From NCBI GenBank assembly GCA_029555415.1, contig JAKPSI010000018.1, positions 310,001-374,000 on the forward strand: a DNA stretch of 64,000 nucleotides, written 5' to 3'. The translations under genes were made by a program, and so were the position numbers. This DNA comes from Bacteroidota bacterium. GTDB lineage: Bacteria > Bacteroidota > Bacteroidia > Chitinophagales > Chitinophagaceae. Below the pieces are notes generated by a model. It did not search any database, had not been told where the DNA came from, and saw only the letters and a program-made list of their open reading frames with translations. This document shows, one piece after another, positions 1 to 64,000 of this stretch. The first letter of the stretch is position 1. The number at the start of each line of letters is the position of its first letter.

Positions 1-1
1 T

Positions 2-67
2 GATTTCATTGAACCGATCGGGAGAATGGTGGCGCAGGGGGAAAAACTGGTGATCGTGAATCCCTGA
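2..67 (+). CDS. C-terminal end of an unidentified protein (partial)
   Basis: The window opens inside a reading frame that encodes 21 residues and stops at TGA 65-67. The visible tail ends in GEKLVIVNP, which resembles the closing beta strand of several enzyme families, including zinc-type dehydrogenases. It is too short to assign. It lies upstream of an SDR oxidoreductase on the same strand, about 300 bases away, so shared transcription is possible but not shown. Confidence 0.5.
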   Translation, partial: DFIEPIGRMVAQGEKLVIVNP

Positions 68-369
68 GTGTGTCACATAGGCACATGGGGCACATAGAAA
101 TACACACATAGTTTTATGCTTGCCAATATGCTGAAGCCGGTGTAAATACCGGCCTCCGTCTTCAGTAAATATTTTATTCGTTCGCTTGGTGGAAAAGCCG
201 CCTATGCCGGTATGCAGTCATCAGCCGCGGCATGCTTCTTTCGGGTGTACTTTTATAAAGAGAGAAGACCCGATTCCTATGTGTTCAGGTCTATGTGCCC
301 CATGTGCCTATGTGACAACAAATCCAACTCCTCCGGTAATCACCTAACTTTAATGCAACCAACGAACCA
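68..369. repeat. Gene-free gap bounded by a perfect 28-bp inverted repeat
   Basis: No coding sequence is seen between the partial gene and the SDR gene. Positions 71-98 and 290-317 are exact reverse complements over 28 bases and enclose about 190 bases. The left arm continues into CACATAGAAATACACACATA, which recurs at 6965-6984. The arms contain short CACATAG/GCACATG echoes. The gap also holds the likely promoter of the SDR gene: TAACTTTA at about 345-352 is one base off the Bacteroidota -7 element. Confidence 0.7.
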
Positions 370-1113
370 ATGAATTTTCAAAACAAAGTCGCCATCATCA
401 CCGGTGCCTCCACCGGTATCGGTAAAGCCACCCGCGAATACCTGTTGCAACAGGGTTCCATCGTTTATAATCTGGAAATTCATGCACCGGTCAGCGATGA
501 CCCCTATTTCATACCTTGCGATGTAGCGAAGAAAGAAGATATCTATGCTGCGGTGGATCATGTGTTTGCCCGGGAAAAGAAGATCGATCATTTATTCGCG
601 AATGCGGGTGTCCATCTTTTCGCGAATCTGGAAGAAACCAGCGATGAACAATTCCAGCGCATCACAGCCACCAACATCGGTGGTGTTTTCTATTGCCTGA
701 AAGCCATCATCCCCATCATGAAAAAGCAGGGCCATGGCAGCATCGTCATCATGGGTTCGGACCAGGCATTCATTGGCAAAGGAAGCAGTGCGGTATATGG
801 TCTCACCAAAGGCGCAGTTTCCCAACTCACCAAAAGTACCGCGATCGATTACGCTCCATTTAATATCCGCGTCAATTGCATCTGTCCCGGCACCATTGAT
901 ACACCTTTGCTGGACCGCGCCGTGGATCAGTTCTCCGCCAAAAGCGGTCTCGCGAAAGATGATGTATTTAAAAGTCTCGATACCGCCCAGCCCCTCGGCC
1001 GCATCGGCAAGCCGGAAGAGATCGCGAAGACCGTCGCCTTCCTCTTATCGGATGATAGTTCTTTCACGACAGGTGCGTTGTTTGCGGTGGATGGGGGGTA
1101 TGTTGCTCAGTAG
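370..1113 (+). CDS. SDR-family NAD(P)-dependent oxidoreductase
   Basis: A 247-residue classical short-chain dehydrogenase of normal family length. It has the TGASTGIG dinucleotide-binding turn near residue 12, the NAG motif (FANAG) near residue 78, the catalytic Ser in the strand ending IVIMGS, the YGLTK (YxxxK) pair near residue 145, and a PG motif after it. The C-terminus has the usual GALFAVDGG. The fold and chemistry (reversible oxidation of a hydroxyl group) are clear, but the substrate is not. The ATG at 370 is chosen because it gives the standard short lead before the first beta strand. No catalytic partner is recognisable next to it, so no pathway is assigned. Confidence 0.9.
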   Translation: MNFQNKVAIITGASTGIGKATREYLLQQGSIVYNLEIHAPVSDDPYFIPCDVAKKEDIYAAVDHVFAREKKIDHLFANAGVHLFANLEETSDEQFQRITATNIGGVFYCLKAIIPIMKKQGHGSIVIMGSDQAFIGKGSSAVYGLTKGAVSQLTKSTAIDYAPFNIRVNCICPGTIDTPLLDRAVDQFSAKSGLAKDDVFKSLDTAQPLGRIGKPEEIAKTVAFLLSDDSSFTTGALFAVDGGYVAQ

Positions 1114-1118
1114 AGCTT

Positions 1119-1331
1119 CTGGCTATTAGCTGTTAGCTGCTAGTGCATTCTAAGAACATTTATTGTTATCATTTATCATTTCGCCATTTTCCGCTATCCT
1201 GCGCCCCGCGCAGGCCGTGACCTCAAAACTGCTTTGATAAACTTTCTGCTTTTCTCAAAACTCATTTCTCCGTGTCTCTGTGGTTATTTAAAAAGCTGCT
1301 GGCTATTAGCTGTTGGCTGCTAGTGCCTTCT
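1119..1331. repeat. Two-copy intergenic repeat (AGCTGTTAGCTGCTAG module)
   Basis: A 33-base unit at 1119-1151 is repeated at 1299-1331 with two differences. Its core is GGCTATTAGCTGTTRGCTGC, itself built from short AGCT-type echoes. Between the copies, 1265-1286 carries TTTCTCCGTGTCTCTGTGGT plus two bases, which recurs with one change at 7115-7136. No gene is seen from 1114 to 1499. Confidence 0.75.
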
Positions 1332-1352
1332 TACAGGCATCTTGCAAAGCTT

Positions 1353-1413
1353 CTTCACCTATAACCTATTCTCCATTATCCACTATCCATTATTATTTAT
1401 CATCTATCCATTA
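1353..1413. repeat. CCTATAACC / ATTATCCATT intergenic repeat module
   Basis: A low-complexity pyrimidine-rich tract made of CACCTATAACCT followed by several variants of CCATTATCCACTATCC. The same module order recurs at 4019-4084 and 11738-11826, each time between two plus-strand genes. It lies about 90 bases upstream of the receptor gene. Function is unknown. Confidence 0.65.
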
Positions 1414-1499
1414 CTCCTGATCTTCATCATAGTCTAAAGCCGCGTTTCCACTGAACTTTACAGCTTCTGCTTTGTTATCATGCAAGCTGAATTTTATCT

Positions 1500-3929
1500 A
1501 TGAAACGTACACTCGCTCTGCTCGTCGCCTTCTGTATCAGTTTTGTTGTTTTTGGACAAAAAACCGGCTCACTTTCCGGTACCGTACTGGATGCGGTGAC
1601 CAAGCGCCCGCTGGCCGGCGCGAATATTACTGTTACGGAACTGAAAAAGACAGTGACCACGGATACGTCGGGACGTTATCGTTTCAATGCGATCCCCGTC
1701 GGGGCTTATTCCGTTTCCGTGACCTATGTGGGTTTTACCGCCGATGTGAAATACAATATACCGGTCAGCTCCGGAAATGAACATGAATTGTCCTTCGAAT
1801 TACAACCGTCTTATACCTCGGGCACTGAAGTGGTACTTCGCTCCAACCGCCGTACGGCACGTGCCGCCACCCTTGAAACACCTTTGAGTGTACAGCGACT
1901 CACCGCTGAAGAGATCCGGTCCAACCCCGGCGGCAACTTCGATATCAGCCGCGTAGTGAATGCTTTGCCCGGTATCGGTGGTTCTTCGGGAAGTGTAGGA
2001 GGCTACCGGAATGACATCATCATTCGCGGTGGTGGACCCGGCGAGAATGTTTTTTATATCGATGGGATGGAGATCCCCGTCATCAACCACTTCGCCACAC
2101 AGGGCAGCGGTGGCGGACCGACCGGTATTCTCAACTCTTCTTTCATTGAAGATGTAAAAGTCAGTACGTCCGCCTTCGATGCGAAATATGACAATGTTCT
2201 ATCTGGCATCTTCGATTTCAAACAGAAAACAGGAAGTGCGGTGAAAAGCCAGGGTAACCTGCGCCTCAGCGCGACGGAATTCGCGGCCACTATGGAGGGA
2301 CCGCTGAATAAAAAACAGAACCTGACTTATCTCGCGTCCGCGCGCCGTTCTTATCTGCAGTTATTATTCTCAGCGATCGACCTGCCCATCCGGCCTGATT
2401 TCTGGGACTTCCAGTACAAAGTGACCTGGAAACCGAATGCGAAGAACACATTCAGCTTTCTCGGTGTAGGTGCCATTGATGGATTCAAATTCGGCGAGAT
2501 CAAAACGCCGACTCAGGATAAGATCTATACACTCAACGTGGTTCCTTCCAACACACAAAAAAGTTATGCGATCGGTGGTACCTGGCGGCATACCCTCAAC
2601 AATGGTTTTCTGCAATTGGCTTTGTCCAGGAATATGCTGGATAATACACTGCTGAAGTATGATAACAATGACGACAGCAATCCTGCTTTATTGCGACTGA
2701 ATTCAAATGGCAGAGAAACGGAGAACAAGATCCGTTTGGAAGTCAATAAGAATAAGAACGGCTGGAAGGTCAGCTATGGTGCCAGCGCACAGATCCTGCA
2801 ATACAGCGCGATGTCCAATATCCGTGTCCGCGCTGCAGTCGGTGCACAACCTGAAGTCCGTTATCAGTTCGCCGGTAAGATCGACTTCGCACGCTATGGT
2901 CTCTTCGCACAGGCGGGCAAGAAGTTCTTCAATGACAGGCTGGGACTGAATTTGGGCGTAAGGACCGACATGAACTCATTCACAACTGATGGTAACGACC
3001 CCACTAAAGCTTTTTCTCCGCGTGTCGCATTGAGTTATGTGCTGGCGGACAAATGGACCTTCAATGCCAGCATCGGCCGTTATGCGAAATTGCCTCCGTA
3101 TACCATTCTGGGATTCCGTAACAATAGTGGCGTACTCGTGAATAAGAACAATAATTACATCACGAATATGCATTATGTCGCGGGCTTTGAATACCTGCGC
3201 AGCAATACCACCCGCTTCACGCTGGAAGGATTCTACAAAAAATATAACCACGTACCGGTTACCGTGAAGGATGGTATCAACATCAACAACCTTGGCGCAG
3301 ATTTCGGTTCCGTTGGGAACGAGGCCACGACGCCTTCGGGTCGTGGTGAATCATGGGGCTTTGAATTCTTCGCGCAGCAAAAACTCACGAAACGCTTCTT
3401 CGGTATTTTCAGTTATACTTATTTCAACAGCCGCTTCACCAATGCCGGTGGCAAATGGGCACCCAGTGCATGGGATAACCGGAATCTTATCAGCACCACA
3501 TTCGGTTATAAATTCAAAAAGAACTGGGAGCTGGGCCTCAAATACCGCTTCCAGGGCGGCGTTCCGTATACACCGTTCGATCGTCCGGCCAGTCGCCTGA
3601 ACTATCTCACACTCGGACAAGGTCTGTATGATTACAGTTATTTTAACTCGCTTCGCCTCGGCAATTTCTCCAGCAGTGATGTGCGTATCGATAAGAAATG
3701 GTACTTCAAAAAAACAACCTTCGATCTTTTCCTGGATGTTACCAACTGGTGGGCCGCGAAAACGGTCGCGTATCCGCAGTACACTTTCGAACGCAACCTG
3801 ATCACCGGCGCGTTTGTAACAGTTGATGGCCAACCCATCCGTTCTGATGGTTCGAATGCCGTGCCGTTGATATTGAAGAATGATGATGCAGTAGCGGTGC
3901 CGAGTATTGGGTTTATCATTGAGTTTTAA
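1500..3929 (+). CDS. TonB-dependent outer-membrane receptor with carboxypeptidase-regulatory-like domain
   Basis: An 809-residue protein with a cleavable signal peptide (about residues 1-20, ending VVFGQ). It continues with a carboxypeptidase D regulatory-like beta-sandwich (about 22-105, GxVLDAVTKRPLAGANI), then a plug domain (about 120-235, with the RGGGPGENVFYIDGMEIP-type signature), then a long beta-barrel that ends in the aromatic residue of IIEF. This is a substrate-specific, TonB/ExbBD-energised outer-membrane importer. No SusD-like partner follows, so it is not a classical polysaccharide-utilisation pair and the ligand (siderophore, vitamin, peptide or sugar) cannot be named. The ATG at 1500 directly precedes the signal peptide. 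Confidence 0.92.
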   Translation: MKRTLALLVAFCISFVVFGQKTGSLSGTVLDAVTKRPLAGANITVTELKKTVTTDTSGRYRFNAIPVGAYSVSVTYVGFTADVKYNIPVSSGNEHELSFELQPSYTSGTEVVLRSNRRTARAATLETPLSVQRLTAEEIRSNPGGNFDISRVVNALPGIGGSSGSVGGYRNDIIIRGGGPGENVFYIDGMEIPVINHFATQGSGGGPTGILNSSFIEDVKVSTSAFDAKYDNVLSGIFDFKQKTGSAVKSQGNLRLSATEFAATMEGPLNKKQNLTYLASARRSYLQLLFSAIDLPIRPDFWDFQYKVTWKPNAKNTFSFLGVGAIDGFKFGEIKTPTQDKIYTLNVVPSNTQKSYAIGGTWRHTLNNGFLQLALSRNMLDNTLLKYDNNDDSNPALLRLNSNGRETENKIRLEVNKNKNGWKVSYGASAQILQYSAMSNIRVRAAVGAQPEVRYQFAGKIDFARYGLFAQAGKKFFNDRLGLNLGVRTDMNSFTTDGNDPTKAFSPRVALSYVLADKWTFNASIGRYAKLPPYTILGFRNNSGVLVNKNNNYITNMHYVAGFEYLRSNTTRFTLEGFYKKYNHVPVTVKDGININNLGADFGSVGNEATTPSGRGESWGFEFFAQQKLTKRFFGIFSYTYFNSRFTNAGGKWAPSAWDNRNLISTTFGYKFKKNWELGLKYRFQGGVPYTPFDRPASRLNYLTLGQGLYDYSYFNSLRLGNFSSSDVRIDKKWYFKKTTFDLFLDVTNWWAAKTVAYPQYTFERNLITGAFVTVDGQPIRSDGSNAVPLILKNDDAVAVPSIGFIIEF

Positions 3930-3947
3930 TACCTCAAAGCATAAAGC

Positions 3948-4084
3948 TCACAAAAGTTGAAGCTATAAGTCACAAGCTGTAAGCTGCAAGGCTGTGCTAA
4001 GTATTCTCCTACGCCGAACCTTTTACCTTTCACCTGTTACCTATTACCTCCCTATTATCCATTCCCCATTATCATCTCTCCATT
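3948..4084. repeat. Composite intergenic repeat (AGCTGTAAGCTGCAAG + CCTTTTACCT + ATTATCCATT)
   Basis: Positions 3948-3991 are an AGCTATAAG/AGCTGTAAGCTGCAAG tract. Positions 4019-4050 are a CTTTTACCTTTCACCTGTTA-type tract. Positions 4051-4084 are an ATTATCCATTCCCCATTATC tract. The same three module types occur separately or together at 1119-1413, 10892-10923 and 11738-11826. The rest of the 3930-4171 gap contains no gene. Confidence 0.7.
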
Positions 4085-4171
4085 AAAACTGACCTAAATC
4101 ATAACCTCCTATGACCCGGTTTATGCGTTTTGGGAAAAGAAAAGCTGACATTTGACTAACAACCGTTAGCC

Positions 4172-4489
4172 ATGGAAGGACAAATTCCCGCCGCCAAAGC
4201 CCGTAAGGTTTGGGGAAAGGTGGAGATCGACATCCAGAAATGCAAAGGATGCGAACTCTGCACCATTGCCTGTAAAGAACAGGTGCTCACCTTATCCAAC
4301 AGCATCAATATCAAGGGTTACCGCTATGCCATCGCCAATAACGATGCCTGCACCGGCTGCGTCAACTGCGCACTGGTCTGCCCTGATGCCGTGATCACGG
4401 TCTACCGCACCCGCCCTTCCAAAAAACCGGCTGACATCACTCCGCCCGATATCCGGGAACAATTGCTTTCGATGGTCGCACCCAAATAA
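4172..4489 (+). CDS. korD: 2-oxoacid:ferredoxin oxidoreductase, delta (2x4Fe-4S ferredoxin) subunit
   Basis: A 105-residue ferredoxin-like subunit with two canonical 4Fe-4S motifs: CKGCELCTIAC near residues 25-35 and CTGCVNCALVC near 58-68, each followed by a later structural Cys-Pro or Cys-Lys. It would carry electrons from the thiamine-bound radical intermediate to ferredoxin. It is the first gene of a four-gene operon (delta-alpha-beta-gamma) and is followed 7 bases later by the alpha subunit. The order and sizes fit the KorDABC/Vor class rather than single-chain pyruvate:ferredoxin oxidoreductase. Whether the physiological substrate is 2-oxoglutarate or a branched-chain 2-oxoacid cannot be read from the sequence. 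Confidence 0.85.
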   Translation: MEGQIPAAKARKVWGKVEIDIQKCKGCELCTIACKEQVLTLSNSINIKGYRYAIANNDACTGCVNCALVCPDAVITVYRTRPSKKPADITPPDIREQLLSMVAPK

Positions 4490-4496
4490 CTGCTGT

Positions 4497-5564
4497 ATGG
4501 CTGAAACCAAACTCATGAAGGGGAACGAAGCAATGGCTGAAGCCGCCATCCTGGCCGGCTGCGATGCCTACTTCGGATACCCCATTACGCCCCAGTCGGA
4601 AGTGCTGGAATACCTCGCCCGTGAAATGCCCAAACATGGCCGTGTGGTCATGCAGGCCGAGAGCGAGGTCGCTTCCATAAATATGGTGTACGGCGCTGCT
4701 GGTGCAGGTTTCCGCGCCATGACCAGTTCCTCCTCACCCGGCATCAGCCTCATGCAGGAAGGTATTTCCTATCTCGCCGGCGCTGAACTGCCCTGTCTGA
4801 TCGTGAATGTGAACCGTGCCGGTCCCGGTCTCGGTACCATCCAACCCGGACAAGGCGATTATTTCCAGTCCACCAAGGGCGGCGGTCACGGTGATTACCG
4901 CTTGATCGTCCTCGCACCTTCTTCCGTTCAGGAAATGGCCGATTTCGTGTATCTCGGATTCGATCTGGCCGATAAATACCGCAATCCCGTGCTGATGTTG
5001 TCGGATGGCGCGATCGGACAGATGATGGAGAAGGTCACTTTCCACCCCTACACCGTTCCCGAAAAGAACAAACCATGGGCCACGGTCGGCAAGCCGGAAA
5101 CCAGAGAAAGGAATTATATCACTTCCTTATTCATTCAACCGGAAAGAATGGAAGTGCATAATCAGAAGCTCGAAGCCAAATTCAAACAGATCCGCGAGAA
5201 TGAAGTAAGATTCGAAGAGATCAATACGGATGATGCAGAATATATTTTCGTCGCTTACGGATTGAGCGCACGTATTTGTCAGAAAGCGATGGACCTCGCG
5301 CGGGAGAAAGGAATTAAGGTCGGATTATTCAGACCCATCACCTTGTTCCCTTATCCTTATCAGCGTTTGAATGAACTGGCAGATAAAACAAAATTCATGC
5401 TGAGTGTGGAACTCAACAGCGGACAAATGGTGGAAGATGTCAGACTCGGGGTGAACGGAAAGATCCCTGTTGAATTTTTCGGCCGCCTCGGTGGCATGTT
5501 ACCTACACCTGAAGATATCGTACATCAATTAGAAACCTTAATGCAACATCATGGAAACCGTTGA
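4497..5564 (+). CDS. korA: 2-oxoacid:ferredoxin oxidoreductase, alpha subunit (KorA/VorB type)
   Basis: A 355-residue alpha subunit. It begins with the typical GNEAMAEAAILAGCDAYFGYPITPQSEV segment, in which YPITP is the family hallmark for the pyrimidine-binding domain. It also has a VMQAESEVASINMVYGAA segment and TSSSSPGISLMQEG. The C-terminal half (about 240-355) is the transketolase-like domain III. The protein forms the active site together with the beta subunit and oxidatively decarboxylates a 2-oxoacid to acyl-CoA, reducing ferredoxin. It overlaps the beta-subunit gene by 14 bases, indicating coupled translation. Databases often name close homologues VorB. Confidence 0.88.
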   Translation: MAETKLMKGNEAMAEAAILAGCDAYFGYPITPQSEVLEYLAREMPKHGRVVMQAESEVASINMVYGAAGAGFRAMTSSSSPGISLMQEGISYLAGAELPCLIVNVNRAGPGLGTIQPGQGDYFQSTKGGGHGDYRLIVLAPSSVQEMADFVYLGFDLADKYRNPVLMLSDGAIGQMMEKVTFHPYTVPEKNKPWATVGKPETRERNYITSLFIQPERMEVHNQKLEAKFKQIRENEVRFEEINTDDAEYIFVAYGLSARICQKAMDLAREKGIKVGLFRPITLFPYPYQRLNELADKTKFMLSVELNSGQMVEDVRLGVNGKIPVEFFGRLGGMLPTPEDIVHQLETLMQHHGNR

Positions 5565-6375
5565 ACTTACATCTTCAGATGTAATGCCGGCCGTTGCGCC
5601 GGCATGCAAGCAGGAAGAATTTGAAATGGTGTATCACCGTCCCGCCACCATGGTGGACGTAAGCATGCACTATTGCCCCGGTTGTGCGCACAGTCTCGTG
5701 CACAAACTGATCATGGAAGTAGTGGATGAAATGGGTATCCAGGATAAAACAGTGGGTGTGGCACCGGTAGGTTGTTCCGTATTCGCTTACGATTATATGA
5801 ACATCGATATGCAGGAAGCCGCACACGGCCGTGCCTGCGCGGTAGCCACCGGTATCAAAAGACTGATGCCCGATAAATATGTGTTCACGTATCAGGGTGA
5901 TGGCGACCTGGCCGCGATCGGTATCGCGGAAACACTGCATGCGATCAATCGCGGAGAGAATATCCTGATCGTATTCATGAACAACGCGGTGTATGGAATG
6001 ACAAGCGGACAAATGGCTCCCACAACACTCCCCGGCATGAAAACCACGACCAGCCCCGATGGCAGGGATGTGAGTTTCTATGGCGCACCGATCAAAGTAT
6101 CGGAACTGATGTCGGCTTTACCCGGTTCATTCTATGTAACCCGTCAGGCGGTGAATCATGCGAACGGTGTGCGTAAAACAAAAAAAGCACTGGAGAACGC
6201 ATTCAAATATCAGCAGCTGCATAAAGGAACTTGTCTGGTGGAGATCATCGGCAACTGTCCTTCCAACTGGAAAATGACGCCGGTAGAAGCCGCTGCATTC
6301 GTGGATGATGAAATGGTGAAGACATTCCCGCTGGGTGATATCAAAGTTCCCAAAGCGGAAGACCTTAAACCTTAA
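5551..6375 (+). CDS. korB: 2-oxoacid:ferredoxin oxidoreductase, beta (thiamine-diphosphate) subunit
   Basis: A 274-residue TPP-binding subunit. It has the CPGCAHSLVHKLI motif near residue 42 (a CxxC cluster-type segment seen in the family), the GDGDLAAIG Mg-TPP motif near residue 113, and NNAVYGMTSGQMAPTT about 30 residues later, as in KorB/VorA. The ATG at 5551 lies inside the end of the alpha gene, and the overlap supports stoichiometric synthesis. The first 25 residues are a poorly conserved extension, so an internal start cannot be excluded. Confidence 0.88.
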   Translation: METVELTSSDVMPAVAPACKQEEFEMVYHRPATMVDVSMHYCPGCAHSLVHKLIMEVVDEMGIQDKTVGVAPVGCSVFAYDYMNIDMQEAAHGRACAVATGIKRLMPDKYVFTYQGDGDLAAIGIAETLHAINRGENILIVFMNNAVYGMTSGQMAPTTLPGMKTTTSPDGRDVSFYGAPIKVSELMSALPGSFYVTRQAVNHANGVRKTKKALENAFKYQQLHKGTCLVEIIGNCPSNWKMTPVEAAAFVDDEMVKTFPLGDIKVPKAEDLKP

Positions 6376-6386
6376 AACGGTTCGTT

Positions 6387-6938
6387 ATGTTAGAAGAACT
6401 CATTGTTGCAGGATTCGGCGGACAAGGTGTGTTGTCGCTTGGTATGACACTTGCCTATGCGGGTATGGTAGAAGAAAAAGAAATTTCCTGGATGCCATCT
6501 TATGGTCCGGAGATGCGTGGCGGTACGGCAAATTGCATCACCATCATTTCTGATAACAAGATCAGCTCACCGATCATCTCACAATTCGATTCCGCGATCG
6601 TACTGAATCAACCCTCCATGGATAAATTCGCGCCGCGCGTGAAACGGGGTGGTTTATTGCTCTATGAATCCGCGAACATCTTAAAACCTTCTACACGTAC
6701 AGATATCGATATCATCGGCATTCCCGCAGCAACAGAAGCCTTGCAGATGAAGAACGCGAAGATCATGAACATGATCGTACTGGGTGCTTACCTGCATCTG
6801 AAACCTGTAGTGAAGATCGATTCAATTCTTGAAGCGCTGAAAAAAGTACTGCCCGAAAAGTATCATCATTTACTGGAGATCAACCATCAGGCATTGATGA
6901 AAGGATCGGAGCTGGTGCATGAGCTTGCGGTTTTCTGA
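6387..6938 (+). CDS. korC: 2-oxoacid:ferredoxin oxidoreductase, gamma subunit
   Basis: A 183-residue gamma-type subunit starting MLEELIVAGFGGQGVLSLG, the family's Gly-rich CoA-binding-domain turn, followed by SYGPEMRGGTANC, also diagnostic. It completes the delta-alpha-beta-gamma set, 11 bases after the beta gene. The four-subunit enzyme links a 2-oxoacid to acyl-CoA and reduced ferredoxin and can run in either direction in vivo. It is followed by a 380-base non-coding gap that ends the operon. Confidence 0.88.
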   Translation: MLEELIVAGFGGQGVLSLGMTLAYAGMVEEKEISWMPSYGPEMRGGTANCITIISDNKISSPIISQFDSAIVLNQPSMDKFAPRVKRGGLLLYESANILKPSTRTDIDIIGIPAATEALQMKNAKIMNMIVLGAYLHLKPVVKIDSILEALKKVLPEKYHHLLEINHQALMKGSELVHELAVF

Positions 6939-6944
6939 TCCTCT

Positions 6945-7136
6945 TGTCACACAGGCACAGAGGCCACATAGAAATACACACATAGAAAATTTATGGGCTG
7001 TTAGTTCAATACAGGAAACACCGGTTTTCCCGACCATTTATTTCCATTGCAGCGCCATGCGCTGCCTGTGTACTCAATCTGTTCTTGTACACTTCCCGCT
7101 TTCTACGAAACGCTTTTCTCCGTGTATCTGTGGTTA
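6945..7136. repeat. Intergenic repeat copies in the korC-pckG gap
   Basis: Positions 6945-6997 closely match 71-118, sharing CACATAGAAATACACACATA exactly (6965-6984 against 91-110). Positions 7115-7136 match 1265-1286 at 21 of 22 bases (TTTCTCCGTGTATCTGTGGT and two more). The rest of the 6939-7320 gap holds no gene. AAGATTTG at about 7238-7245 is one base off a -7 element and is the best promoter candidate for the PEP carboxykinase gene. Confidence 0.65.
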
Positions 7137-7320
7137 AACCCTTTGCGCCGCAGTGTCGTTGCGTGAAACCCGCTTTTCCTAACAAAAATCAACCCCACCC
7201 CTGACTAACAATAGCCTGAAGCCCGAATCTTTTCACAAGATTTGTACTAACGATTTAAGGTTGATATCTTCCCTTTCGGTTGCTTGCCATAGCATCCTAT
7301 CACTCAAACAATTTATTGTT

Positions 7321-9180
7321 ATGACACCCAAATCCAATTTTTTAGGATCAGATCATATTCCTGCCAAAACAGAACTCGAAACCTGGGTCAAACAGATCGC
7401 GGCCTCCTGCGAAGCCAAAGCCATTCACTGGTGCGATGGTTCCCAGAAAGAGTATGACACCCTTTGCCAGTTGCTGGTGAAGAAAGGCACGTTCATTCCC
7501 CTCAATCCGGAGAAACGCCCCAACAGCTTTGCCTGTTTCAGCGATCCGAGTGATGTGGCACGCGTGGAAGACAAGACATTCATCTGCTCCCGCAGAAAAG
7601 AAGACGCCGGTCCCACCAACAACTGGATGGAGCCGAATGAAATGAAGAAGAAACTGCAGGGTCTCCTCAGCGGATGTATGGCCGGCCGTACTTTATATGT
7701 GATCCCTTTCTGTATGGGTCCTATCGGTTCTCCCTACGCACGTTATGGTGTACAACTGACCGACTCTGAATATGTGGTGGTGAACATGCGCATCATGACG
7801 CGTATGGGCAATGCTGTGCTGCCGCACATCGAAAAGAAACAATATGTGAAATGTCTGCATACCGTTGGTGCGCCGCTCAACGCACTGGGACAGGACAGCC
7901 CCTGGCCTTGCAACCCCGATGTGAAATACATTTCTCATTTCCCGGATGAACGCCTCATCATTTCCTACGGAAGTGGTTATGGTGGTAACGCGCTGATGGG
8001 TAAGAAATGTTTCGCGCTGCGCATCGCTTCTGTGATGGGCCGTGAAGAAGGCTGGCTGGCTGAACACATGCTCATCATGGGTGTGGAATCACCGGAAAAA
8101 GAAAAGACCTATGTAGCAGCCGCTTTCCCGAGTGCCTGCGGCAAGACCAATTTCGCAATGATGATCCCGCCGAAAGAATTCGATGGCTGGAAAGTGACAA
8201 CTGTAGGTGATGATATCGCCTGGATCCATAAAACACCGGACGGTAGTTTATATGCGATCAATCCCGAGTCCGGTTATTTCGGCGTAGCCCCCGGCACGAA
8301 CTACAAAACGAATCCGAATGCGATGGAAAGCATTCGCGCCAATACCATTTTTACCAATGTGGCCGTTACTCCCGACAAAGACATCTGGTGGGAAGGCATG
8401 ACGCCGGAAGCTCCGGAAGGCCTGATCGACTGGCATGGTAAACCCTGGGACCGCAACAGTGGTAAGCCAGCGGCCCATCCCAATGCACGTTTCACGGCTC
8501 CGGCTTATCAGAACCCGGCGATCGATAAAGATTGGGACAATGTGAACGGTGTGCCCATCGCGGGCTTCATCTTCGGTGGTCGCCGCAGTACTGGTGTACC
8601 CCTGGTTTACCAATCCTTCAACTGGAACTTCGGTGTATACCTCGCCACTACCATGGGTAGTGAAACAACAGCTGCCGCTTTCGGTGAGATCGGTAAAGTG
8701 CGCCGCGATCCTTTTGCCATGCTGCCCTTCATGGGTTATCATATCGGAGACTATGTGAATCACTGGCTGCAATTCGGCCGTGATCTCCCGAACGCTCCGC
8801 GTATCTTCGGTGTGAACTGGTTCCGTAAAGATGAAAATGGTCAGTTCTTATGGCCCGGTTTCGGAGATAATATCCGCGTGCTGAAATGGATCGTGCAAAG
8901 GATCAAAGGAAACGCTTCATCCGTTGAAAGTCCGATCGGATGGATGCCACGCTATGAAGACATGGACTGGACAGGCATGGAAGACTTTACACGTGAGTCC
9001 TTCGCCAAGATCATGACGGTGGACCGCGAGCCAGGCAAACAGGAATTATTATCACACGAAGAACTCTTCGAAAGGATGTACGATAAATTACCCAAAGAGT
9101 TCCTTTATATGCGTGAACTGTTACTGTCTGCCCTCTGGCGCTCTCCCGAACATTGGGGATTGCAGCCTGAAACTGTCTGA
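7321..9180 (+). CDS. pckG: Phosphoenolpyruvate carboxykinase (GTP)
   Basis: A 619-residue GTP-type PEPCK of normal length, catalysing oxaloacetate + GTP to PEP + CO2 + GDP. It shows the [14 protein letters not shown]-loop (kinase-1a) near residue 265, GDDIAWI (kinase-2) about 30 residues later, the [11 protein letters not shown] segment, and the [11 protein letters not shown]-type C-terminal nucleotide region. The frame extends upstream to a TTG at 7261, but ATG 7321 starts right before conserved sequence and is chosen. It follows the 2-oxoacid:ferredoxin oxidoreductase genes, so the region links acyl-CoA/2-oxoacid chemistry to gluconeogenesis, though by a separate transcript. Confidence 0.96.
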
Positions 9181-9222
9181 CGATTGCCTGCCATTTCGTT
9201 CACTCGTTAATCAGACAAGTTT

Positions 9223-10890
9223 ATGGACTGGCTATATAAAATATTCACGCAAGCATCCATCGCAAATTCCGTTGTCATTTACGGATTGGTTATCGCGATG
9301 GGCATCTGGCTCGGACGCCTGAAGATCGCCGGCATTTCGCTTGGCGTAACCTGGGTACTGTTCGCAGGTCTGACCTTCTCTTACTTCGGAATGGCCGTTG
9401 ACAAAGGCACCGAAGACTTCCTGAAAGAATTCGGCCTCATCCTGTTCGTCTATTCTATCGGACTGCAGGTGGGGCCTGGTTTTTTCGCTTCCCTCAAAAA
9501 GAACGCGCTCGGGAATAATATCCTGGCCGCGGGCATTGTTGGAAGCGGTGTCGCCCTCACCATATTATTATGGTATTTCAGCGGCAACCATATTTCCGTC
9601 ATGGCCGGCGTCATGAGTGGTGCGGTCACCAACACCCCCGGTCTCGCTGCCGCACAGGCCGCTGTATCCGATCTCAATATCACCGGAACCGATAAATCAC
9701 TGATCACACTGGCTTATGCGGTCACGTATCCGCTGGGTGTATTCGGGATCATCGGCTCCCTGCTGTTATTGAAAAGGATCTTCGGTATCAATATCGAAAG
9801 GGAACAGGAATTTCACCGCAGGCTAGGTAAGATCCGCGCCAACCGCCCTTTATCGATCCACCTCCAACTCGAAAACAAACAACTCATCGGTCAGCCGCTG
9901 CGTAAATTATTCGAGTTGCTGAAAGAACCCATCGTCGTATCCCGCATGTATCACAACGATGAGATCATCACCCCTACACCCGCCACCATCCTGTCTGAGA
10001 ATGATGTGTTGCTGATCGTTGCTTCCAAACAAATAGCAGAACAACTGAAACTATTGGTGGGCCCGGCCAGTGCGATCGATCTTCGCAAAGCACCGGAAAG
10101 CCAGTTGCAGTCCGCCAGTATCGTCGTCACCCGCGCGGAAGTCACACACAGACGCCTGGGTGATATCCACGAATTCCAGCAACACGATTTTACATTGACA
10201 CGTTTACAGCGTGCCGGTATTGAAATGGTACCACACGGAGATATTTTTTTACAACTCGGCGACACCGTGAAAGTCGTTGGCTCTCAGGAAGGGATCGATG
10301 AAGTAACGAAAGCGATGGGCAACTCCCTGAAAAAACTGGAAGTACCTGATCTCGCGCCGATCTTCCTCGGCATCGTACTGGGTGTGATCCTGGGCAGTAT
10401 TCCCTTCCATTTCCCGAATATCCCTGTAGCGATCAAGATCGGTATGGCCGGCGGACCGCTGATCGTGGCGTTATTGCTGAGTCGTTTCGGGAACATGTTA
10501 TATCTGAATAATTATACAACCCATAGCGCCAACCTGATGATCCGTGAACTGGGTATCACGCTATTCCTGGCCAGTGTAGGACTGAGCAGCGGTAAGAATT
10601 TATCCGTTGCTTTTGCCGATGGCAGAGGCTGGATCTGGATCGGCATGGGCGTGATCATCACGGTCGTACCGCTGGTGCTGATCGGCGTGATCGCCAGAAA
10701 ATATTTCCGCAAGACCTATTTCGAAATATGTGGTTTACTGGCAGGGGCTTCTACGGATCCTCCGGCACTGGCATTTGCCACGAAGCTGGCCGGAAGCGAT
10801 ATCCCTTCCGTAACGTATGCGACCGTATACCCTTTAACGATGATCCTGCGTATCGTAGCGGCACAGATCCTGATATTGCTCTTTGCTTAA
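9223..10890 (+). CDS. YidE/AspT-family duplicated transporter with RCK_C domains
   Basis: A 555-residue polytopic membrane protein with the layout of the YidE/YbjL/aspartate-alanine antiporter family. It has about five N-terminal helices (residues 8-185), a cytosolic central portion (about 200-370) with two TrkA-C/RCK_C-like domains (for example IGQPLRKLFELLKEPIVVSRMYHNDEI), then a second set of helices (about 375-555). The two halves repeat SGAVTNTPGLAAA and AGASTDPPALAFA, as expected for an internal duplication. The transported substrate is unknown; characterised relatives exchange aspartate/alanine or dicarboxylates. It starts 42 bases after pckG and may be co-transcribed. Confidence 0.85.
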   Translation: MDWLYKIFTQASIANSVVIYGLVIAMGIWLGRLKIAGISLGVTWVLFAGLTFSYFGMAVDKGTEDFLKEFGLILFVYSIGLQVGPGFFASLKKNALGNNILAAGIVGSGVALTILLWYFSGNHISVMAGVMSGAVTNTPGLAAAQAAVSDLNITGTDKSLITLAYAVTYPLGVFGIIGSLLLLKRIFGINIEREQEFHRRLGKIRANRPLSIHLQLENKQLIGQPLRKLFELLKEPIVVSRMYHNDEIITPTPATILSENDVLLIVASKQIAEQLKLLVGPASAIDLRKAPESQLQSASIVVTRAEVTHRRLGDIHEFQQHDFTLTRLQRAGIEMVPHGDIFLQLGDTVKVVGSQEGIDEVTKAMGNSLKKLEVPDLAPIFLGIVLGVILGSIPFHFPNIPVAIKIGMAGGPLIVALLLSRFGNMLYLNNYTTHSANLMIRELGITLFLASVGLSSGKNLSVAFADGRGWIWIGMGVIITVVPLVLIGVIARKYFRKTYFEICGLLAGASTDPPALAFATKLAGSDIPSVTYATVYPLTMILRIVAAQILILLFA

Positions 10891-10891
10891 T

Positions 10892-10966
10892 ATAGCTGCA
10901 AGCTATAAGCAGTAAGCTACAAGGATGATCCGCGAAATCCGTGTATTCATCTGCGCCATCTGCGGG
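10892..10966. repeat. AGCTGCAAGCTATAAGC tract and GCGAAATCCGTGTATTC element
   Basis: Positions 10892-10923 are another member of the AGCTGCAAGCT/AGCAGTAAGCT module. Positions 10930-10966 contain CATCTGCGCCATCTGCGG, a short internally repeated GC-rich element that I see once in the window. Both lie between the transporter and the DUF2490 gene. Confidence 0.55.
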
Positions 10967-10983
10967 AAACAAAAATGCTGAAC

Positions 10984-11724
10984 ATGAAAACGAAATACTC
11001 CTTTTTAATCATTATTCTTTTACAGATCAGCATTCCTGCATTATCTCAAACGCGCACCAAAGAGATCAATCACCAGAACCAGTCATGGTTCAGCCTCAAC
11101 AGTCAGATCGCTGTTGCTTCCAAATGGAGTGTTTTGGCCGATGTACATGTGCGCCGCAATCATGGTATCAATAACGCCAGCTTCTACTTACTTCGCAGCG
11201 CATTAGCTTACCACATCAATAAGAACTTTTATGTAGCCGCGGGTTATGCGCATCTCTGGCTGGCACCTACGACACCTGGCTGGAAAACGTATTCGAACGA
11301 AAACCGCATCTACGAACAGTTCCAGCTGAATCAGTCATTCAAAAAAGTATCGGTCATGCAACGCCTGCGCAATGAACAGCGCTGGGTACAGAAGATCAGT
11401 AATGACCAGCGTACCGGTAAGATCCGGTTCACGGACCGCATCCGATACACGCTCAGTCTGACGATCCCCGTTTTTAAAAACCCAAAACTCCCTTCACTGG
11501 CCCTTGCGGATGAACTCAACATCCAGTTCGGAAAAGAAGTGGTGTACAATACCTTCGACCAGAACCGCTGGTTCATCGGGATCAAGCAAAAGATCAGCCC
11601 CCGCCTCAGTTTCGACTTTGGCTTCATGAAAGTGTATCAGGAGAAATTCAGTGGCTATCAGTATGACTCGAACAATACACTGAGATTATTCTTTTATTAC
11701 ACAAAACCCGTAAAAAAGAACTGA
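10984..11724 (+). CDS. DUF2490-domain secreted/outer-membrane protein
   Basis: A 246-residue protein with a signal peptide (MKTKYSFLIII...LSQ). It is followed by the DUF2490 pattern: QSWFSLNSQIAVASKWSVLADVHVR, then alternating amphipathic strands ending in a short aromatic-rich C-terminus (LRLFFYYTKPV). Family members are predicted outer-membrane beta-barrels of unknown function. The frame also has an ATG at 10975, but ATG 10984 gives the cleaner signal peptide. It is flanked on both sides by members of the intergenic repeat family. Confidence 0.85.
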   Translation: MKTKYSFLIIILLQISIPALSQTRTKEINHQNQSWFSLNSQIAVASKWSVLADVHVRRNHGINNASFYLLRSALAYHINKNFYVAAGYAHLWLAPTTPGWKTYSNENRIYEQFQLNQSFKKVSVMQRLRNEQRWVQKISNDQRTGKIRFTDRIRYTLSLTIPVFKNPKLPSLALADELNIQFGKEVVYNTFDQNRWFIGIKQKISPRLSFDFGFMKVYQEKFSGYQYDSNNTLRLFFYYTKPVKKN

Positions 11725-11737
11725 CCTGTCCTGCTTC

Positions 11738-11826
11738 TTTACCTTTTACCTATAACCTGTTACCTCCGGTATCAATTATCCATTATCCATTCTCAATTAT
11801 CATCTATCATCTATCAACTATCTTTG
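11738..11826. repeat. CCTTTTACCT / ATTATCCATT repeat running into a promoter
   Basis: This is the third copy of the module seen at 1353-1413 and 4019-4084: ACCTTTTACCTATAACCTGT, then ATTATCCATT variants, then CATCTATCATCTATC. The last unit runs into TATCTTTG (11819-11826), an exact -7 element directly in front of the methyltransferase gene. Here the repeat and a promoter are physically continuous. Confidence 0.65.
11819..11826 (+). promoter_or_regulatory. TAnnTTTG -7 promoter element of the rlmL-like gene
   Basis: TATCTTTG is an exact match to the Bacteroidota -7 consensus. Only six bases separate it from ATG 11833, so the expected transcription start falls at or next to the start codon (leaderless or nearly so). 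Confidence 0.6.
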
Positions 11827-11832
11827 CCTTTC

Positions 11833-13008
11833 ATGAATCCCTTCAGCTCCCCGTCCACCATCATCATCACCTGTCCGAAACGACTGAGCCCCTATCTGGA
11901 GCAGGAAGTGAAGGAGCTGGGCTCAGATATCAAGGAGACCTTCATCACCGGTGTGCGTTTATACGGCACCGTGAACGACTGCATCAAACTCAATCTGAAC
12001 CTGCGTTGCGCCAGTCAGGTATTGTATAGTCTCAAACAATTCACGGCTGATGATGCCGATGGCATTTACAGCAACCTCGTCGCCTATCCCTGGGAGGATC
12101 TGCTTCCCGAGAATGGATACTTCTCCATCACCAGTAATGTCAACAACCCGACCATCAACAATTCCATGTTCGCCAACCTCAGGGTGAAAGATGCGATCGT
12201 TGACCGGCTGCGTGATAAAAGAGGCGCGAGGCCTTCCACCGGCTCTGAACTTTCAGGCGCCGTCATTCATTTGTTCTGGAAAAATGACCGCGCTGAAATT
12301 TTTATCGACACATCCGGTGATTCATTAGGTCGCCATGGTTACCGGAAAATACCCGGACAAGCCCCCATGCTGGAAGCACTGGCATCCGCAACGATCCTGG
12401 CCACACAATGGGACCGTCGCTCACCGTTCATCAACCCCATGTGCGGATCCGGCACACTCGCTATTGAAGCTGCGATGATCGCCACCAACCGCAGACCCGG
12501 ACTGTTCAGGACCAATTACGCTTTTATGCACCTGAACGGTTATGATGAGAACGTGTATTTCAAAGAAGACGCATTGCTGGAATCACAGATCACGGAAGTA
12601 CCCGGCTTACGCATCATAGCAACCGATTACAGCGCGCGAGCAGTAGAGAACGCGAAGAAGAATGCGGTGGCTGCAGGTGTGGCATCGCTGATCGAATTCG
12701 CGGTATGTGATTTCGCTAAAACCGAGGTCCCGCAGGGTGTTCCCGGTGTTTTCTTCGTGAACCCGGAATATGGTGAAAGATTGGGAGAAGTAAAAGAACT
12801 GGAAGAGACCTATGCCCGTATCGGTGACTTCATGAAACAACAATGCGGCGGGTATCACGGTTATATTTTTACCGGTAACATGGAATTAGCGAAGAAGATC
12901 GGTCTCAAAGCCAAACGACGCATTGAATTTTATACCAGTAAGATCGACTGCAGGTTGCTGGAATATGAATTATACAGCGGGAGCAGGGAGAGAAAGGCGG
13001 CAGAATGA
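11833..13008 (+). CDS. rlmL: THUMP-domain class I rRNA guanine-N2 methyltransferase (RlmL/TrmN type)
   Basis: A 391-residue RNA methyltransferase. Residues 1-60 are a ferredoxin-like region, about 60-160 a THUMP RNA-binding domain, and about 170-391 the Rossmann methyltransferase. The SAM-binding INPMCGSGTLAIEAA is near residue 205, and the catalytic (N/D)PP(Y/F)-type motif appears as FFVNPEYGERLG, with NPEYG in place of NPPYG. It probably makes m2G in 23S rRNA, as the N-terminal half of E. coli RlmL does; the second (RlmK) half is absent, as is usual outside gammaproteobacteria. A TTG at 11824 is also in frame. ATG 11833 is preferred because the -7 element ends only six bases before it. Confidence 0.85.
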   Translation: MNPFSSPSTIIITCPKRLSPYLEQEVKELGSDIKETFITGVRLYGTVNDCIKLNLNLRCASQVLYSLKQFTADDADGIYSNLVAYPWEDLLPENGYFSITSNVNNPTINNSMFANLRVKDAIVDRLRDKRGARPSTGSELSGAVIHLFWKNDRAEIFIDTSGDSLGRHGYRKIPGQAPMLEALASATILATQWDRRSPFINPMCGSGTLAIEAAMIATNRRPGLFRTNYAFMHLNGYDENVYFKEDALLESQITEVPGLRIIATDYSARAVENAKKNAVAAGVASLIEFAVCDFAKTEVPQGVPGVFFVNPEYGERLGEVKELEETYARIGDFMKQQCGGYHGYIFTGNMELAKKIGLKAKRRIEFYTSKIDCRLLEYELYSGSRERKAAE

Positions 13009-13040
13009 ATGCTGGATCCCCAAAAAGTTCAATGCTGTAT

Positions 13041-13958
13041 TCAGCGGGCGCACAACTTATAATCCCCGGGTGTGATGCCTTCTTTTTTCTTGAATAATCT
13101 GACAAAGTAGTTCACATCAGAAAAACCGCACTGGTGACTGACCGAGCTGATATTGTTTCGGGCATCTGCCAGCAATTGTTTGGCCATTTTGATCCGCTCA
13201 CGATTGATGTATTCCAGCGGCGTGATGCCGAATTGCCCGCGGAACCACTTGAAGAATTCATTCCTGCTCAGATAGGCTTTGCGGCATAGCGCATCAACCG
13301 CTATTTTTTCAGAAAGATTTTCGTGTATATAATGCAGGATATAATGCATCCGGCTCTGGTTCGGATGATCTTCCAGCTCTTTGCTGATCTGCACCAGGTA
13401 CTGGCTCTGGACCAACCGGATCAGCAATTCCTTCAAACTCAGATCAGCATAGATATCCTTGGCGCGGTCCGTACCACTGCAGATCCGGATCAGTTTATTG
13501 ATCAGGTCGGTCACTTCCGTATCATTCGCGAAATGGTACTGATTGAACTGAAGTTTCCACTGATGGCCGGAATCCGGATCGTTATTATAATAGGTATCCA
13601 GATAATTCAGTGTGCTGTTCACATAACGCTCATCTACTGCCAGCGCGATGCACTGCGTAGGATTTTCTGCTTCTGCCTCCGGAAAATCGATCACCATCGT
13701 TTCGTTCGCCGGAACGATCACGGTTTCACCGGGTAAATAATCGAATGCGGGCTGATCGAAAAGGTGCATCACCTTTTTACCACGCACCATGCTGGTGATC
13801 ACAAAATCATTGAAAGTAAGCGGCACCCGGTATGTCTCCTTGTAACTCTCGAATACATTCAACTCACAGTTCCCCATATTGAAAACACGGCGGTTCTCTA
13901 CCAGGGTCTGCAGGTATTTAGGGTTGGTCAGGTCGATCTTTTGCAAAAAGTTCGGCAT
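13041..13958 (-). CDS. AraC-family transcriptional regulator
   Basis: A 305-residue regulator. The N-terminal about 190 residues form a cupin-like sensor (AraC-type ligand or metabolite-sensing domain). The C-terminal about 100 residues are the double helix-turn-helix DNA-binding domain, with RKAYLSRNEFFKWFRGQFG and HQCGFSDVNYFVRLFKKKEG. The gene is transcribed divergently from the aldehyde dehydrogenase gene, with 159 bases between their starts, so regulation of that gene is the natural inference. The inducer is not identifiable from sequence. Confidence 0.92.
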   Translation of the reverse strand: MPNFLQKIDLTNPKYLQTLVENRRVFNMGNCELNVFESYKETYRVPLTFNDFVITSMVRGKKVMHLFDQPAFDYLPGETVIVPANETMVIDFPEAEAENPTQCIALAVDERYVNSTLNYLDTYYNNDPDSGHQWKLQFNQYHFANDTEVTDLINKLIRICSGTDRAKDIYADLSLKELLIRLVQSQYLVQISKELEDHPNQSRMHYILHYIHENLSEKIAVDALCRKAYLSRNEFFKWFRGQFGITPLEYINRERIKMAKQLLADARNNISSVSHQCGFSDVNYFVRLFKKKEGITPGDYKLCAR

Positions 13959-14117
13959 ATAAAGGGCGATCGTTAGGACTTTAAAATAGGGAAAGCCCCC
14001 GGACCGGCAAATGATTTCGGTACGATTGTGCTATAAATAAGTATTAAAGTGACCCATGGCGGCAGGGAATTTCCGGAAGTTCGGTGGATTATCTAACGAT
14101 TTAAACACTTCTTGTCT

Positions 14118-15650
14118 ATGAGTACTGCAACATCTGCCGCCCCAAAACCCCAGCTGGCGGCTCGTCCCGCGTTCAAAGAAAAGTATGATCACTATATCGG
14201 TGGTCAATGGGTAGCTCCTTCCGGAGGAGAATACTTTGATAATATTTCGCCTATCGATGGTAAGGTCTTCACCCGCGCCGCCCGAGGTAATGCAGCCGAT
14301 ATCGAAAAAGCGATCGATGCCGCACAGGAAGCGTTTCAGACCTGGAGCAAGACCGCAGCATCCTACCGCAGCAACCTGATGCTTAAGATCGCTCAGGTGA
14401 TCGAAGACAACCTGGAATATATCGCCATCGTGGAAACCATCGACAATGGTAAAGCCCTCCGCGAAACCCGCGCGGCCGACATTCCGCTGGTGGTCGATCA
14501 TTTCCGTTATTTCGCAGGCGTCATCCGCAGTGAAGAAGGAACGATCAGCGAACACGATGAAACTACTGTCAGTATCAACCTGCACGAACCGATCGGCATC
14601 GTGGGTCAGATCATTCCCTGGAACTTCCCGCTGCTCATGGCCGCCTGGAAGATCGCTCCTGCACTGGCTTCCGGCTGTACCGTGATCGTGAAGCCCGCTG
14701 AGCAAACACCCACCAGTATTATGTGCCTGATGGAACTCATCGGTGATATCCTTCCCAAAGGTGTACTCAATATCGTCACCGGTTTTGGTGTGGAAGCAGG
14801 CAAACCGCTTGCCAACTCACCCCGTATCAATAAAGTGGCATTCACAGGTGAAACCACCACTGGCCGACTGATCATGCAATATGCTTCCGAGAACCTGATC
14901 CCGGTTACTATGGAGCTCGGCGGTAAAAGCCCGAACATCTTCTTTGAATCCGTTGCGGATGCGGATGATGAATTCTTTGATAAAGCAGTTGAAGGTGCGG
15001 TGATGTTCGCACTCAACCAGGGTGAAGTATGTACCTGCCCCTCCCGTATCCTGGTACATGAAAACATCTACGATAAATTCATGGAAAAGGTGATCCAGCG
15101 CACCAACGCCATCAAACTCGGCCACCCGCTCGATGGTACCGTGATGATGGGTGCACAGGCTTCTGAAGATCAGTACAAGAAGATCCTCAGTTATCTCGAG
15201 ATCGGTAAACAGGAAGGCGCACAAGTGCTTTGCGGCGGTGAAGCTTTCAGTCAGAACAGCGGACTGGAGAACGGTTATTATATCAAACCGACCATCTTCA
15301 AAGGCCATAACAAGATGCGCATCTTCCAGGAAGAGATCTTCGGGCCCGTAACATCCGTTACCACTTTCAAAACAACAGAAGAAGCGATCGCGATCGCCAA
15401 TGACAGTCTGTACGGACTGGGTGCCGGTGTATGGACACGTGACGCCCATGAAATGTACCAGGTTCCCCGTGCTATCCAGGCCGGACGCGTTTGGGTGAAC
15501 TGCTATCACGCCTATCCCGCACACGCGCCTTTTGGCGGTTACAAGAAATCCGGTTTCGGTCGTGAAACACACAAGATGATGCTGAATCACTATCGCCAGA
15601 CCAAGAACATGCTCATCTCTTACAGCAAGAACAAGCTCGGATTTTTCTGA
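14118..15650 (+). CDS. Aldehyde dehydrogenase (NAD-dependent, AldB/ExaC-like)
   Basis: A 510-residue aldehyde dehydrogenase. It has [13 protein letters not shown] for cofactor binding, FTGETTTGR (Rossmann Gly), [12 protein letters not shown] with the general-base Glu near residue 268, the catalytic Cys in the [11 protein letters not shown] segment near 305, and [12 protein letters not shown] near the end. [16 protein letters not shown] resembles the acetaldehyde/short-aliphatic group (AldB, ExaC, AcoD). ATG 14118 is preferred over an in-frame TTG at 14112. The divergent AraC regulator and the following DUF779 gene form a recurrent bacterial arrangement for this enzyme group. Substrate specificity is inferred, not shown. 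Confidence 0.93.
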
Positions 15651-15669
15651 GCACAACCTCAATAAAACA

Positions 15670-15700
15670 GAACAGCGGCCACGTGCCGCTGTTCGTTTTT
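15670..15700 (+). terminator. Intrinsic terminator after the aldehyde dehydrogenase gene
   Basis: GAACAGCGGC (15670-15679), a five-base loop and GCCGCTGTTC (15685-15694) form a perfect 10-bp stem followed by GTTTTT. It sits between the aldehyde dehydrogenase and DUF779 genes, so the second gene may be expressed by read-through or from its own promoter. The loop contains CACGTG by chance of the hairpin. Confidence 0.85.
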
Positions 15701-15713
15701 AAAATTTTATTTC

Positions 15714-16088
15714 ATGGCAGTTCCGCGTATCCTTATCACTGAATCAGCAAAAGCGCTGATACAAAAACTGAAGGACTTGCATGGTCCGCTCATGTTCCAT
15801 CAAAGCGGTGGTTGTTGTGATGGCAGCCAGCCCATGTGCTTTTCCGATGGCGAATTCAGAGTAGGTGCCAGTGATGTATGCCTTGGTATCATTGAAGACT
15901 GTAAGTTTTACATGAATGCCGATCAGTTCGAATACTGGAAACACACACAGCTCACACTCTCCGTAACGCCGGGTCGCGGCAGCAGTTTTTCGCTGGAGAT
16001 CCCGCTGGGCCTGCGTTTCTACATTGAATCCAGGATATTCAGTGAAGAAGAAATAAATGACCTTTCCCCTCTGCTAACCATACAGTAG
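15714..16088 (+). CDS. DUF779-domain protein
   Basis: A 124-residue protein matching DUF779: HGPLMFHQSGGCCDGSQPMC near residues 23-42, then a mixed alpha/beta body. The conserved CC...C cluster could bind a metal or take part in redox chemistry; that is inference. DUF779 genes are typically found beside aldehyde dehydrogenases, as here (63 bases after the stop). Function is unknown. Confidence 0.85.
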   Translation: MAVPRILITESAKALIQKLKDLHGPLMFHQSGGCCDGSQPMCFSDGEFRVGASDVCLGIIEDCKFYMNADQFEYWKHTQLTLSVTPGRGSSFSLEIPLGLRFYIESRIFSEEEINDLSPLLTIQ

Positions 16089-16100
16089 TTGCCAGGCATT

Positions 16101-17417
16101 TTACTTCCGTGCCAATATATCAAGCAAACAGGTGGTCATGATCCTCACCGCACCCGGGATGGCCAGTGCATAATCCGGTGCGAACCTGGAAGAATGCAAA
16201 GTATATAGTTCCGCTTTCCCTTGCTCCGCTAATGCTTTGCGAGCAGGAGCAACCGTTCCGATCCACATCAGATAAGAAGGGATATGCGTTGCCTGCTGAC
16301 CATACACACCAAAATCCTCTCCGATCATCACCGGCTTAACTGTCGCAACAGCGCTGCTGCCAATGGACCGGTTCAACACTTCACGCAGACGCGCACCTAA
16401 TTTCGGATCGTTATAAACAGAAGGGATCGTCATATCCAGCAGATCGAAAACCGGCAGATGATCTTTATCCAACCCCGCAGCTATTGCCAGATTATCACCG
16501 ATCGTCTTCAGCCTGTCAAGGATGAGTTGTCTGGACGCAGCACTGTAGGAGCGTATCGTCAGTTTCAGTACCACCTGATCCGGTATGATATTTCCGGCCG
16601 TTCCGCCATTGATGGCTCCGACTGTGATCACCGCCGGATCATTCGGGGAAAGATTCCGGCTCACGATACTTTGAATGGCCAGTACATATTGTGATGCTAG
16701 TACCACCGGGTCAATGGATTGCTGTGGAACCGCACCGTGTCCGCCTTTCCCGCGGATCGTGATGTTCATCATATCCACCGCGGCAAGTGCATATTCATCA
16801 CAGAATCCCGCAACCCCTGCCGGCAGTTCAGCATGATCGTGCATCGCCAGCTGAATATCCGGTTGGGGTAAACGACTGAATGCTGCTGATGCAACCGCTT
16901 TTTTTGCACCCTGACCCGTTTCTTCAGCGGATTGCGCAAGCAACACCAAGGTACCGCTCCATTGTTTTTTCAGATCCACCATGATGCGGGCGGTCGTCAG
17001 CCAGCTGCTCATATGTATATCATGTCCGCATGCGTGCATGACCGGCACGTTCTCGCTTCCTTTCTGCATCATCACCTGACTGGCGAATGGCAGACCCGTT
17101 TGCTCTTTCACCGGCAAGCCGTCCATATCCGTACGATACAGGACCACCGGCCCTTTCCCGTTCTGCAGGATCGCGGCAAAACTGTAATACCCCAGCGAAT
17201 CAACAATGGAGAAACCCATTTCCCGAAGTGACTGCTTCAGATATGCTGCCGTATTGGCCTCCATCGTGCTCAATTCAGGGCTCGCATGAAGTTTTAAATA
17301 CAGCGCCTCGATATTCGCTTTTTGCTTCCCGATCGTCTGTTCCAGCAATGCATTTCCCGATTGCGCGATCATGATCACAGGAAGAAGCAGCAAAAGAATG
17401 AGTGTTGTTTTTTTCAT
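16101..17417 (-). CDS. Secreted M20-family amidohydrolase/peptidase
   Basis: A 438-residue zinc amidohydrolase of the M20D type (hippurate/IAA-amino-acid hydrolase-like) with a signal peptide (MKKTTLILLLLLPVIMIAQ). Motifs are YRTDMDGLPV, MHACGHDIHMS (metal-binding Cys/His), AQSAEETGQGA (Glu-Glu of the catalytic/metal site), a small dimerisation domain (about 220-335), and GEDFGVYGQ near the end. The extra N-terminal 31 codons of the open frame are excluded because ATG 17417 starts the signal peptide. A paralogue lies at 37707-39011. It probably cleaves N-acyl or aminoacyl amides in the periplasm. Confidence 0.9.
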   Translation of the reverse strand: MKKTTLILLLLLPVIMIAQSGNALLEQTIGKQKANIEALYLKLHASPELSTMEANTAAYLKQSLREMGFSIVDSLGYYSFAAILQNGKGPVVLYRTDMDGLPVKEQTGLPFASQVMMQKGSENVPVMHACGHDIHMSSWLTTARIMVDLKKQWSGTLVLLAQSAEETGQGAKKAVASAAFSRLPQPDIQLAMHDHAELPAGVAGFCDEYALAAVDMMNITIRGKGGHGAVPQQSIDPVVLASQYVLAIQSIVSRNLSPNDPAVITVGAINGGTAGNIIPDQVVLKLTIRSYSAASRQLILDRLKTIGDNLAIAAGLDKDHLPVFDLLDMTIPSVYNDPKLGARLREVLNRSIGSSAVATVKPVMIGEDFGVYGQQATHIPSYLMWIGTVAPARKALAEQGKAELYTLHSSRFAPDYALAIPGAVRIMTTCLLDILARK

Positions 17418-17472
17418 GTTTTGTTTTTGTCGCTGGTAACGCCCAAAAGTGAAGTTCGGTCTGTTTCCCGTT

Positions 17473-18270
17473 TTAGTTTCCGATCGTTGCAATGATCCGG
17501 AGCGGAGCACCGCTTCCCTTACCGATCTTCATGGGCAATGCTATCACATATACCCCGGTAGCGGGAAGCTTATCGAGATTCGCTACGTTCTCAAATCCCG
17601 GTTTATTCTGACCCAGTAAGATCTGGTGCGTTTTGAATTCTTTTGACTGACCATAGTCCATACTCGGTGTATCCAGTCCCAGTGCTTTGATCTTCCTTTT
17701 TGAAGTAAGCCATTCTGTTGCTTGCGGATCTATACCCGGAAAATGCAGTTCCGCTATAGCTTCCATACCACGTTTAGCCGTTCCGAAATATTTCTCACGG
17801 TCCGGATAAAAGGATCCATACCCGGTCCTGAATAATACGATCATATCCTCCGCGATCTGACCATGCTCTTTTTCCCAATTCTCCACGTCCGCTACACTCA
17901 CCAGGTAATCGCGGTTGGCCAGTGCGTTCTTTGAAACATCGATCACGACCGCTTCCCCGGTTATGCTGGTTAACGGTAATTGATCAACGGTCATTTTGCC
18001 TTCCGCGAAATGGACCGGTGCATCCAGATGCGTTCCTCCGTGTTCGGGTGTACAAATACTGTAAGATGAATAAAAATATCCGAGTGCCGTCTTTCCTTCT
18101 GCATCAGTATGATGTTCGAAACCCGTCAGGTTATTGGGCCAGTACAGGGTCGTGCTGTCATAACTATAGGTAAGGTCGATCCATTTCGCCTGGCGGAGTT
18201 CATTACTTTTTTTCGCAGGGGCCTGACAGGCTACAATGAAACAAAGGGAGCTGAGCAGGAAATATTTCAT
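17473..18270 (-). CDS. Cyclase-family lipoprotein (kynurenine-formamidase-like fold)
   Basis: A 265-residue protein with a lipoprotein signal (MKYFLLSSLCFIVAC, lipobox IVAC). It is followed by the cyclase/KynB domain: DLTYSYDSTTLYWP, then the metal motif HGGTHLDAPVHF (HxGTHxDxPxH) near residue 85, a VVIDVS strand, and GLDTPSMDYG. Family members are metal-dependent hydrolases acting on amide or lactone-like bonds. The export signal argues against a cytosolic kynurenine role. It follows 55 bases after no gene on its own strand and precedes the M20 hydrolase by 55 bases, so the two may be co-transcribed. Confidence 0.88.
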   Translation of the reverse strand: MKYFLLSSLCFIVACQAPAKKSNELRQAKWIDLTYSYDSTTLYWPNNLTGFEHHTDAEGKTALGYFYSSYSICTPEHGGTHLDAPVHFAEGKMTVDQLPLTSITGEAVVIDVSKNALANRDYLVSVADVENWEKEHGQIAEDMIVLFRTGYGSFYPDREKYFGTAKRGMEAIAELHFPGIDPQATEWLTSKRKIKALGLDTPSMDYGQSKEFKTHQILLGQNKPGFENVANLDKLPATGVYVIALPMKIGKGSGAPLRIIATIGN

Positions 18271-18368
18271 GTGTTTAATTATTTGCGGAGTAAGATATAA
18301 AAACATCTGACCTCAGATACAGGCAGGGAAAGGATCTCAGCAAATACAGGTTTTTTTCTAATCACCTC

Positions 18369-19283
18369 TTACATAACTGACTGACAAGCAACCGCAATAG
18401 CAGCGCCTGCAGCGGCATTGTGTTTAACGAGGGCGATGTTCGCATCCAGACTTTCGCCTCTGGTATGTTCGGCGATATACTGTAACAGGAAGGGCGTAAC
18501 TTCTTTACCGATGATATTCCTTTCGGCCGCTGCACGCAATGCCTCATCGATGTATTGTTCCATATCCCCTGCTGGTATCTCTTCACTCTCCGGAACAGGA
18601 TTGGCGATCAGTACGGATCCATTCAGTCCAAGTTTCCATTTGGTATGCATCAATGAAGCGATCTCAGCCGGAGTGTCAAGTCTTAACGGCGATGCATATC
18701 CGCTTTTTCTGGAATAAAAACTCGGGAATTCATCCTGCCCGATCGTCACCACCGGTATCCCCAGCGTCTCCAGATATTCCAGCGTTAGTCCGATATCAAG
18801 AATGGATTTGATCCCCGCTGAAACAACTGCGACCGGTGTCTGCGCCATTTCAGTAAGGTCCGCGGAAATATCCATACTGTTCGATGCGCCTCTGTGTACA
18901 CCACCGATCCCGCCGGTCACAAAAACCCGTATGCCCGCCAGGTGCGCGATCCGCATCGTTGCCGCAACGGTCGTAGCCCCCATCAGTTTTTTACTCAGCA
19001 CATAAGGCATATCACGCAAACTCACCTTCCATACATCTTTCTCGCGGCCGAAAGCCGCCAGTTCATCGGTCCCCAGACCCACGCGGCACTTTCCGCCCGA
19101 CAATGCGATCGTTGCCGGGACCGCGCCTTCTTTCCTCACGATCGCTTCAACCGCCAGAGCGGTCTCCACATTTTTAGGATATGGCATACCGTGAGAAATA
19201 ATGGTGGATTCCAGTGCCACGACCGGCTTGCCCGAAGCAATGGCTTCCTGGATCTCAGGCTGAATGACTAATAATGGATGCAT
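18369..19283 (-). CDS. psuG: Pseudouridine-5'-phosphate glycosidase
   Basis: A 304-residue PsuG. It has the family's opening VALESTIISHGMPYPKN, the Mn-binding/catalytic region VFVTGGIGGVHRG, the VVSAGIKSILDIGLTLEYLETLGIPV segment and ANPVP near residue 215. It cleaves the C-glycosidic bond of pseudouridine 5'-phosphate to uracil and ribose 5-phosphate. Its ATG overlaps the stop of the kinase gene in the sequence TGATG (one shared base), so translation is probably coupled. The open frame has a TTG one codon upstream, but ATG 19283 is used. Confidence 0.96.
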   Translation of the reverse strand: MHPLLVIQPEIQEAIASGKPVVALESTIISHGMPYPKNVETALAVEAIVRKEGAVPATIALSGGKCRVGLGTDELAAFGREKDVWKVSLRDMPYVLSKKLMGATTVAATMRIAHLAGIRVFVTGGIGGVHRGASNSMDISADLTEMAQTPVAVVSAGIKSILDIGLTLEYLETLGIPVVTIGQDEFPSFYSRKSGYASPLRLDTPAEIASLMHTKWKLGLNGSVLIANPVPESEEIPAGDMEQYIDEALRAAAERNIIGKEVTPFLLQYIAEHTRGESLDANIALVKHNAAAGAAIAVACQSVM

Positions 19284-20209
19284 CAATCGGGATAGTATTT
19301 GCTGACATGAGATAATAAAGTGGCCTGATCCAGATGGGTCGCGATCGCGCCATTCACCTGAAGGATCTCAGCGGATAAAGTATGTGCCAGGCGTATACAT
19401 TGTTCATCATTATAACCCAGGTATTTCCCCAGCAAATAACCCGACAAGGATCCGTCACCTGCGCCTGTGCAATCCAGGACTTCAATGGCAGGTGCGTGCA
19501 GTGATAATGTTTTACCTCTCGTATACAGGACCGAACCGTGTTTACCGTTGTGCAGCCAAACCTGCTGCACACCTTTGTCAAGCAGCTCTTCCACCTGTTG
19601 CTGGGTCATGTGACTGCCACCATTGCACAAAACCGGTAACTCATCCTCATTCGGTGTCACCAGGAACAATCCACGCAGGTCCGCATCCTTGTATTTCCTG
19701 GCCGGCGGTACTGATACCGGCTCCAGAATAAGCGGGATACCTGTTTCAAGACTGAAGGACAACAACCATGATGTTGTTTCCACGGCGATGTTCGCATCCG
19801 CCAGCAAAAAGGATGCACTTTTCAGTAAAGTCCTTTGCGTTTCCAGATATGCAGGTGTGATCAGATGATTGGCCGCATTCGTAAGGAATGCCGTATTGAG
19901 TGATCCGTCAGGATTCAGGATCCCCGTATACTTTCCGGACAATCCTTCACGCGTGATCGACGCGTCAAGTTTAACACCCGCACGTAAGCAACCCTGTTTC
20001 AACCAGTCTCCGTCACTGTCATTTCCAAAAACACTGATCAACTGAACCGGAACGCCCAGCAATGCAAGCTGATTGGCGATATTACGGCTCACACCGCCTG
20101 CGGTTTTTGTTACCGATGCGTCGATCGTCGTAGCGGGTAATAATTCTTCTTTCGCATGAAACAGTTCATCCACAAGGGAAGCACCGATACAGATGATGGG
20201 TTTGGGCAT
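19283..20209 (-). CDS. psuK: PfkB-family pseudouridine kinase
   Basis: A 308-residue PfkB sugar/nucleoside kinase. It has a Gly-rich GGVSRNIANQLALLG motif near residue 38 and the anion-hole/catalytic signature DCTGAGDGSLSGYLLG near residue 250 (catalytic Asp in GAGD). Placement directly upstream of psuG identifies it as the kinase that makes pseudouridine 5'-phosphate, so the pair salvages pseudouridine from RNA turnover. The start codon lies four bases after an exact TAnnTTTG element, suggesting a leaderless transcript for the psuKG operon. Confidence 0.92.
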   Translation of the reverse strand: MPKPIICIGASLVDELFHAKEELLPATTIDASVTKTAGGVSRNIANQLALLGVPVQLISVFGNDSDGDWLKQGCLRAGVKLDASITREGLSGKYTGILNPDGSLNTAFLTNAANHLITPAYLETQRTLLKSASFLLADANIAVETTSWLLSFSLETGIPLILEPVSVPPARKYKDADLRGLFLVTPNEDELPVLCNGGSHMTQQQVEELLDKGVQQVWLHNGKHGSVLYTRGKTLSLHAPAIEVLDCTGAGDGSLSGYLLGKYLGYNDEQCIRLAHTLSAEILQVNGAIATHLDQATLLSHVSKYYPD

Positions 20210-20213
20210 GCTG

Positions 20214-20221
20214 CAAATGTA
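20214..20221 (-). promoter_or_regulatory. TAnnTTTG -7 promoter element of psuKG
   Basis: On the minus strand this reads TACATTTG, an exact match to the Bacteroidota -7 element, then CAGC and the psuK ATG. Transcription would start at or within a base or two of the start codon. Confidence 0.6.
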
Positions 20222-20319
20222 ATGGCATTACCCTGTTTTTTTCCCTGCCGTTGGTCATGGTCAGCGAAATGTGAAAAACGTGTTTTAGTCTACGCATCCT
20301 ATAGACTATTAAAATCTGT

Positions 20320-20327
20320 TATCTTTG
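20320..20327 (+). promoter_or_regulatory. TAnnTTTG -7 promoter element of the DUF1684 gene
   Basis: TATCTTTG followed by TCAG and ATG 20332: exact -7 consensus with four bases before the start codon, again predicting a leaderless message. It is divergent from the psuK promoter about 100 bases away. Confidence 0.6.
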
Positions 20328-20331
20328 TCAG

Positions 20332-21231
20332 ATGATGAAAAAAGGGAATATCCTGAATCGTGTCTTTTGCTTTTTCCTGCTCCTGTGCTCCTTTTCAGCC
20401 CTGGCCCAGGCAGGCAACTCCTACGATACAGAACTGGAGAACTGGAAGCAAAAAAGGATCGCAGCACTGAAAGCCCCGAATGGATGGCTCAACCTGACCG
20501 GTTTATTCTGGCTGAAACCCGGCAAGAACAGCTTTGGCAGTGACCCCTCATCTGATATCGTTTATTCCGACAGCAGCTTTCCCGCACATGCAGGTGTTTT
20601 TGAATTGAACGGGAATACTGTAAGCTGGAGTACCGCCCATGGTACCGTTATCACCGTAAAAGGAAACAATTTTCCGGCTGGTTTGATCTTTCAGCCCGGC
20701 AATGATCCTGCGCTACAATTGGCTACCGGACGTTTTCGCTGGAATATCATTAAAAGGGAAGACCGCTACGGAGTAAGGTTTCGCGATCTGGAAAGTCACG
20801 ACCTGCTTGCGTTCCCGGGTATCGAACGATTCCCCGCTGACACAACATGGAGGTTTCCGGCAAAACTGGAAGCAGCCAGCAAAAACATTTTCATCACGAA
20901 TATTCTCGGGCAAACCAATGCACAGCAAAGTCCGGGTAAGCTGCTCTTTACCATCAATGGCCAACGTTATTCTCTGGATGCGCTTGACGAAGGAGGAGAG
21001 GACCTGTTCATTGTATTCGGCGACGCCACAAGCGGAGAAGAAACCTATCCTTCAGGGCGCTTCCTGTATGTAAAGAAACCCGATGCCTCAGGAAATACGG
21101 TCATCGACTTCAATAAAGCCATTAACCCGCCCTGCGCTTTTACCACTTATGCTACCTGCCCGCTGCCGCCGAGTCAGAATATTCTGCCGGTCCGGGTTCC
21201 GGCAGGGGAGAAGAATTTTGGTCACCATTGA
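20332..21231 (+). CDS. DUF1684-domain secreted protein
   Basis: A 299-residue exported protein with a signal peptide (about residues 1-25, ending ALAQA). The DUF1684 hallmarks follow: WKQKRIAALKAPNGWLNLTGLFWLKPG near the start, a central beta region with RDLESHDLLAFPGIERFP, and the C-terminal DFNKAINPPCAFT...TCPLPPSQN...LPVRVPAGEK block. The family is common in Bacteroidota and Actinobacteria and its function is unknown. ATG 20335 is an alternative start one codon in. Confidence 0.88.
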   Translation: MMKKGNILNRVFCFFLLLCSFSALAQAGNSYDTELENWKQKRIAALKAPNGWLNLTGLFWLKPGKNSFGSDPSSDIVYSDSSFPAHAGVFELNGNTVSWSTAHGTVITVKGNNFPAGLIFQPGNDPALQLATGRFRWNIIKREDRYGVRFRDLESHDLLAFPGIERFPADTTWRFPAKLEAASKNIFITNILGQTNAQQSPGKLLFTINGQRYSLDALDEGGEDLFIVFGDATSGEETYPSGRFLYVKKPDASGNTVIDFNKAINPPCAFTTYATCPLPPSQNILPVRVPAGEKNFGHH

Positions 21232-21235
21232 CCCG

Positions 21236-21366
21236 TTTTTTTAAATATTTCCGGTTTTCTGATTTTATCAAAAATGGCATTTTTGGTGAAAAAAAGCCCA
21301 AATTCATCCGTTTTTGAGCATTATTTGGCTTATTTCAGCCATTTTTGAGCAAATTTCATTTTCTTG
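21236..21366. other. AT-rich convergent intergenic region with short hairpins
   Basis: This separates the convergent DUF1684 and hybrid-kinase genes. It contains AAAAATGGCATTTTT (21270-21284), nearly palindromic and flanked by T and A runs, and the phrase TTTTTGAGCA twice (about 21310 and 21342). It is plausibly a bidirectional terminator region. No gene is seen. Confidence 0.45.
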
Positions 21367-21368
21367 AT

Positions 21369-24300
21369 TTATAGCTCCTGAAGAGAAAATTGGTCTACCA
21401 CCTCGGTGATCGTCCGGCCCATATTTTCCACCAATTGTTCAAGCCTTTCGGATGGCTGCTGTAATTGCGCGAGCTTTTCTATTTCCCGGACCTCTTTCTG
21501 CAGCGTATGGATCCCAAGGTTGTCGATGCTGGGTTTGATCCGGTGGGCCTCTGCCCTTACCTTTTCGAAATCCCCTTTCTGATAGGAGTTATTTATAGTA
21601 CTGGCGGCCTGGGGTCCCTGTGCGATGAATATCCGCAGCATTTTATTGACGAACTCCTGGCTGCCCCGGCCCACTTCATAGAGTTTTGACAGATCGTAAA
21701 GTTGTTTGGCCTGTACAGTGGGCGCTTTGCGGTTCGAACGGTGCAGCCATTCACTGATCTTTGAGATGAGATCCTTTTCTTCGAAAGGTTTAGCGATAAA
21801 GTCATTCATCCCGACCTTGAAACACCTGTCCCTTTCTCCCTTCAGCGCATTCGCGGTAAGTGCAAGAATGGGAATGTCCTTGCTGATCTGTGTGCGGATC
21901 ATCATCGTTGCTTCCAGACCATTCATGACCGGCATTTGCATATCCATCAGCACCAGGTCAAAATCTTCTTTATGCAGTGCGCGTACGGCCTCTTCCCCGT
22001 TTTCTGCTTCTGTGATATTGGCACCGTAGGGCTCTAAAACGGTAATAGCCACAAGCCTGTTCATTTCATTGTCTTCAGCCAGCAATATCTTTTTCCCTTT
22101 GATGACCGAGCTGTTCAGCACGGTCTGACTTTCCGGGGTAATGACAATTCCGCCTTCTGCGGTTTCCAGCGGAATGAGAACAGAAATGGTGGTTCCCTCA
22201 TTCTTTTTGCTTTCGACCACGATCTCTCCATCCATTAATTCCACTAATTCGCGGATGATCGATAAGCCCAATCCGGAGCCTCCGTATTTGCGGGTAACCG
22301 AACTGTCTTCCTGCATGAACTTGCTGAAGATCTTATCCTTGAAATCTTCATTCATACCGATACCGGAATCAGCTACCGTGAAGCGGATCAATGGCAATCC
22401 GTTCTTTTCGCCTTCCTTCGCACATTGGATCCTGACGAATCCCGATTCCGTGAACTTAATAGCGTTACTCACAAGGTTCAGCAGGATCTGATTCAGCCTG
22501 TGAGGGTCTCCGCACAATACATCCGGAATGTTTTCATCAGCTATTGTGGAGATGGATAGTCCTTTTTCCTCCGCACGGTGCATCATGACCTGGATCGTAC
22601 GTGAAAGCAGGTCCTGTGCCCTGAAGTTGATCTTTTCAAGCTTGAGTTGCCCCGCTTCGATCTTCGAAATATCAAGGATATCATTGATGATCACCATCAG
22701 GTGATCCGCTGCCTTATTGATCGTATCCAGGAAAACATGCTGGCGGTCATTGAGTTCAGTTTTTTGGAGCTGCCGGCTGAGTCCCACGATCGCATTCATT
22801 GGCGTACGGATCTCATGACTCATATTCGCAAGGAACATTTCTTTAGCGCGTGACGACTGCAGCGCTTCTTCCCTTGCCGACAATAACTCTTTTTCAATAT
22901 TCTTCTGACTCGTGATATCCAGATGGATACCGATCGATCCCACCAACTCGCCCTTATCCGTATATCTGGGCGCACCGCTGATGAGCCACCAGCGTTCTTC
23001 ACCCTTCTTATTCTTCACAGATATCTCATATGCTTCTGAAATACCATGTTTCCTTGATTCATTCCTTTTTTCCATCACTTCGATCGTTTCCCCGGAAACG
23101 AAAAGTTCACTTGCAATCTTTCCATACAATTCCTCCGGAAGATAACCACTCATATCACAAAAGCTCTGATTCACGAACTGAATACGGTCTTGCAGATCCA
23201 CTTCCAGCAGACCCAGATTCATGTTTGTTATGATATTCCGGTATTTCTCCTCCCGTATCTGAACGGCCTGTTCGGCTTCTTTTTCCTTGGTGATGTTGGT
23301 GATGATACCGGTAGTATAAAGGGTTTCATCTTCCGTTTGATCGGAAAAAGTGGAAGAGATACTGAGCCAGATCAGGGGCTTGCCGGGGATCAGGAAACGT
23401 CCTTCAAAGTGAAACGGCTTCTTGGTAATGATAGAGAGCTTTGAAAGCGCCCGCTCTCTTTCAATATCATCCGGATGGATGATGCCATAGAAATTTCTAA
23501 GCTCCGCTTCGGTTACGCCGATCTTCTTTTCAGCATCTGCACCGATATATACGAATCCTTCTGAGCCGTCTAGTTTATATTGATATTTATAAATGACCCC
23601 AGGAACACTTTCCGCAAGGCTTCTGAATTTCGATTCTTCTTCGCGCAGGGCTTTTTGCGTTTCCTTTACCTCTGTGATATCTGTTTGCGTACCGATCACC
23701 CTCAGCGGAAGGCCGTCGTCATCCTTCTCAATTACAATGCCGCGGTCAAGTAACCACCGGATACTTCCATCTTTCTTTTGGATCCGGTACTCCATATTGT
23801 GACTGTCGATCAAACCTGCGAGATAAGCTTGCTTGTTCTCTTCCAGTACCCCTTTATCTTCATGATGTATCGCGTCCCACCAGAGTTTTTCCATGTTATC
23901 ATACTCGCTGAAAGGCAAACCCTGGAACTGTGTATTGTCATCATAGAACTTTGTCTTCCCGGTACGGAAGTCGTGTTCCCACACATTATCACCTAACAGC
24001 TGCAGGGTTTTATTTAAACGAAGCTCAGAAACAAGCAGCATTTGCTGAGCTTTCTTTTCGTTGTTGATATTCTCCAGCAGTAAAAAATAACCGGAAACAT
24101 TTCCTTTCGCATTCTTGATCGGCTGGCACTGCATCCTTTGCCATAAAACGGTTCCGTCCTTTTTATAATTCATGACCTCACCCTGGAACGACTCGCCCCA
24201 GGATATCTGATCTGAAAAATTCTGAATGCTGAATCTGTTCGTATCCGGTCCTTTGAATAAATGACTGATGTTGTGTCCAATGGTTTCCTCCGGAGAATAA

Positions 24301-25310
24301 CCCGTCATGAATATGTAACTCTTGTTGACCCATGTGATGCTGGCACTGGCATCCGCAATAACAACCGCGTTGATATTATCTTCAGCAATGCGTGACAGTA
24401 TATTCAACTGGTCTTCCTGTTCTTTCTTTTTAGTGATGTCATCAATTACACTGAAATAAAGGGAAACTTTGCCGTTCTTATCAAAATAAGGCTGGCTATT
24501 GGAGTGACCCCAATACCAGCTGCCATCCTTTCGATAATGAATGATGGAGGTTTCAACCACCTCTCCTTTATAAAAGCCTTTTGCGACCATCTCCATTGCG
24601 TTGGGATCTGAAAGTGGCCCCGCCAACAACTGCAGTGGAGACTTTCCGATCGCTTCATCAGGAGTATAGCCGGTCAGCTGCGTGAACATTTCATTCACCC
24701 ATGTGATCATCCCGTCGTGTCCGGAAAACAAAACCGCATTCTTGTTGGCCCGCGCCATCAGCGAAAGCTTGAACAATTCCTCTTCCGATCTTTTCTTCTC
24801 TGAAATATCACGATGTGTCCCGATCAGTCTGGACGGTTTGCCGCTTGTTGTATAGTTGACGATCTTTCCATTGTCCTGTATCCAAACATAGTGGCCGTCT
24901 TTATGACGAACCCGGTATTCAATTTCATGTTTGACGATGGTATTTTGCCTGTACTTTATGCTGTTCGTTTCAATGATATACCTGTCTTCCGGATGTACTT
25001 TTTCGCACCAAACTTGAAACGGACATGTCAACTCCGGCTCAGACAGGCCAAGCAGGTTCATGAACTCTTTTGAAAGGATCATCAGTCCCGACTCTACATG
25101 AAATTCCCAAACACAATCACCCCGTTCTTCCAATGCGAACATCAGTTTCTCTTCACTGAATAAACCAGAACGGTAAGAAAGCTCAATTTCCTGTTCGAAA
25201 GCCTCATAGGTGTCTTTTACCGAATTGATGAATGCGCTTACCCGGGGGTCCGCCATCAATTCAGGTGTCAGGAACTGCTCAGTTTGTATGTTAAGCCGCT
25301 TTTTGTTCAT
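21369..25310 (-). CDS. Soluble hybrid histidine kinase with six PAS domains, receiver and Hpt
   Basis: A 1313-residue multidomain sensor with no transmembrane segment. Six consecutive PAS/PAC units span about residues 50-815; each ends in a DI(T/S)-type linker such as IGTHRDISEKK, SVIDDITKKK, IGTQTDITEVK and IGIHLDITSQK. A HisKA domain follows (about 820-900, FLANMSHEIRTPMNAIVG with the phospho-acceptor His), then a HATPase domain (about 935-1050, with VSNAIKFTE, DSGIGM, GGSGLGLSI), a receiver (about 1065-1180, LVLMDMQMPVMNG with the acceptor Asp) and an Hpt domain (about 1205-1313, AHRIKPSIDNLG). It carries a full phosphorelay but no output domain, so a separate regulator must exist. A GTG at 25328 is an alternative start. 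Confidence 0.93.
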   Translation of the reverse strand: MNKKRLNIQTEQFLTPELMADPRVSAFINSVKDTYEAFEQEIELSYRSGLFSEEKLMFALEERGDCVWEFHVESGLMILSKEFMNLLGLSEPELTCPFQVWCEKVHPEDRYIIETNSIKYRQNTIVKHEIEYRVRHKDGHYVWIQDNGKIVNYTTSGKPSRLIGTHRDISEKKRSEEELFKLSLMARANKNAVLFSGHDGMITWVNEMFTQLTGYTPDEAIGKSPLQLLAGPLSDPNAMEMVAKGFYKGEVVETSIIHYRKDGSWYWGHSNSQPYFDKNGKVSLYFSVIDDITKKKEQEDQLNILSRIAEDNINAVVIADASASITWVNKSYIFMTGYSPEETIGHNISHLFKGPDTNRFSIQNFSDQISWGESFQGEVMNYKKDGTVLWQRMQCQPIKNAKGNVSGYFLLLENINNEKKAQQMLLVSELRLNKTLQLLGDNVWEHDFRTGKTKFYDDNTQFQGLPFSEYDNMEKLWWDAIHHEDKGVLEENKQAYLAGLIDSHNMEYRIQKKDGSIRWLLDRGIVIEKDDDGLPLRVIGTQTDITEVKETQKALREEESKFRSLAESVPGVIYKYQYKLDGSEGFVYIGADAEKKIGVTEAELRNFYGIIHPDDIERERALSKLSIITKKPFHFEGRFLIPGKPLIWLSISSTFSDQTEDETLYTTGIITNITKEKEAEQAVQIREEKYRNIITNMNLGLLEVDLQDRIQFVNQSFCDMSGYLPEELYGKIASELFVSGETIEVMEKRNESRKHGISEAYEISVKNKKGEERWWLISGAPRYTDKGELVGSIGIHLDITSQKNIEKELLSAREEALQSSRAKEMFLANMSHEIRTPMNAIVGLSRQLQKTELNDRQHVFLDTINKAADHLMVIINDILDISKIEAGQLKLEKINFRAQDLLSRTIQVMMHRAEEKGLSISTIADENIPDVLCGDPHRLNQILLNLVSNAIKFTESGFVRIQCAKEGEKNGLPLIRFTVADSGIGMNEDFKDKIFSKFMQEDSSVTRKYGGSGLGLSIIRELVELMDGEIVVESKKNEGTTISVLIPLETAEGGIVITPESQTVLNSSVIKGKKILLAEDNEMNRLVAITVLEPYGANITEAENGEEAVRALHKEDFDLVLMDMQMPVMNGLEATMMIRTQISKDIPILALTANALKGERDRCFKVGMNDFIAKPFEEKDLISKISEWLHRSNRKAPTVQAKQLYDLSKLYEVGRGSQEFVNKMLRIFIAQGPQAASTINNSYQKGDFEKVRAEAHRIKPSIDNLGIHTLQKEVREIEKLAQLQQPSERLEQLVENMGRTITEVVDQFSLQEL

Positions 25311-25591
25311 TTTTCCGGTGCCTGTCACATTCTATTATAGTGCCATTATATAAACGATTGATTTTCTTGACATTGAGAAGTCGGTTTTACCTGAATTTTC
25401 CGTTTTTTGGAAGCCGCTTCCCGTTTAGAGCCTGCCTTATTTCCCGGGGTGGTTTCTGAAAAAAGCCGCTGTATTTGGATTGGGCCGGATCATCGGGCCA
25501 ATTTGCCGGATTGAAGTGGCAAAAAAATCGGGTGAATTTGATGATTTTTATAAAAAACACCCTGCCTGTAAAACAGAGAAAAATGGCGTTT
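25311..25591. other. Non-coding AT-rich region upstream of the hybrid kinase
   Basis: No convincing gene is present. On the minus strand the first 40 bases upstream of the kinase contain TATAATAG- and TATATAATG-like sequences that could serve as a promoter. Further on there are T-runs and a GGGTGAATTTGATGATTTTT phrase at 25530-25549 whose near copy (GGGTGCTTTTTGATGATTTT) sits at 25615-25634, inside the end of the neighbouring gene. Confidence 0.35.
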
Positions 25592-25999
25592 TTATGCTCG
25601 AAAATCGATTTTTTGGGTGCTTTTTGATGATTTTTCGGCATTTTTTGCACTTTTCAGGATTTTCACTTTCTCTGAATTCAGGGGGCTGTATCCGTATTCA
25701 TAACAGTAAAAGTGCGTGGCGCCGCGGACCGTGCGCTTCAGCTCTGTGCAATAACCAAATCGATAACCGGCCATAGCGAGTTCTGCTACCCGGATCGTCT
25801 TTTTTGCTTCAGCCAGTTCTTCCAGGATCTTCCGGTTCTGTTTCAGAATGGCATTCACATTTCGCACTACTTCATCCTGACGACCGGCGCGCCGGTTATG
25901 AAATTCATTACGGCAATAATCATCGCAGAATTTTTTATCGGATCGCCCCTTGACCTGGCTCCCGCAGGTGATGCAGTTCTTTTTTAAGATCGTTTCCAT
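25592..25999 (-). CDS. Zinc-ribbon-like protein of unknown function
   Basis: A 135-residue protein starting METILKKNCITCGSQ. The CxxC...CxxxC pattern (CITCG near residue 9, then KKFCDDYCRNEFHNRR near 25) resembles the treble-clef/zinc-ribbon found at the N-terminus of small DNA-associated proteins. Residues about 45-80 form a charged helix, probably a coiled coil (NVNAILKQNRKILEELAEAKK). The C-terminal part (HFYCYEYGYSPLNSEKVKIL) is conserved-looking but unfamiliar. ATG 25999 is chosen over an upstream ATG because it starts the finger. Divergent from the ssb gene. No function is assigned. Confidence 0.7.
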   Translation of the reverse strand: METILKKNCITCGSQVKGRSDKKFCDDYCRNEFHNRRAGRQDEVVRNVNAILKQNRKILEELAEAKKTIRVAELAMAGYRFGYCTELKRTVRGATHFYCYEYGYSPLNSEKVKILKSAKNAEKSSKSTQKIDFRA

Positions 26000-26165
26000 A
26001 TGCTTTATTGAGCAGCAGTATCTCAATTTACACGCCGGTGGACCCGTTTTGAAACGTTTTTATGCGTAAGTAAACATGTAAAATCCGGCTACGGGACCGT
26101 CCCGGGCACATTTTTGCATTGTCGGGTCAACGGCGCCAACCTGCAGAAATAACCATTGATGAACC

Positions 26166-26195
26166 GCCCCTGTGAACCAGGCCTTAAGCAGGGGC
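26166..26195 (+). promoter_or_regulatory. Hairpin in the 5' leader of ssb
   Basis: GCCCCTG (26166-26172) and CAGGGGC (26189-26195) form a perfect 7-bp stem with a 16-base loop, ending 13 bases before the ssb ATG. It has no U-tract, so it is more likely a translational or stability element than a terminator. Function is inferred only from position. Confidence 0.4.
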
Positions 26196-26208
26196 AAAAC
26201 AAAAAAAC

Positions 26209-26553
26209 ATGAACGCATTAAAAAACAAAGTACAGCTGATCGGAAATCTCGGTTCAAAGCCTGAGGTAAAGAATACCGAAAACGGCAAGAAGCTGGCCCG
26301 GTTCAGTCTGGCAACCAACGAAAGCTACCGCGACGCAAAAGGCGAAAAGGTAAGCGAAACCCAATGGCACCGCGTGATCGCCTGGGGTAAAGTGGCTGAG
26401 ATCGCAGAGAAATACCTCGAAAAAGGTAAGGAGATCGCGATCGAGGGCAAACTGATCAACCGTAGCTATACCGACAAGCTCGGCAACAAAAAGTACGTTA
26501 CCGAAGTTCAGGTGAACGAGTTGCTGATGCTCGGAGCACGGACCGCCCACTAA
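26209..26553 (+). CDS. ssb: Single-stranded DNA-binding protein (OB fold only)
   Basis: A 114-residue SSB. The OB-fold is complete: NKVQLIGNLGSKPEV, ARFSLATNESYRDAKGE, WHRVIAWGKVAEIAEKYLEKGKEIAIEGKL, SYTDKLGNKKYVTEVQVNELLML. The usual disordered linker and acidic DDDIPF-like tip are missing: the protein ends ...LGARTAH. Without that tip it should bind ssDNA but not recruit SSB-interacting proteins, so it is probably an accessory SSB. It is followed by a strong terminator and divergent from the zinc-ribbon gene. Confidence 0.93.
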   Translation: MNALKNKVQLIGNLGSKPEVKNTENGKKLARFSLATNESYRDAKGEKVSETQWHRVIAWGKVAEIAEKYLEKGKEIAIEGKLINRSYTDKLGNKKYVTEVQVNELLMLGARTAH

Positions 26554-26560
26554 ACGGCCC

Positions 26561-26604
26561 AAAGGAACATTATCCGTGAAATAGCGGGTAATGTTCCTTT
26601 TATT
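26561..26604 (+). terminator. Intrinsic terminator after ssb
   Basis: AAAGGAACATTATCC (26561-26575), a ten-base loop, then GGGTAATGTTCCTTT (26586-26600): a 15-bp stem with one G-T pair, followed by a T-rich end. This closes ssb as a single-gene transcript. Confidence 0.85.
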
Positions 26605-26622
26605 ATAGCTTAGCCGCGATTT

Positions 26623-28818
26623 ATGCAATACGATGACTCGAATGAAATGTTCCGGCTCGCCGCTGAGCTCGTTGAACACAGCTCACATAATATTTATCTG
26701 ACCGGAAAAGCCGGGACAGGAAAAACAACTTTCCTGAAATATATCCGTGAACACTCGGGAAAGAAGATCGTGATCACCGCTCCTACAGGAGTAGCCGCCA
26801 TCAATGCGGGCGGAGTTACGCTGCATTCTTTTTTTCAGCTTCCATTTGGTGCCTATGTACCCGACTTCGGCCACCATGACCCCTCGGCGAATATCAATGA
26901 CAAACACAGTCTGCTTACTTCAGTGAGACTGAACGCGGAAAAAAAAGAACTCATTCTGGAACTGGATCTGCTGATCATTGACGAAGTAAGTATGGTAAGG
27001 GCCGATCTGCTGGACGCGATCGACCAGCTATTGCGCCACTACAGAAAAAACCAGAATCAGCCTTTTGGAGGATTGCAGGTTTTGTTCATTGGAGATCTTT
27101 TTCAGCTTCCTCCGGTCATATCGGATACGGAATGGGGGTTACTGCAGTCCTTTTACAGTACACCTTTCTTTTTTTCTTCCAAAGCACTTACCGCCGCACC
27201 GCCGCTTTATATTGAACTGAACAGGATCTACAGGCAAAAAGATCAGGTTTTCATTGAATTGCTGAACAAGATCCGGCATAATACGGCCGGCCCATCAGAA
27301 CTCCATATCCTGAATGAACGGTTCCGGAACGGTTTTGATCCGGGGCCGGATGAAAAATATATCACCCTCACCACCCATAATGCCCGGGCTGACAACATCA
27401 ATTCAGCTCAGCTTGATAAGCTTCAGGGGAAAAAACACAGTTTTCCGGCTACGATCGAAGGCGAATTCACGGTCAGAGCATCCCCCGCTGATGAAAACCT
27501 TTATTTGAAAGAAGGGGCACAGGTCATGTTCATTAAAAACGATTCGGGGAATGACAGAAAATTCTACAATGGTAAACTTGCGGTGATCAGCCGGATCGAA
27601 CAGGACAAGATCACGGTCTCTTTTCCGGGAAACGAACCCGAGCTGGAGCTGAAAAGGGAAAGCTGGAAGAATATCCGTTATCATCTTGACAAAGCCCGCA
27701 ATGAACTGGAAGAAGAAGAACTGGGCAGCTTTACACAATTCCCCATACGACTTGCCTGGGCAATAACGATCCATAAAAGTCAGGGACTCACCTTTGAAAA
27801 AGCGATCATTGATGCCGGCCAGTCCTTTGCACCGGGACAGGTTTACGTGGCTTTAAGCCGCTGTACAAATCTGGATGGGCTGGTCCTTTATTCAAAGATC
27901 GGTCCTTCAAGTATTCTGACCGATGAGCGGGTCATCACCTTTTCACGACAAGAGAGATCGGCCAATGAGCTGCAAAAACTGCTTGCAGCCGGCCGGCAAC
28001 GATACATGACAGAAGCACTCCTCAAAACATTCGACTGGAACAGGACCCTTGCCACAGTCAGAGATTTTCTTGAAGACCTCCCGGGAAAGAAGATCCCTGA
28101 TCCGGCAGGAGCCAAAACCCTGATCGGATCCGTTTCATCCAAAGCAATGATCGCGGCAGATACTGCTGAAAAATTCAGGAAACAACTGGATATGATGCTA
28201 TTGCAGAATGACGAGGGTACGGATATGGCATTGGACAGGACCACAAAAGCCATAGTCTGGTTCACCGAAACGATCTGCAATGATATGCTGATCCCTTTGT
28301 CAGATCATGATCTTTCACTGGCCAAAGCGACCCGCGTTAAAGCATATCGTAAAGAATTGCTGGAACTGAGACTTGCCTTCTGGATACAATTACAAAAAAC
28401 CATTAAGGCCAGATATGGCGACAGGTCATTCATTGAAGAACAGTCAAAATACGATCATTATAACCCCTCTCTGCAAACGGATCTGTCAAAAACACAACGG
28501 CCCGTCAAAGGAGGAAGCGGTCGTGAAAGTCTTGAAATGTTCGTATCAGGTATTGATATCTCAACGATTGCAAAAACCAGGAATCTTGCAGAAAGCACGG
28601 TGGGCGGGCATTTGGCTATGTTCGTCAGGACCGGCGAACTGGATATCCATCAACTGGTACCCCCGGAAGCATTGCAAAGTATACTGGATGTTGCCAATGA
28701 AACAAAGGATCATTCCATTGCATCGATCCGTGAAAGAATGGACCCCGGAATGCCTTACTATTATATCAGGGCAACGGTTAATCATATGTTATTGATGAGC
28801 GAACGGCATATTTCCTGA
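26623..28818 (+). CDS. PIF1/RecD2-like helicase with C-terminal helix-turn-helix domain
   Basis: A 731-residue superfamily 1B DNA helicase. Walker A is TGKAGTGKTTFLKYI near residue 27, Walker B is LLIIDEVSMVRADLLDAID near 118, and a later motif is GGLQVLFIGDLFQLPPV (motif III). An SH3-like insert and WAITIHKSQGLTFEKAIID near residue 385 (motif V) are followed by VYVALSRCTNLDGLVL (motif VI). After about residue 440 comes an HRDC-like segment (DLSLAKATRVKAYRKELLELR) and a C-terminal HTH_40-type winged helix (GIDISTIAKTRNLAESTVGGHL). Such fusions occur in Bacteroidota. Likely roles are duplex or R-loop unwinding in repair. Confidence 0.88.
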   Translation: MQYDDSNEMFRLAAELVEHSSHNIYLTGKAGTGKTTFLKYIREHSGKKIVITAPTGVAAINAGGVTLHSFFQLPFGAYVPDFGHHDPSANINDKHSLLTSVRLNAEKKELILELDLLIIDEVSMVRADLLDAIDQLLRHYRKNQNQPFGGLQVLFIGDLFQLPPVISDTEWGLLQSFYSTPFFFSSKALTAAPPLYIELNRIYRQKDQVFIELLNKIRHNTAGPSELHILNERFRNGFDPGPDEKYITLTTHNARADNINSAQLDKLQGKKHSFPATIEGEFTVRASPADENLYLKEGAQVMFIKNDSGNDRKFYNGKLAVISRIEQDKITVSFPGNEPELELKRESWKNIRYHLDKARNELEEEELGSFTQFPIRLAWAITIHKSQGLTFEKAIIDAGQSFAPGQVYVALSRCTNLDGLVLYSKIGPSSILTDERVITFSRQERSANELQKLLAAGRQRYMTEALLKTFDWNRTLATVRDFLEDLPGKKIPDPAGAKTLIGSVSSKAMIAADTAEKFRKQLDMMLLQNDEGTDMALDRTTKAIVWFTETICNDMLIPLSDHDLSLAKATRVKAYRKELLELRLAFWIQLQKTIKARYGDRSFIEEQSKYDHYNPSLQTDLSKTQRPVKGGSGRESLEMFVSGIDISTIAKTRNLAESTVGGHLAMFVRTGELDIHQLVPPEALQSILDVANETKDHSIASIRERMDPGMPYYYIRATVNHMLLMSERHIS

Positions 28819-28856
28819 AAATCACGCCCCTCCCGCATCTTGCTTTATCAATGGTT

Positions 28857-28884
28857 ATAAACGTATAAACGTTTATTATCCACA
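28857..28884. promoter_or_regulatory. ATAAACG repeat/palindrome with an overlapping DnaA-box sequence
   Basis: Between the helicase and the SET/ATP-grasp genes, ATAAACG occurs at 28857-28863 and 28865-28871, and its inverse CGTTTAT at 28870-28876, so that 28865-28876 (ATAAACGTTTAT) is a perfect 12-base palindrome. TTATCCACA at 28876-28884 matches the DnaA-box consensus exactly. A TATCTTTT (one base off the -7 element) follows at 28934-28941. This is a candidate operator for the downstream cassette. A single DnaA box is not evidence of an origin. Confidence 0.45.
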
Positions 28885-28963
28885 TTACATCAATTGGGTG
28901 GTTTGATTAACTATGATGAATTGAAGTTTTATATATCTTTTCATCTTATTAATAAACCATACT

Positions 28964-29473
28964 ATGGATTCGCTTACTACCCCGGGTTACCGTCTTATCA
29001 GCGATCATGATACCGCTCAGGTCAGACAGAACATCAGTAACGATCAGAATGCATTGTTCACTATGCGTGCGTATCAGGCCGGTGATGCCATTGCTGATTT
29101 TTCCGCGGGTACGATCTCATCCACTCCAACTTATCTCACTGTTCAGATCAGCGAAGAAAAACATATTACCCTTCAACCGGATTTCCTTCAATATATCAAT
29201 CACAGCTGCGAACCAAACGTGTTCTTTGATACGACGCTGATGAAGCTTGTGGCACTGAAGTATATCCCTGAAAATACGGAGCTGACCTTTTTCTATCCCT
29301 CCACGGAATGGAAGATGGATCAGCCCTTTCATTGTTATTGCGGGAACGAAGGCTGCCTTGGTCAGATCCGTGGCGCGGCCTATTTGAATACAGAGTCCAT
29401 TAAACATTATCGCTTTACCGACTTCATACAACAACAGATCAATAAACACGCGGATAAACAAGAAAGGGCCTGA
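28964..29473 (+). CDS. SET-domain (putative lysine methyltransferase) protein
   Basis: A 169-residue stand-alone SET protein. It has the substrate/SAM-site motif YINHSCEPNVFF near residue 83, ELTFFYPSTEW near 108 (the catalytic-Tyr strand, in the FxYPSTEW form common in bacteria), and a post-SET Cys motif CYCGNEGCLGQIRG near 124. The usual N-terminal GxG turn is not obvious (RAYQAGDAIADF instead). SET enzymes transfer methyl groups from SAM to lysine side chains. It is the first gene of the cassette and ends four bases before the ATP-grasp gene, so the two are surely co-transcribed. The substrate is unknown; the co-encoded ligases or their product are candidates. Confidence 0.85.
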   Translation: MDSLTTPGYRLISDHDTAQVRQNISNDQNALFTMRAYQAGDAIADFSAGTISSTPTYLTVQISEEKHITLQPDFLQYINHSCEPNVFFDTTLMKLVALKYIPENTELTFFYPSTEWKMDQPFHCYCGNEGCLGQIRGAAYLNTESIKHYRFTDFIQQQINKHADKQERA

Positions 29474-29477
29474 TCAC

Positions 29478-30635
29478 ATGAAACCTGATGCTGACATTTT
29501 CCTGAAACCCTATAAGATCTGGGTTCTGGCACCCCACCTGGAATCGGACGACCCGAACATCCAGCACTACTACGATTTTACTCAAAGTATCGCCGAGTAC
29601 ACAAAGGTGTTCCTGGAACTGGATGCTGACTGGACCTGGCAGCCCGTGACCATGAATAATTTCAGGGAAGTGATCGCGAAGATCGCCGGAGAAGACAGCG
29701 GTAAAACCCCGTTGATCCTGAATCTCTGCGATGGGGATGAAGTGAATGGCACACCGGGTGTTTCTGTGATCAGAGAACTGAACAAACATCATCTCATTTA
29801 TACCGGCTCCGACGAACATTTCTATAACGTCACTACTTCGAAGATCCCGATGAAGAAGGCATTCGATAAAGCCGGTGTCCCCACAGCAGCATGGCGTGTG
29901 ATCAATGGAAGCAAAGGCTCAACCCGTGGTATCTGTAAACGCGTGGGTACGCCGTTACTCATCAAACCCGCTGTTTCAGGCGGAAGCATGGGTGTTTCTG
30001 TGAAAAACGTCGTGAATACAGAAGAAGAACTGGTTAAACGGGTAGAAGAGATACATACCGGCTATCATGGCTGGAACCTGCTGGCCGACGGCCTTTTTGT
30101 GGAACAATTCATCACCGGGCCCGAGTTCACCACCTTCATTACCGGATCATCCGATGCGCCCGAACATTGCATCGTTTACGAACCGGTTGAACGCGTTTTC
30201 CATGCCTCGCTTCCGGAAACAGAAAAATTCCTGTCATTCGACCGGCTCTGGGAGATCTATGATGATGAAAAGCCCATGCCCGGCAATGAGAATTTTTATG
30301 AGTACCAGGCGGTAACCCCCTCGCTGGTACCCGTACTCAAGAAACTCACCCTCGAAGCCTATAAAGCATGCGGCGGTAAGGGCTATTCCCGTATCGATAT
30401 CCGGATGGATACCGCAACCGGACGCTTTTATCTTTTAGAAGCCAACGCCCAATGCGGATTAAGTGAAGACGAGAATTACACTTCGATCGGTGCCATTCTG
30501 AAAGTTTCCAAAGTAAGTTATACATCCGTCATAGTTGAGATCTTAAAAGATGCTATCCGCCGGGGACACAACCGGATCAGGAAGGTCAGAAAGCCTGTAG
30601 CAAAAAAGGTTGCGAAATCCGCTGCCATTAAATGA
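29478..30635 (+). CDS. ATP-grasp ligase (D-Ala-D-Ala-ligase-like) with a basic C-terminal tail
   Basis: A 385-residue ATP-grasp enzyme. Residues 1-110 form the pre-ATP-grasp domain. The central ATP-binding lobe has LLIKPAVSGGSMGVS near residue 155 and VEQFITGPEFTTF near 208, and the Mg/ATP site is YSRIDIRMDTATGRFYLLEANAQCG near 300. These are the D-Ala-D-Ala ligase-like signatures, so it should join a carboxylate to an amine via an acyl phosphate. The last 23 residues (RRGHNRIRKVRKPVAKKVAK...) are strongly Lys/Arg-rich and outside the fold. The gene lies between a SET gene and an ATP-grasp-SET fusion. It is unlikely to be the cell-wall Ddl given this context, but its substrates are unknown. 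Confidence 0.85.
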   Translation: MKPDADIFLKPYKIWVLAPHLESDDPNIQHYYDFTQSIAEYTKVFLELDADWTWQPVTMNNFREVIAKIAGEDSGKTPLILNLCDGDEVNGTPGVSVIRELNKHHLIYTGSDEHFYNVTTSKIPMKKAFDKAGVPTAAWRVINGSKGSTRGICKRVGTPLLIKPAVSGGSMGVSVKNVVNTEEELVKRVEEIHTGYHGWNLLADGLFVEQFITGPEFTTFITGSSDAPEHCIVYEPVERVFHASLPETEKFLSFDRLWEIYDDEKPMPGNENFYEYQAVTPSLVPVLKKLTLEAYKACGGKGYSRIDIRMDTATGRFYLLEANAQCGLSEDENYTSIGAILKVSKVSYTSVIVEILKDAIRRGHNRIRKVRKPVAKKVAKSAAIK

Positions 30636-30679
30636 TCAACCTGACCGTTGTAATCATCCAGTAATTACCTTAGCGATTC

Positions 30680-32107
30680 ATGAAAGTCTGTGTTCTTCAA
30701 CCCGACTACTCCACGACCGGAGTAGATTATAAAAATTATGATCCTCCTCGTGAGCTTGCTCCCCTGATCCCGGAAGCAAGTGTTGATACCGTCTTTCTGA
30801 ACAAACTCACCACCTACAAACAACTGCGTGAACTCGGCAAGCAGGGCTACGATATTTTCGTCAACCTCTGTGAAGGATATCTGGAATGGGAAGTCCCGTC
30901 GATCGATGTCATCTTCACTTTGGAGTTACTGAATCTTCCCTTTACCGGTCCGAGCACTAAACTTTACGATCCGCCAAAAGAGCTGATGAAATACCTCGCC
31001 TATTGCGAAGGCGTTGGTACACCTGGTTATGCACTGGTGAATTCGGCAGACGATATTGATGCGGCACTGCAGCATCTGCGTTTCCCTTTATTTGTAAAAC
31101 CCGCCAAAGCCGGCGACAGCCTGGGTGTGGACGAACACTCGCTGGTCAACAGCAGAGAAGAACTGCAGGCAAAAGTGGCTCAGATCATTGATGAATACGG
31201 GCCCCTGCTCGTTGAAGAATATATCGCCGGCCGAGAATTCACTGTGCTGGTTGCAGCTAACCCTGATGGACAAAGCTGTACCGTTTTCAGACCCGTTGAA
31301 TATCTCTTTCCGGAAGGAAGGGCTTTCAAGACCTATGCCCTGAAAACATCTGAACTGCACCCCGATTGTAATGTGCCCTGCACGGACCCGGACCTGGATA
31401 AAAGATTGCGCGCCGCAACCGAAAAGATCTTCCTTGGCTTTAAAGGGGTGGGTTATGCGCGTCTCGATTTCCGTGTCAACGAAAAGAACGAGATCTATTT
31501 TCTGGAGATCAATTTTACCTGCTCCGTTTTCTATAAAGATGGTTACGAAGGATCCGCTGATTTTGTACTGAAATATGATGGCATCGGACAAGCCGGTTTC
31601 CTGCGTCATATGATCGCGGAAGGGATCGGCCGTCACGCACGCAAAATGAAACCTTTCTATATGAAAGGAAATGCCATCGCCGGTTATGGAATTTATGCCG
31701 CCCGTGATATTAAAGAGGGTGAGATCGTTTTCCAGGGGGAAGAAATGGCACAACGTATCGTAACGAAACGCTATGTGGACCAACACTGGAATGAGGACGA
31801 AAAAATGCATTTCCGGCGCTACGCCTACCCGGTCAGCGAGGAATTATTCATCCTTTGGGATGAGGATCCTTCTGAATGGGCCCCCCAAAATCATAGTTGC
31901 GACCCCAATACCGCTTTTGAAGGCCTGAATGTGCTGGCCCTCCGCCCGATCCGTAAAAACGAGGAATTAACCCTTGATTACGCTCATTTTCTGGATGAAA
32001 ACATGGAACCTTTCCAGTGCCGCTGCGGTACCGCTGCCTGCCGGGGCCTGGTAAACGGCACCCCGGGAAATTCTCTTACGGTCCGGGAACAAAAGGCAGG
32101 CAGTTAA
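30680..32107 (+). CDS. ATP-grasp-SET fusion protein
   Basis: A 475-residue two-domain protein. Residues 1-315 form a second D-Ala-D-Ala-ligase-like ATP-grasp: LFVKPAKAGDSLGVD near residue 138, LLVEEYIAGREFTV near 175, YARLDFRVNEKNEIYFLEINFTCS near 259. Residues about 325-465 form a full SET domain: GYGIYAARDIKEGE near 337 (SAM-binding GxG), QNHSCDPNT near 405, ELTLDYAHF near 430, post-SET CRCGTAACRG near 447. One chain thus combines an amide-forming ligase with a methyltransferase. ATG 30680 follows a near -7 element (TACCTTAG) by six bases. The 44-base gap to the previous gene would still allow one transcript. Confidence 0.87.
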   Translation: MKVCVLQPDYSTTGVDYKNYDPPRELAPLIPEASVDTVFLNKLTTYKQLRELGKQGYDIFVNLCEGYLEWEVPSIDVIFTLELLNLPFTGPSTKLYDPPKELMKYLAYCEGVGTPGYALVNSADDIDAALQHLRFPLFVKPAKAGDSLGVDEHSLVNSREELQAKVAQIIDEYGPLLVEEYIAGREFTVLVAANPDGQSCTVFRPVEYLFPEGRAFKTYALKTSELHPDCNVPCTDPDLDKRLRAATEKIFLGFKGVGYARLDFRVNEKNEIYFLEINFTCSVFYKDGYEGSADFVLKYDGIGQAGFLRHMIAEGIGRHARKMKPFYMKGNAIAGYGIYAARDIKEGEIVFQGEEMAQRIVTKRYVDQHWNEDEKMHFRRYAYPVSEELFILWDEDPSEWAPQNHSCDPNTAFEGLNVLALRPIRKNEELTLDYAHFLDENMEPFQCRCGTAACRGLVNGTPGNSLTVREQKAGS

Positions 32108-32199
32108 ACTTCTGCAGTTCCAAACTGTCTATATTTACAACCCCCGTTAATTCTGCCGTCGCTATCCGGCCCCTGAACGATCATCTCAAAAAGTGCAGA

Positions 32200-33090
32200 A
32201 TGTCACGTTTTACTATATTAAGAAAAATCATCATGCAACATCGGAAACAGTTGGTGTATACCTACCTGCTGTTTTCGCTGGAAATGCTGGGAAACCTGCT
32301 TCGCCCCTTTTTTCTGGGGCTGGCGGTGAACGACCTGCTAAAAGGCAGTTATGAAGGTTTGATCATTTTGACGGGGGTCCACTTTTCCTGGCTGGTGATC
32401 GGAACGATCCGCCACCGCTTTGATACCCGTACTTATTCCGCTATCTATTCCGCATTGGCCACCCGTTTTTTATCCAGGCGTTTCAACCGGGCCAATGTTT
32501 CACGACTCAGCGCACACTCCACACTTGCCCGTGAATTCGTCGACTTTCTTGAATACGATCTCATTTATGTGATCGAAGCCGTTTACAATCTCGTGGGCTC
32601 GCTGATCCTTCTTATGTTTTACGACAAATCCGTTGTACTGGTTTGCCTCGGCATATTATTACCTGTTATGGCGATCAGTTATTTCTATGGCCGGAAAATG
32701 AAACAGCTGAACAGGATGAAGAATGATGAACTGGAAAAACAGGTCGATATCATTTCAACGGGCAACCATCATCTGATCCGTCAACACTATAATAACCTCA
32801 GAAAATGGCAGATCCGCATCAGTGATCAGGAAGCGTGGAATTTCGGTTTGATGGAACTGATGGTGATCGTCGTGATCGGTGTTTCTTTACTGATCACCAA
32901 TAAAACAACGGGAGCAACGATCCAAGCAGGAAGTCTGATCGGTATATACAGTTATATCCAGCGATTCGTTTCCGGTATGGATACGATACCTTATACCGTT
33001 CAGCGGATGAGTTCATTGAATGACATTACAAGGAGGATCGAATTTGAGCAGGAAGACTTGTCTGGCGCGGCTTTGCAGGAAGTAGCCTGA
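32200..33090 (+). CDS. ABC-exporter six-helix membrane domain without ATPase domain
   Basis: A 296-residue protein with about five to six transmembrane helices arranged as in an ABC exporter transmembrane domain. Helices run near residues 22-40 (YTYLLFSLEMLGNLLRPFF), 45-65, 120-138 (YNLVGSLILLMFY), 145-160 and 225-245, with a long charged coupling region around 165-220. There is no Walker A, signature or Walker B; the protein stops where the nucleotide-binding domain would begin. ATG 32200 is chosen because the longer open frame runs back over the previous gene. It lies 92 bases after the fusion gene and converges on mnmG. It may pair with an ATPase encoded elsewhere and export the product of the upstream enzymes. 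Confidence 0.75.
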   Translation: MSRFTILRKIIMQHRKQLVYTYLLFSLEMLGNLLRPFFLGLAVNDLLKGSYEGLIILTGVHFSWLVIGTIRHRFDTRTYSAIYSALATRFLSRRFNRANVSRLSAHSTLAREFVDFLEYDLIYVIEAVYNLVGSLILLMFYDKSVVLVCLGILLPVMAISYFYGRKMKQLNRMKNDELEKQVDIISTGNHHLIRQHYNNLRKWQIRISDQEAWNFGLMELMVIVVIGVSLLITNKTTGATIQAGSLIGIYSYIQRFVSGMDTIPYTVQRMSSLNDITRRIEFEQEDLSGAALQEVA

Positions 33091-33095
33091 TCCGC

Positions 33096-34958
33096 TTACC
33101 GGCCCATGAACACCATCAGGATCTGTACATCACTCGGATTGATACCGGATATCCGGCTAGCCTGTCCCAGCGTGCGCGGCTTGGCCCTCGTTAATTTTTC
33201 ACGCGCTTCATTACCTAATGCGGTTATCCTTTGATAGTCGAATGTTTCCGGTATCGCGAGTTCTTCCAGTAAACTCATGCGTTGTACCAGCTCTTTTTCT
33301 TTTTCAATATATACTTCATACTTCACCTGTACCGAGGCCTGCTCGATCGAATCAGCGGAATAGGTGCTCAGTGCTGTTGCAACAGCGGGAATGGTTTCCT
33401 GCAGTGCGGGCAGTTCAACATCCGGGCGCAATAAAACTTTGTGCAGTTTTTGTTTTTCAGTGATGGGCGACGAACCGATCGTTTCGAAATACGGATTGAC
33501 GGAATCGGGTTCAACGGATGTTTGCCTGAGGAAGTCGATGATATTTTCAACCGCCTCTTTTTTCTCGTCCACTTTTCTCATTCTTTCATCAGATGCCAAA
33601 CCCAGTTTGTGACTCAATCCGGTCAAACGCAGATCGGCATTATCCTGGCGGAGTAATGTCCGGAATTCCGCACGCGAAGTAAACATGCGGTAGGGCTCAC
33701 GGGTTCCCTTACTGATCAAATCATCGATGAGCACACCTATATAGGCATCACTCCTTTTCAGGATCAGCGGCTCCAGCTCTTTTGTCGCCTGATGGGCGTT
33801 GATACCAGCCATAAGTCCCTGACAGGCGGCTTCTTCATATCCGGTAGTTCCGTTGATCTGGCCGGCGAAGAATAAATTCTTTAATATCTTGGTTTCCAGT
33901 GAGTATTGAAGTTGGGTCGGCGGAAAATAATCGTATTCAATGGCATAACCCGGACGGAACATTTTAACTTTTTCAAAGCCGGGTATATTACGAAGAGCTT
34001 CGTATTGTGTTTCTTCCGGCAGAGAAGTTGAAAACCCGTTCACGTAGATCTCGACCGTATTCCAGCCTTCAGGCTCCACAAACAGCTGATGGCGGTCGCG
34101 TTCAGCAAAGCGGTTGATCTTGTCTTCAATGCTCGGGCAATACCTGGGCCCCACTCCATCGATCCTTCCGGCAAACATGGGACTGCGATCAAAGCCTGTC
34201 TTTAATATATCATGAACCGTTGAGTTGGTGTAAGTGATCCAGCAGCTGATCTGTCGTTTAGGTTTTTCTATATCCAGATAAGAAAAGCCGGAAATCACCT
34301 CATCTCCCGGTTGTTCCTCCATTTTAGAATAGTCAAGACTTCTTCCGTCAACCCTGGGCGGTGTTCCGGTTTTAAGGCGGTCACTTTCAAAGCCAAGGGA
34401 AACCAATTGCTCCGTGATTCCGGTCGCAGCTGTCTCCGCCATCCTTCCTCCTCCGAAATTCTTCTCTCCAATATGCACGATGCCGTTCAAAAAGGTCCCA
34501 TTCGTCAGAACTACAGCTTTAGACCTGATCTCGTGGCCCAAACCAGTAACAACTCCGTTCACTTTGCCCTTTTCCACCAGTAAGCCTTTTACCATATCCT
34601 GGAAGAAATCCAGGTTTGGCGTCTTTTCAAGCATTTCCCTCCATTTAATATGGAAGAGCATTCTATCGCTTTGCGCCCTTGGACTCCACATGGCCGGTCC
34701 TTTAGAGCGGTTCAGCATTCTGAACTGGATCATGGACTGATCGGTCACGATACCCGAATAACCTCCCATCGCATCAATTTCTCTCACGATCTGACCCTTG
34801 GCAATGCCTCCCATGGCCGGATTACAGCTCATTTGAGCAATTGTCTGCATATTCATGGTAACCAGCAAGACCCGGGAACCAAGATTTGCAGCAGCGGCCG
34901 CGGCTTCACAGCCTGCATGACCCGCCCCAACCACTATGACATCATATTCCTGAAACAT
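33096..34958 (-). CDS. mnmG: tRNA uridine-5-carboxymethylaminomethyl modification enzyme MnmG
   Basis: A 620-residue GidA/MnmG, normal length. It has the FAD-binding VIVVGAGHAGCEAA at the N-terminus, SCNPAMGGIAKGQIVREIDAMGG near residue 45, RTGTPPRVDGR-like KTGTPPRVDGRS, PRYCPSIEDKINRF, the FFAGQINGTTGYEEAACQG block near 350, and the C-terminal helical domain ending in the GAR-like RTLGQASRISGINPSD. With MnmE it installs cmnm5 on wobble U34. ATG 34958 is chosen because the longer frame has no homologous N-terminal segment and an exact -7 element sits six bases upstream. Confidence 0.97.
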   Translation of the reverse strand: MFQEYDVIVVGAGHAGCEAAAAAANLGSRVLLVTMNMQTIAQMSCNPAMGGIAKGQIVREIDAMGGYSGIVTDQSMIQFRMLNRSKGPAMWSPRAQSDRMLFHIKWREMLEKTPNLDFFQDMVKGLLVEKGKVNGVVTGLGHEIRSKAVVLTNGTFLNGIVHIGEKNFGGGRMAETAATGITEQLVSLGFESDRLKTGTPPRVDGRSLDYSKMEEQPGDEVISGFSYLDIEKPKRQISCWITYTNSTVHDILKTGFDRSPMFAGRIDGVGPRYCPSIEDKINRFAERDRHQLFVEPEGWNTVEIYVNGFSTSLPEETQYEALRNIPGFEKVKMFRPGYAIEYDYFPPTQLQYSLETKILKNLFFAGQINGTTGYEEAACQGLMAGINAHQATKELEPLILKRSDAYIGVLIDDLISKGTREPYRMFTSRAEFRTLLRQDNADLRLTGLSHKLGLASDERMRKVDEKKEAVENIIDFLRQTSVEPDSVNPYFETIGSSPITEKQKLHKVLLRPDVELPALQETIPAVATALSTYSADSIEQASVQVKYEVYIEKEKELVQRMSLLEELAIPETFDYQRITALGNEAREKLTRAKPRTLGQASRISGINPSDVQILMVFMGR

Positions 34959-34964
34959 GGGATG

Positions 34965-34972
34965 CAAAGGTA
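34965..34972 (-). promoter_or_regulatory. TAnnTTTG -7 promoter element of mnmG
   Basis: On the minus strand, TACCTTTG is followed by CATCCC and the mnmG ATG. This is an exact -7 match with six bases to the start codon. The parS-like sites lie 44 to 96 bases upstream of it. Confidence 0.6.
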
Positions 34973-35015
34973 CAACCGAAGTGTTGACCTGTAAAGTATT
35001 ATAAAGGAAGCTTTG

Positions 35016-35031
35016 TGTTCCACGTGAAAAC
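35016..35031. other. parS-like site 1 (degenerate)
   Basis: TGTTCCACGTGAAAAC matches the ParB-binding consensus TGTTNCACGTGAAACA at all but the last two positions and keeps the CACGTG centre with TTC/GAA flanks. It lies 37 bases from site 2, in the mnmG-ybeY intergenic region. Confidence 0.55.
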
Positions 35032-35052
35032 AAAAACGGGGGACCAGCCCCC

Positions 35053-35068
35053 TGTTTCACGTGAAACT
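35053..35068. other. parS-like site 2 (near-perfect)
   Basis: TGTTTCACGTGAAACT matches the parS consensus at 15 of 16 positions (only the last base differs), including the full palindrome GTTTCACGTGAAAC. It overlaps the last codons and stop of ybeY. parS sites are recognised by ParB (Spo0J) and cluster near replication origins. mnmG (gidA) is a classic origin-proximal gene in many bacteria. Confidence 0.7.
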
Positions 35069-35494
35069 TTTAAATAAAAGAAGGTATTCCTCTTCCTTTT
35101 GCCGCATGAGGGCTTCGTCTTTCTTTGTTTTGTCCTTATATCCGCACAAATGAAGCGCACCATGGAAGATCACACGCAGTAATTCAGTCCTGATCGGCAC
35201 ATTCAGTGATTTGGCGTTATCACGCACCCGGTCCAGGCTGATATAAACCTCCCCGGTCGTTTCCGGAGAATCGGAAAGATCGAAGGTGATAATGTCAGTG
35301 TAGAAATCATGCTTAAGGTAAAGCCGATTGATCTCAAGGACCCGTTCATCGGTACAAAAAACATAGTTGAGTGAGTGTAGTGGTCTTTTCTCCTTTTTGA
35401 AGATCAGGTTCACAAAATTCTTAAGCCGCGTACGTTGAGTTAAAGCGATCCTGTGGTCCTCGAAAAAGAAGCAAACTTTTGATTTAGAAGGCAT
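35057..35494 (-). CDS. ybeY: Endoribonuclease YbeY (rRNA maturation factor)
   Basis: A 145-residue YbeY. The core shows LNYVFCTDERVLEINRLYLKHDFYTDIITFDL, then GEVYISLDRV and the metal-binding helix RVIFHGALHLCGYKDKTKKDEALMRQKE. The first two His ligands are present, but the position of the third (HGxLHLxGYDH in E. coli) reads GYKDK, with Asp or Lys. I believe this is typical of Bacteroidota YbeY, though I cannot check it here. The protein matures 16S rRNA and takes part in ribosome quality control. It is transcribed toward mnmG. Confidence 0.92.
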   Translation of the reverse strand: MPSKSKVCFFFEDHRIALTQRTRLKNFVNLIFKKEKRPLHSLNYVFCTDERVLEINRLYLKHDFYTDIITFDLSDSPETTGEVYISLDRVRDNAKSLNVPIRTELLRVIFHGALHLCGYKDKTKKDEALMRQKEEEYLLLFKSFT

Positions 35495-35532
35495 AATTTC
35501 AAAATTCGTAAACCCGTGATAAATTACAATAT

Positions 35533-35540
35533 TAGATTTG
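35533..35540 (+). promoter_or_regulatory. TAnnTTTG -7 promoter element of feoA-nadD
   Basis: TAGATTTG is an exact -7 match, followed by TACT and the GTG start of feoA at 35545. The predicted transcription start coincides with the start codon. Confidence 0.55.
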
Positions 35541-35544
35541 TACT

Positions 35545-35784
35545 GTGGATACTATAAAAAGAAAACTGTCAGAACTTAAGGCCGGACAAAAGGGGATCAT
35601 CATAAGTTTTACGAACAACGACCTTTTCCTGAAGCTGATGGAAATGGGCTGTCTTCCTGGTGAAGAGATCACGTTGGAACAGGTAGCGCCGTTGGGAGAT
35701 CCGATCTCGATCAGCGTGTCAGGTTATTCCTTAAGCCTGCGTCTCAACGAAGCGGAGCACATCGAAGTTGAACTAATTAATTGA
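35545..35784 (+). CDS. feoA: FeoA-family ferrous iron transport accessory protein
   Basis: A 79-residue SH3-like FeoA. It starts with a GTG codon (MDTIKRKLSELKAGQKG) and contains KLMEMGCLPGEEITLEQVAPLGDPISISVSGYSLSLRLNEAEHI, the standard FeoA strand pattern (MG..PG..I......PLGDP...). It would bind and regulate the G-domain of FeoB in the inner membrane. FeoB is not adjacent here: it is encoded about 4 kb away on the other strand (39908-42025). FeoA instead forms a unit with nadD, 15 bases downstream. Confidence 0.9.
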   Translation: MDTIKRKLSELKAGQKGIIISFTNNDLFLKLMEMGCLPGEEITLEQVAPLGDPISISVSGYSLSLRLNEAEHIEVELIN

Positions 35785-35799
35785 TTATCAATATATTAG

Positions 35800-36387
35800 A
35801 TGAATATTGGACTATATTTCGGTTCCTTTAACCCGGTTCATGTTGGCCACCTGATTATCGCCAACCATATTTTGAATGAAACGGAGCTCGAAAAAGTATG
35901 GTTCATTATCTCGCCACAAAATCCTTTCAAGCAATCAGCCACACTCTTAAATGAATACCAGCGCTTGCATCTCGTCAGATTAGCTACAGAAGATGATGAC
36001 CGGATCAAAGCATCTGACATTGAATTCAACTTACCGAGGCCATCTTATACAGTGAACACGCTGGCCTATTTATCTGAAAAATATCCGGAACATACATTCT
36101 CTGTCATTATGGGCGGTGATAGTTTTCAGAATCTTGATAAATGGAAAAACGCTGAAGTCATTATCAAAAATTATCCCATCTATGTATACAACAGACCAGG
36201 TGTTGTAACAGAAAATCATTTAGGTGCAAAGCTTGTCATGCTGGATGCTCCGCAACTTGAGCTCTCGGCCACATCCATCCGCAAACTGATACGTGAAGGA
36301 AAATCCGTGAGATATCTGCTTCCGGAGAAAGTACTGGAGGAGATCGAGAAAGGAGGTTATTATAAAAACTCAGATCAGAAGAAATAG
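35800..36387 (+). CDS. nadD: Nicotinate-nucleotide adenylyltransferase
   Basis: A 195-residue NadD. It has the nucleotidyltransferase [18 protein letters not shown] motif at the N-terminus (T/HxxH class), ISPQNPFK near residue 38, and the C-terminal [28 protein letters not shown] (ISSTxIR motif). It adenylates nicotinate mononucleotide to deamido-NAD in NAD biosynthesis. The last 13 bases overlap the end of the convergently transcribed chrA gene. Confidence 0.95.
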
Positions 36388-37613
36388 CCGAGTAAGAGGC
36401 AACCGAGCACGACAAGCGGAGAGGCGATCCTTGTAAAATTGAGCAACAGGAAGGTTGCAGCGATAACCCCTACATTCAAAATACTTATCGTTTTGGCTTC
36501 AATGAGTGAAATATCCTTCAGGATATAAACCGATGATGCGATCATGATCCCCACCACCACCGCATTGATCCCTTCAATGGAGCGGTAGACCGCAGCATAT
36601 TTTTTCATATTATGCCAGATGGGGTAAAAGAAAAGTACCAGCAAAGCGCTGGGCAGGAAGATCCCGATCATTCCGATCAGACACCCCAGAAACTGCATGC
36701 GAGGGCCTTCGTCTTTCATCGCCATACCACCCGCAAATGCTGCTATTGAAAAAACAGGTCCGGGTACAGCCCTTACGATACCCATGCCGGTGTACATATC
36801 ATCCTTATCTATATTCAGCGCATCGGGGTCCTTTTGTTTGATCGCTTCCGGGTGTACACTGAACTGTTCGTACATCATCGGCATCAACACGTGACCACCA
36901 CCAAAAACAAGACTTCCCATCCGGTAGGTATTCTCAAAAAGATTGATCGGTTTTCTGTCGGGCCAGTGTTCTTTCTTAGCACGTTCACTTAAAAAACCGG
37001 CAACGATAAAAATGATCCCGAAAAGCCAGAAATTCCACCAGCGGATCGTTTTGGGCTTTTGTTCCACCTGCGGGATACGCTTCAGACTGATATTGGTGCT
37101 AAGGCCACCCAGAACGATCAGCAACGGAAAGATCCAGGGTTGTTTAAAGAATAAATAAGTAGCAATGGTGCCGATGATCATGATACCCCAGGTGATCGTA
37201 TTTCTGATCGCAAGGGGAAAAGCGGTCACAGCAGCATACACAAGGAAGCCTGCGGCCATGGGCGGAATGAACTTAAAAATGTCCGTATTCAGCGCACGCT
37301 TGTCGAAGTAGTGTAATAAGAAGGAAAGCGCTCCCATCATGATGCTGGCGGGCAAGATCCAGATGATGAGTGTCATAACTGCAAGCGGCACACCACCTCG
37401 TTTATATCCGATCAGTGTCAGGGTTTGAGTGGAAGAAGCCCCGGGCAACAACTGACAGAAAGCATTGTACTCCATGAGTTCCTGTTCCGTGACATGGTGC
37501 CCCCGTTGTGCAAACGTCTTTAACATCATGGCAATATGCGCCTGCGGCCCTCCAAAGGCAGTAATACTATGAAAAAAGACAGCCCGTAAAAATGGAATGT
37601 GGCGAAGCAGCAT
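36375..37613 (-). CDS. chrA: Chromate transporter, ChrA family
   Basis: A 412-residue CHR-family protein with both halves fused. The N-terminal CHR domain begins [17 protein letters not shown], and [26 protein letters not shown] is the diagnostic segment. The second CHR domain (about 225-400) has [16 protein letters not shown] and [14 protein letters not shown]. About ten hydrophobic helices are seen. Characterised members export chromate by proton or sulfate exchange, but the native role here may be another oxyanion. The 3' end overlaps nadD by 13 bases (convergent). Confidence 0.9.
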
Positions 37614-37706
37614 TGGAGTTTAAATATAAATAAAATCAGGGTAGCGGGACCTGATAAAACAACAGTACAAACAACCGGTATTTCCTATATTCATAAAAAA
37701 AATATC

Positions 37707-39011
37707 ATGCTCAGGCTCTGTTCATTGTTCTTTTTCCTGCTTATCAATTTAAGTCTTTTTGCTCAGGCTGACCCTGCAAAGATGAAAGCCCGTGCGGCGG
37801 TTGCGGCAGATCAGATCGAACAGAAAACGATCGGTTGGAGGAGGTTTCTCCATGAAAACCCCGAATTGGGAAACCGGGAATTCAATACCGCCAAAATGAT
37901 AGCCGATCACCTGAGGAAACTTGGGATCGAGGTACAGGAGGGGGTTGCTAAAACAGGCGTGGTAGGAATACTAAGGGGCGAAAAACCCGGACCCTGTATC
38001 GCGCTGAGAGCTGATATGGATGCACTTCCTGTAACCGAATCAGGTGAACTTGCCTATAAGTCAAAAGTCAGGTCTACTTATAACGGACAGGACGTTGGGG
38101 TGATGCATGCCTGTGGACACGACAGTCACGTTTCCATGCTGATGGGTGCTGCAGAAATACTCGCATCCATGAAAGCTGATCTTAAAGGAACGGTGAAATT
38201 CATTTTCCAGCCTGCTGAAGAAGGGGCTCCTCAGGGTGAAGAAGGCGGAGCCGATCTGATGGTCAAAGAAGGTGTGATGGACAACCGGAAAGTAGATGTG
38301 GTATTTGGAATCCATATATGGTCCAGTATTGAAGTCGGACATATAGAATATAAGCCCGGTTCTTTTATGGCCTCGTCCGATTGGTTCCATATTGTTGTAA
38401 AAGGAAAGGGTGCTCATGGTTCACAACCCTGGCAGGGTGTGGACCCGATCGCCGTTGCAGCCAATATTATTGAGGGTTTGCAACAGATCGTTAGTCGCCA
38501 GTCAGAGTTGACCAAAGCACCCGTCGTGATCACAGTTGGTAAGATAAACGGAGGGGTGCGTTCCAATATAATCCCCGAAGACTGTATCATGGACGGCACG
38601 ATCCGTACACTTGATCCGAACATGCAACAAGATGTGCATCGCAGGATCGAACGGACGGTGACCAATATCGCTGAAGCGGGTGGTGCAACCGCTGAAGTCA
38701 AGATCGAAACCAAAACGCTTGTCACCTATAATACTCCCGAGCTCGTAAAAAAAATGATCCCTTCGCTTGAGGCTGCAGCAGGCACGGGCAATGTAAAGGA
38801 AAGGGAGTGGACCACGGGTGCTGAAGACTTTTCTTACTTCGGAACGAAGGCTCCATCCTTCTTCTTTTTCGTGGGCGGTATGCCGAAAGGCATGGATCCG
38901 AAAAATGCACCACCACATCACACCGCGGCTTTTTCTATTGATGACAGCGGAATGAAAACCGGAGTGAAGGCTTTTTGTGATCTTGTTATTGATTACATGT
39001 ATTCAAAATGA
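37707..39011 (+). CDS. Secreted M20-family amidohydrolase/peptidase
   Basis: A 434-residue paralogue of the protein at 16101-17417. It has a signal peptide (MLRLCSLFFFLLINLSLFAQA) and M20D motifs: LRADMDALPV, MHACGHDSHVSML (metal Cys/His), FQPAEEGAPQGEEGGADLM, the dimerisation domain (about 225-340) and TGAEDFSYF near the end. ATG 37707 is chosen over the upstream open frame because it starts the signal peptide. Its TGA overlaps the ATG of the serine hydrolase gene (ATGA), so the two are translated in tandem. Likely a periplasmic N-acyl-amino-acid hydrolase; substrate unknown. Confidence 0.9.
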   Translation: MLRLCSLFFFLLINLSLFAQADPAKMKARAAVAADQIEQKTIGWRRFLHENPELGNREFNTAKMIADHLRKLGIEVQEGVAKTGVVGILRGEKPGPCIALRADMDALPVTESGELAYKSKVRSTYNGQDVGVMHACGHDSHVSMLMGAAEILASMKADLKGTVKFIFQPAEEGAPQGEEGGADLMVKEGVMDNRKVDVVFGIHIWSSIEVGHIEYKPGSFMASSDWFHIVVKGKGAHGSQPWQGVDPIAVAANIIEGLQQIVSRQSELTKAPVVITVGKINGGVRSNIIPEDCIMDGTIRTLDPNMQQDVHRRIERTVTNIAEAGGATAEVKIETKTLVTYNTPELVKKMIPSLEAAAGTGNVKEREWTTGAEDFSYFGTKAPSFFFFVGGMPKGMDPKNAPPHHTAAFSIDDSGMKTGVKAFCDLVIDYMYSK

Positions 39012-39907
39012 TCATGAGAAAAATATTCGTCCTTTTATTGTTATTGTGTGCAACGGTATCGCTGACAGCACAAAAAAATGATGCCCGGCTCGAAAAGAAA
39101 CTGCGGGAAGCTATCGCTGGCTTTAATGGCGATATCGGTATTTATGTGAAGAGCCTGAAAACCGGAAAGACGGTCGTGATCAACGCTGACACTGTTTTTC
39201 CAACGGCCAGCATCGTTAAAATGAGTATTCTCACCGGCATTATGGATAAGATCCATCGCGGAGAGCTTGCATATGATCAGGAGTTGACGTACAAAGACTC
39301 CTTATTATATGAAGGGGAGGATATTCTTGGTTCTTTCAAAAGCGGCGAGAAGATCATGCTGAAGAAAGTGATCATGCTCATGCTCACGACCAGCGACAAC
39401 ACCGCCAGCCTGTGGCTCCAAAGCCTTGCTGGTACCGGAACGCGGATCAATGAAATACTGGATAGTCTTGGTTTTAAAGATACCCGTGTCAATTCCAGAA
39501 CGCCCGGCCGGGAAGGCAACCGCTCACAGTACGGGTGGGGCCAAACCACTCCTGCTGAAATGGGCAGACTTTTTGAAATGATCTACCGGAGTCAGCTATT
39601 CAGTCCCGCGATCAGCGAAAGAATGATGCGTTGCCTGGGCAGGAATTACTGGGATGAGGATGAAGCGATCTCTGCCATTCCCCCCACCGTTGAGGTGTTC
39701 AGCAAGAATGGTTGTGTAAATGCCGTGCGGAGTGAAGCCATGATCGTTAATGCTCCTCAAAATCCTTATGTCTTCTGCATTTTCACCAAGAACAATAAAG
39801 ACATCAGCTGGACACATGCGAATGAAGCCTGGGTGATGGCCAGGAAATTGTCTTCATTGCTTTGGCATTATTTTGAACCGGGAGACAAATGGGTTAAACC
39901 CGAGTGA
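39008..39907 (+). CDS. Secreted class A beta-lactamase-like serine hydrolase
   Basis: A 299-residue exported protein (signal peptide about 1-22, ending SLTAQ). The serine-hydrolase triad motifs are SIVK (SxxK, in FPTASIVKMSILTG near residue 68), SDN (TTSDNTASLWLQ near 127) and KNG (FSKNG near 237, in place of KTG). The omega-loop region reads RTPGREGNRSQYGWGQTTPAEMGRL and lacks a clear ExxLN element, so true beta-lactamase activity is doubtful. A peptidoglycan- or peptide-directed hydrolase is an alternative. ATG 39014 is an alternative start. Translation is coupled to the M20 gene. Confidence 0.85.
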   Translation: MIMRKIFVLLLLLCATVSLTAQKNDARLEKKLREAIAGFNGDIGIYVKSLKTGKTVVINADTVFPTASIVKMSILTGIMDKIHRGELAYDQELTYKDSLLYEGEDILGSFKSGEKIMLKKVIMLMLTTSDNTASLWLQSLAGTGTRINEILDSLGFKDTRVNSRTPGREGNRSQYGWGQTTPAEMGRLFEMIYRSQLFSPAISERMMRCLGRNYWDEDEAISAIPPTVEVFSKNGCVNAVRSEAMIVNAPQNPYVFCIFTKNNKDISWTHANEAWVMARKLSSLLWHYFEPGDKWVKPE

Positions 39908-42025
39908 TCACTTCAGCAGCTGGTAAACCAACAGACTGAATAGATAGGCGAGTCCCGTCATATAGAAAAGCTGTATCAGCGGCCATTTCCAGGATCTTGT
40001 TTCGCGCTTTACAACCGCCAATGTACTCATACATTGCATGGCGAATACATAGAATACGAGAAGTGAAAGTCCCGCTGCCAGCGTGAATACAGGAGTTCCG
40101 TCTTTTCTTTTGGCGTTGCGCATCTTCTCTTTCAGCAGCATTTCATTTCCGTTATCACCTACACTATATAAGGTAGCCATGGTTCCGACAAAAACTTCTC
40201 TAGCCGCAAACGAGGTCACCAGTGCAATACCGATCTTCCAATCGTAACCCAGGGGCGCAATAGCGGGTTCGATCGTTTTTCCGATACGGCCGGCATAGGA
40301 ATTCTCGAGCCTTGCCGTATGCATATCCCTGATGATCTGGACACTGTCGGCACCCGGTGCAGTCAGTTTTGCCTCATATGAAGAGGTGATCTTTTGCATG
40401 GAATTACCGGGACCGAAAGAACTAAGTGCCCAGAGCGCCAGGCTGATGACCATAATGATCTTACCTGCATCAAAAACAAAGATCTTTGCTTTGCTGACCA
40501 TGGTCTGGCCGATATTCTTCCAGCGCGGAGAACGGTAGGACGGAAGTTCCAGAATGAAAAAGCTCTTCTCTTGTATATGGATGAACCATTTTGCAACAAA
40601 GGATACAATAAGTGCCATGACCAGACCCAGCAAGTATAATCCCATCATTACAAGACCCTGTAAGCTCAGCACACCCAGTACACGATGACCGGGTATGACC
40701 AGACTTGTCAGCAATGCATAAACGGGCAGTCTGGCCGAACAGCTCATCAATGGAGTAATGAGGATCGTCAGCAGGCGTTCTTTCCGGTTTTCAATATTCC
40801 GGGCGCTCATGATGGCGGGGACGGCACAGGCGAATCCACTGATCATGGGCATTACGCTTTTCCCGTTCAGGCCAACACTGCGCATGAGCCTGTCGGTCAG
40901 GAAGCTGATACGGGCCATGTACCCACTGTCTTCCAATAAAGTGATCAGTCCGAAAAGGATCATGATCTGGGGAACGAAAACAAGGATACCATTAAGTCCG
41001 GCCACCACGCCGTTGATCAGCAGGTCGGTCCAGCGGTTATCGGGCAGGTGGCTGGTCAGGAACTGAGTGACCTGCAGGAAACAGTAGTCGATCCCGTCCA
41101 TCGGAAATTGAGCGAGCCAGAAAACGCTTTGGAATAAAAGGAAAAGAACGGTCAACAGGATCAGGTAGCCCCAGCGCCGGTGTAACAGAATATTGTCCAG
41201 ACGTTCGGTGAACTGAGACTTTTGAAGCGGGCTGGGTTCTGTGACCGCCTTTTTCATGATCTCCTTGATGCGGCCATAGCGCTGCAGGATCTCTTCGGCT
41301 TGTGTTTTGGTAGGGTTGAAGTTGTTCCTGACTTCAATGGCTTCTATGGCCTCCTGTGTTTCCGCATCCAGTTCAAATTGCTCATGATTGATGAGAAAGT
41401 GAACGGATTTATAATCGCTGAAGCAGGGAAATAGTTTTTTAAAATCGCCGATCGGGTCGGGTGCCAGTGCGCCAGTATCTATGAAATCGGCCACTGTGGC
41501 TCTTCCAGCAGCTTCTGCTACATCCACGATCGCTTTTTTCAGTTCGGTGATGCCTTTGTTCTTCCTCGGATTCACTGCTACTACCGGTACACCTAATTCC
41601 TGCTCAAGAATATCGGTATCAATTTTGATCCCTTTTTTGCGGGCCAGGTCCATCATCGTCAGCACAATGACGACGGGTTGTTTCAGGTCGATGATCTGGG
41701 TGCAGAATAGGAGATTCCTTTTCAGGTTGCTGGCATCGGCAACGGCCACGATCACATCTGCCTGAAGGTCTTTGTCCTGGTTGAGCAAGACCCGGTAGCT
41801 CACCCATTCGTCCAAACGTTTAGGGTAAAGGCTGTAGGTGCCGGGGAGATCGATCACATTCCCGACCAGCTTTTCAGTCAGGCGGGTCGAACCGGTTTTC
41901 TTATCCACGGTGACGCCCGGAAAGTTGCCGGTCTGCTGGTGTAAACCAGTCAGGCAATTGAACAGGGATGTCTTTCCGCTGTTGGGATTCCCTACCAGGG
42001 CGATATGAAGTTTGTTCAGGTCCAA
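39908..42025 (-). CDS. feoB: Ferrous iron transport protein B (GTPase-coupled)
   Basis: A FeoB of about 705 residues. The N-terminal G domain has G1 VGNPNSGKTSLFN, G2 NFPGVTVDKKTG, G3 DLPGTYSL and a G4-like LTMMDLA. A helical spacer follows, then a membrane domain with Gate motifs containing the Cys-rich SGFACAVPAIMSAR and TPLMSCSARLPVYALL segments. No ATG is available near the start. TTG 42025 gives the usual 11-residue lead to G1, while TTG 42052 lies eight bases after an exact -7 element and would extend the protein to 714 residues. The FeoA gene is encoded separately at 35545. Confidence 0.93.
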   Translation of the reverse strand: MDLNKLHIALVGNPNSGKTSLFNCLTGLHQQTGNFPGVTVDKKTGSTRLTEKLVGNVIDLPGTYSLYPKRLDEWVSYRVLLNQDKDLQADVIVAVADASNLKRNLLFCTQIIDLKQPVVIVLTMMDLARKKGIKIDTDILEQELGVPVVAVNPRKNKGITELKKAIVDVAEAAGRATVADFIDTGALAPDPIGDFKKLFPCFSDYKSVHFLINHEQFELDAETQEAIEAIEVRNNFNPTKTQAEEILQRYGRIKEIMKKAVTEPSPLQKSQFTERLDNILLHRRWGYLILLTVLFLLFQSVFWLAQFPMDGIDYCFLQVTQFLTSHLPDNRWTDLLINGVVAGLNGILVFVPQIMILFGLITLLEDSGYMARISFLTDRLMRSVGLNGKSVMPMISGFACAVPAIMSARNIENRKERLLTILITPLMSCSARLPVYALLTSLVIPGHRVLGVLSLQGLVMMGLYLLGLVMALIVSFVAKWFIHIQEKSFFILELPSYRSPRWKNIGQTMVSKAKIFVFDAGKIIMVISLALWALSSFGPGNSMQKITSSYEAKLTAPGADSVQIIRDMHTARLENSYAGRIGKTIEPAIAPLGYDWKIGIALVTSFAAREVFVGTMATLYSVGDNGNEMLLKEKMRNAKRKDGTPVFTLAAGLSLLVFYVFAMQCMSTLAVVKRETRSWKWPLIQLFYMTGLAYLFSLLVYQLLK

Positions 42026-42060
42026 AAAGAAGCCGATGTTGTTGAAAAGCAACCGGTCAG

Positions 42061-42068
42061 CAAAAGTA
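42061..42068 (-). promoter_or_regulatory. TAnnTTTG -7 promoter element of feoB
   Basis: On the minus strand this reads TACTTTTG, an exact -7 match. It lies eight bases upstream of the TTG at 42052 and 35 bases upstream of the TTG at 42025. Confidence 0.5.
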
Positions 42069-42162
42069 GAAAGGCCGGAGCAAATGCTCTTACGAAATAC
42101 GATTTTTAAAAAAGCGGGTCCGGAATATGATCAACAGAAGACAAAGAAATGCCCTGCATCAA

Positions 42163-42170
42163 TACCTTTG
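42163..42170 (+). promoter_or_regulatory. TAnnTTTG -7 promoter element of the M28 peptidase gene
   Basis: TACCTTTG, exact -7 match, 22 bases before ATG 42193. It implies a leader of roughly 15-18 bases, and so supports ATG 42193 over the upstream ATG at 42127. Confidence 0.6.
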
Positions 42171-42192
42171 CACGTATCTAACAAACACCCCC

Positions 42193-43857
42193 ATGTTTTC
42201 AAAAATCATTAATCGTCAGGCCGGATCCGTTCTGGTGGCGATCCTGCTTAGTGCCTGCGCTGCATCTCATAAAACAGATAAAACCGATGTTGGCACCCTC
42301 AATAATCTGAAATCCCATATCGGCTATCTGGCTGATGATAAATTAGAGGGCCGCAGGACCGGAACAGAGGGAGAGCGTCTGGCCAAAGATTATATCGCTG
42401 AGCAATTCAGGGGGATCGGCCTTATTCCAAAAGGATCTGATGGATTTATTCAGGCGTTTCCGGTAAACGATGGTAAACAGATCAATCCGGGAAGCGTTTT
42501 CAGTATCAATAACCATGCGCTGGTGCCTGAAAAAGAGTATTTCCCTTTTCCGTACAGCCCGGATATCAAAATAGAATCGCTGCCTGCCGTATCCATGCAG
42601 GAATGGGGTATGCCCTGGTTCGTTGACCTGAAGGATAAGCTGGAGGAGAATAAAACAAATCCGCATTTCGATCTGGCGACCGACCTGCATGACTATGCGA
42701 AAACAGCAAAATCAAAAGGCGCTTCTGCAGTGATCTTTTATAATAGTGGCGCGGAAGATGACAAGCTGGTGTTTGACGCGAAAGACAAGCAGGAGACAAC
42801 GGTGATCCCTGAATTCTATCTGACAAAAGAAACAGCGAAGAAATATCTGTCAGACAAGACCGCTTCCATTTCCATTACCGTGCGTGCGGTGATCGGTGAA
42901 AAAAAGAGAGCGGGTCACAATGTGGTCGGGTATATAGATAATAACGCGGCCACAACGGTGATCCTGGGTGCACACTACGATCACCTCGGTTATGGAGAAG
43001 ATGGCAACTCCATGCTGCGCACGGGAGAGCATCTGATTCACAATGGCGCCGATGATAATGCGAGTGGTACCGCGGCACTCATTGAACTGGCGCGCAAGCT
43101 GAAAAGCAGTCCTGCCAAAGGGAATAACTACCTGTTCATTGCCTTCTCGGGTGAAGAGCTGGGTTTATTCGGATCGAAATTCTATTCAGAGAATCCAACC
43201 ATCGATCTGAAATCGGCCAACTATATGATCAATATGGACATGGTGGGACGCTTCAACGACAGCAGCCGTGCGATCACAGTAGGCGGCTATGGCACTTCCC
43301 CTACGTGGTCAGAAGTGATCACCAACAATGTTCCCAAGGCTTCTTTCAGTTATAAGATCGACAGCAGCGGAACGGGTCCGAGTGATCACACTTCATTTTA
43401 CAGGAAAGACATTCCGGTGCTTTTTTATTTCACCGGTTTACATACGGATTATCATAAGCCTACAGATGACGCGGACAAGATCAATTATCCCGGTGAGCTG
43501 ATGATCGTGAACAGTATCGAGTCGATCATCAATAAGCTGAACACCCACCCAAAACTGGCTTTCCTGAAAACAAAGGAAACGCAGACATCCACTTCCGCCC
43601 GGAAGGGTGTAACGATGGGTATTGTCCCGGATTATACTTTCTCAGGAACGGGTGTCCGGGCGGATGGTGTTACAGATGGCCGGCCGGCCAAGGCAGCCGG
43701 GATCATGACCGGTGATATCATCCTTCAGCTGGGTGACTACCCGGTGAACAGCATGGAAGGCTATATGCAGGCTCTGGGTAATTTCAAAAAGGGGGAATCA
43801 GCGAAGGTGAAACTGAAACGTGGGACCGAAACCCTTGAGCTTACCGTAACTTTCTAA
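42193..43857 (+). CDS. M28-family metallopeptidase lipoprotein with PDZ domain
   Basis: A 554-residue peptidase. It has a lipoprotein signal (SVLVAILLSAC, lipobox LSAC), a propeptide/PA-like region (about 60-235) and an M28 zinc domain: GAHYDHLGYG (His), NGADDNASGTAAL (bridging Asp), FSGEELGLFGS (catalytic and metal Glu), NMDMVGR (Asp) and SDHTSFYRKDIP...HTDYHKPTDD (His). A PDZ domain occupies about 465-554 (MGIVPDYTFSGTGVRADGV, then AGIMTGDIILQLGDYPV). It should be an outer-membrane- or periplasm-anchored aminopeptidase. It is followed 27 bases later by the IPExxxVDY gene. Confidence 0.92.
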   Translation: MFSKIINRQAGSVLVAILLSACAASHKTDKTDVGTLNNLKSHIGYLADDKLEGRRTGTEGERLAKDYIAEQFRGIGLIPKGSDGFIQAFPVNDGKQINPGSVFSINNHALVPEKEYFPFPYSPDIKIESLPAVSMQEWGMPWFVDLKDKLEENKTNPHFDLATDLHDYAKTAKSKGASAVIFYNSGAEDDKLVFDAKDKQETTVIPEFYLTKETAKKYLSDKTASISITVRAVIGEKKRAGHNVVGYIDNNAATTVILGAHYDHLGYGEDGNSMLRTGEHLIHNGADDNASGTAALIELARKLKSSPAKGNNYLFIAFSGEELGLFGSKFYSENPTIDLKSANYMINMDMVGRFNDSSRAITVGGYGTSPTWSEVITNNVPKASFSYKIDSSGTGPSDHTSFYRKDIPVLFYFTGLHTDYHKPTDDADKINYPGELMIVNSIESIINKLNTHPKLAFLKTKETQTSTSARKGVTMGIVPDYTFSGTGVRADGVTDGRPAKAAGIMTGDIILQLGDYPVNSMEGYMQALGNFKKGESAKVKLKRGTETLELTVTF

Positions 43858-43884
43858 TGCGTAAATTACAGTGAACACTGTTCT

Positions 43885-44334
43885 ATGGCGGATCGCGGCA
43901 ATAAATTACTGCTGAACAATCAGGACCTCACGGATGATTTCTTTGAGGACACGCGACTGCTGGGCATCATGGCCCCCATCAAGGACTATCAGTTCTGCTG
44001 GCAGCTGAATAACAGCATGGGGCTTGATTTCCGGATCAATAATGAAATAGAGATACAGCTGAATAAAAAGAACCGAAAATATTTTTTTTCTGTTTTTGAA
44101 TTTCTGGAGCCCACGGGTTCACTCGGCCACTATGTTTACAAGAATCAGTTCGACGGCGAGTATCTGTTGCCGGAATTCAAACACCTTGATTTTTTGTGGT
44201 TGATGAAAGGGGATATCGTACCCGATGACACATTCAATCAGGTGATCGCTTCCATCCGGTCCATCTCCGGTGTTCAGCTGGTCACTGAACTAACGAATGA
44301 AAAGATCCGAAACAAAGAGCATCTTGTATTTTAA
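43885..44334 (+). CDS. IPExxxVDY-family protein
   Basis: A 149-residue protein with the Bacteroidota-specific signature region, here LLPEFKHLDFLWLMKG near residues 92-107 (LPExxxLDF replacing IPExxxVDY), preceded by the typical EPTGSLGHYVYKNQFDGEYL. The family is small, cytosolic-looking and of unknown function. Matches to it are a good lineage marker. The gene is followed 11 bases later by the pterin dehydratase gene. Confidence 0.75.
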   Translation: MADRGNKLLLNNQDLTDDFFEDTRLLGIMAPIKDYQFCWQLNNSMGLDFRINNEIEIQLNKKNRKYFFSVFEFLEPTGSLGHYVYKNQFDGEYLLPEFKHLDFLWLMKGDIVPDDTFNQVIASIRSISGVQLVTELTNEKIRNKEHLVF

Positions 44335-44345
44335 AATCAACTGAC

Positions 44346-44582
44346 ATGTGGGTAGAAAAAGAGAATTGCCTGTACCGCGAGTTCGTATTCAGGGATTTCA
44401 GTGAGGCATTCGCTTTCATGACGCAAGTGGCGTTGTTAGCGGAGAAAGCAAACCACCACCCGCGGTGGACAAATGTTTGGAACAAAGTGGAGGTTTGGCT
44501 GAATACACATGACGCGGGTGATATCGTTACGGAAAAAGACCGGACGCTGGCTAAGGCGATCGATGCGCTGCAAAAAAAATGA
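44346..44582 (+). CDS. phhB: 4a-hydroxytetrahydrobiopterin dehydratase (pterin carbinolamine dehydratase)
   Basis: A 78-residue PCD. It has the family's active-site segment LAEKANHHPRWTNVWNKVEVWLNTHDAGDIVTEKD, with the HH pair, the V.L.THD strand and final LAKAIDAL helix. It is shorter than the usual 95-110 residues because the N-terminal substrate-proximal helix is reduced, but the three catalytic His-type residues (HH and TH) remain. It recycles oxidised pterin cofactor after aromatic-amino-acid hydroxylation. No hydroxylase is seen in this window. It overlaps ctlX by four bases (ATGA). Confidence 0.88.
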   Translation: MWVEKENCLYREFVFRDFSEAFAFMTQVALLAEKANHHPRWTNVWNKVEVWLNTHDAGDIVTEKDRTLAKAIDALQKK

Positions 44583-45508
44583 ACGGCATGCCCATTGCAT
44601 CCACGATATTGATGGTTCGCCCGGCCGCCTTCGGTTTTAACGAAGAAACGGCGGAGAATAATCATTTCCAGGAAGACCCCGGCAATGCGGATGTACATGT
44701 GAATGCTTTACTGGAATTCGATACCATGGTCAGCACATTGCGTGCGGCAGGAATTGAAATTCTTGTAGCGGATGATACACAAATGCCGGCAAAGCCTTCC
44801 GCGATCTTCCCCAATAACTGGTTAAGTACTTCACCTGAAGGCATCGTATCTGTTTTTCCGATGTATGCGGCCAACCGGAGAGCGGAAAAAAGAGATGATA
44901 TCCTACAATTACTGGTACAATACTTTGAAGTCAGGGATGTGCAGGACTGGAGCGAGTTTGAAGCCGAGGGAAAGTTCCTGGAAGGAACCGGGAGTATGGT
45001 CATCGATCATGATAACAAGCTGATCTATGCAGCGGTTTCTGACCGGACCAGTTTATCGGTACTGGAAAAATATGCGGCAGCCGGTGGTTTTCAGGCGATC
45101 GTATTTCTGGCAACAGATAGTAGCGGCATGCCGGTATATCACACCAATGTTGTGATGACACTGGGGGATAAATTCTGTGTTTTGTGTGAAGAGTCAATTG
45201 AAGAGGAGTGGGAACTCATAGCTGTCAGGCAGTTACTGGAAAGTACCGGCCATAGCATTATCCCCATCACACGTGAACAAATGCATGCCTTCGCCGGAAA
45301 TATGCTTTTACTCCGGAATGATGCGGGTCAGCATATTCTGGTGATGAGCGCTACGGCGCACGATTCGTTGAGTAAACAACAATTGACCGCGCTGTCTTCT
45401 TATGCCCGTATCATACCGGTTGCGGTGCCAACCATCGAAAAGACGGAAGGGGGTAGTGTGCGCTGTATGATGGCAGAGATCTTTTTAAAGAAACGGGTCC
45501 TGGCATAA
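44579..45508 (+). CDS. ctlX: Citrulline utilization hydrolase CtlX (arginine-deiminase superfamily)
   Basis: A 309-residue guanidino-group-modifying superfamily protein. MVRPAAFGFNEETAENNHFQ at the N-terminus is the CtlX signature. FPNNWLSTSPEG carries the Asn/Asp-type substrate site, EGTGSMVIDH the Glu-Gly-Thr-Gly loop, YHTNVVMTLGDKF the His, and GGSVRCMMAEIF the catalytic Cys near the C-terminus. Members act on citrulline- or arginine-like compounds. Translation is coupled to the upstream pterin dehydratase gene. Confidence 0.9.
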   Translation: MNGMPIASTILMVRPAAFGFNEETAENNHFQEDPGNADVHVNALLEFDTMVSTLRAAGIEILVADDTQMPAKPSAIFPNNWLSTSPEGIVSVFPMYAANRRAEKRDDILQLLVQYFEVRDVQDWSEFEAEGKFLEGTGSMVIDHDNKLIYAAVSDRTSLSVLEKYAAAGGFQAIVFLATDSSGMPVYHTNVVMTLGDKFCVLCEESIEEEWELIAVRQLLESTGHSIIPITREQMHAFAGNMLLLRNDAGQHILVMSATAHDSLSKQQLTALSSYARIIPVAVPTIEKTEGGSVRCMMAEIFLKKRVLA

Positions 45509-45511
45509 AAA

Positions 45512-45535
45512 AAGCCCTCCCGGGCTTCTTAAAAA
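45512..45535. terminator. Bidirectional terminator between ctlX and the propeller protein
   Basis: AAGCCC (45512-45517), a four-base loop and GGGCTT (45522-45527) form the stem. It is preceded on the plus strand by a run of A, which becomes a seven-T tract for the minus-strand gene. It serves convergent genes, best on the minus strand. Confidence 0.7.
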
Positions 45536-45548
45536 GTGACTTCTCCTT

Positions 45549-46355
45549 TTAATTCATCTGCACTTCGAACAGGGTTCCTTTCCTGTCGACCATATATAAT
45601 TTACCGCCTTCCTGGAAAAGAACGGTCGCTCTGCCGAATTGCGTATTGTCTATTTGCTTTCTGGTACCGTCATTCAGATCGGTAACATAAAAACCTTCAT
45701 CTGAGTCGACGGAATAAAGCTTACCATTGAGGATGGCACCTGCTTTCTCACGTTTCCAGTCTTTTGTTTTACCGATCCTCCTCCACACTCCTGTAGAAAG
45801 GTTGATGTCATATAAAGAGCCGTCGCCGATGAGGCTGAGCAGCAGGGTGTCTCCTTTGATCAGGGTGCCGACGTTATAGAAATCATCTTTCCCGATCTTT
45901 CTGTTCAGTTTCTTATTGACCGTGGGGAAAAAATAGAGCCCGCCGTTCTCAATTCCATAACATGTATGTCTGACCGTGAAGACCCTGTCCATGGTGGACC
46001 AGGTTTCCGGAGCAGCCATTTTTACCCATGCACCAGTGGCGGGATCGGTGGAGGACATCCCTCCGTCATTATCGATCACATAGATGCGTCCCTGATTCTC
46101 AAAAAAGAATCGATAGCTATTGAACGTGGTGTTGCCAAGGCGTGTTTGTTCACCGGTAGCCAGATCGGTCTTGTTAATGGCCGAAAATTCGTCAAGTGTA
46201 TACAGATACCCACCGAAGGGTAAAGCGCAGCATCCGAATGAAGTGCGGAGGAATACACCTTCTTTACCCAGTTGTTTCAGGGTTACTGTTTGCGCGTCCA
46301 GCTTCCCGATGAGCAGGAATGCAAGGATCAGTGTTGCGATGATCTTGTGTTTCAT
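45549..46355 (-). CDS. Secreted beta-propeller-like protein of unknown function
   Basis: A 268-residue exported protein (signal peptide MKHKIIATLILAFLLIGKLDAQ). It contains repeated four-strand phrases that begin with short aromatic/Gly elements, such as GYLYTLDEFSAINKTDLATGEQTRLG, GRIYVIDNDGGMSSTDPATGAWVKM, DGSLYDINLSTGVWRRIG and GKLYSVDSDEGFYVTDLNDGTRKQI. The recurring LYxxD...DLxTGxWxxIG pattern is that of WD40/PQQ-type propeller blades, about five to six here. No catalytic motif is seen, so function is unassigned. The open frame extends 21 codons upstream without a signal peptide. Confidence 0.72.
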   Translation of the reverse strand: MKHKIIATLILAFLLIGKLDAQTVTLKQLGKEGVFLRTSFGCCALPFGGYLYTLDEFSAINKTDLATGEQTRLGNTTFNSYRFFFENQGRIYVIDNDGGMSSTDPATGAWVKMAAPETWSTMDRVFTVRHTCYGIENGGLYFFPTVNKKLNRKIGKDDFYNVGTLIKGDTLLLSLIGDGSLYDINLSTGVWRRIGKTKDWKREKAGAILNGKLYSVDSDEGFYVTDLNDGTRKQIDNTQFGRATVLFQEGGKLYMVDRKGTLFEVQMN

Positions 46356-46436
46356 AATGTGGCTAAGGTAATAAACAATTGCTTTTTGAGATATGATGCT
46401 TGTCGTCCTGCAGTGCAATGGGCAAAACAGCCTGTA

Positions 46437-46982
46437 TCATTTACTCACATTGATGTCCAGGATCACTTTCAGGTTGTCAGAAAGGGAGAAACTATTTCCC
46501 CCGACACCGAAATCGCGCCTGTTCAGTTCAAATTCACCTTTGAAATCAAAGCCGGTAGTCGTTTTTATGGCACTGAACCCGAATTCCACCGGTTTGGTCA
46601 CGCCTTTGATGGTCAGGTTGCCATACATATAGTACCTGTCGGGAATGGTGCTGGTAGTGACGCGGGTGCTGGTAAAAGTCAGGAAAGGGAATTGGGCTAC
46701 ATCGAAAAACTCAGCTTTGCGGAGATGGTTTTCCATGGCCCTGTTATCCGTATCCACAGAGGCAGACTTAACGGTAACAGAAAAATGGCAGGAAGAAAGA
46801 TTAGCCGGGTTGAAAGTGACAGATCCCTGTAATCCGCTGAAATCACCGCCCACTTTAACTCCGAAGTTCTTAATAACAAAATGCACTTTGCTGCCTGCGT
46901 CCGTTGGGGTAAAGGTTTGAGCAATGGCGGAGTGCAAAGAGAAGCTGAAGAAAGTGATCAGAAAATATTTTAAGCTATACAT
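46437..46982 (-). CDS. YceI-family periplasmic lipid-binding-like protein
   Basis: A 181-residue protein with a signal peptide (MYSLKYFLITFFSFSLHSAIAQ). The YceI lipocalin-like barrel follows: SKVHFVIKNFGVKVGGDFSGLQGSVTFNPANLSSCHFSVTV, DNRAMENHLRKAEFFDVAQFPFLTFTST, MYGNLTIKGVTKPVEFGFSA and the ELNRRDFGVGGNSFSLSDNLKVILDI ending. The family binds isoprenoid or amphiphilic molecules. No partner gene is evident. Confidence 0.9.
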   Translation of the reverse strand: MYSLKYFLITFFSFSLHSAIAQTFTPTDAGSKVHFVIKNFGVKVGGDFSGLQGSVTFNPANLSSCHFSVTVKSASVDTDNRAMENHLRKAEFFDVAQFPFLTFTSTRVTTSTIPDRYYMYGNLTIKGVTKPVEFGFSAIKTTTGFDFKGEFELNRRDFGVGGNSFSLSDNLKVILDINVSK

Positions 46983-47050
46983 AATACCTGGTTCCGCAAC
47001 GATCGGTAAACGGTTCTGTGAAGTTAGACCACAACTGACTGGTATTTGCT

Positions 47051-47824
47051 TTACTTCTGCTTTTGAATCGTTAAAAAGACCTGGGCATATCTCTTGCCGA
47101 GTTCGCGCTGACCTGCTGCATTAAAATGAACCTTGTCGCCGTTATCCTTCAGATCTGCAGTAGTTACAACTGCGGTCTGTGGATCAGATTCCGGAAAGTC
47201 TCTGATCATGGTATTGATCTTGTTCCATGCATCCTGGGTTTCGGAATAGGAGCCAAGTTCTCCTAAAAGGATGGGGGTGTTGGGATCGCCTGTGATACCC
47301 CTGAACATGCGGAACAGGTTTGTAAGCCGCTGATGGAAGAACGGAGTGTCTTTATCGTTGGCATCGCTTTCTCCCTGGTGCCAGAGAATCCCTTTAATGG
47401 TACCGTATTGCTTAGCCCATTCCGCTTTCTCCCTGAAATTAGAAAGCAGATGAACGCCGCGGTAAAGTGAGTCGCCGGTCCACTGCCGGAGTGAGCTGCC
47501 CCCGATGGCGGTAGGTACAATGAGGAGCTGAACGGAATCCGGAATATGTTTCAATAATTCAAAAGCGAAAGACATCCCGCAATCGAGTCCGGTTCGTGTG
47601 GGTTCATAAAAATGCAGGGGTTCCTTTGCACGGGTCAGCTGGCCGGCTGCATTGATCGTGAAGATGCGTTCAGAGCTGATGGTGTCCTGTGGCTCTATGA
47701 TCCCGCGGCCGGCCATGTTGGATTGGCCTGCGAGGAGGAAGACCCAGGTGTTGGGTTTAACCGGTGGTTGCGCAAATGCTGTAGTTGACAGGATCACAAT
47801 GCAAATGAAAAACGTAAACTTCAT
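47051..47824 (-). CDS. Sialate O-acetylesterase-like (CE6/SASA) carbohydrate esterase
   Basis: A 257-residue exported esterase (signal peptide MKFTFFICIVILSTTAFAQ). It has the GDS-like SGNH block VFLLAGQSNMAGRG (nucleophile Ser in QSNM), GGSSLRQW, and WHQGESDANDKD (Asp/His region), plus an H near the C-terminus (KVHFNAAGQRELG). This matches the PF03629 sialate-O-acetylesterase family, including acetylxylan esterases of CE6. It probably deacetylates glycans in the periplasm. The 16-codon upstream extension of the open frame is rejected in favour of the signal-peptide ATG at 47824. Confidence 0.88.
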   Translation of the reverse strand: MKFTFFICIVILSTTAFAQPPVKPNTWVFLLAGQSNMAGRGIIEPQDTISSERIFTINAAGQLTRAKEPLHFYEPTRTGLDCGMSFAFELLKHIPDSVQLLIVPTAIGGSSLRQWTGDSLYRGVHLLSNFREKAEWAKQYGTIKGILWHQGESDANDKDTPFFHQRLTNLFRMFRGITGDPNTPILLGELGSYSETQDAWNKINTMIRDFPESDPQTAVVTTADLKDNGDKVHFNAAGQRELGKRYAQVFLTIQKQK

Positions 47825-47868
47825 TCCCTGAAATTTCAGTTTATTTTGACAACATCCCAATAAATTCT

Positions 47869-48510
47869 TCAAAGCGTTACAAAACCTCTTCGAAGGGCCT
47901 CCAGGCAGAGCCCAACACGACTTTGAACATGAAATTTTTGGAATAAAGATTCCCGGTACCCGTCAATAGTACGCTCACTCAGGTTCATTTCAGCCGCGAT
48001 CTGCTTGTAAGTTAGTTCGCTGCAGGCAAAGGACAGGAATTGTGTTTCCTTTACTGTCAGAATAACATCCTGTTTTTCTTCCGCTTTCATGAGGAGACGG
48101 CGGAAGTTAACATTGCTCGCATCTGCGTTATAATATCCTTTGAGCCGGATCTCTTTCAGGGCTTTTTCCAACTCAGTCGGGTGGGTGTCTTTCAGTAGAT
48201 AGGCGCAACATCCGGCTTTGAACATATCGATGATCGCCTTATCGTCGTCCTTCATTGAAAGCGCTATCAGTTTGATGCCCGGATGGGTGGCTGATAGCCA
48301 CTTTGTTGTTTCAACGCCGTCCATCAGGGGCATATTCACATCCAGTAACATCAGGTCAGGAATAGTTTTTTGATGAGCCAATTTGTGCTGCAGGTCCTTT
48401 CCGTTTAACGCTTCAACTACAACTTCGTATTCCCCAAAACTCTCAAGCATCAAACCAAGGGATTTCAAAAAGAGCTGGTGATCATCGGCGAGTCCGATCG
48501 GAATTTTCAT
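47869..48510 (-). CDS. NarL/FixJ-family response regulator
   Basis: A 213-residue regulator. The receiver (about residues 1-120) has the DD pair near residue 8, LMLLDVNMPLMDGVETTKWL with the phospho-acceptor Asp, and a Lys-containing CAYLLKDTHP. The LuxR-type HTH (about 145-210) has VKETQFLSFACSELTYKQIAAEMNLSERTIDGYRESLFQKFHV. It is the partner of the adjacent histidine kinase, sharing four bases with it (ATGA). Targets are unknown. Confidence 0.95.
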   Translation of the reverse strand: MKIPIGLADDHQLFLKSLGLMLESFGEYEVVVEALNGKDLQHKLAHQKTIPDLMLLDVNMPLMDGVETTKWLSATHPGIKLIALSMKDDDKAIIDMFKAGCCAYLLKDTHPTELEKALKEIRLKGYYNADASNVNFRRLLMKAEEKQDVILTVKETQFLSFACSELTYKQIAAEMNLSERTIDGYRESLFQKFHVQSRVGLCLEALRRGFVTL

Positions 48511-49292
48511 GTAAGGTTTGTTTGTTGTGGTATGTTGATGAGAACTGTCGTTCCCTTATCCTCGCTCTTTTCCCATTCAATGGTCCCGCCCAATAAAGCG
48601 GTGCGGTGTTTCATGTTATTAAGTCCCATGCCGTTGCCGTTCGCTTTCATTTCAAATCCACTGCCGTTATCGGTTACAAGAATACAGACCCCATTCTCCT
48701 TTTGTGTTGCACTAATGGCTAAAGCACTGGGGTTTGCATGTTTAATGGCGTTCTGAATGGCTTCCTGCACGATCCGGAAGAGAATGATCTGTTCGTCTGG
48801 TTTCAGCTTGATCTTATCAAGGTGTGTACAGGAGGCTTTGACCTTGTTCCCTGAATTGATACGGTTGATCTCGGTCTGCAGGTTGTCAGCAAATGAAAAC
48901 TGTTCAAGCCACTCCTTATCCAGTGATTTTGACAAAGAGCGTAATTCGCCAATAGCTTCACCCAGTGTGGCGTTGGCGCTCAGCAGGGTGTCCGGAGGGT
49001 TCTCCATGCTGCGCTCGGTAAGACCCAGCAACATTCTTGATGAACTCAGCAACTGGCCTACGTTATCGTGAAGTTCTTTTCCGATCTGCTGGAAGGTTTG
49101 TTCCTGGGTCTCCAACTTAGACTGCAACAGCTCTTGTTCATACCTTTTCATCATGTTTTCTTTTTCTTTCAGATCCCTTGCGATCCTTTGTTTATATCGT
49201 ACGATCGAAAGAATAAAAATGATAACAAGACACAGGATCAGTACAACCCCGATAATAACAGTAACTAATATTTCTTCATAGCCCTTGAACAT
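48507..49292 (-). CDS. Membrane histidine kinase (HisKA_3 type)
   Basis: A 261-residue sensor kinase with one N-terminal transmembrane helix (about residues 8-30, VIIGVVLILCLVIIFILSIV), a coiled linker, the HisKA_3 phospho-site GKELHDNVGQLLSSSRMLLGL near 75, and a HATPase_c domain (VQEAIQNAIKHANPS, DNGSGFE, GNGMGLNNMKHR). It has no periplasmic sensor domain of its own; its 5' end overlaps by 28 bases the gene for a polytopic membrane protein, a plausible input module. It phosphorylates the adjacent NarL-type regulator. Confidence 0.94.
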   Translation of the reverse strand: MFKGYEEILVTVIIGVVLILCLVIIFILSIVRYKQRIARDLKEKENMMKRYEQELLQSKLETQEQTFQQIGKELHDNVGQLLSSSRMLLGLTERSMENPPDTLLSANATLGEAIGELRSLSKSLDKEWLEQFSFADNLQTEINRINSGNKVKASCTHLDKIKLKPDEQIILFRIVQEAIQNAIKHANPSALAISATQKENGVCILVTDNGSGFEMKANGNGMGLNNMKHRTALLGGTIEWEKSEDKGTTVLINIPQQTNLT

Positions 49293-49909
49293 ATGAACGC
49301 ATAGGTCAGTACCGAATATAATATATAATTTAGTCCTAATGCAATATAGCCCCTTAGACTTTCGGCAATTTTCGAATCGTGATCTACAAAGAATCCGTAC
49401 GCTCCATTGAAAAAAAATAATCCGGAATAAAATATGAGCAGTGCAGTATAAAGCCAGAAGAGCGGCAATTTAAATACGGGTAAATGGTCAACCACCTCAA
49501 TATCCAGAAAAAGCCGAACCAGCCAAATTGTGTTCAAGAGACAGCTTACATTATAGATAGCCGATGGATAGCCCTTAAAATGGTATCGGTAAACGATAAA
49601 AAGAACCGTAACGATCATATAAAGCGGTATGGACAGGTATAAGGCTTTTCTAAATCTCTTTTTATGGGTGTTTTGACTATAAAACAAAACCAATAATAAA
49701 TACTCAATGGGTATGTAAATGTAATTGGAAGGGTTCTCCTCTTTATGCAGATACTGAAGTGATTCAACTACCATTTCATTTACAAGTCCAAGACTTAGTA
49801 TTAGTCTTAAATAAACAAGGCCGGGGATGTTTACACCCCTGGCCCTGAATGAAAAGATTAAACATGTTCCATACACTAAATAATAGATGATATCAGAATT
49901 TGTAAGCAT
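49265..49909 (-). CDS. Polytopic membrane protein, putative input module for the kinase
   Basis: A 214-residue protein that is mostly hydrophobic, with about six to seven helices (near residues 7-21, 32-48, 68-80, 90-110, 125-140, 150-170 and 190-208). It contains no recognised domain. Its last 28 bases overlap the start of the histidine kinase gene, so the two are translationally coupled and may form one signalling complex; that is inferred from position. Composition is AT-richer than flanking genes. ATG 49909 is chosen. Confidence 0.65.
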   Translation of the reverse strand: MLTNSDIIYYLVYGTCLIFSFRARGVNIPGLVYLRLILSLGLVNEMVVESLQYLHKEENPSNYIYIPIEYLLLVLFYSQNTHKKRFRKALYLSIPLYMIVTVLFIVYRYHFKGYPSAIYNVSCLLNTIWLVRLFLDIEVVDHLPVFKLPLFWLYTALLIFYSGLFFFNGAYGFFVDHDSKIAESLRGYIALGLNYILYSVLTYAFICSRAMKKY

Positions 49910-49913
49910 AGCT

Positions 49914-50519
49914 CTAGTATGGTCCGAATAACACATTTGAGGGCTGATTACCCAAAGAAGCGTTCTGCGCTAACATTTGCCTTACTCCCTCAATTGTAAG
50001 ACTGTCATCGTGAACTTCTCCATCCAGAGGTATATCAGCCGCTTCTGTAGCTAATACCTGCACCGGTGCAGAAATTGCTTTTTGGGTCCCGTCAGACTCC
50101 GTTCTGAACCCGGCTTCCGAAACGCCAATCAAGATCACGGTGTTTCTCCCTTCGTCCTTTCCATAAACATACCTCAGGCCTTCACAATTTCGCATGGACA
50201 GGATCTGGAGTATGATCTCCTTTCCGAAGACCCCTGAAACCGTTTGGTTGACCGGATCAATAAGCTCCTTTAACTGAGTAAATCCGGGATGATTCTTAAG
50301 AGGTAAATACGCTGAGTTGTTTTGGATCTCCTGAACGATTGCCCAGCCGGCTTCACAGGCCTTGAAATAATCTTCTGCCATTTGTACAGCCCGGTCTCTT
50401 GTAACTGGCTTTCCAAAGCCCCTTACCTCGGCCTTATCATCGGCAAGGTTGATCGTAAGATATGCATTCTCGTTTCCGACAGATTTGCCGTTGACCTTCA
50501 TCAGGTTCTTGTTTCCCAT
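49914..50519 (-). CDS. Hypothetical protein
   Basis: A 201-residue protein with no signal peptide or membrane helix and no recognised domain. Visible features are a beta-rich N-terminus (SVGNENAYLTINLADDKAEV), a helical segment (DRAVQMAEDYFKACEAGWAIVQEI), a Cys near residue 124 (SMRNCEGLRYVYGKDEGRNTVILIGVSEAG), and an acid-rich end. It is the first gene of the minus-strand run toward the kinase, four bases before the membrane protein, so it is likely co-transcribed with the two-component system. Confidence 0.6.
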   Translation of the reverse strand: MGNKNLMKVNGKSVGNENAYLTINLADDKAEVRGFGKPVTRDRAVQMAEDYFKACEAGWAIVQEIQNNSAYLPLKNHPGFTQLKELIDPVNQTVSGVFGKEIILQILSMRNCEGLRYVYGKDEGRNTVILIGVSEAGFRTESDGTQKAISAPVQVLATEAADIPLDGEVHDDSLTIEGVRQMLAQNASLGNQPSNVLFGPY

Positions 50520-50742
50520 AAATAAAATTTAAAGTGTTTAGGATGGTGTGTTACAAATATGCCGAATTGATTCAACCGGCGTACCGGGAAAAACCCCGTA
50601 TTTCTATGGGTTAAGTCCCGTTGCCTGAGGGGTTTTTGAGCTTCATCTTTGGTTTATACAAGGGAAGTTGGAAATCCGATCGGTTTCCTTTTATACCCGT
50701 GTTCCATCAAAGAGCATCAAAAAAACCAACAAACAAGACAAC

Positions 50743-51732
50743 ATGCCATCTGCCAAAACGATTTTTTTAACCACCTTCATAGCCACAGGAATTTATCTAG
50801 GGATAAACTCACTACTTGCAATTCCTGAAATTGATGAGGATAAATCAAAAACAAAAGAATTAAGCATTACACTTAAAGAGGAGCTGACATCAATAAAAAT
50901 TAATTTTGTCAATCATCTCAATGAATTGAGCTATGATACATCCAGTCTGATCAGGTTTGACAGCATAAACAGCATACTGAAGTATAATAACTCAAGTTCA
51001 AGCCTGAAAGCAGTACTTAACACGAGGATACGCGATCAGAAATTTGTACTGGAAAACCAGATAGATCTTTATTATTACAATTACCTTAATGCTAATCTTT
51101 TGGGCATGAATGCCAAAAAGAAAGCCAGGTACTTCCTCTTAAAAAAATTCAAAGACGCCTGCTCTGTTGCTGAAGATGAACTCTTAAACAATACAAATGC
51201 AGTCAGGATCGACATCAACAGGCTTTACGCCATAGTCAAAAACGATACCTCTCAAAATTACAGGGTCTCGAAAAGCGAGTTTCCAAAGCTTCTCGATGTG
51301 ATGAGGATTGGATCATATAAACCGCCAATGGTTTTGAGCTTTGACAGCCTGACCAACAGGACGGTGTTTTGGGCCTTCCCAATTTCAAATTTTGTTGTAA
51401 GGGACGAATCGCAAACTCTCGCAATATTAGTTGGCCTGATCGGATTTGGCCTATTAGGAGCAGTAATTGGCACCTTCGGAAGGTCTTCAAATGCGCCAGA
51501 CCTTACAACTCGTACCGAGATCATCAACAATATTTATACAACTATTATTAAAAGTTTCTCGGCCTCGATCCTTACCTATTTATCCATAAAGGGAGGTATC
51601 TCGGTTTTGACCAGCAACGCCGAGAACTACACTAATCCCTATTTCGTGTTGTTTGTTTGTTTTATTGCCGCCGTCTATAGCGAAGACATATGGATGTGGG
51701 CAAAGAAAAAGATGTTCCCAAATCAAAACTAA
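50743..51732 (+). CDS. Hypothetical membrane protein
   Basis: A 329-residue protein with one N-terminal transmembrane helix (about residues 5-22, IFLTTFIATGIYLGINSLLA), a long soluble region with charged helices (about 30-205), then three hydrophobic helices (LAILVGLIGFGLLGAVIGTFG near 225, TIIKSFSASILTYLSIKG near 265, YFVLFVCFIAAVYSEDIW near 300). No known domain. Base composition is clearly AT-richer than the housekeeping genes. ATG 50743 is chosen; an in-frame TTG at 50668 would add a poorly coding stretch. Confidence 0.6.
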   Translation: MPSAKTIFLTTFIATGIYLGINSLLAIPEIDEDKSKTKELSITLKEELTSIKINFVNHLNELSYDTSSLIRFDSINSILKYNNSSSSLKAVLNTRIRDQKFVLENQIDLYYYNYLNANLLGMNAKKKARYFLLKKFKDACSVAEDELLNNTNAVRIDINRLYAIVKNDTSQNYRVSKSEFPKLLDVMRIGSYKPPMVLSFDSLTNRTVFWAFPISNFVVRDESQTLAILVGLIGFGLLGAVIGTFGRSSNAPDLTTRTEIINNIYTTIIKSFSASILTYLSIKGGISVLTSNAENYTNPYFVLFVCFIAAVYSEDIWMWAKKKMFPNQN

Positions 51733-51786
51733 AAGACCCCGGGTAGCCGAAAACGGGATTAAAGAGTAGGCAAATAAAAAATTTGT

Positions 51787-52098
51787 ATGGAAAAAACAAC
51801 CTATAAGGTAAAACTTGAGGGCAAATCACAACTTCATGAACCTAACGTTAAACTTGAGGGTATTCAAATCAACCTCTGGAGCACTGATGGAGGAGAAACA
51901 TGGATTAATGATAATGTAATTGTCAATGTATCCGGTCAGCTTCAGGTGGGTATGTCATGCAAGGCAATTTCCGGAACAGCATGGGAGTTTGCTGTTACAA
52001 ATAAAACATCCGGAAAGGCCGTGTTGGAAGAAGAGGGACAAACCGGAAGTAGCGGAATTCCAAATTATTCAGAAATATTCAAATCTGTAAACCCCTAA
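51787..52098 (+). CDS. Hypothetical protein
   Basis: A 103-residue protein of predominantly beta-strand character with repeated KLEG phrases (VKLEGKSQLHEPNVKLEG) and a VSGQLQVGMSCKAISGTAWEF stretch. No signal peptide and no recognised domain. It lies 54 bases after the membrane protein and 10 bases before the next secreted protein, so the three are probably one transcript. Confidence 0.6.
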   Translation: MEKTTYKVKLEGKSQLHEPNVKLEGIQINLWSTDGGETWINDNVIVNVSGQLQVGMSCKAISGTAWEFAVTNKTSGKAVLEEEGQTGSSGIPNYSEIFKSVNP

Positions 52099-52108
52099 AA
52101 CCGCCAGT

Positions 52109-53020
52109 ATGAAACAAATCTTTTTTTTGATAGTTATATTACCATTATCGGTTTTTTCACAAACATCAATCGTTCAAGATAAAAGCGGTGAAACCTCTTT
52201 GAACTTCAGTAACAATAAGACTGTTTTATTCAACAGCGGCGACGCCAGCATTGGAGCGGGCTTTTCATTTAGCAATGTAACGCCCAAAAAAAACAATGGT
52301 CTTGAAACCTTTTGGGGTTGGGCGGTTAAACTAAAATCCAACGACGGAATTTCAACTCTATTAGACGGGTATGATTTTATGCCCCGTTTCACTTTAGGTG
52401 TTTTTAAAGGACGCGCCATGAAATCTTCGTCAAAATCTTCATCAAACAGTATTTATTACGGTACAGATATTGGGAACTCGGTTTTTAATTTACTATCCCA
52501 ACAAACACTGAACAAGCTTGAAAAAACCTCCTTTTTTAACTGGCGTATCAAGCTTGGTTTTAACCGGTTGGGCGCCTGGGGAAAATCGACAACGTTATTT
52601 GGCATTTCCTCAGAATTTGGATCTTACAACAATCTTGATGATCTAACCGCTGTAGAGAGATATAAATCAAGTATAGACAACAGCTCCACTCCCAGCACAA
52701 TTGTTGTTTCAAATAAAAAGTCTGGTTTCAGTGGAGATTACAAAGAGGGTAATATGCTTAAGATTAACATGGACTACCTTGTTTTCCCAACATGTCTCAA
52801 GGGTCGTGTTGGCCTGGGGGGATATTTTAGAGGTGGTCTTGGGGGTGACTTCTCACGACAAAATTTAGGTGTCGGTTGTTTCCTTGGTAAAGAAGGGGCT
52901 CCAGATAAGATTGTGCTTGGTTTGGTTTATCAGATAAACGATGTTTTCAACCAACTGAAAGAAGAGCCCTCCTTCCAAAAAAGAACAGGAATAAGCATTA
53001 CAGCAGGATATAGCTTTTGA
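52109..53020 (+). CDS. Hypothetical secreted beta-barrel-like protein
   Basis: A 303-residue protein with a signal peptide (MKQIFFLIVILPLSVFSQ). Alternating amphipathic strands follow (GRVGLGGYFRGGLGGDF, KIVLGLVYQINDVF) and a C-terminal aromatic residue (ISITAGYSF), which suggests an outer-membrane beta-barrel. There are Ser-rich loops such as SSKSSSNSIYYG. No family is recognised. It ends 81 bases before the terminator that it shares with tRNA-Phe. Confidence 0.6.
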   Translation: MKQIFFLIVILPLSVFSQTSIVQDKSGETSLNFSNNKTVLFNSGDASIGAGFSFSNVTPKKNNGLETFWGWAVKLKSNDGISTLLDGYDFMPRFTLGVFKGRAMKSSSKSSSNSIYYGTDIGNSVFNLLSQQTLNKLEKTSFFNWRIKLGFNRLGAWGKSTTLFGISSEFGSYNNLDDLTAVERYKSSIDNSSTPSTIVVSNKKSGFSGDYKEGNMLKINMDYLVFPTCLKGRVGLGGYFRGGLGGDFSRQNLGVGCFLGKEGAPDKIVLGLVYQINDVFNQLKEEPSFQKRTGISITAGYSF

Positions 53021-53100
53021 GTTTTCTAACTGAAGCCATCGTCGGACCGAAAATGTGTTTCGGGTACTAAACCAAACAGACGGCTGTCTTAAAGCCACTA

Positions 53101-53141
53101 AAACAGAAAGCCCCAACAACAATCTTGGGGCTTTCTGTTTT
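53101..53141. terminator. Strong bidirectional terminator
   Basis: AAACAGAAAGCCCCAA (53101-53116), an eight-base loop, then TTGGGGCTTTCTGTTT (53125-53140): a perfect 16-bp stem with T/A flanks on both sides. It closes the plus-strand hypothetical genes and the minus-strand tRNA-Phe transcript. Confidence 0.88.
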
Positions 53142-53145
53142 AATG

Positions 53146-53218
53146 TGGTGTGGGGCGGGATCGAACCGCCGACACAAGGATTTTCAGTCCTTTGCTCTAC
53201 CAACTGAGCTACCGCACC
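53146..53218 (-). tRNA. tRNA-Phe (anticodon GAA)
   Basis: On the minus strand the 73-base gene runs from GGTGCGGTAGCTCAG to the discriminator A. The D-arm GCTC/GAGC, the anticodon arm AAGGA-CTGAAAA-TCCTT (anticodon GAA) and the T-arm GGCGG-TTCGATC-CCGCC are complete. The CCA end is not encoded. The acceptor stem (GGTGCGG against CCACACC) has a C5-A68 mismatch. The 5' side precedes recQ on the same strand. Confidence 0.93.
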
Positions 53219-53363
53219 ATTCCTGAAACACATCGGCTCGGTAAGTGGAAGCCTAGCCTCGCTTTTGTGCTTCGGGGCTGCAAATATAGAGGGAATTCAC
53301 AAGAAATCCACAAGAAAATGAGGTAAAACTTTGATTTTCCGCCTGAAATCCGGGCTCCGGAGC

Positions 53364-55631
53364 CTACATCCCGTACTCACTTAAGAACTTGATGCGCATG
53401 ATCTTGAGCTGCTCCCAGTTGAGATTATGCTCCGAAAGCTCTTCGAGGGCCACCTGCAGAGACGAGGTCTCACAACCTTTGAAATACTCGATGATCTCAT
53501 CCTGGTCGTCCTCATCAAGCATTTCATCAATGGCATAATCCAGGTTGAGCTTGGTGCCGCTGGCCGCAATGGTCTCCATTTCTTCCAGCATCTCATCCAT
53601 TCTCCAGCCCTTGTTCTTCGCGATCGTTTCGAGTGAAACTTTCTTATCCGTATTCTGAATGATGTAAACCTTGTTACCGCTCTTGTTCACCACACTCTTC
53701 ATCACAAAATCATCCGGTCTTTCTATGTTGTTCTCTTCCACATAACTCTTGATCAGTTCAACGAAGGGCTTCCCGTATTTCAGTGCTTTGCCCTTGCTCA
53801 CTCCCTGGCATTTTTCAAGACCTTCCAGTGTAATGGGATAGAACGTGGCCATATCCTGCAATGAATTCTCCAGGAAGATCACGAACGGAGGCAGGTTCTT
53901 GCGCTTCGCTTCTTTCTGACGCATCTCCTTCAGCATCGTGAAGAGCTTTTCGTCCGTAGCGGATCCGGTCGCCGTTTCCGTTGTTTCTTCATCATCCGCA
54001 TTCGCTTCATCATACAGATGATTCAGGATCACCTTGAATGATTTCGGTTTCTTCAGGAAGGCTTCCCCTTTCTTCGTGAACTTCAGCACCCCATATTCTT
54101 CTATATCCTTCAGCAGCATGCCTTCCAGGATCAGCTGGCGCACGAGTGAATTCCAGAAATAAGCGTCTTTATGATTGCCGCTCGCAAATACATCCAGCAC
54201 ATCATGCCGGAACATCTGGATCTGCGGCGTTAGTCTGCCACTCACGATCTGAACCACATAATTGGTAGCGAATTGTTCGTTCAGCGCTTTGATCACCTTG
54301 AGTACGATCACCGCTTCTTCCTTCGATTCTATCTTTTCCTTCGGATGCTTACAGTTATCACATTCACCGCAATTCGCTTTCTCATATTCTTCTCCGAAAT
54401 AACTCATCAGCACCTTACGGCGGCAAACCCCGCTTTCCGCATAGGCCACCGTTTCGTTGATCAGCTGCGCACCCACTTCTCTTTCACTGAGCGGTTTGTC
54501 ACGCATCAGGTGTTCAAGCTTGCTGACATCTTTATGTGAATAGTAGAGAATACATTTCCCTTCCATGCCATCACGGCCGGCGCGACCGGTTTCCTGGTAA
54601 TAATTCTCAATGCTCTTGGGTATGTTGTAATGGATCACGAACCTGATATCGGGTTTATCGATACCCATACCGAACGCAATGGTGGCGCAGATCACCTGCA
54701 TGTCTTCCCCCAGGAACTGATCCTGACGCTCCGCACGCAGCTTACTGTCGAGCCCCGCATGGTAAGCCACCGCTTTGATGCCATTTGCCATCAGGATATC
54801 CGCCAGCTCTTCGGTCGTCTTGCGGTTCAGTGTATAGATGATCCCGCTGCTGCCCTTCATGGTCTTGATGAAACGAACGATGTTCTCATCGGTCTGTGCC
54901 TTCTTGATCTTGGGCAGTACCTCATAGTACAGATTCGGGCGGTTGAAGGAAGAAATGAAAATATTGGGTTCGCGTAAGTCCAGGTTCTTAACGATATCAC
55001 TCTGCACTTTCGGCGTAGCGGTTGCGGTCAATGCGATGACAGGTACATCCGGATTTATCTGGATCATCATTTCGCGGAGGCGGCGGTATTCCGGACGGAA
55101 ATCATGTCCCCACTCAGAGATACAGTGCGCTTCATCCACAGCGAAAAAAGAAACTTTCAGATCGGAGAAGAATTCGAGGTTCTCCTGTTTAGTCAGCGTT
55201 TCAGGCGCAACGTACAACATGCGCGTACGTCCAGTGAGCAGGTCGTCGTGTACTTCTTTGATCTCTTTCTTGGTAAGGGTGGAGTTGAGAAAATGTGCAA
55301 CATCGTCATTGCTGCTGTAGCCGCGGACCAGATCAACCTGGTTCTTCATGAGCGCGATGAGCGGAGAAACGATGATCGCCACCCCGTCCAGGATCATGGC
55401 GGGCAGTTGATAGCAAAGGCTTTTTCCGCCACCCGTTGGCATGATCACGAATGTATCGTGGCCGGCCAGCAGCGATTCGATGGCTTTTTCCTGGGTGCCT
55501 TTGAATTTATTAAAACCAAAATGCTCCTGTAAGGCCGCATGCAGATCGAACCTTTTTTGGGGATCCTGCTTCTTTTCTTTTGATGCCGCCGCTTTTTTGG
55601 GAGCGGCCTTTTTTGCTGTAGTTGTACCCAT
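53364..55631 (-). CDS. recQ: ATP-dependent DNA helicase RecQ
   Basis: A 755-residue RecQ. A Lys/Ala-rich N-terminal tail (TTTAKKAAPKKAAASKEKKQ) precedes the helicase core. Walker A is MPTGGGKSLCYQLPA near residue 65, and DEAHCISEWGHDFRPEY near 160 carries Walker B plus the aromatic-rich loop. The second RecA lobe has GRAGRDGMEGKCILYYSHKDV, the RQC domain has the zinc-binding CRRKVLMSYFGEEYEKANCGECDNC, and an HRDC domain follows (about 580-650). The final 100 residues form a further conserved acidic region with no known domain. Its length exceeds E. coli RecQ (about 610). ATG 55631 is chosen over an in-frame ATG at 55682. Role: recombination and replication-fork repair. Confidence 0.95.
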   Translation of the reverse strand: MGTTTAKKAAPKKAAASKEKKQDPQKRFDLHAALQEHFGFNKFKGTQEKAIESLLAGHDTFVIMPTGGGKSLCYQLPAMILDGVAIIVSPLIALMKNQVDLVRGYSSNDDVAHFLNSTLTKKEIKEVHDDLLTGRTRMLYVAPETLTKQENLEFFSDLKVSFFAVDEAHCISEWGHDFRPEYRRLREMMIQINPDVPVIALTATATPKVQSDIVKNLDLREPNIFISSFNRPNLYYEVLPKIKKAQTDENIVRFIKTMKGSSGIIYTLNRKTTEELADILMANGIKAVAYHAGLDSKLRAERQDQFLGEDMQVICATIAFGMGIDKPDIRFVIHYNIPKSIENYYQETGRAGRDGMEGKCILYYSHKDVSKLEHLMRDKPLSEREVGAQLINETVAYAESGVCRRKVLMSYFGEEYEKANCGECDNCKHPKEKIESKEEAVIVLKVIKALNEQFATNYVVQIVSGRLTPQIQMFRHDVLDVFASGNHKDAYFWNSLVRQLILEGMLLKDIEEYGVLKFTKKGEAFLKKPKSFKVILNHLYDEANADDEETTETATGSATDEKLFTMLKEMRQKEAKRKNLPPFVIFLENSLQDMATFYPITLEGLEKCQGVSKGKALKYGKPFVELIKSYVEENNIERPDDFVMKSVVNKSGNKVYIIQNTDKKVSLETIAKNKGWRMDEMLEEMETIAASGTKLNLDYAIDEMLDEDDQDEIIEYFKGCETSSLQVALEELSEHNLNWEQLKIMRIKFLSEYGM

Positions 55632-56030
55632 TTCAAGAAATTTCACCACACCGCCTGTTTTGCAACAGAATGTGCGGTCCATTCACACGTTTACCGAATT
55701 ATTTAAGATACTCAATTTTGACGGTCTTGCTTATGAGCAGCGCCACAAAATTTACTCCTGACAGAAAGATTTCCGGTGTTTAAGTGTTTACCCGGGAGAG
55801 CGGAGGGTGATGAAAGAGAATCAGAGATCTTAAAAAACCAACAGATCCGTATGCCTTAACCCAATTGCCCTGCTTTTTGGCAGGAGGACGGCGAATTTAC
55901 GCCGGAAAAGGGTCATTTCCGGGCCGAAAACAGTTAAAATTGAACACTATCGTTTGCATAACGGGGACATCCGGCCAAATATTCTAAATTTGCGGCCGAT
56001 AACCGCTTTTATGCGGGGATCAGGCACAAA
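55632..56030. other. Divergent intergenic region between recQ and kdsD
   Basis: No gene is seen. It contains an exact -7 element for kdsD at 55985-55992 and a small hairpin CCTGC-TTTTTG-GCAGG at about 55869-55884. A clear -7 element for recQ was not found; GAGTATCTTAA on the minus strand is the nearest resemblance. Confidence 0.4.
55985..55992 (+). promoter_or_regulatory. TAnnTTTG -7 promoter element of kdsD-manC
   Basis: TAAATTTG, an exact -7 match, 38 bases before the kdsD ATG; a leader of about 30 bases follows. A TTTG lies upstream at 55953-55956, but the 28-base spacing is longer than expected for a -33 element. Confidence 0.55.
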
Positions 56031-56993
56031 ATGGCCCTTTCTATTAAACAGGTTGCATTGAATACGATCGAACTGGAAGCCAGGGCTGTTTCCGGTTTAG
56101 CCGCCTATGCGGACGACGCCTTTGAACTTGCCGTCAAAGCTATTGCGGCAACAAAAGGCCGTGTGGTGGTGAGCGGTATCGGCAAAAGCGCCGTCATCGC
56201 GCAAAAGATCGTTGCTACTTTCAATTCAACCGGCACTCCTTCCATTTTCATGCACGCGGCCGACGCCATTCACGGTGATCTGGGTATTGTGCAGCAGGAT
56301 GATGTGGTGATCATCATCAGCAAGAGCGGAGAAAGTCCGGAGATCAAAGTGCTGGTGCCGCTGATCCGCAATTTCGGCAACACGCTGATCGCAATGGTGG
56401 GCAATACCGATTCTTATCTTGCACGTAACGCTTCCCATGTTGTGAACTGTACGGTTGAACAGGAGGCGTGTCCGAATAACCTGGCACCGACCAGCAGCAC
56501 GACCGCACAACTGGTGATGGGTGATGCGATCGCGGTTTGCCTCATGGAGATGAAAGGCTTCCGCAGCGAGGACTTCGCCAAGTTCCACCCGGGCGGCACC
56601 CTTGGTAAAAAATTATACCTGCGTGTTTCCGATCTTTATAAGAACAACGAACAGCCGAAAGTGAAAAGCGGACAGTCGCTCAAAGAGGTGATCATGGAAA
56701 TGACCGCCAAAAGACTGGGCATAACCGCAGTGGTAGATGATGAAAACACGTTGCTCGGCATCGTCACCGATGGTGATCTTCGCCGTATGCTCGAAAAGAA
56801 TGCAGCCATCGAAAGCTGCAAAGCGGATGACATCATGACCAGGACACCGAAAACGATCGGTCCTGATGAACTCGCTGTTACTGCACTGGAATTACTGAGA
56901 AAAAACAATATCACCCAGGCCGTTGTTACCGAAAATGGCAAATACCTGGGTATCGTTCATTTTCATGATCTTTTCCGTGAAGGATTGATCTGA
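56031..56993 (+). CDS. kdsD: Arabinose-5-phosphate isomerase (KpsF/GutQ family)
   Basis: A 320-residue KdsD. An N-terminal SIS domain (about 35-180) has RVVVSGIGKSAVIAQKIVATFNSTGTPSIFMHAADAIHGDLG, ISKSGESPEI and NLAPTSSTTAQLVMGDAIAVCLMEMKGF. Then come AKFHPGGTLGKKL and two CBS domains (about 205-320). It isomerises D-ribulose 5-phosphate to D-arabinose 5-phosphate, the first step to KDO for lipopolysaccharide. It is followed 23 bases later by manC, so they form a cell-envelope sugar operon. Confidence 0.95.
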   Translation: MALSIKQVALNTIELEARAVSGLAAYADDAFELAVKAIAATKGRVVVSGIGKSAVIAQKIVATFNSTGTPSIFMHAADAIHGDLGIVQQDDVVIIISKSGESPEIKVLVPLIRNFGNTLIAMVGNTDSYLARNASHVVNCTVEQEACPNNLAPTSSTTAQLVMGDAIAVCLMEMKGFRSEDFAKFHPGGTLGKKLYLRVSDLYKNNEQPKVKSGQSLKEVIMEMTAKRLGITAVVDDENTLLGIVTDGDLRRMLEKNAAIESCKADDIMTRTPKTIGPDELAVTALELLRKNNITQAVVTENGKYLGIVHFHDLFREGLI

Positions 56994-57016
56994 AAAAAAC
57001 AACCAGCCCTCAAGCA

Positions 57017-58099
57017 ATGAACAAACACCACTATGTAGCCATCATGGCAGGCGGGATCGGAAGCCGCTTCTGGCCAATGAGCCGTACTGATTACCCGAAA
57101 CAATTCCTCGATATCCTGAACACAGGCAGAACCCTGATCCAGCATACATACGACCGGTTCGCAAACTTCATTCCGGCCGAGAATATCTATGTGGTCACTT
57201 CCCGCGAATACATACACATCGTAAAGAAACAGTTGCCGGACCTTCCGGAAGAGAACATCCTCGGTGAGCCTTCCCGTAAGAATACCGCACCCTGTGTCGC
57301 ATACATTTCATTCAAGCTGGCACAGAAAGATCCGCAGGCGTCTCTGATCGTTGCGCCCTCAGACCATCTGATCCTTGAACCCGAAAAATTCAAGGCTACC
57401 TGTGATCAGGCACTCGGATTCGTGAATCATATGAACGCCCTGATCACACTGGGCATTCAACCCACACACCCGAATACCGGTTATGGTTATATTCAGCACG
57501 ATACGGCAGAAGCGGTGCCGGGCGTATACAAAGTGAAGACGTTCACCGAAAAACCCAACCTCGAACTGGCCCGCACATTCATCGCCAGTGGTGATTTTCT
57601 GTGGAATGCCGGCATCTTCGTTTGGCAGGTGAAGAATGTGTTGGCCGCATTCGAAAAATATCTCCCCGAGATCTATGAATTGTTCGCCGCTGAAAAAGAA
57701 CGCTTCAATACGGAAGGCGAGAACAAGATGATGGAGGAGGTATACCCCCAGTGCACCAATATTTCCATTGACTTTGGTATCATGGAAAAAGCCGATAATG
57801 TATTCGTCATCCCTTCATCTTTCGGATGGAGTGATCTTGGTACGTGGAACGCGGCGTGGGACAGCATGGACAAGGATTATTTCGGCAATGCGGTTTCCGG
57901 TAATGAAGTGATGGTCGTTGATGCCAACAATTGCATGGTCCATGTTCCCGATCAGAAACTGGTGCTGCTGCAGGGTTTGCACGATTATATCATCGTTGAT
58001 ACTAAAGACGTGCTGCTGATCTGCAAAAAAGAGAAAGAACAGGAGATCAAGGAATATGTAGCAGAGGTGAAGCGTAACAGGGGCGATAAATACCTGTAA
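57017..58099 (+). CDS. manC: Mannose-1-phosphate guanylyltransferase
   Basis: A 360-residue nucleotidyltransferase. It has the signature IMAGGIGSRFWPMSRTDYPKQFLDI at the N-terminus (GGxGxRxxPxS...PKQF), VAPSDHLI, and FTEKPNLELA with the Glu-Lys-Pro motif near residue 178, and GIMEKADNVFVIPSSFGWSDLGTW near 255. It makes GDP-mannose for polysaccharide or lipopolysaccharide synthesis. It lacks the C-terminal phosphomannose isomerase (cupin) domain found in longer ManC proteins. Co-transcribed with kdsD. Confidence 0.94.
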   Translation: MNKHHYVAIMAGGIGSRFWPMSRTDYPKQFLDILNTGRTLIQHTYDRFANFIPAENIYVVTSREYIHIVKKQLPDLPEENILGEPSRKNTAPCVAYISFKLAQKDPQASLIVAPSDHLILEPEKFKATCDQALGFVNHMNALITLGIQPTHPNTGYGYIQHDTAEAVPGVYKVKTFTEKPNLELARTFIASGDFLWNAGIFVWQVKNVLAAFEKYLPEIYELFAAEKERFNTEGENKMMEEVYPQCTNISIDFGIMEKADNVFVIPSSFGWSDLGTWNAAWDSMDKDYFGNAVSGNEVMVVDANNCMVHVPDQKLVLLQGLHDYIIVDTKDVLLICKKEKEQEIKEYVAEVKRNRGDKYL

Positions 58100-58100
58100 T

Positions 58101-58451
58101 ATGTTCAAAAAACTCAGAACTGCCGTTTATCATGTTCAGGACCTGGCGGCCGCCAAAGCCTGGTATACCGAGGCCACCGGCGTGACCCCCTATTTTGATG
58201 AGCCCTTTTATGTAGGCTTTAATATCAACGGATTCGAGCTGGGTCTGGACCCTGATAACACAGGCATCACTCCGGGTAATCAGTGTTATCCGTTCTGGTC
58301 CGTCGATAATATTGACGAATCACTCCGTAAACTCACTTCAATTGGCGGCGAGATCACGCAACCCAAAACCAATGTAGGCGGCCCCACATTCGTGGCAACG
58401 GTCAGGGATCCCTTTGGGAATTATATCGGGCTAATTGAGGGCGCCGACTAG
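58101..58451 (+). CDS. VOC (glyoxalase/bleomycin-resistance-like) family protein
   Basis: A 116-residue single-domain VOC protein. It starts with the beta-alpha-beta unit RTAVYHVQDLAAAKAWYTEATGVTPYFDEPFYVGFNINGFELGLDPD and ends in VATVRDPFGNYIGLIEG, typical of glyoxalase-like dioxygenase/isomerase domains. The metal-ligand pattern is not strict, so the activity is unknown. It begins one base after manC, at the end of that operon. Confidence 0.85.
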   Translation: MFKKLRTAVYHVQDLAAAKAWYTEATGVTPYFDEPFYVGFNINGFELGLDPDNTGITPGNQCYPFWSVDNIDESLRKLTSIGGEITQPKTNVGGPTFVATVRDPFGNYIGLIEGAD

Positions 58452-58548
58452 TTGAAAAAACGGCGGATCCTGTTCAAATCACGCATCCGGAACAGCGGAC
58501 AGCGATTAATTTAGTAAAACCGGCTGCGCGGATAATAACTAAATTAGC

Positions 58549-59286
58549 ATGCGTCAATCTCCTGACATGTCAACCCCATCTTTTCAGCACATACTTTTTC
58601 TGGATATTGAAACCGTATCCCAGTTCCCCGATTACCAATCGGTACCGGATGAATGGAAAGAGTTATGGAACACCAAGGCCGCCTCTCTGCTGAAGCATCA
58701 CGAAGGAGAAACCACGGAATCCATTTACCAGCGGGCGGGCATCTATGCTGAATTCGGTAAGATCATTTGCATCAGTTGCGGGGTGATCCAGGGAACCGGG
58801 GCTGGAAAGAAGCTGGCGTTGAAATCATTCGCCGGACACGATGAAAAGCAGATCCTGGAAGGCTTTGCTGAGATGCTGAAGAAATGGAGTGCCGGCGAAC
58901 CCAAACAACTTTGTGCACATAATGGTAAAGAATTCGACTTCCCTTATCTCTGCCGCAGGATGATCATCAATGGTGTTGCGATCCCTTCCATCCTGAACAC
59001 CGCGGGAAAGAAGCCCTGGGAGGTATCACATTTGGACACAATGGAGCTATGGAAATTCGGTGACTTCAAGAATTATACATCCTTGAATCTGCTTGCCCAT
59101 GCACTGGGGATCCCTACACCCAAGGATGATATCGACGGAAGCAAAGTGGGCGGCGTGTACTGGACCGAAGGCGATGTGGACAGGATCGTTGTGTATTGTC
59201 AGAAAGATGTGCTCACCGCAGCGCAGGTGTTCCTGCGGATGAACGGCGAGCCAACCATTAAACCCGAAAACATAGAGATCAAATGA
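58549..59286 (+). CDS. Predicted 3'-5' exonuclease, PolB-like DEDDy family
   Basis: A 245-residue nuclease. It has ExoI FLDIETVSQF (D and E) near residue 18, ExoII KQLCAHNGKEFDFPYLCRRM (the HN and D) near 122, and ExoIII CQKDVLTAAQVF (YxxxD pattern, Tyr at VYCQKD) near 222. These are the DEDDy catalytic motifs of the PolB-like exonuclease subfamily. The start may be ATG 58549 or ATG 58567; a near -7 element (TAAATTAG, 58540-58547) ends one base before the first and would fit the second better. It is the first gene of a tightly overlapping three-gene operon. Confidence 0.85.
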   Translation: MRQSPDMSTPSFQHILFLDIETVSQFPDYQSVPDEWKELWNTKAASLLKHHEGETTESIYQRAGIYAEFGKIICISCGVIQGTGAGKKLALKSFAGHDEKQILEGFAEMLKKWSAGEPKQLCAHNGKEFDFPYLCRRMIINGVAIPSILNTAGKKPWEVSHLDTMELWKFGDFKNYTSLNLLAHALGIPTPKDDIDGSKVGGVYWTEGDVDRIVVYCQKDVLTAAQVFLRMNGEPTIKPENIEIK

Positions 59287-59678
59287 AAAACGTCAGCATA
59301 AGGACCAACTACAGCTCGGGCGCCAAATGGGAAAGTATCGTGGGTTACAGTCGAGCTGTAAAAGTGGGGAACACTATTGAAGTAACCGGTACGGTTGCGG
59401 TGGATGAAAACAATGAGCTGGTGGGTGCGGGAGATGCTTATGCGCAAACCGCATATATCCTGAAAAAGATCGGAGCCGTTCTGCAGACCGCCGGAGCCGA
59501 AATGAAAGATGTGGTAAGAACGAGGATGTTCGTGACCGATATCAGCCGCTGGGAAGAATACGGGCGTGCACATGGTGAGGTCTTCGCGGATATCAGACCC
59601 TGTACCAGCATGATCGAAGTAAAAGGACTCATCGCCCCGGAATACCTGATCGAAATAGAAGCCACTGCCATCATATGA
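59283..59678 (+). CDS. RidA-family protein (reactive imine deaminase-like)
   Basis: A 131-residue RidA/YjgF-like protein. It has GAKWESIVGYSRAVKVGNTIEVTGTVAVDENN, YAQTAYILKKIGAVLQTAGAEMKDVVRTRMFVTDISRWEEYG, and an R-rich trimer-active-site region DIRPCTSMIEVKGLIAPEYLIEIEATA that contains the conserved Arg (VVRTRMF) and Glu (IEIEA). It would hydrolyse reactive enamines/imines. Its ATG overlaps the exonuclease stop by four bases, and its stop overlaps the next gene in the same way. Confidence 0.9.
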   Translation: MKNVSIRTNYSSGAKWESIVGYSRAVKVGNTIEVTGTVAVDENNELVGAGDAYAQTAYILKKIGAVLQTAGAEMKDVVRTRMFVTDISRWEEYGRAHGEVFADIRPCTSMIEVKGLIAPEYLIEIEATAII

Positions 59679-60004
59679 ATATTGAATCCCTCCGTGATTA
59701 TTGCCTCTCCCTGCCGGATGTGGAAGAAACGCTTCCCTTCGGACCGGACACCCTGGTATACAAGGTCGGGGGAAAGGTGTTCCTGCTGACAGGCCTTGAC
59801 AGCGAAACGTTCCGCTTCAACGTTAAATGCGATCCCGATCTGGCCATAGAGCTGCGCGATCGCTTTGCTTGTGTCCTTCCCGGGTGGCACATGAATAAAA
59901 AACACTGGAATACAGTGATGGTGGATGGATCGGTCAACGATAAACAATTGCGCGAGTGGATCGATCACTCTTATACGCTTGTAGCGCCAAAAAAGAAGAA
60001 ATAA
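59675..60004 (+). CDS. MmcQ/YjbR-family protein
   Basis: A 109-residue CyaY-like fold protein of the MmcQ/YjbR family. SLRDYCLSLPDVEETLPFGPDTLVYKVGGKVFLLTGLDSE, FNVKCDPDLAIELRDRFACVLPGWHMNKKHWNTVMVDGS and the C-terminal LREWIDHSYTLVAPK are typical. The family is predicted to bind DNA non-specifically. It ends the exonuclease-RidA-MmcQ operon (four-base overlap). Confidence 0.9.
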   Translation: MNIESLRDYCLSLPDVEETLPFGPDTLVYKVGGKVFLLTGLDSETFRFNVKCDPDLAIELRDRFACVLPGWHMNKKHWNTVMVDGSVNDKQLREWIDHSYTLVAPKKKK

Positions 60005-60090
60005 TCCCTTAAGAATTCTCTAATTTTTCTGCTCTCATCTTCCGTTACCGCCAATCTTTCTATTTTGCAGGCACAACAAGGTACACGGAC

Positions 60091-61836
60091 ATGAAAAAAA
60101 CACTCCTCTTATCAGCGATCCTGCTGGTTGTTTCAGTTGCGCATTCCCAGAACTACCGCCTGACCATGGGCGAAGAACTGAAACTCAAAAAAGGCACGAC
60201 CGACCTGGACATTGTGGCGGCTGATAATACCGGTCTGTATTTCACCGAAACCCGGCTTCGGATGAAAAGCTATTTTCTGATCGGCGCCACGTACGGCAAC
60301 GATCACAAATTGTATAAGGTCGATAAGAATTTCGGTGAAGTGTTCGATAAGGAATATAAGAAAGAGCTGAAAGGGCTCGATTTCAACAGTTTTCAGACGC
60401 TCGGCAACGACTTGTATCTGTTTGCGACCGATTATATCAAAAAAGAAAAGGCGTTCAAAGTGTATGGCTCGAAGATCGACAAGACGAGCGGCGATCTTTT
60501 GGGAGATTTTGCAGAACTCGGCAGTTATAACCTGGAGAGTAAAAAAGATGATTATGAAATGAAGATGACGCCGGTGCTGGGTGGAAAGAACTTCCTGCTC
60601 GTAAGTAATATTTCCGGGAACGACAGGATCACGCTGGGTGTAGATCTGCTGGATAAGAATTTTAAGAAGAAGGAATCGGCGGTGATCAGACTGGAATTTG
60701 ATGATGACCACTTCTCCTTACAGGACGTTGTATACACCAAAAGCGATAAGATCGTCATTCTCGGAAAAGTATATGAAGATGTGCAGGTGGGCAAGCGTAA
60801 AAGAAAACGTACGGTCTTCAAGCAATATATCATGATGATCTATGATAATAAAGGTGTGAAGGATAAAGATGTGGTACTGGAAAACGACAGCCGCTATATC
60901 ATCAGCGGCAGACTGATCGAGCAGAACACCGGAGATCTGCTGCTGGCGGGCTTTTACAGCAACAGCCCGAAGAAAGACGCGCTCAGCGGCTTCTTCATCA
61001 ATAAAGTGGATCCCGTGCAGGGCTTGCTGACGCTCAGCAGCTACAAAGAGATCGGACCTGAAATGCTGGGTAAGAGCTATGCGGATGATGGGGACGATGA
61101 TGATGAATCAAAAGAGAACAAAAAACAGGCGAGCAAGGCGGCTTCGAATGATGACGAAGAAGATTTCCCGAACGCGTTCATCATTAAATCCGTGGACGTC
61201 AATCCTGTTGATAATTCCATCATCATCACCAGCGAGATCTCACAGTACACATATTATACTTACACAACGACATCTTATAATGCTACCACACGCAGTTATA
61301 CGAACACCACCTATCACGTGCACCGGTTCACCAATCAGGATATCCTGGTGATCGATGCGGATAAGGATGGCGGTATTCGCTGGGTGAACGCCGTGGCCAA
61401 ATCGCAACTGGAGGAGATCAGGACCAGCAGCTCAAGCCAAAGCAGTTTTTCTTCCTGGTCCAGCTACGGATATGACTACAGCGGATATTTTGCCAGAAGC
61501 GGCGGCATGCCCTATTATTCATCGTTTGCTTCCATGATCAATAACAACAACCTGATCCTGCTGCTCAATGATCACACCAGCAACAATGTGAATCCGAATT
61601 ACGGGGACCGTGTCAGGCGCGTCGCCAATTTCAGGAAACGCAGTAACGCCTATGGTGTGTCGATCGACCTGGCCACCGGAAAAATGACACGGAAATTCAT
61701 TGCTTCCAATGATGATGAAACCGTCCTGATGCCGCGACACGCCATGGTAGTGGGGAACGACTTCTTTGTGCCGTCGTGGCGGCAGCATGCCATGGCTAAA
61801 ACAGAGTTGCGTTTCGCGAAGATCACGGTGAAGTAA
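60091..61836 (+). CDS. Large secreted protein of unknown function
   Basis: A 581-residue exported protein (signal peptide MKKTLLLSAILLVVSVAHSQ). It is built largely of short beta-strand phrases with alternating charge (LYFTETRLRMKSYFLIG, DIVAADNTG, VVYTKSDKIVILGKVYED) that suggest a propeller-like fold. It also has a strongly acidic, low-complexity linker (DDGDDDDESKEN, about residues 330-355), a Tyr/Thr-rich segment (TYYTYTTTSYNATTRSY, about 390-407) and a Ser/Tyr-rich stretch (SSSSQSSFSSWSSYGYDY, about 450). No known domain; unassigned. Its 3' end overlaps the convergent tocopherol-cyclase-like gene by 14 bases. Confidence 0.7.
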   Translation: MKKTLLLSAILLVVSVAHSQNYRLTMGEELKLKKGTTDLDIVAADNTGLYFTETRLRMKSYFLIGATYGNDHKLYKVDKNFGEVFDKEYKKELKGLDFNSFQTLGNDLYLFATDYIKKEKAFKVYGSKIDKTSGDLLGDFAELGSYNLESKKDDYEMKMTPVLGGKNFLLVSNISGNDRITLGVDLLDKNFKKKESAVIRLEFDDDHFSLQDVVYTKSDKIVILGKVYEDVQVGKRKRKRTVFKQYIMMIYDNKGVKDKDVVLENDSRYIISGRLIEQNTGDLLLAGFYSNSPKKDALSGFFINKVDPVQGLLTLSSYKEIGPEMLGKSYADDGDDDDESKENKKQASKAASNDDEEDFPNAFIIKSVDVNPVDNSIIITSEISQYTYYTYTTTSYNATTRSYTNTTYHVHRFTNQDILVIDADKDGGIRWVNAVAKSQLEEIRTSSSSQSSFSSWSSYGYDYSGYFARSGGMPYYSSFASMINNNNLILLLNDHTSNNVNPNYGDRVRRVANFRKRSNAYGVSIDLATGKMTRKFIASNDDETVLMPRHAMVVGNDFFVPSWRQHAMAKTELRFAKITVK

Positions 61837-62803
61837 AAAGTTCTGCAACGGGGCCCGCGATCTCAAGTCCAGCATTCTGTGTTATGTCGTGAAAGATCAC
61901 CTCGTTGGTTTTTTTATCCGTTAGCGTTACGGTGATCCTGGCGGTCATGCTTTCCTCGATACGTCCCTCCATCATCCCCCGGATCGGTGAAGCCAGGGAT
62001 GTGGCTTCGTCGCGCTCCGCCAATAACTGCAGCCGGTATTTCCTGTTTTCCATTTGAAGGCTCACCGTATGTGTATCGGCACGGCAGGTGATCAGCCGGG
62101 TCCGGTTATAAGTAGTAAAACGGTATAGTTTGTTTTCGATCCAAAGCCCGGCGATGAAACCAACAAAGGAACTCCGCACCCAGGGGATCTTTGCAACAGA
62201 TGATTTAATGGAGACGCCCGGCTTGCTGAAATGATTACCCTGCATCCAGATATAAGAGGAGGGAAATGAGTGCCCCCAGTCTTTTTCCGCATAACCCCGG
62301 CCTCCGTCAAAATTCACGGGTTCGCTTCCCAGTAAGACCGTTCCTGTAACAGAATGATCCATACTCATGATTCCGTGATAACACTCCATAAAAGGAACGA
62401 ATGCATAAGGTCCCATGATACCGGGTGAATAAAAAGGCTTGGGCCACGGCACCTGTCCGGAAAATTGTAAGGACCCGGAAAGCCCGGGTAGCTTGAGTTC
62501 CAGCTTGTCCAGAGAAAAATAATTCTCCCCGACCCTGATCTCGAATTTACCCGGCGTTGGCAGAAATGCTTCAGCGGGAAAACGATGATATACAGCTGTT
62601 TTCTTGATTCCATCGAGCACCTGGATGAACGCGTGACGATGTCCGTCTTTATCCATCGCGATGCCGGGAATGACCGCGAATGCATGTGTTCCGTCTTTGG
62701 CCACTACCTTGAAATACCATCCTTCAAAATAATCATGCTGACGACCCCAGCCCTGAAATTGCTCCGGATTGAAAAAGGATTGAAGACGGCGAAGGATCAT
62801 CAT
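61823..62803 (-). CDS. Tocopherol-cyclase-family (PF14249-like) protein
   Basis: A 326-residue protein with the family's opening FFNPEQFQGWGRQHDYFEGWYFKVV, a central GRGYAEKDWGHSFPSSYIWMQGNHF (EKDWG motif) and GMMEGRIEESMTARI near the end. In plants and cyanobacteria the family includes tocopherol cyclase; in heterotrophic bacteria the substrate is unknown. It is a cytosolic-looking protein with no signal peptide. The start could be ATG 62803 or the next ATG at 62800. It converges on and overlaps the large secreted protein gene by 14 bases. Confidence 0.82.
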   Translation of the reverse strand: MMILRRLQSFFNPEQFQGWGRQHDYFEGWYFKVVAKDGTHAFAVIPGIAMDKDGHRHAFIQVLDGIKKTAVYHRFPAEAFLPTPGKFEIRVGENYFSLDKLELKLPGLSGSLQFSGQVPWPKPFYSPGIMGPYAFVPFMECYHGIMSMDHSVTGTVLLGSEPVNFDGGRGYAEKDWGHSFPSSYIWMQGNHFSKPGVSIKSSVAKIPWVRSSFVGFIAGLWIENKLYRFTTYNRTRLITCRADTHTVSLQMENRKYRLQLLAERDEATSLASPIRGMMEGRIEESMTARITVTLTDKKTNEVIFHDITQNAGLEIAGPVAELFTSP

Positions 62804-62881
62804 GTGTGTGGTTGTTTTACAAAAGTCGGGAACTGTGTTTCATGAATTGCGGTTAATTTTACTATACTTAAAACGAACACT

Positions 62882-64000
62882 TTGAATATCGCCTCCAAAC
62901 TACCCGCTGTTGGTACCAATATCTTCACTGTTATGAGTACACTGGCCGCTGAACACAAGGCGGTCAACCTGGGACAAGGGTTTCCCGACTTTCCCATGAA
63001 CGAAGAACTGACCGGTCTGGTTGCTGCAGCCATGAAGAATGGTTTCAATCAATATGCGCCGATGCCCGGCTGGCCTGCATTGCGTGAGGCGATCGCGGAA
63101 AAGATACATTTCCTGTATGGCAGTAACGTGAGTCCGGATACCGAGATCACCATCACACCCGGAGGAACCTATGCTATCTATTCCGCTTTGACCGCGATCC
63201 TGAACCCGGGTGACGAGGTAATATTATTTGAACCTTGCTACGACAGCTATATTCCCAATATCGAGATCAATGGCGCGAAGGCAGTACCCATCAATCTGGT
63301 TTATCCGGAGTATAAGATCGACTGGAAAGCGGTGCGTGCTGCGGTAAATGAAAAAACGCGCTGTATTATGATCAACACGCCGCACAACCCGACAGGGTCC
63401 GTGATCGGGCCGGAAGATATCGCGGAACTGCGATCGATCGTCAAAGACACGAACATCTTCATCCTGAGTGATGAAGTGTATGAGCATCTGATATTCGACG
63501 GGATCACACATCAGTCCATCCTGCGCTATCCCGATCTGCTGGAAAGGAGTTTTGTCTGTTTCTCCTTCGGTAAGGTTTATAACTGTACCGGATGGAAGCT
63601 GGGCTATTGTGTGGCGCCGGCGCCTCTTATGAAGGAATTCAGAAAAGTGCATCAGTTCAATTGTTTTTCCTGTTTCACACCTGCACAAGTCGCGCTGGCG
63701 GAATTTCTGAAACACCGTGACGCCTATCTGGGTCTTTCCGGCTTCATGCAGGAAAAGCGGGACTACTTCACCAAACTCATGTCCCGAACGCGTTTCACGC
63801 TACAACCATCATACGGTAGTTATTTCATTTGCGGTACCTATGAGCGTATCAGTGATGAACCAGATAAAGAACTGGCGATCCGGTTGACCAAAGAAGCGGG
63901 TATCGCGACCATTCCGGTTTCTTCATTCTATCACAACGGAAAAGATGATAAGGTGCTCCGTTTTTGTTTTTCCAAGAAAAACGAAACACTTGAAGCTGCT
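62882..64000 (+). CDS. ybdL: Methionine aminotransferase-like PLP enzyme (3' end cut by window)
   Basis: 373 residues of a class I/II aminotransferase running off the window. It begins NIASKLPAVGTNIFTVMSTLAAEHKAVNLGQGFPDF with a TTG start (no ATG in frame upstream). It contains NPHNPTG-like INTPHNPTGS, the SDEVYEHLIFD Asp/Tyr block, and SFGKVYNCTGWKLGY, in which the Lys of SFGK is the PLP-binding residue. It resembles YbdL/KAT III, which transaminates methionine with 2-oxo acids. Roughly 10 C-terminal residues lie outside. Divergent from the tocopherol-cyclase-like gene. Confidence 0.9.
   Translation, partial: MNIASKLPAVGTNIFTVMSTLAAEHKAVNLGQGFPDFPMNEELTGLVAAAMKNGFNQYAPMPGWPALREAIAEKIHFLYGSNVSPDTEITITPGGTYAIYSALTAILNPGDEVILFEPCYDSYIPNIEINGAKAVPINLVYPEYKIDWKAVRAAVNEKTRCIMINTPHNPTGSVIGPEDIAELRSIVKDTNIFILSDEVYEHLIFDGITHQSILRYPDLLERSFVCFSFGKVYNCTGWKLGYCVAPAPLMKEFRKVHQFNCFSCFTPAQVALAEFLKHRDAYLGLSGFMQEKRDYFTKLMSRTRFTLQPSYGSYFICGTYERISDEPDKELAIRLTKEAGIATIPVSSFYHNGKDDKVLRFCFSKKNETLEAA

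Follow-up and report, generated by a model that had tools for sequence, protein, structure and literature searches.

A SET methyltransferase, an ATP-grasp ligase and an ATP-grasp–SET fusion co-occur as a three-enzyme system in Bacteroidota

To our knowledge almost the only role described for SET domains is protein-lysine methylation, BurB being a recent exception. BurB (PDB 9l4t, 9l4v) is a SET-domain methionine S-methyltransferase in the DMSP pathway and acts on the sulfur of the free amino acid (PMC12542666, PMC7496086). The eukaryotic TTLL12 unites a SET-like domain with a domain for ATP-dependent amino-acid ligation; its SET domain is N-terminal, its ligase is of TTL type, and it is reported to be without the critical residues of both domains (PMC3520985). 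Graspetide loci bring together ATP-grasp ligases, ABC transporters and methyltransferases, the partners named being O-methyltransferase or radical SAM enzymes (PMC8939145). No description of a system of SET and ATP-grasp ligase proteins was found in the open papers searched; the 2009 amidoligase survey by Iyer and co-workers could mention such neighbourhoods.

Such proteins are encoded side by side in the window (the whole stretch of 64,000 nucleotides analysed here). Four genes lie on the forward strand, separated by 4, 44 and 92 bases (Table 1). The order and spacing given in the preliminary description, i.e. a SET protein (SETa), an ATP-grasp ligase (GRASPa), an ATP-grasp–SET fusion (GRASP_SET) and an ABC membrane domain (ABCm), are borne out by the open reading frames and by Pfam, where all four genes score above the curated cut-offs. 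The start of ABCm is the ATG at 32200, while the mechanical open reading frame begins at a GTG at 32017. Neither an ABC_tran nor a peptidase domain was matched in ABCm by Pfam, in agreement with its earlier depiction as a membrane gene lacking the ATPase. The next gene is mnmG on the opposite strand. A PADLOC scan of the locus at 0.01 gave no anti-phage match, and anti-phage defence was rejected on this basis. The sole PHROGs match was a weak one of ABC type, to ABCm.

Table 1. Positions of the genes and domains within the window.
Feature	Position	Strand	Description
SETa	28964-29473	+	Stand-alone compact SET methyltransferase with post-SET cysteines, BurB-like; 169 aa; Pfam SET 34.5 bits
GRASPa	29478-30635	+	D-Ala-D-Ala-ligase-like ATP-grasp amide ligase, not Ddl; 385 aa; Pfam Dala_Dala_lig_C 58.9 bits
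GRASP_SET	30680-32107	+	ATP-grasp ligase with C-terminal SET domain; 475 aa; Pfam Dala_Dala_lig_C 75.1 and SET 45.8 bits in one chain
GRASP_SET ATP-grasp catalytic core	31055-31513	+	Pfam Dala_Dala_lig_C, residues 126-278
SET domain within GRASP_SET	31682-31981	+	Pfam, residues 335-434
GRASP_SET post-SET cysteines C447, C449, C454	32018-32041	+	Invariant in 57 sequences and in 10 diverse ones
ABCm	32200-33090	+	Membrane domain of ABC-exporter type lacking an ATPase; optional partner; 296 aa; ABC_membrane_3 (PF13748) 161.9 bits

The three enzymes occur as a set. Within a sample of 98 genomes of the family, GRASP_SET, GRASPa and SETa are carried by an identical set of 33, so that their clustering is not due to chance and the trio is a real system. 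GRASPa and the fusion share one contig in all 33 carriers, and their matches end no more than 190 bases apart in 31 of these (525 and 1064 bases in the other two). SETa is kept even where it is unlinked, in three carriers (G020, G459 and G497). Correlations of pairwise distance reach a similar level within the trio and between the trio and the neighbouring mnmG, and this test thus lends no support to a special link.

The wider scope was the phylum Bacteroidota in the GTDB sense, plus a pattern scan of genome contigs for the fusion that confirmed 339 relatives, with patterns that would miss distant members. The best 80 of these were kept as named loci, where GRASPa is present in 78 and SETa adjoins the ligase pair in 65, the contig end cutting eight of the other 15. 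SETa and GRASPa form a natural fusion of 556 aa in one locus (L047). Two genomes (G264 and G389) carry the fusion without GRASPa and SETa genome-wide, and in a third (G546) it stands alone within the 18 kb read. Sequences were excluded from the set if they contained X, lacked a stop, began at a contig edge or were over-long, which left 78 of 80 fusions, 72 of 78 GRASPa and all 62 separate SETa; conservation was assessed over 56 of the 78, all 62 SETa and 46 of the 72 respectively, each with the window's own sequence added.

The fourth gene behaves differently. The claim of one system held for the three enzymes, but co-occurrence of all four genes was found in just 13 of the 98 genomes, as ABCm is present in only 13 of the 33 trio carriers. 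Its lack from the other 20, and its location on a different contig from the trio in G450, would be expected if ABCm were a chance neighbour outside the system. However, every stand-alone copy among the 98 genomes sits in a trio carrier, with none in the 65 others (Fisher p 1e-7, indicative only given that the genomes are related), and 39 of the 80 named loci have ABCm, with a contig end cutting three of the copies. No ABCm adjoins the trio in the Terrimonas isolates L057 and L059. Chance neighbourhood is thus improbable, and ABCm is an optional partner of the trio. Export is therefore not a fixed part, and this aspect of the original proposal stands only in part; in its favour, the related operon of green-sulfur-type genomes includes a complete ABC exporter, together with SETa, GRASP_SET and a second small SET gene. 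GRASPa is absent from those genomes. No homology was seen between ABCm and the complete exporter (hhalign probability 0.2%, with which homology is still possible). The genes around the unlinked SETa copies, the G546 fusion and the G450 ABCm were inspected by eye and gave no hint.

By sequence and predicted fold, the closest solved relative of SETa is BurB. It ranks first in a profile search of solved structures (E 9.2e-17; next 4e-8), and with the predicted SETa model (pLDDT 91.9) it is first both in Foldseek (E 4.2e-10; next family 1.3e-6) and in VIA (Z 14.4, rmsd 3.4, 129 residues aligned; next family 11.2). Both are small stand-alone bacterial SET proteins with common T-x-Q-x5-H and Y-x-S-T-E stretches and post-SET cysteines. 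GxG, NHSC and a catalytic tyrosine are the named motifs of protein-lysine SET methyltransferases, which also have an aromatic residue two before the catalytic tyrosine under the F/Y switch rule. At the start of its SET domain SETa has QxA or a similar form where GxG would stand; it has NHSC and Tyr111, with Phe109 two positions before the tyrosine. BurB has LHSC, so that SETa keeps an asparagine that BurB lacks, and Met122 at the place of Phe109. The preliminary description took lysine as the methyl acceptor; with SETa nearest to BurB and without the GxG form, this is unsupported over methionine or another amine.

SETa is nevertheless distinct from BurB. A tree of chosen SET domains (7 SETa, 3 green-sulfur-type SETa, 3 small SETs, 9 fused SETs and 6 of 9 plasmid SETs) places the SETa rows of both the Bacteroidota family and the green-sulfur-type lineage in one group (support 99/96), and the Eleftheria, Rhizobium and Sphingomonas enzymes in a separate group (96/96). 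SETa forms its own clade outside the BurB-like one, in which the bur-like Eleftheria enzyme stood in for BurB. The partners of SETa are ATP-grasp ligases, and none of the SMM decarboxylase, transaminase and dehydrogenase of the BurB pathway was found among 20 representatives of recurring neighbour families. Four of six SETa-like plasmid genes adjoin genes for PLP decarboxylase, AdoMet decarboxylase and asparagine synthase, PKS, aminotransferase and aldehyde dehydrogenase, or GHMP kinase and alanine racemase; the other two neighbourhoods are uninformative. The Sphingomonas plasmid neighbourhood also has signalling genes. No SETa relatives were found in viral contigs.

The ATP-grasp catalytic residues are retained in both ligases, yet neither is a Ddl. 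In GRASPa K163, E209, R305, D307, E321 and N323 are invariant in 47 sequences, and the ligase and SET residues of GRASP_SET are invariant over 10 diverse sequences, those of the SET domain including N404, H405, C407 and Y434. The Lys, Glu, Arg-x-Asp and Glu-x-Asn positions are common to the Ddl and Van enzymes, and we take them to have the catalytic roles known from work on Ddl. The ATP-grasp fold is likewise shared, Ddl structures ranking first by fold for the predicted GRASP_SET model (pLDDT 88.8). The acceptor-site stretch is N-x-x-C in the trio ligases, in contrast to N-x-x-P-G. Among the matches listed (60 of 90; 35 of 35 in a second search), the ligase parts have Ddl, Van, BacD and glycinamide-ribonucleotide-synthetase-type enzymes as their solved relatives, all of which act on small molecules. 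Since Ddl and Van are the majority of the relatives listed for both ligase parts, the ligases might make an alternative peptidoglycan dipeptide that is adjusted by methylation. This cell-wall role is very improbable. The best NCBIfam scores are 84 bits for GRASPa (Ddl cut-off 243) and 83.9 bits for GRASP_SET (Ddl cut-off 245.65), and both fall far short of the cut-off in every Ddl and Van model listed (25 of 45 and 25 of 46). A separate genuine Ddl is encoded elsewhere in the genome (328.4 bits; cut-off 310), and a scan of 20 recurring neighbour families turned up no cell-wall ligase or racemase.

In the window's fusion the SET domain shows the GYG and NHSC motifs in canonical form, together with the catalytic tyrosine, the first glycine being absent in some distant fusions. 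Leu432 lies two before the tyrosine, replaced by Ile, Val or Met in three distant fusions. In a single-sequence search of solved structures MLL-type histone SET domains come first with BurB close behind (9.9e-8 and 3.3e-7). With canonical motifs and these best matches, the substrate of the fused domain may be a protein lysine. The ligases could then attach amino acids to a protein in the manner of RimK and tubulin tyrosine ligase, with the SET domains methylating a lysine of the protein or tag. The domain combination of TTLL12 offers a precedent (PMC3520985), and in one distant carrier the fusion adjoins genes for a MATCAP-type peptidase, a glutathione-synthetase-like ligase and an N-formylglutamate amidohydrolase. 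GRASP_SET differs from TTLL12, however, in its Ddl-like ligase, C-terminal SET domain and retained catalytic residues. Its ligase part has only Ddl-type and general ATP-grasp matches in Pfam, with no TTL or RimK family match to either ligase at E 0.1, and the known members of the Ddl type form small products. Moreover SETa is nearest to a small-molecule enzyme, and no fifth gene accompanies the trio throughout the 80 loci. Protein or peptide tagging is thus rather unlikely.

Relatives of the fusion were sought in mobile elements: none was confirmed in viral contigs, and none was found on plasmids at E limits of 1e-20 and 1e-12; a phage or plasmid origin was rejected on these grounds. Nine phage records match 31-52% of the fusion query, inside the ligase part, and two are annotated ddlB.

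Graspetide loci usually combine ATP-grasp ligases and an ABC transporter (PMC8939145), and the trio might belong to a comparable ribosomal peptide pathway with an unlinked precursor. We regard this as extremely unlikely. No conserved precursor peptide was found beside the operon in the 80 loci, although fast-evolving precursors could escape detection. No group of recurring small frames is present in over 17 of the 80 loci, and the widespread ones overlap larger frames; among 46 groups present in at least five loci, 43 overlap larger frames and three (8, 7 and 7 loci) lie largely outside them. The family matches listed include no graspetide model, the ligases are Ddl-type, the methyltransferases are SET proteins, and ABCm is without a peptidase or ATPase match.

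We consider that there is about an even chance that the trio is a pathway making a methylated, amide-linked small molecule. SETa would use SAM to methylate an amino acid or amine that serves as a building block. GRASPa would use ATP to convert a carboxylate into an acyl phosphate, which would then be joined to an amine. GRASP_SET would form a second amide bond, its own SET domain methylating the growing product. In most carriers the product would probably remain inside the cell as a metabolite, whereas carriers with the ABC-type partner would use it to move the product. We infer the small-molecule substrate, the order of the steps and the transport. The small-molecule nature is suggested by the Ddl-type ligases, the action of BurB on free methionine, the four plasmid neighbourhoods and the fact that no conserved precursor was found, and a common pathway by the shared 33 genomes, the retention of unlinked SETa, the SETa–GRASPa fusion and the green-sulfur-type recurrence. 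Against it stand the fusion-only genomes, the green-sulfur-type operons without GRASPa and the 20 carriers without ABCm, as well as the position of SETa outside the BurB-like clade, its retained asparagine and the two uninformative plasmid neighbourhoods.

A trio in which SET enzymes work for amide ligases, and are in part built into them, would widen the roles of SET domains in bacteria and indicate an unknown metabolite or modification. More tentatively, and with a somewhat less than even chance, the trio could be the first pathway to pair and fuse SET methyltransferases with ATP-grasp amide ligases, the substrates being free amino acids and small peptides. Its products would be methyl-sulfonium or N-methylated peptides of a new class, made by Bacteroidota and by green-sulfur-type bacteria. 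In that case SET enzymes would generally serve as tailoring enzymes when bacteria make small molecules, and would not be confined to protein lysines.

The Pfam matches of the 20 neighbour-cluster representatives include PIF1 and RecQ helicases, SSB, FeoA, FeoB, YbeY, a chromate transporter, M20 peptidase, PfkB and indigoidine-A-type enzymes, while three representatives have no match. Four loci without a nearby SETa (L082, L083, L085 and L089) have a common downstream run starting with an 89-aa gene, which is read as local synteny. The trio is also carried by two cultured Terrimonas isolates (L057 and L059).

Four genes lie on the same strand between a helicase-like gene, a homologue of which is PIF1-like by Pfam, and mnmG. 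They encode a stand-alone SET methyltransferase (SETa), an ATP-grasp enzyme resembling D-Ala-D-Ala ligase (Ddl) (GRASPa), a protein fusing an ATP-grasp ligase to a SET domain (GRASP_SET, the fusion) and an ABC membrane domain (ABCm) in which a Pfam scan finds no ATPase domain. The intergenic gaps are 4, 44 and 92 bases, and coordinates, gaps and Pfam matches bear out the composition and spacing given in the preliminary description.

Features of the window, with the operon genes in order of transcription
Feature	Position	Strand	Length	Description
SETa	28964-29473	+	169 aa	stand-alone SET methyltransferase
GRASPa	29478-30635	+	385 aa	Ddl-like ATP-grasp
GRASP_SET	30680-32107	+	475 aa	ATP-grasp ligase, then SET domain
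ABCm	32200-33090	+	296 aa	ABC membrane domain, PF13748 161.9 bits
Frame outside the operon	21369-25328	-	1319 aa	by eye, multi-PAS hybrid histidine kinase

The gene unit was followed through 98 genomes of the family using a profile for each enzyme (E limits 1e-40 for GRASP_SET, 1e-60 for GRASPa and 1e-10 for SETa). Comparison of the lists places each enzyme in 33 genomes, and these are the identical 33. GRASPa and GRASP_SET share a contig in all 33, with match ends no more than 190 bases apart in 31, and SETa is near this pair in 30; in G020, G459 and G497 it is present elsewhere in the genome. Thus the co-occurrence anticipated for all four genes holds for the three enzymes (the trio), but the stand-alone membrane domain is found in just 13 of the 98 genomes, all within the trio-carrying 33. 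Nine more have weak matches (20-37 bits) to it, which fall within frames 590-631 residues long. Occurrence is patchy, with 10 of 59 relatives (own genome counted) and 17 of 395 genomes in the phylum.

Among the best 80 of 339 fusion relatives, each a named locus from a GTDB genome, the nearest to the window are Chitinophagaceae MAGs. GRASPa is present in 78; in L036 the contig end cuts off its region, and L043 (1-8000) is the exception, having the fusion and ABCm with neither GRASPa nor SETa in the 8 kb upstream. SETa adjoins the pair in 65 loci, including L047, where SETa and GRASPa form a single 556-aa protein. Eight of the other 15 are cut by a contig end and seven have no SETa in the available stretch. 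ABCm occurs in 39 of the 80 (three copies cut at a contig end). The next commonest neighbours occur in at most 32, and most of them border the operon in the window as well; the 20 representatives scanned belong to ordinary, varied families. The KLAP41 MAG carries a fusion gene on each of three contigs (L036, L037 and L038), reflecting either a bin of several strains or multiple copies of the gene.

A fusion of ∼40% identity is found in nine genomes of one distant genus. BchD and BchI genes adjoin L124, the one locus of this genus checked, and this suggests green sulfur bacteria. The patchy occurrence continues with 8 of 81 genomes in the green-sulfur-type class and 3 of 146 in another class. 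All nine genomes of the genus contain SETa (a partial match in G391), and GRASPa is not found at E 1e-10, apart from the fusion itself. At least six have a complete ABC exporter, identified by Pfam in L124 (PF00664 and PF00005), by tblastn in L157 and L158, and by first residues in L122, L123 and L127. In L124 the exporter is followed by a small second SET gene (5812-6174, 120 aa), present in eight of the nine genomes; in G198 the contig ends before it. A tree built from 28 selected SET domains puts this gene in its own group, SETa from both lineages in one group (99/96) and the fused domains in another (100/99). From this grouping and the recurrence in distant genomes, SETa and the fusion have therefore travelled together over a long distance. 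In G265, of another family, SETa is beside GRASPa with the fusion on a different contig, and in G264 and G389 the fusion occurs with neither GRASPa nor SETa. In G264 (L120, 3041-8792) same-strand genes for an N-formylglutamate amidohydrolase, a MATCAP/QEGLA peptidase and a glutathione-synthetase-like ligase start 441 bases downstream of the fusion, possibly another peptide-type cluster.

Both ligases align with Ddl structures, and Ddl ranks first by fold comparison for the GRASP_SET model (pLDDT 88.8). The ATP and metal positions hold invariant residues, in GRASP_SET (K140, E180, R261, D263, E276 and N278) across 10 diverse fusions and in GRASPa (K163, E209, R305, D307, E321 and N323) across 47 sequences. 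Both fall far under all Ddl and Van cut-offs among the matches listed, and a genuine Ddl, above its cut-off, is encoded on another contig of the genome. The acceptor site is N-x-x-C in both, in contrast to N-x-x-P-G in Ddl. Given these features, and the established ATP-grasp chemistry underlying amide-ligase activity, both should be active amide ligases with a substrate other than that of Ddl.

The best solved relative of SETa is BurB, the SET-domain methionine S-methyltransferase of DMSP synthesis (profile E 9.2e-17; next 4e-8). It ranks first for the SETa model (pLDDT 91.9) by Foldseek and by VIA (Z 14.4 against 11.2 for the next family; rmsd 3.4 across 129 residues). BurB converts free methionine into S-methylmethionine (PMC12542666, PMC7496086). 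The motif that SETa keeps as NHSC reads LHSC in BurB and LHSC, AHAC or THGC among the close kin of BurB; SETa also sits in its own clade of the SET tree, so the methionine substrate is not transferable to it. In the fusion, the SET domain shows canonical motifs; MLL-type histone enzymes and BurB match it about equally well.

We give about even chances that the trio, whose gene unit, motifs and relatedness are directly observed, is a pathway that produces a methylated small molecule with amide linkages. In such a pathway, for which we infer the small-molecule class of substrate, the order of steps and transport, SETa would methylate a building block, GRASPa would form one amide bond, and GRASP_SET would form a further one and methylate within the same protein; an ABC-type partner may move the product in some species. 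The main rival, modification of a protein or tag, is rather improbable; it has a formal parallel in TTLL12, a eukaryotic fusion of SET and ligase (PMC3520985). Open-literature searches that paired ATP-grasp with the SET domain led to TTLL12 and to a paper on drug side effects. The enzyme families are already known, as is the general logic of ligase, methyltransferase and exporter; SET enzymes employed alongside Ddl-type ligases, and built into them, are not described within the reach of these searches.

SETa-like genes also occur in nine plasmid records. Of the six neighbourhoods examined, those in Deinococcus and Streptomyces are uninformative and the other four have small-molecule genes beside the SETa-like gene. 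One lies beside a bur-like PKS cluster, and one beside a diaminopimelate-type decarboxylase in surroundings that include signalling genes. On plasmid p7 of Rhizobium bangladeshense (L138) the genes for asparagine synthase and S-adenosylmethionine decarboxylase flank a BurB-like SET gene that carries the annotation 'hypothetical', and on a conjugative plasmid of Tabrizicola piscis (L143) the SET gene is in a run with a GHMP kinase, a PLP enzyme, a DMT transporter and an alanine racemase.
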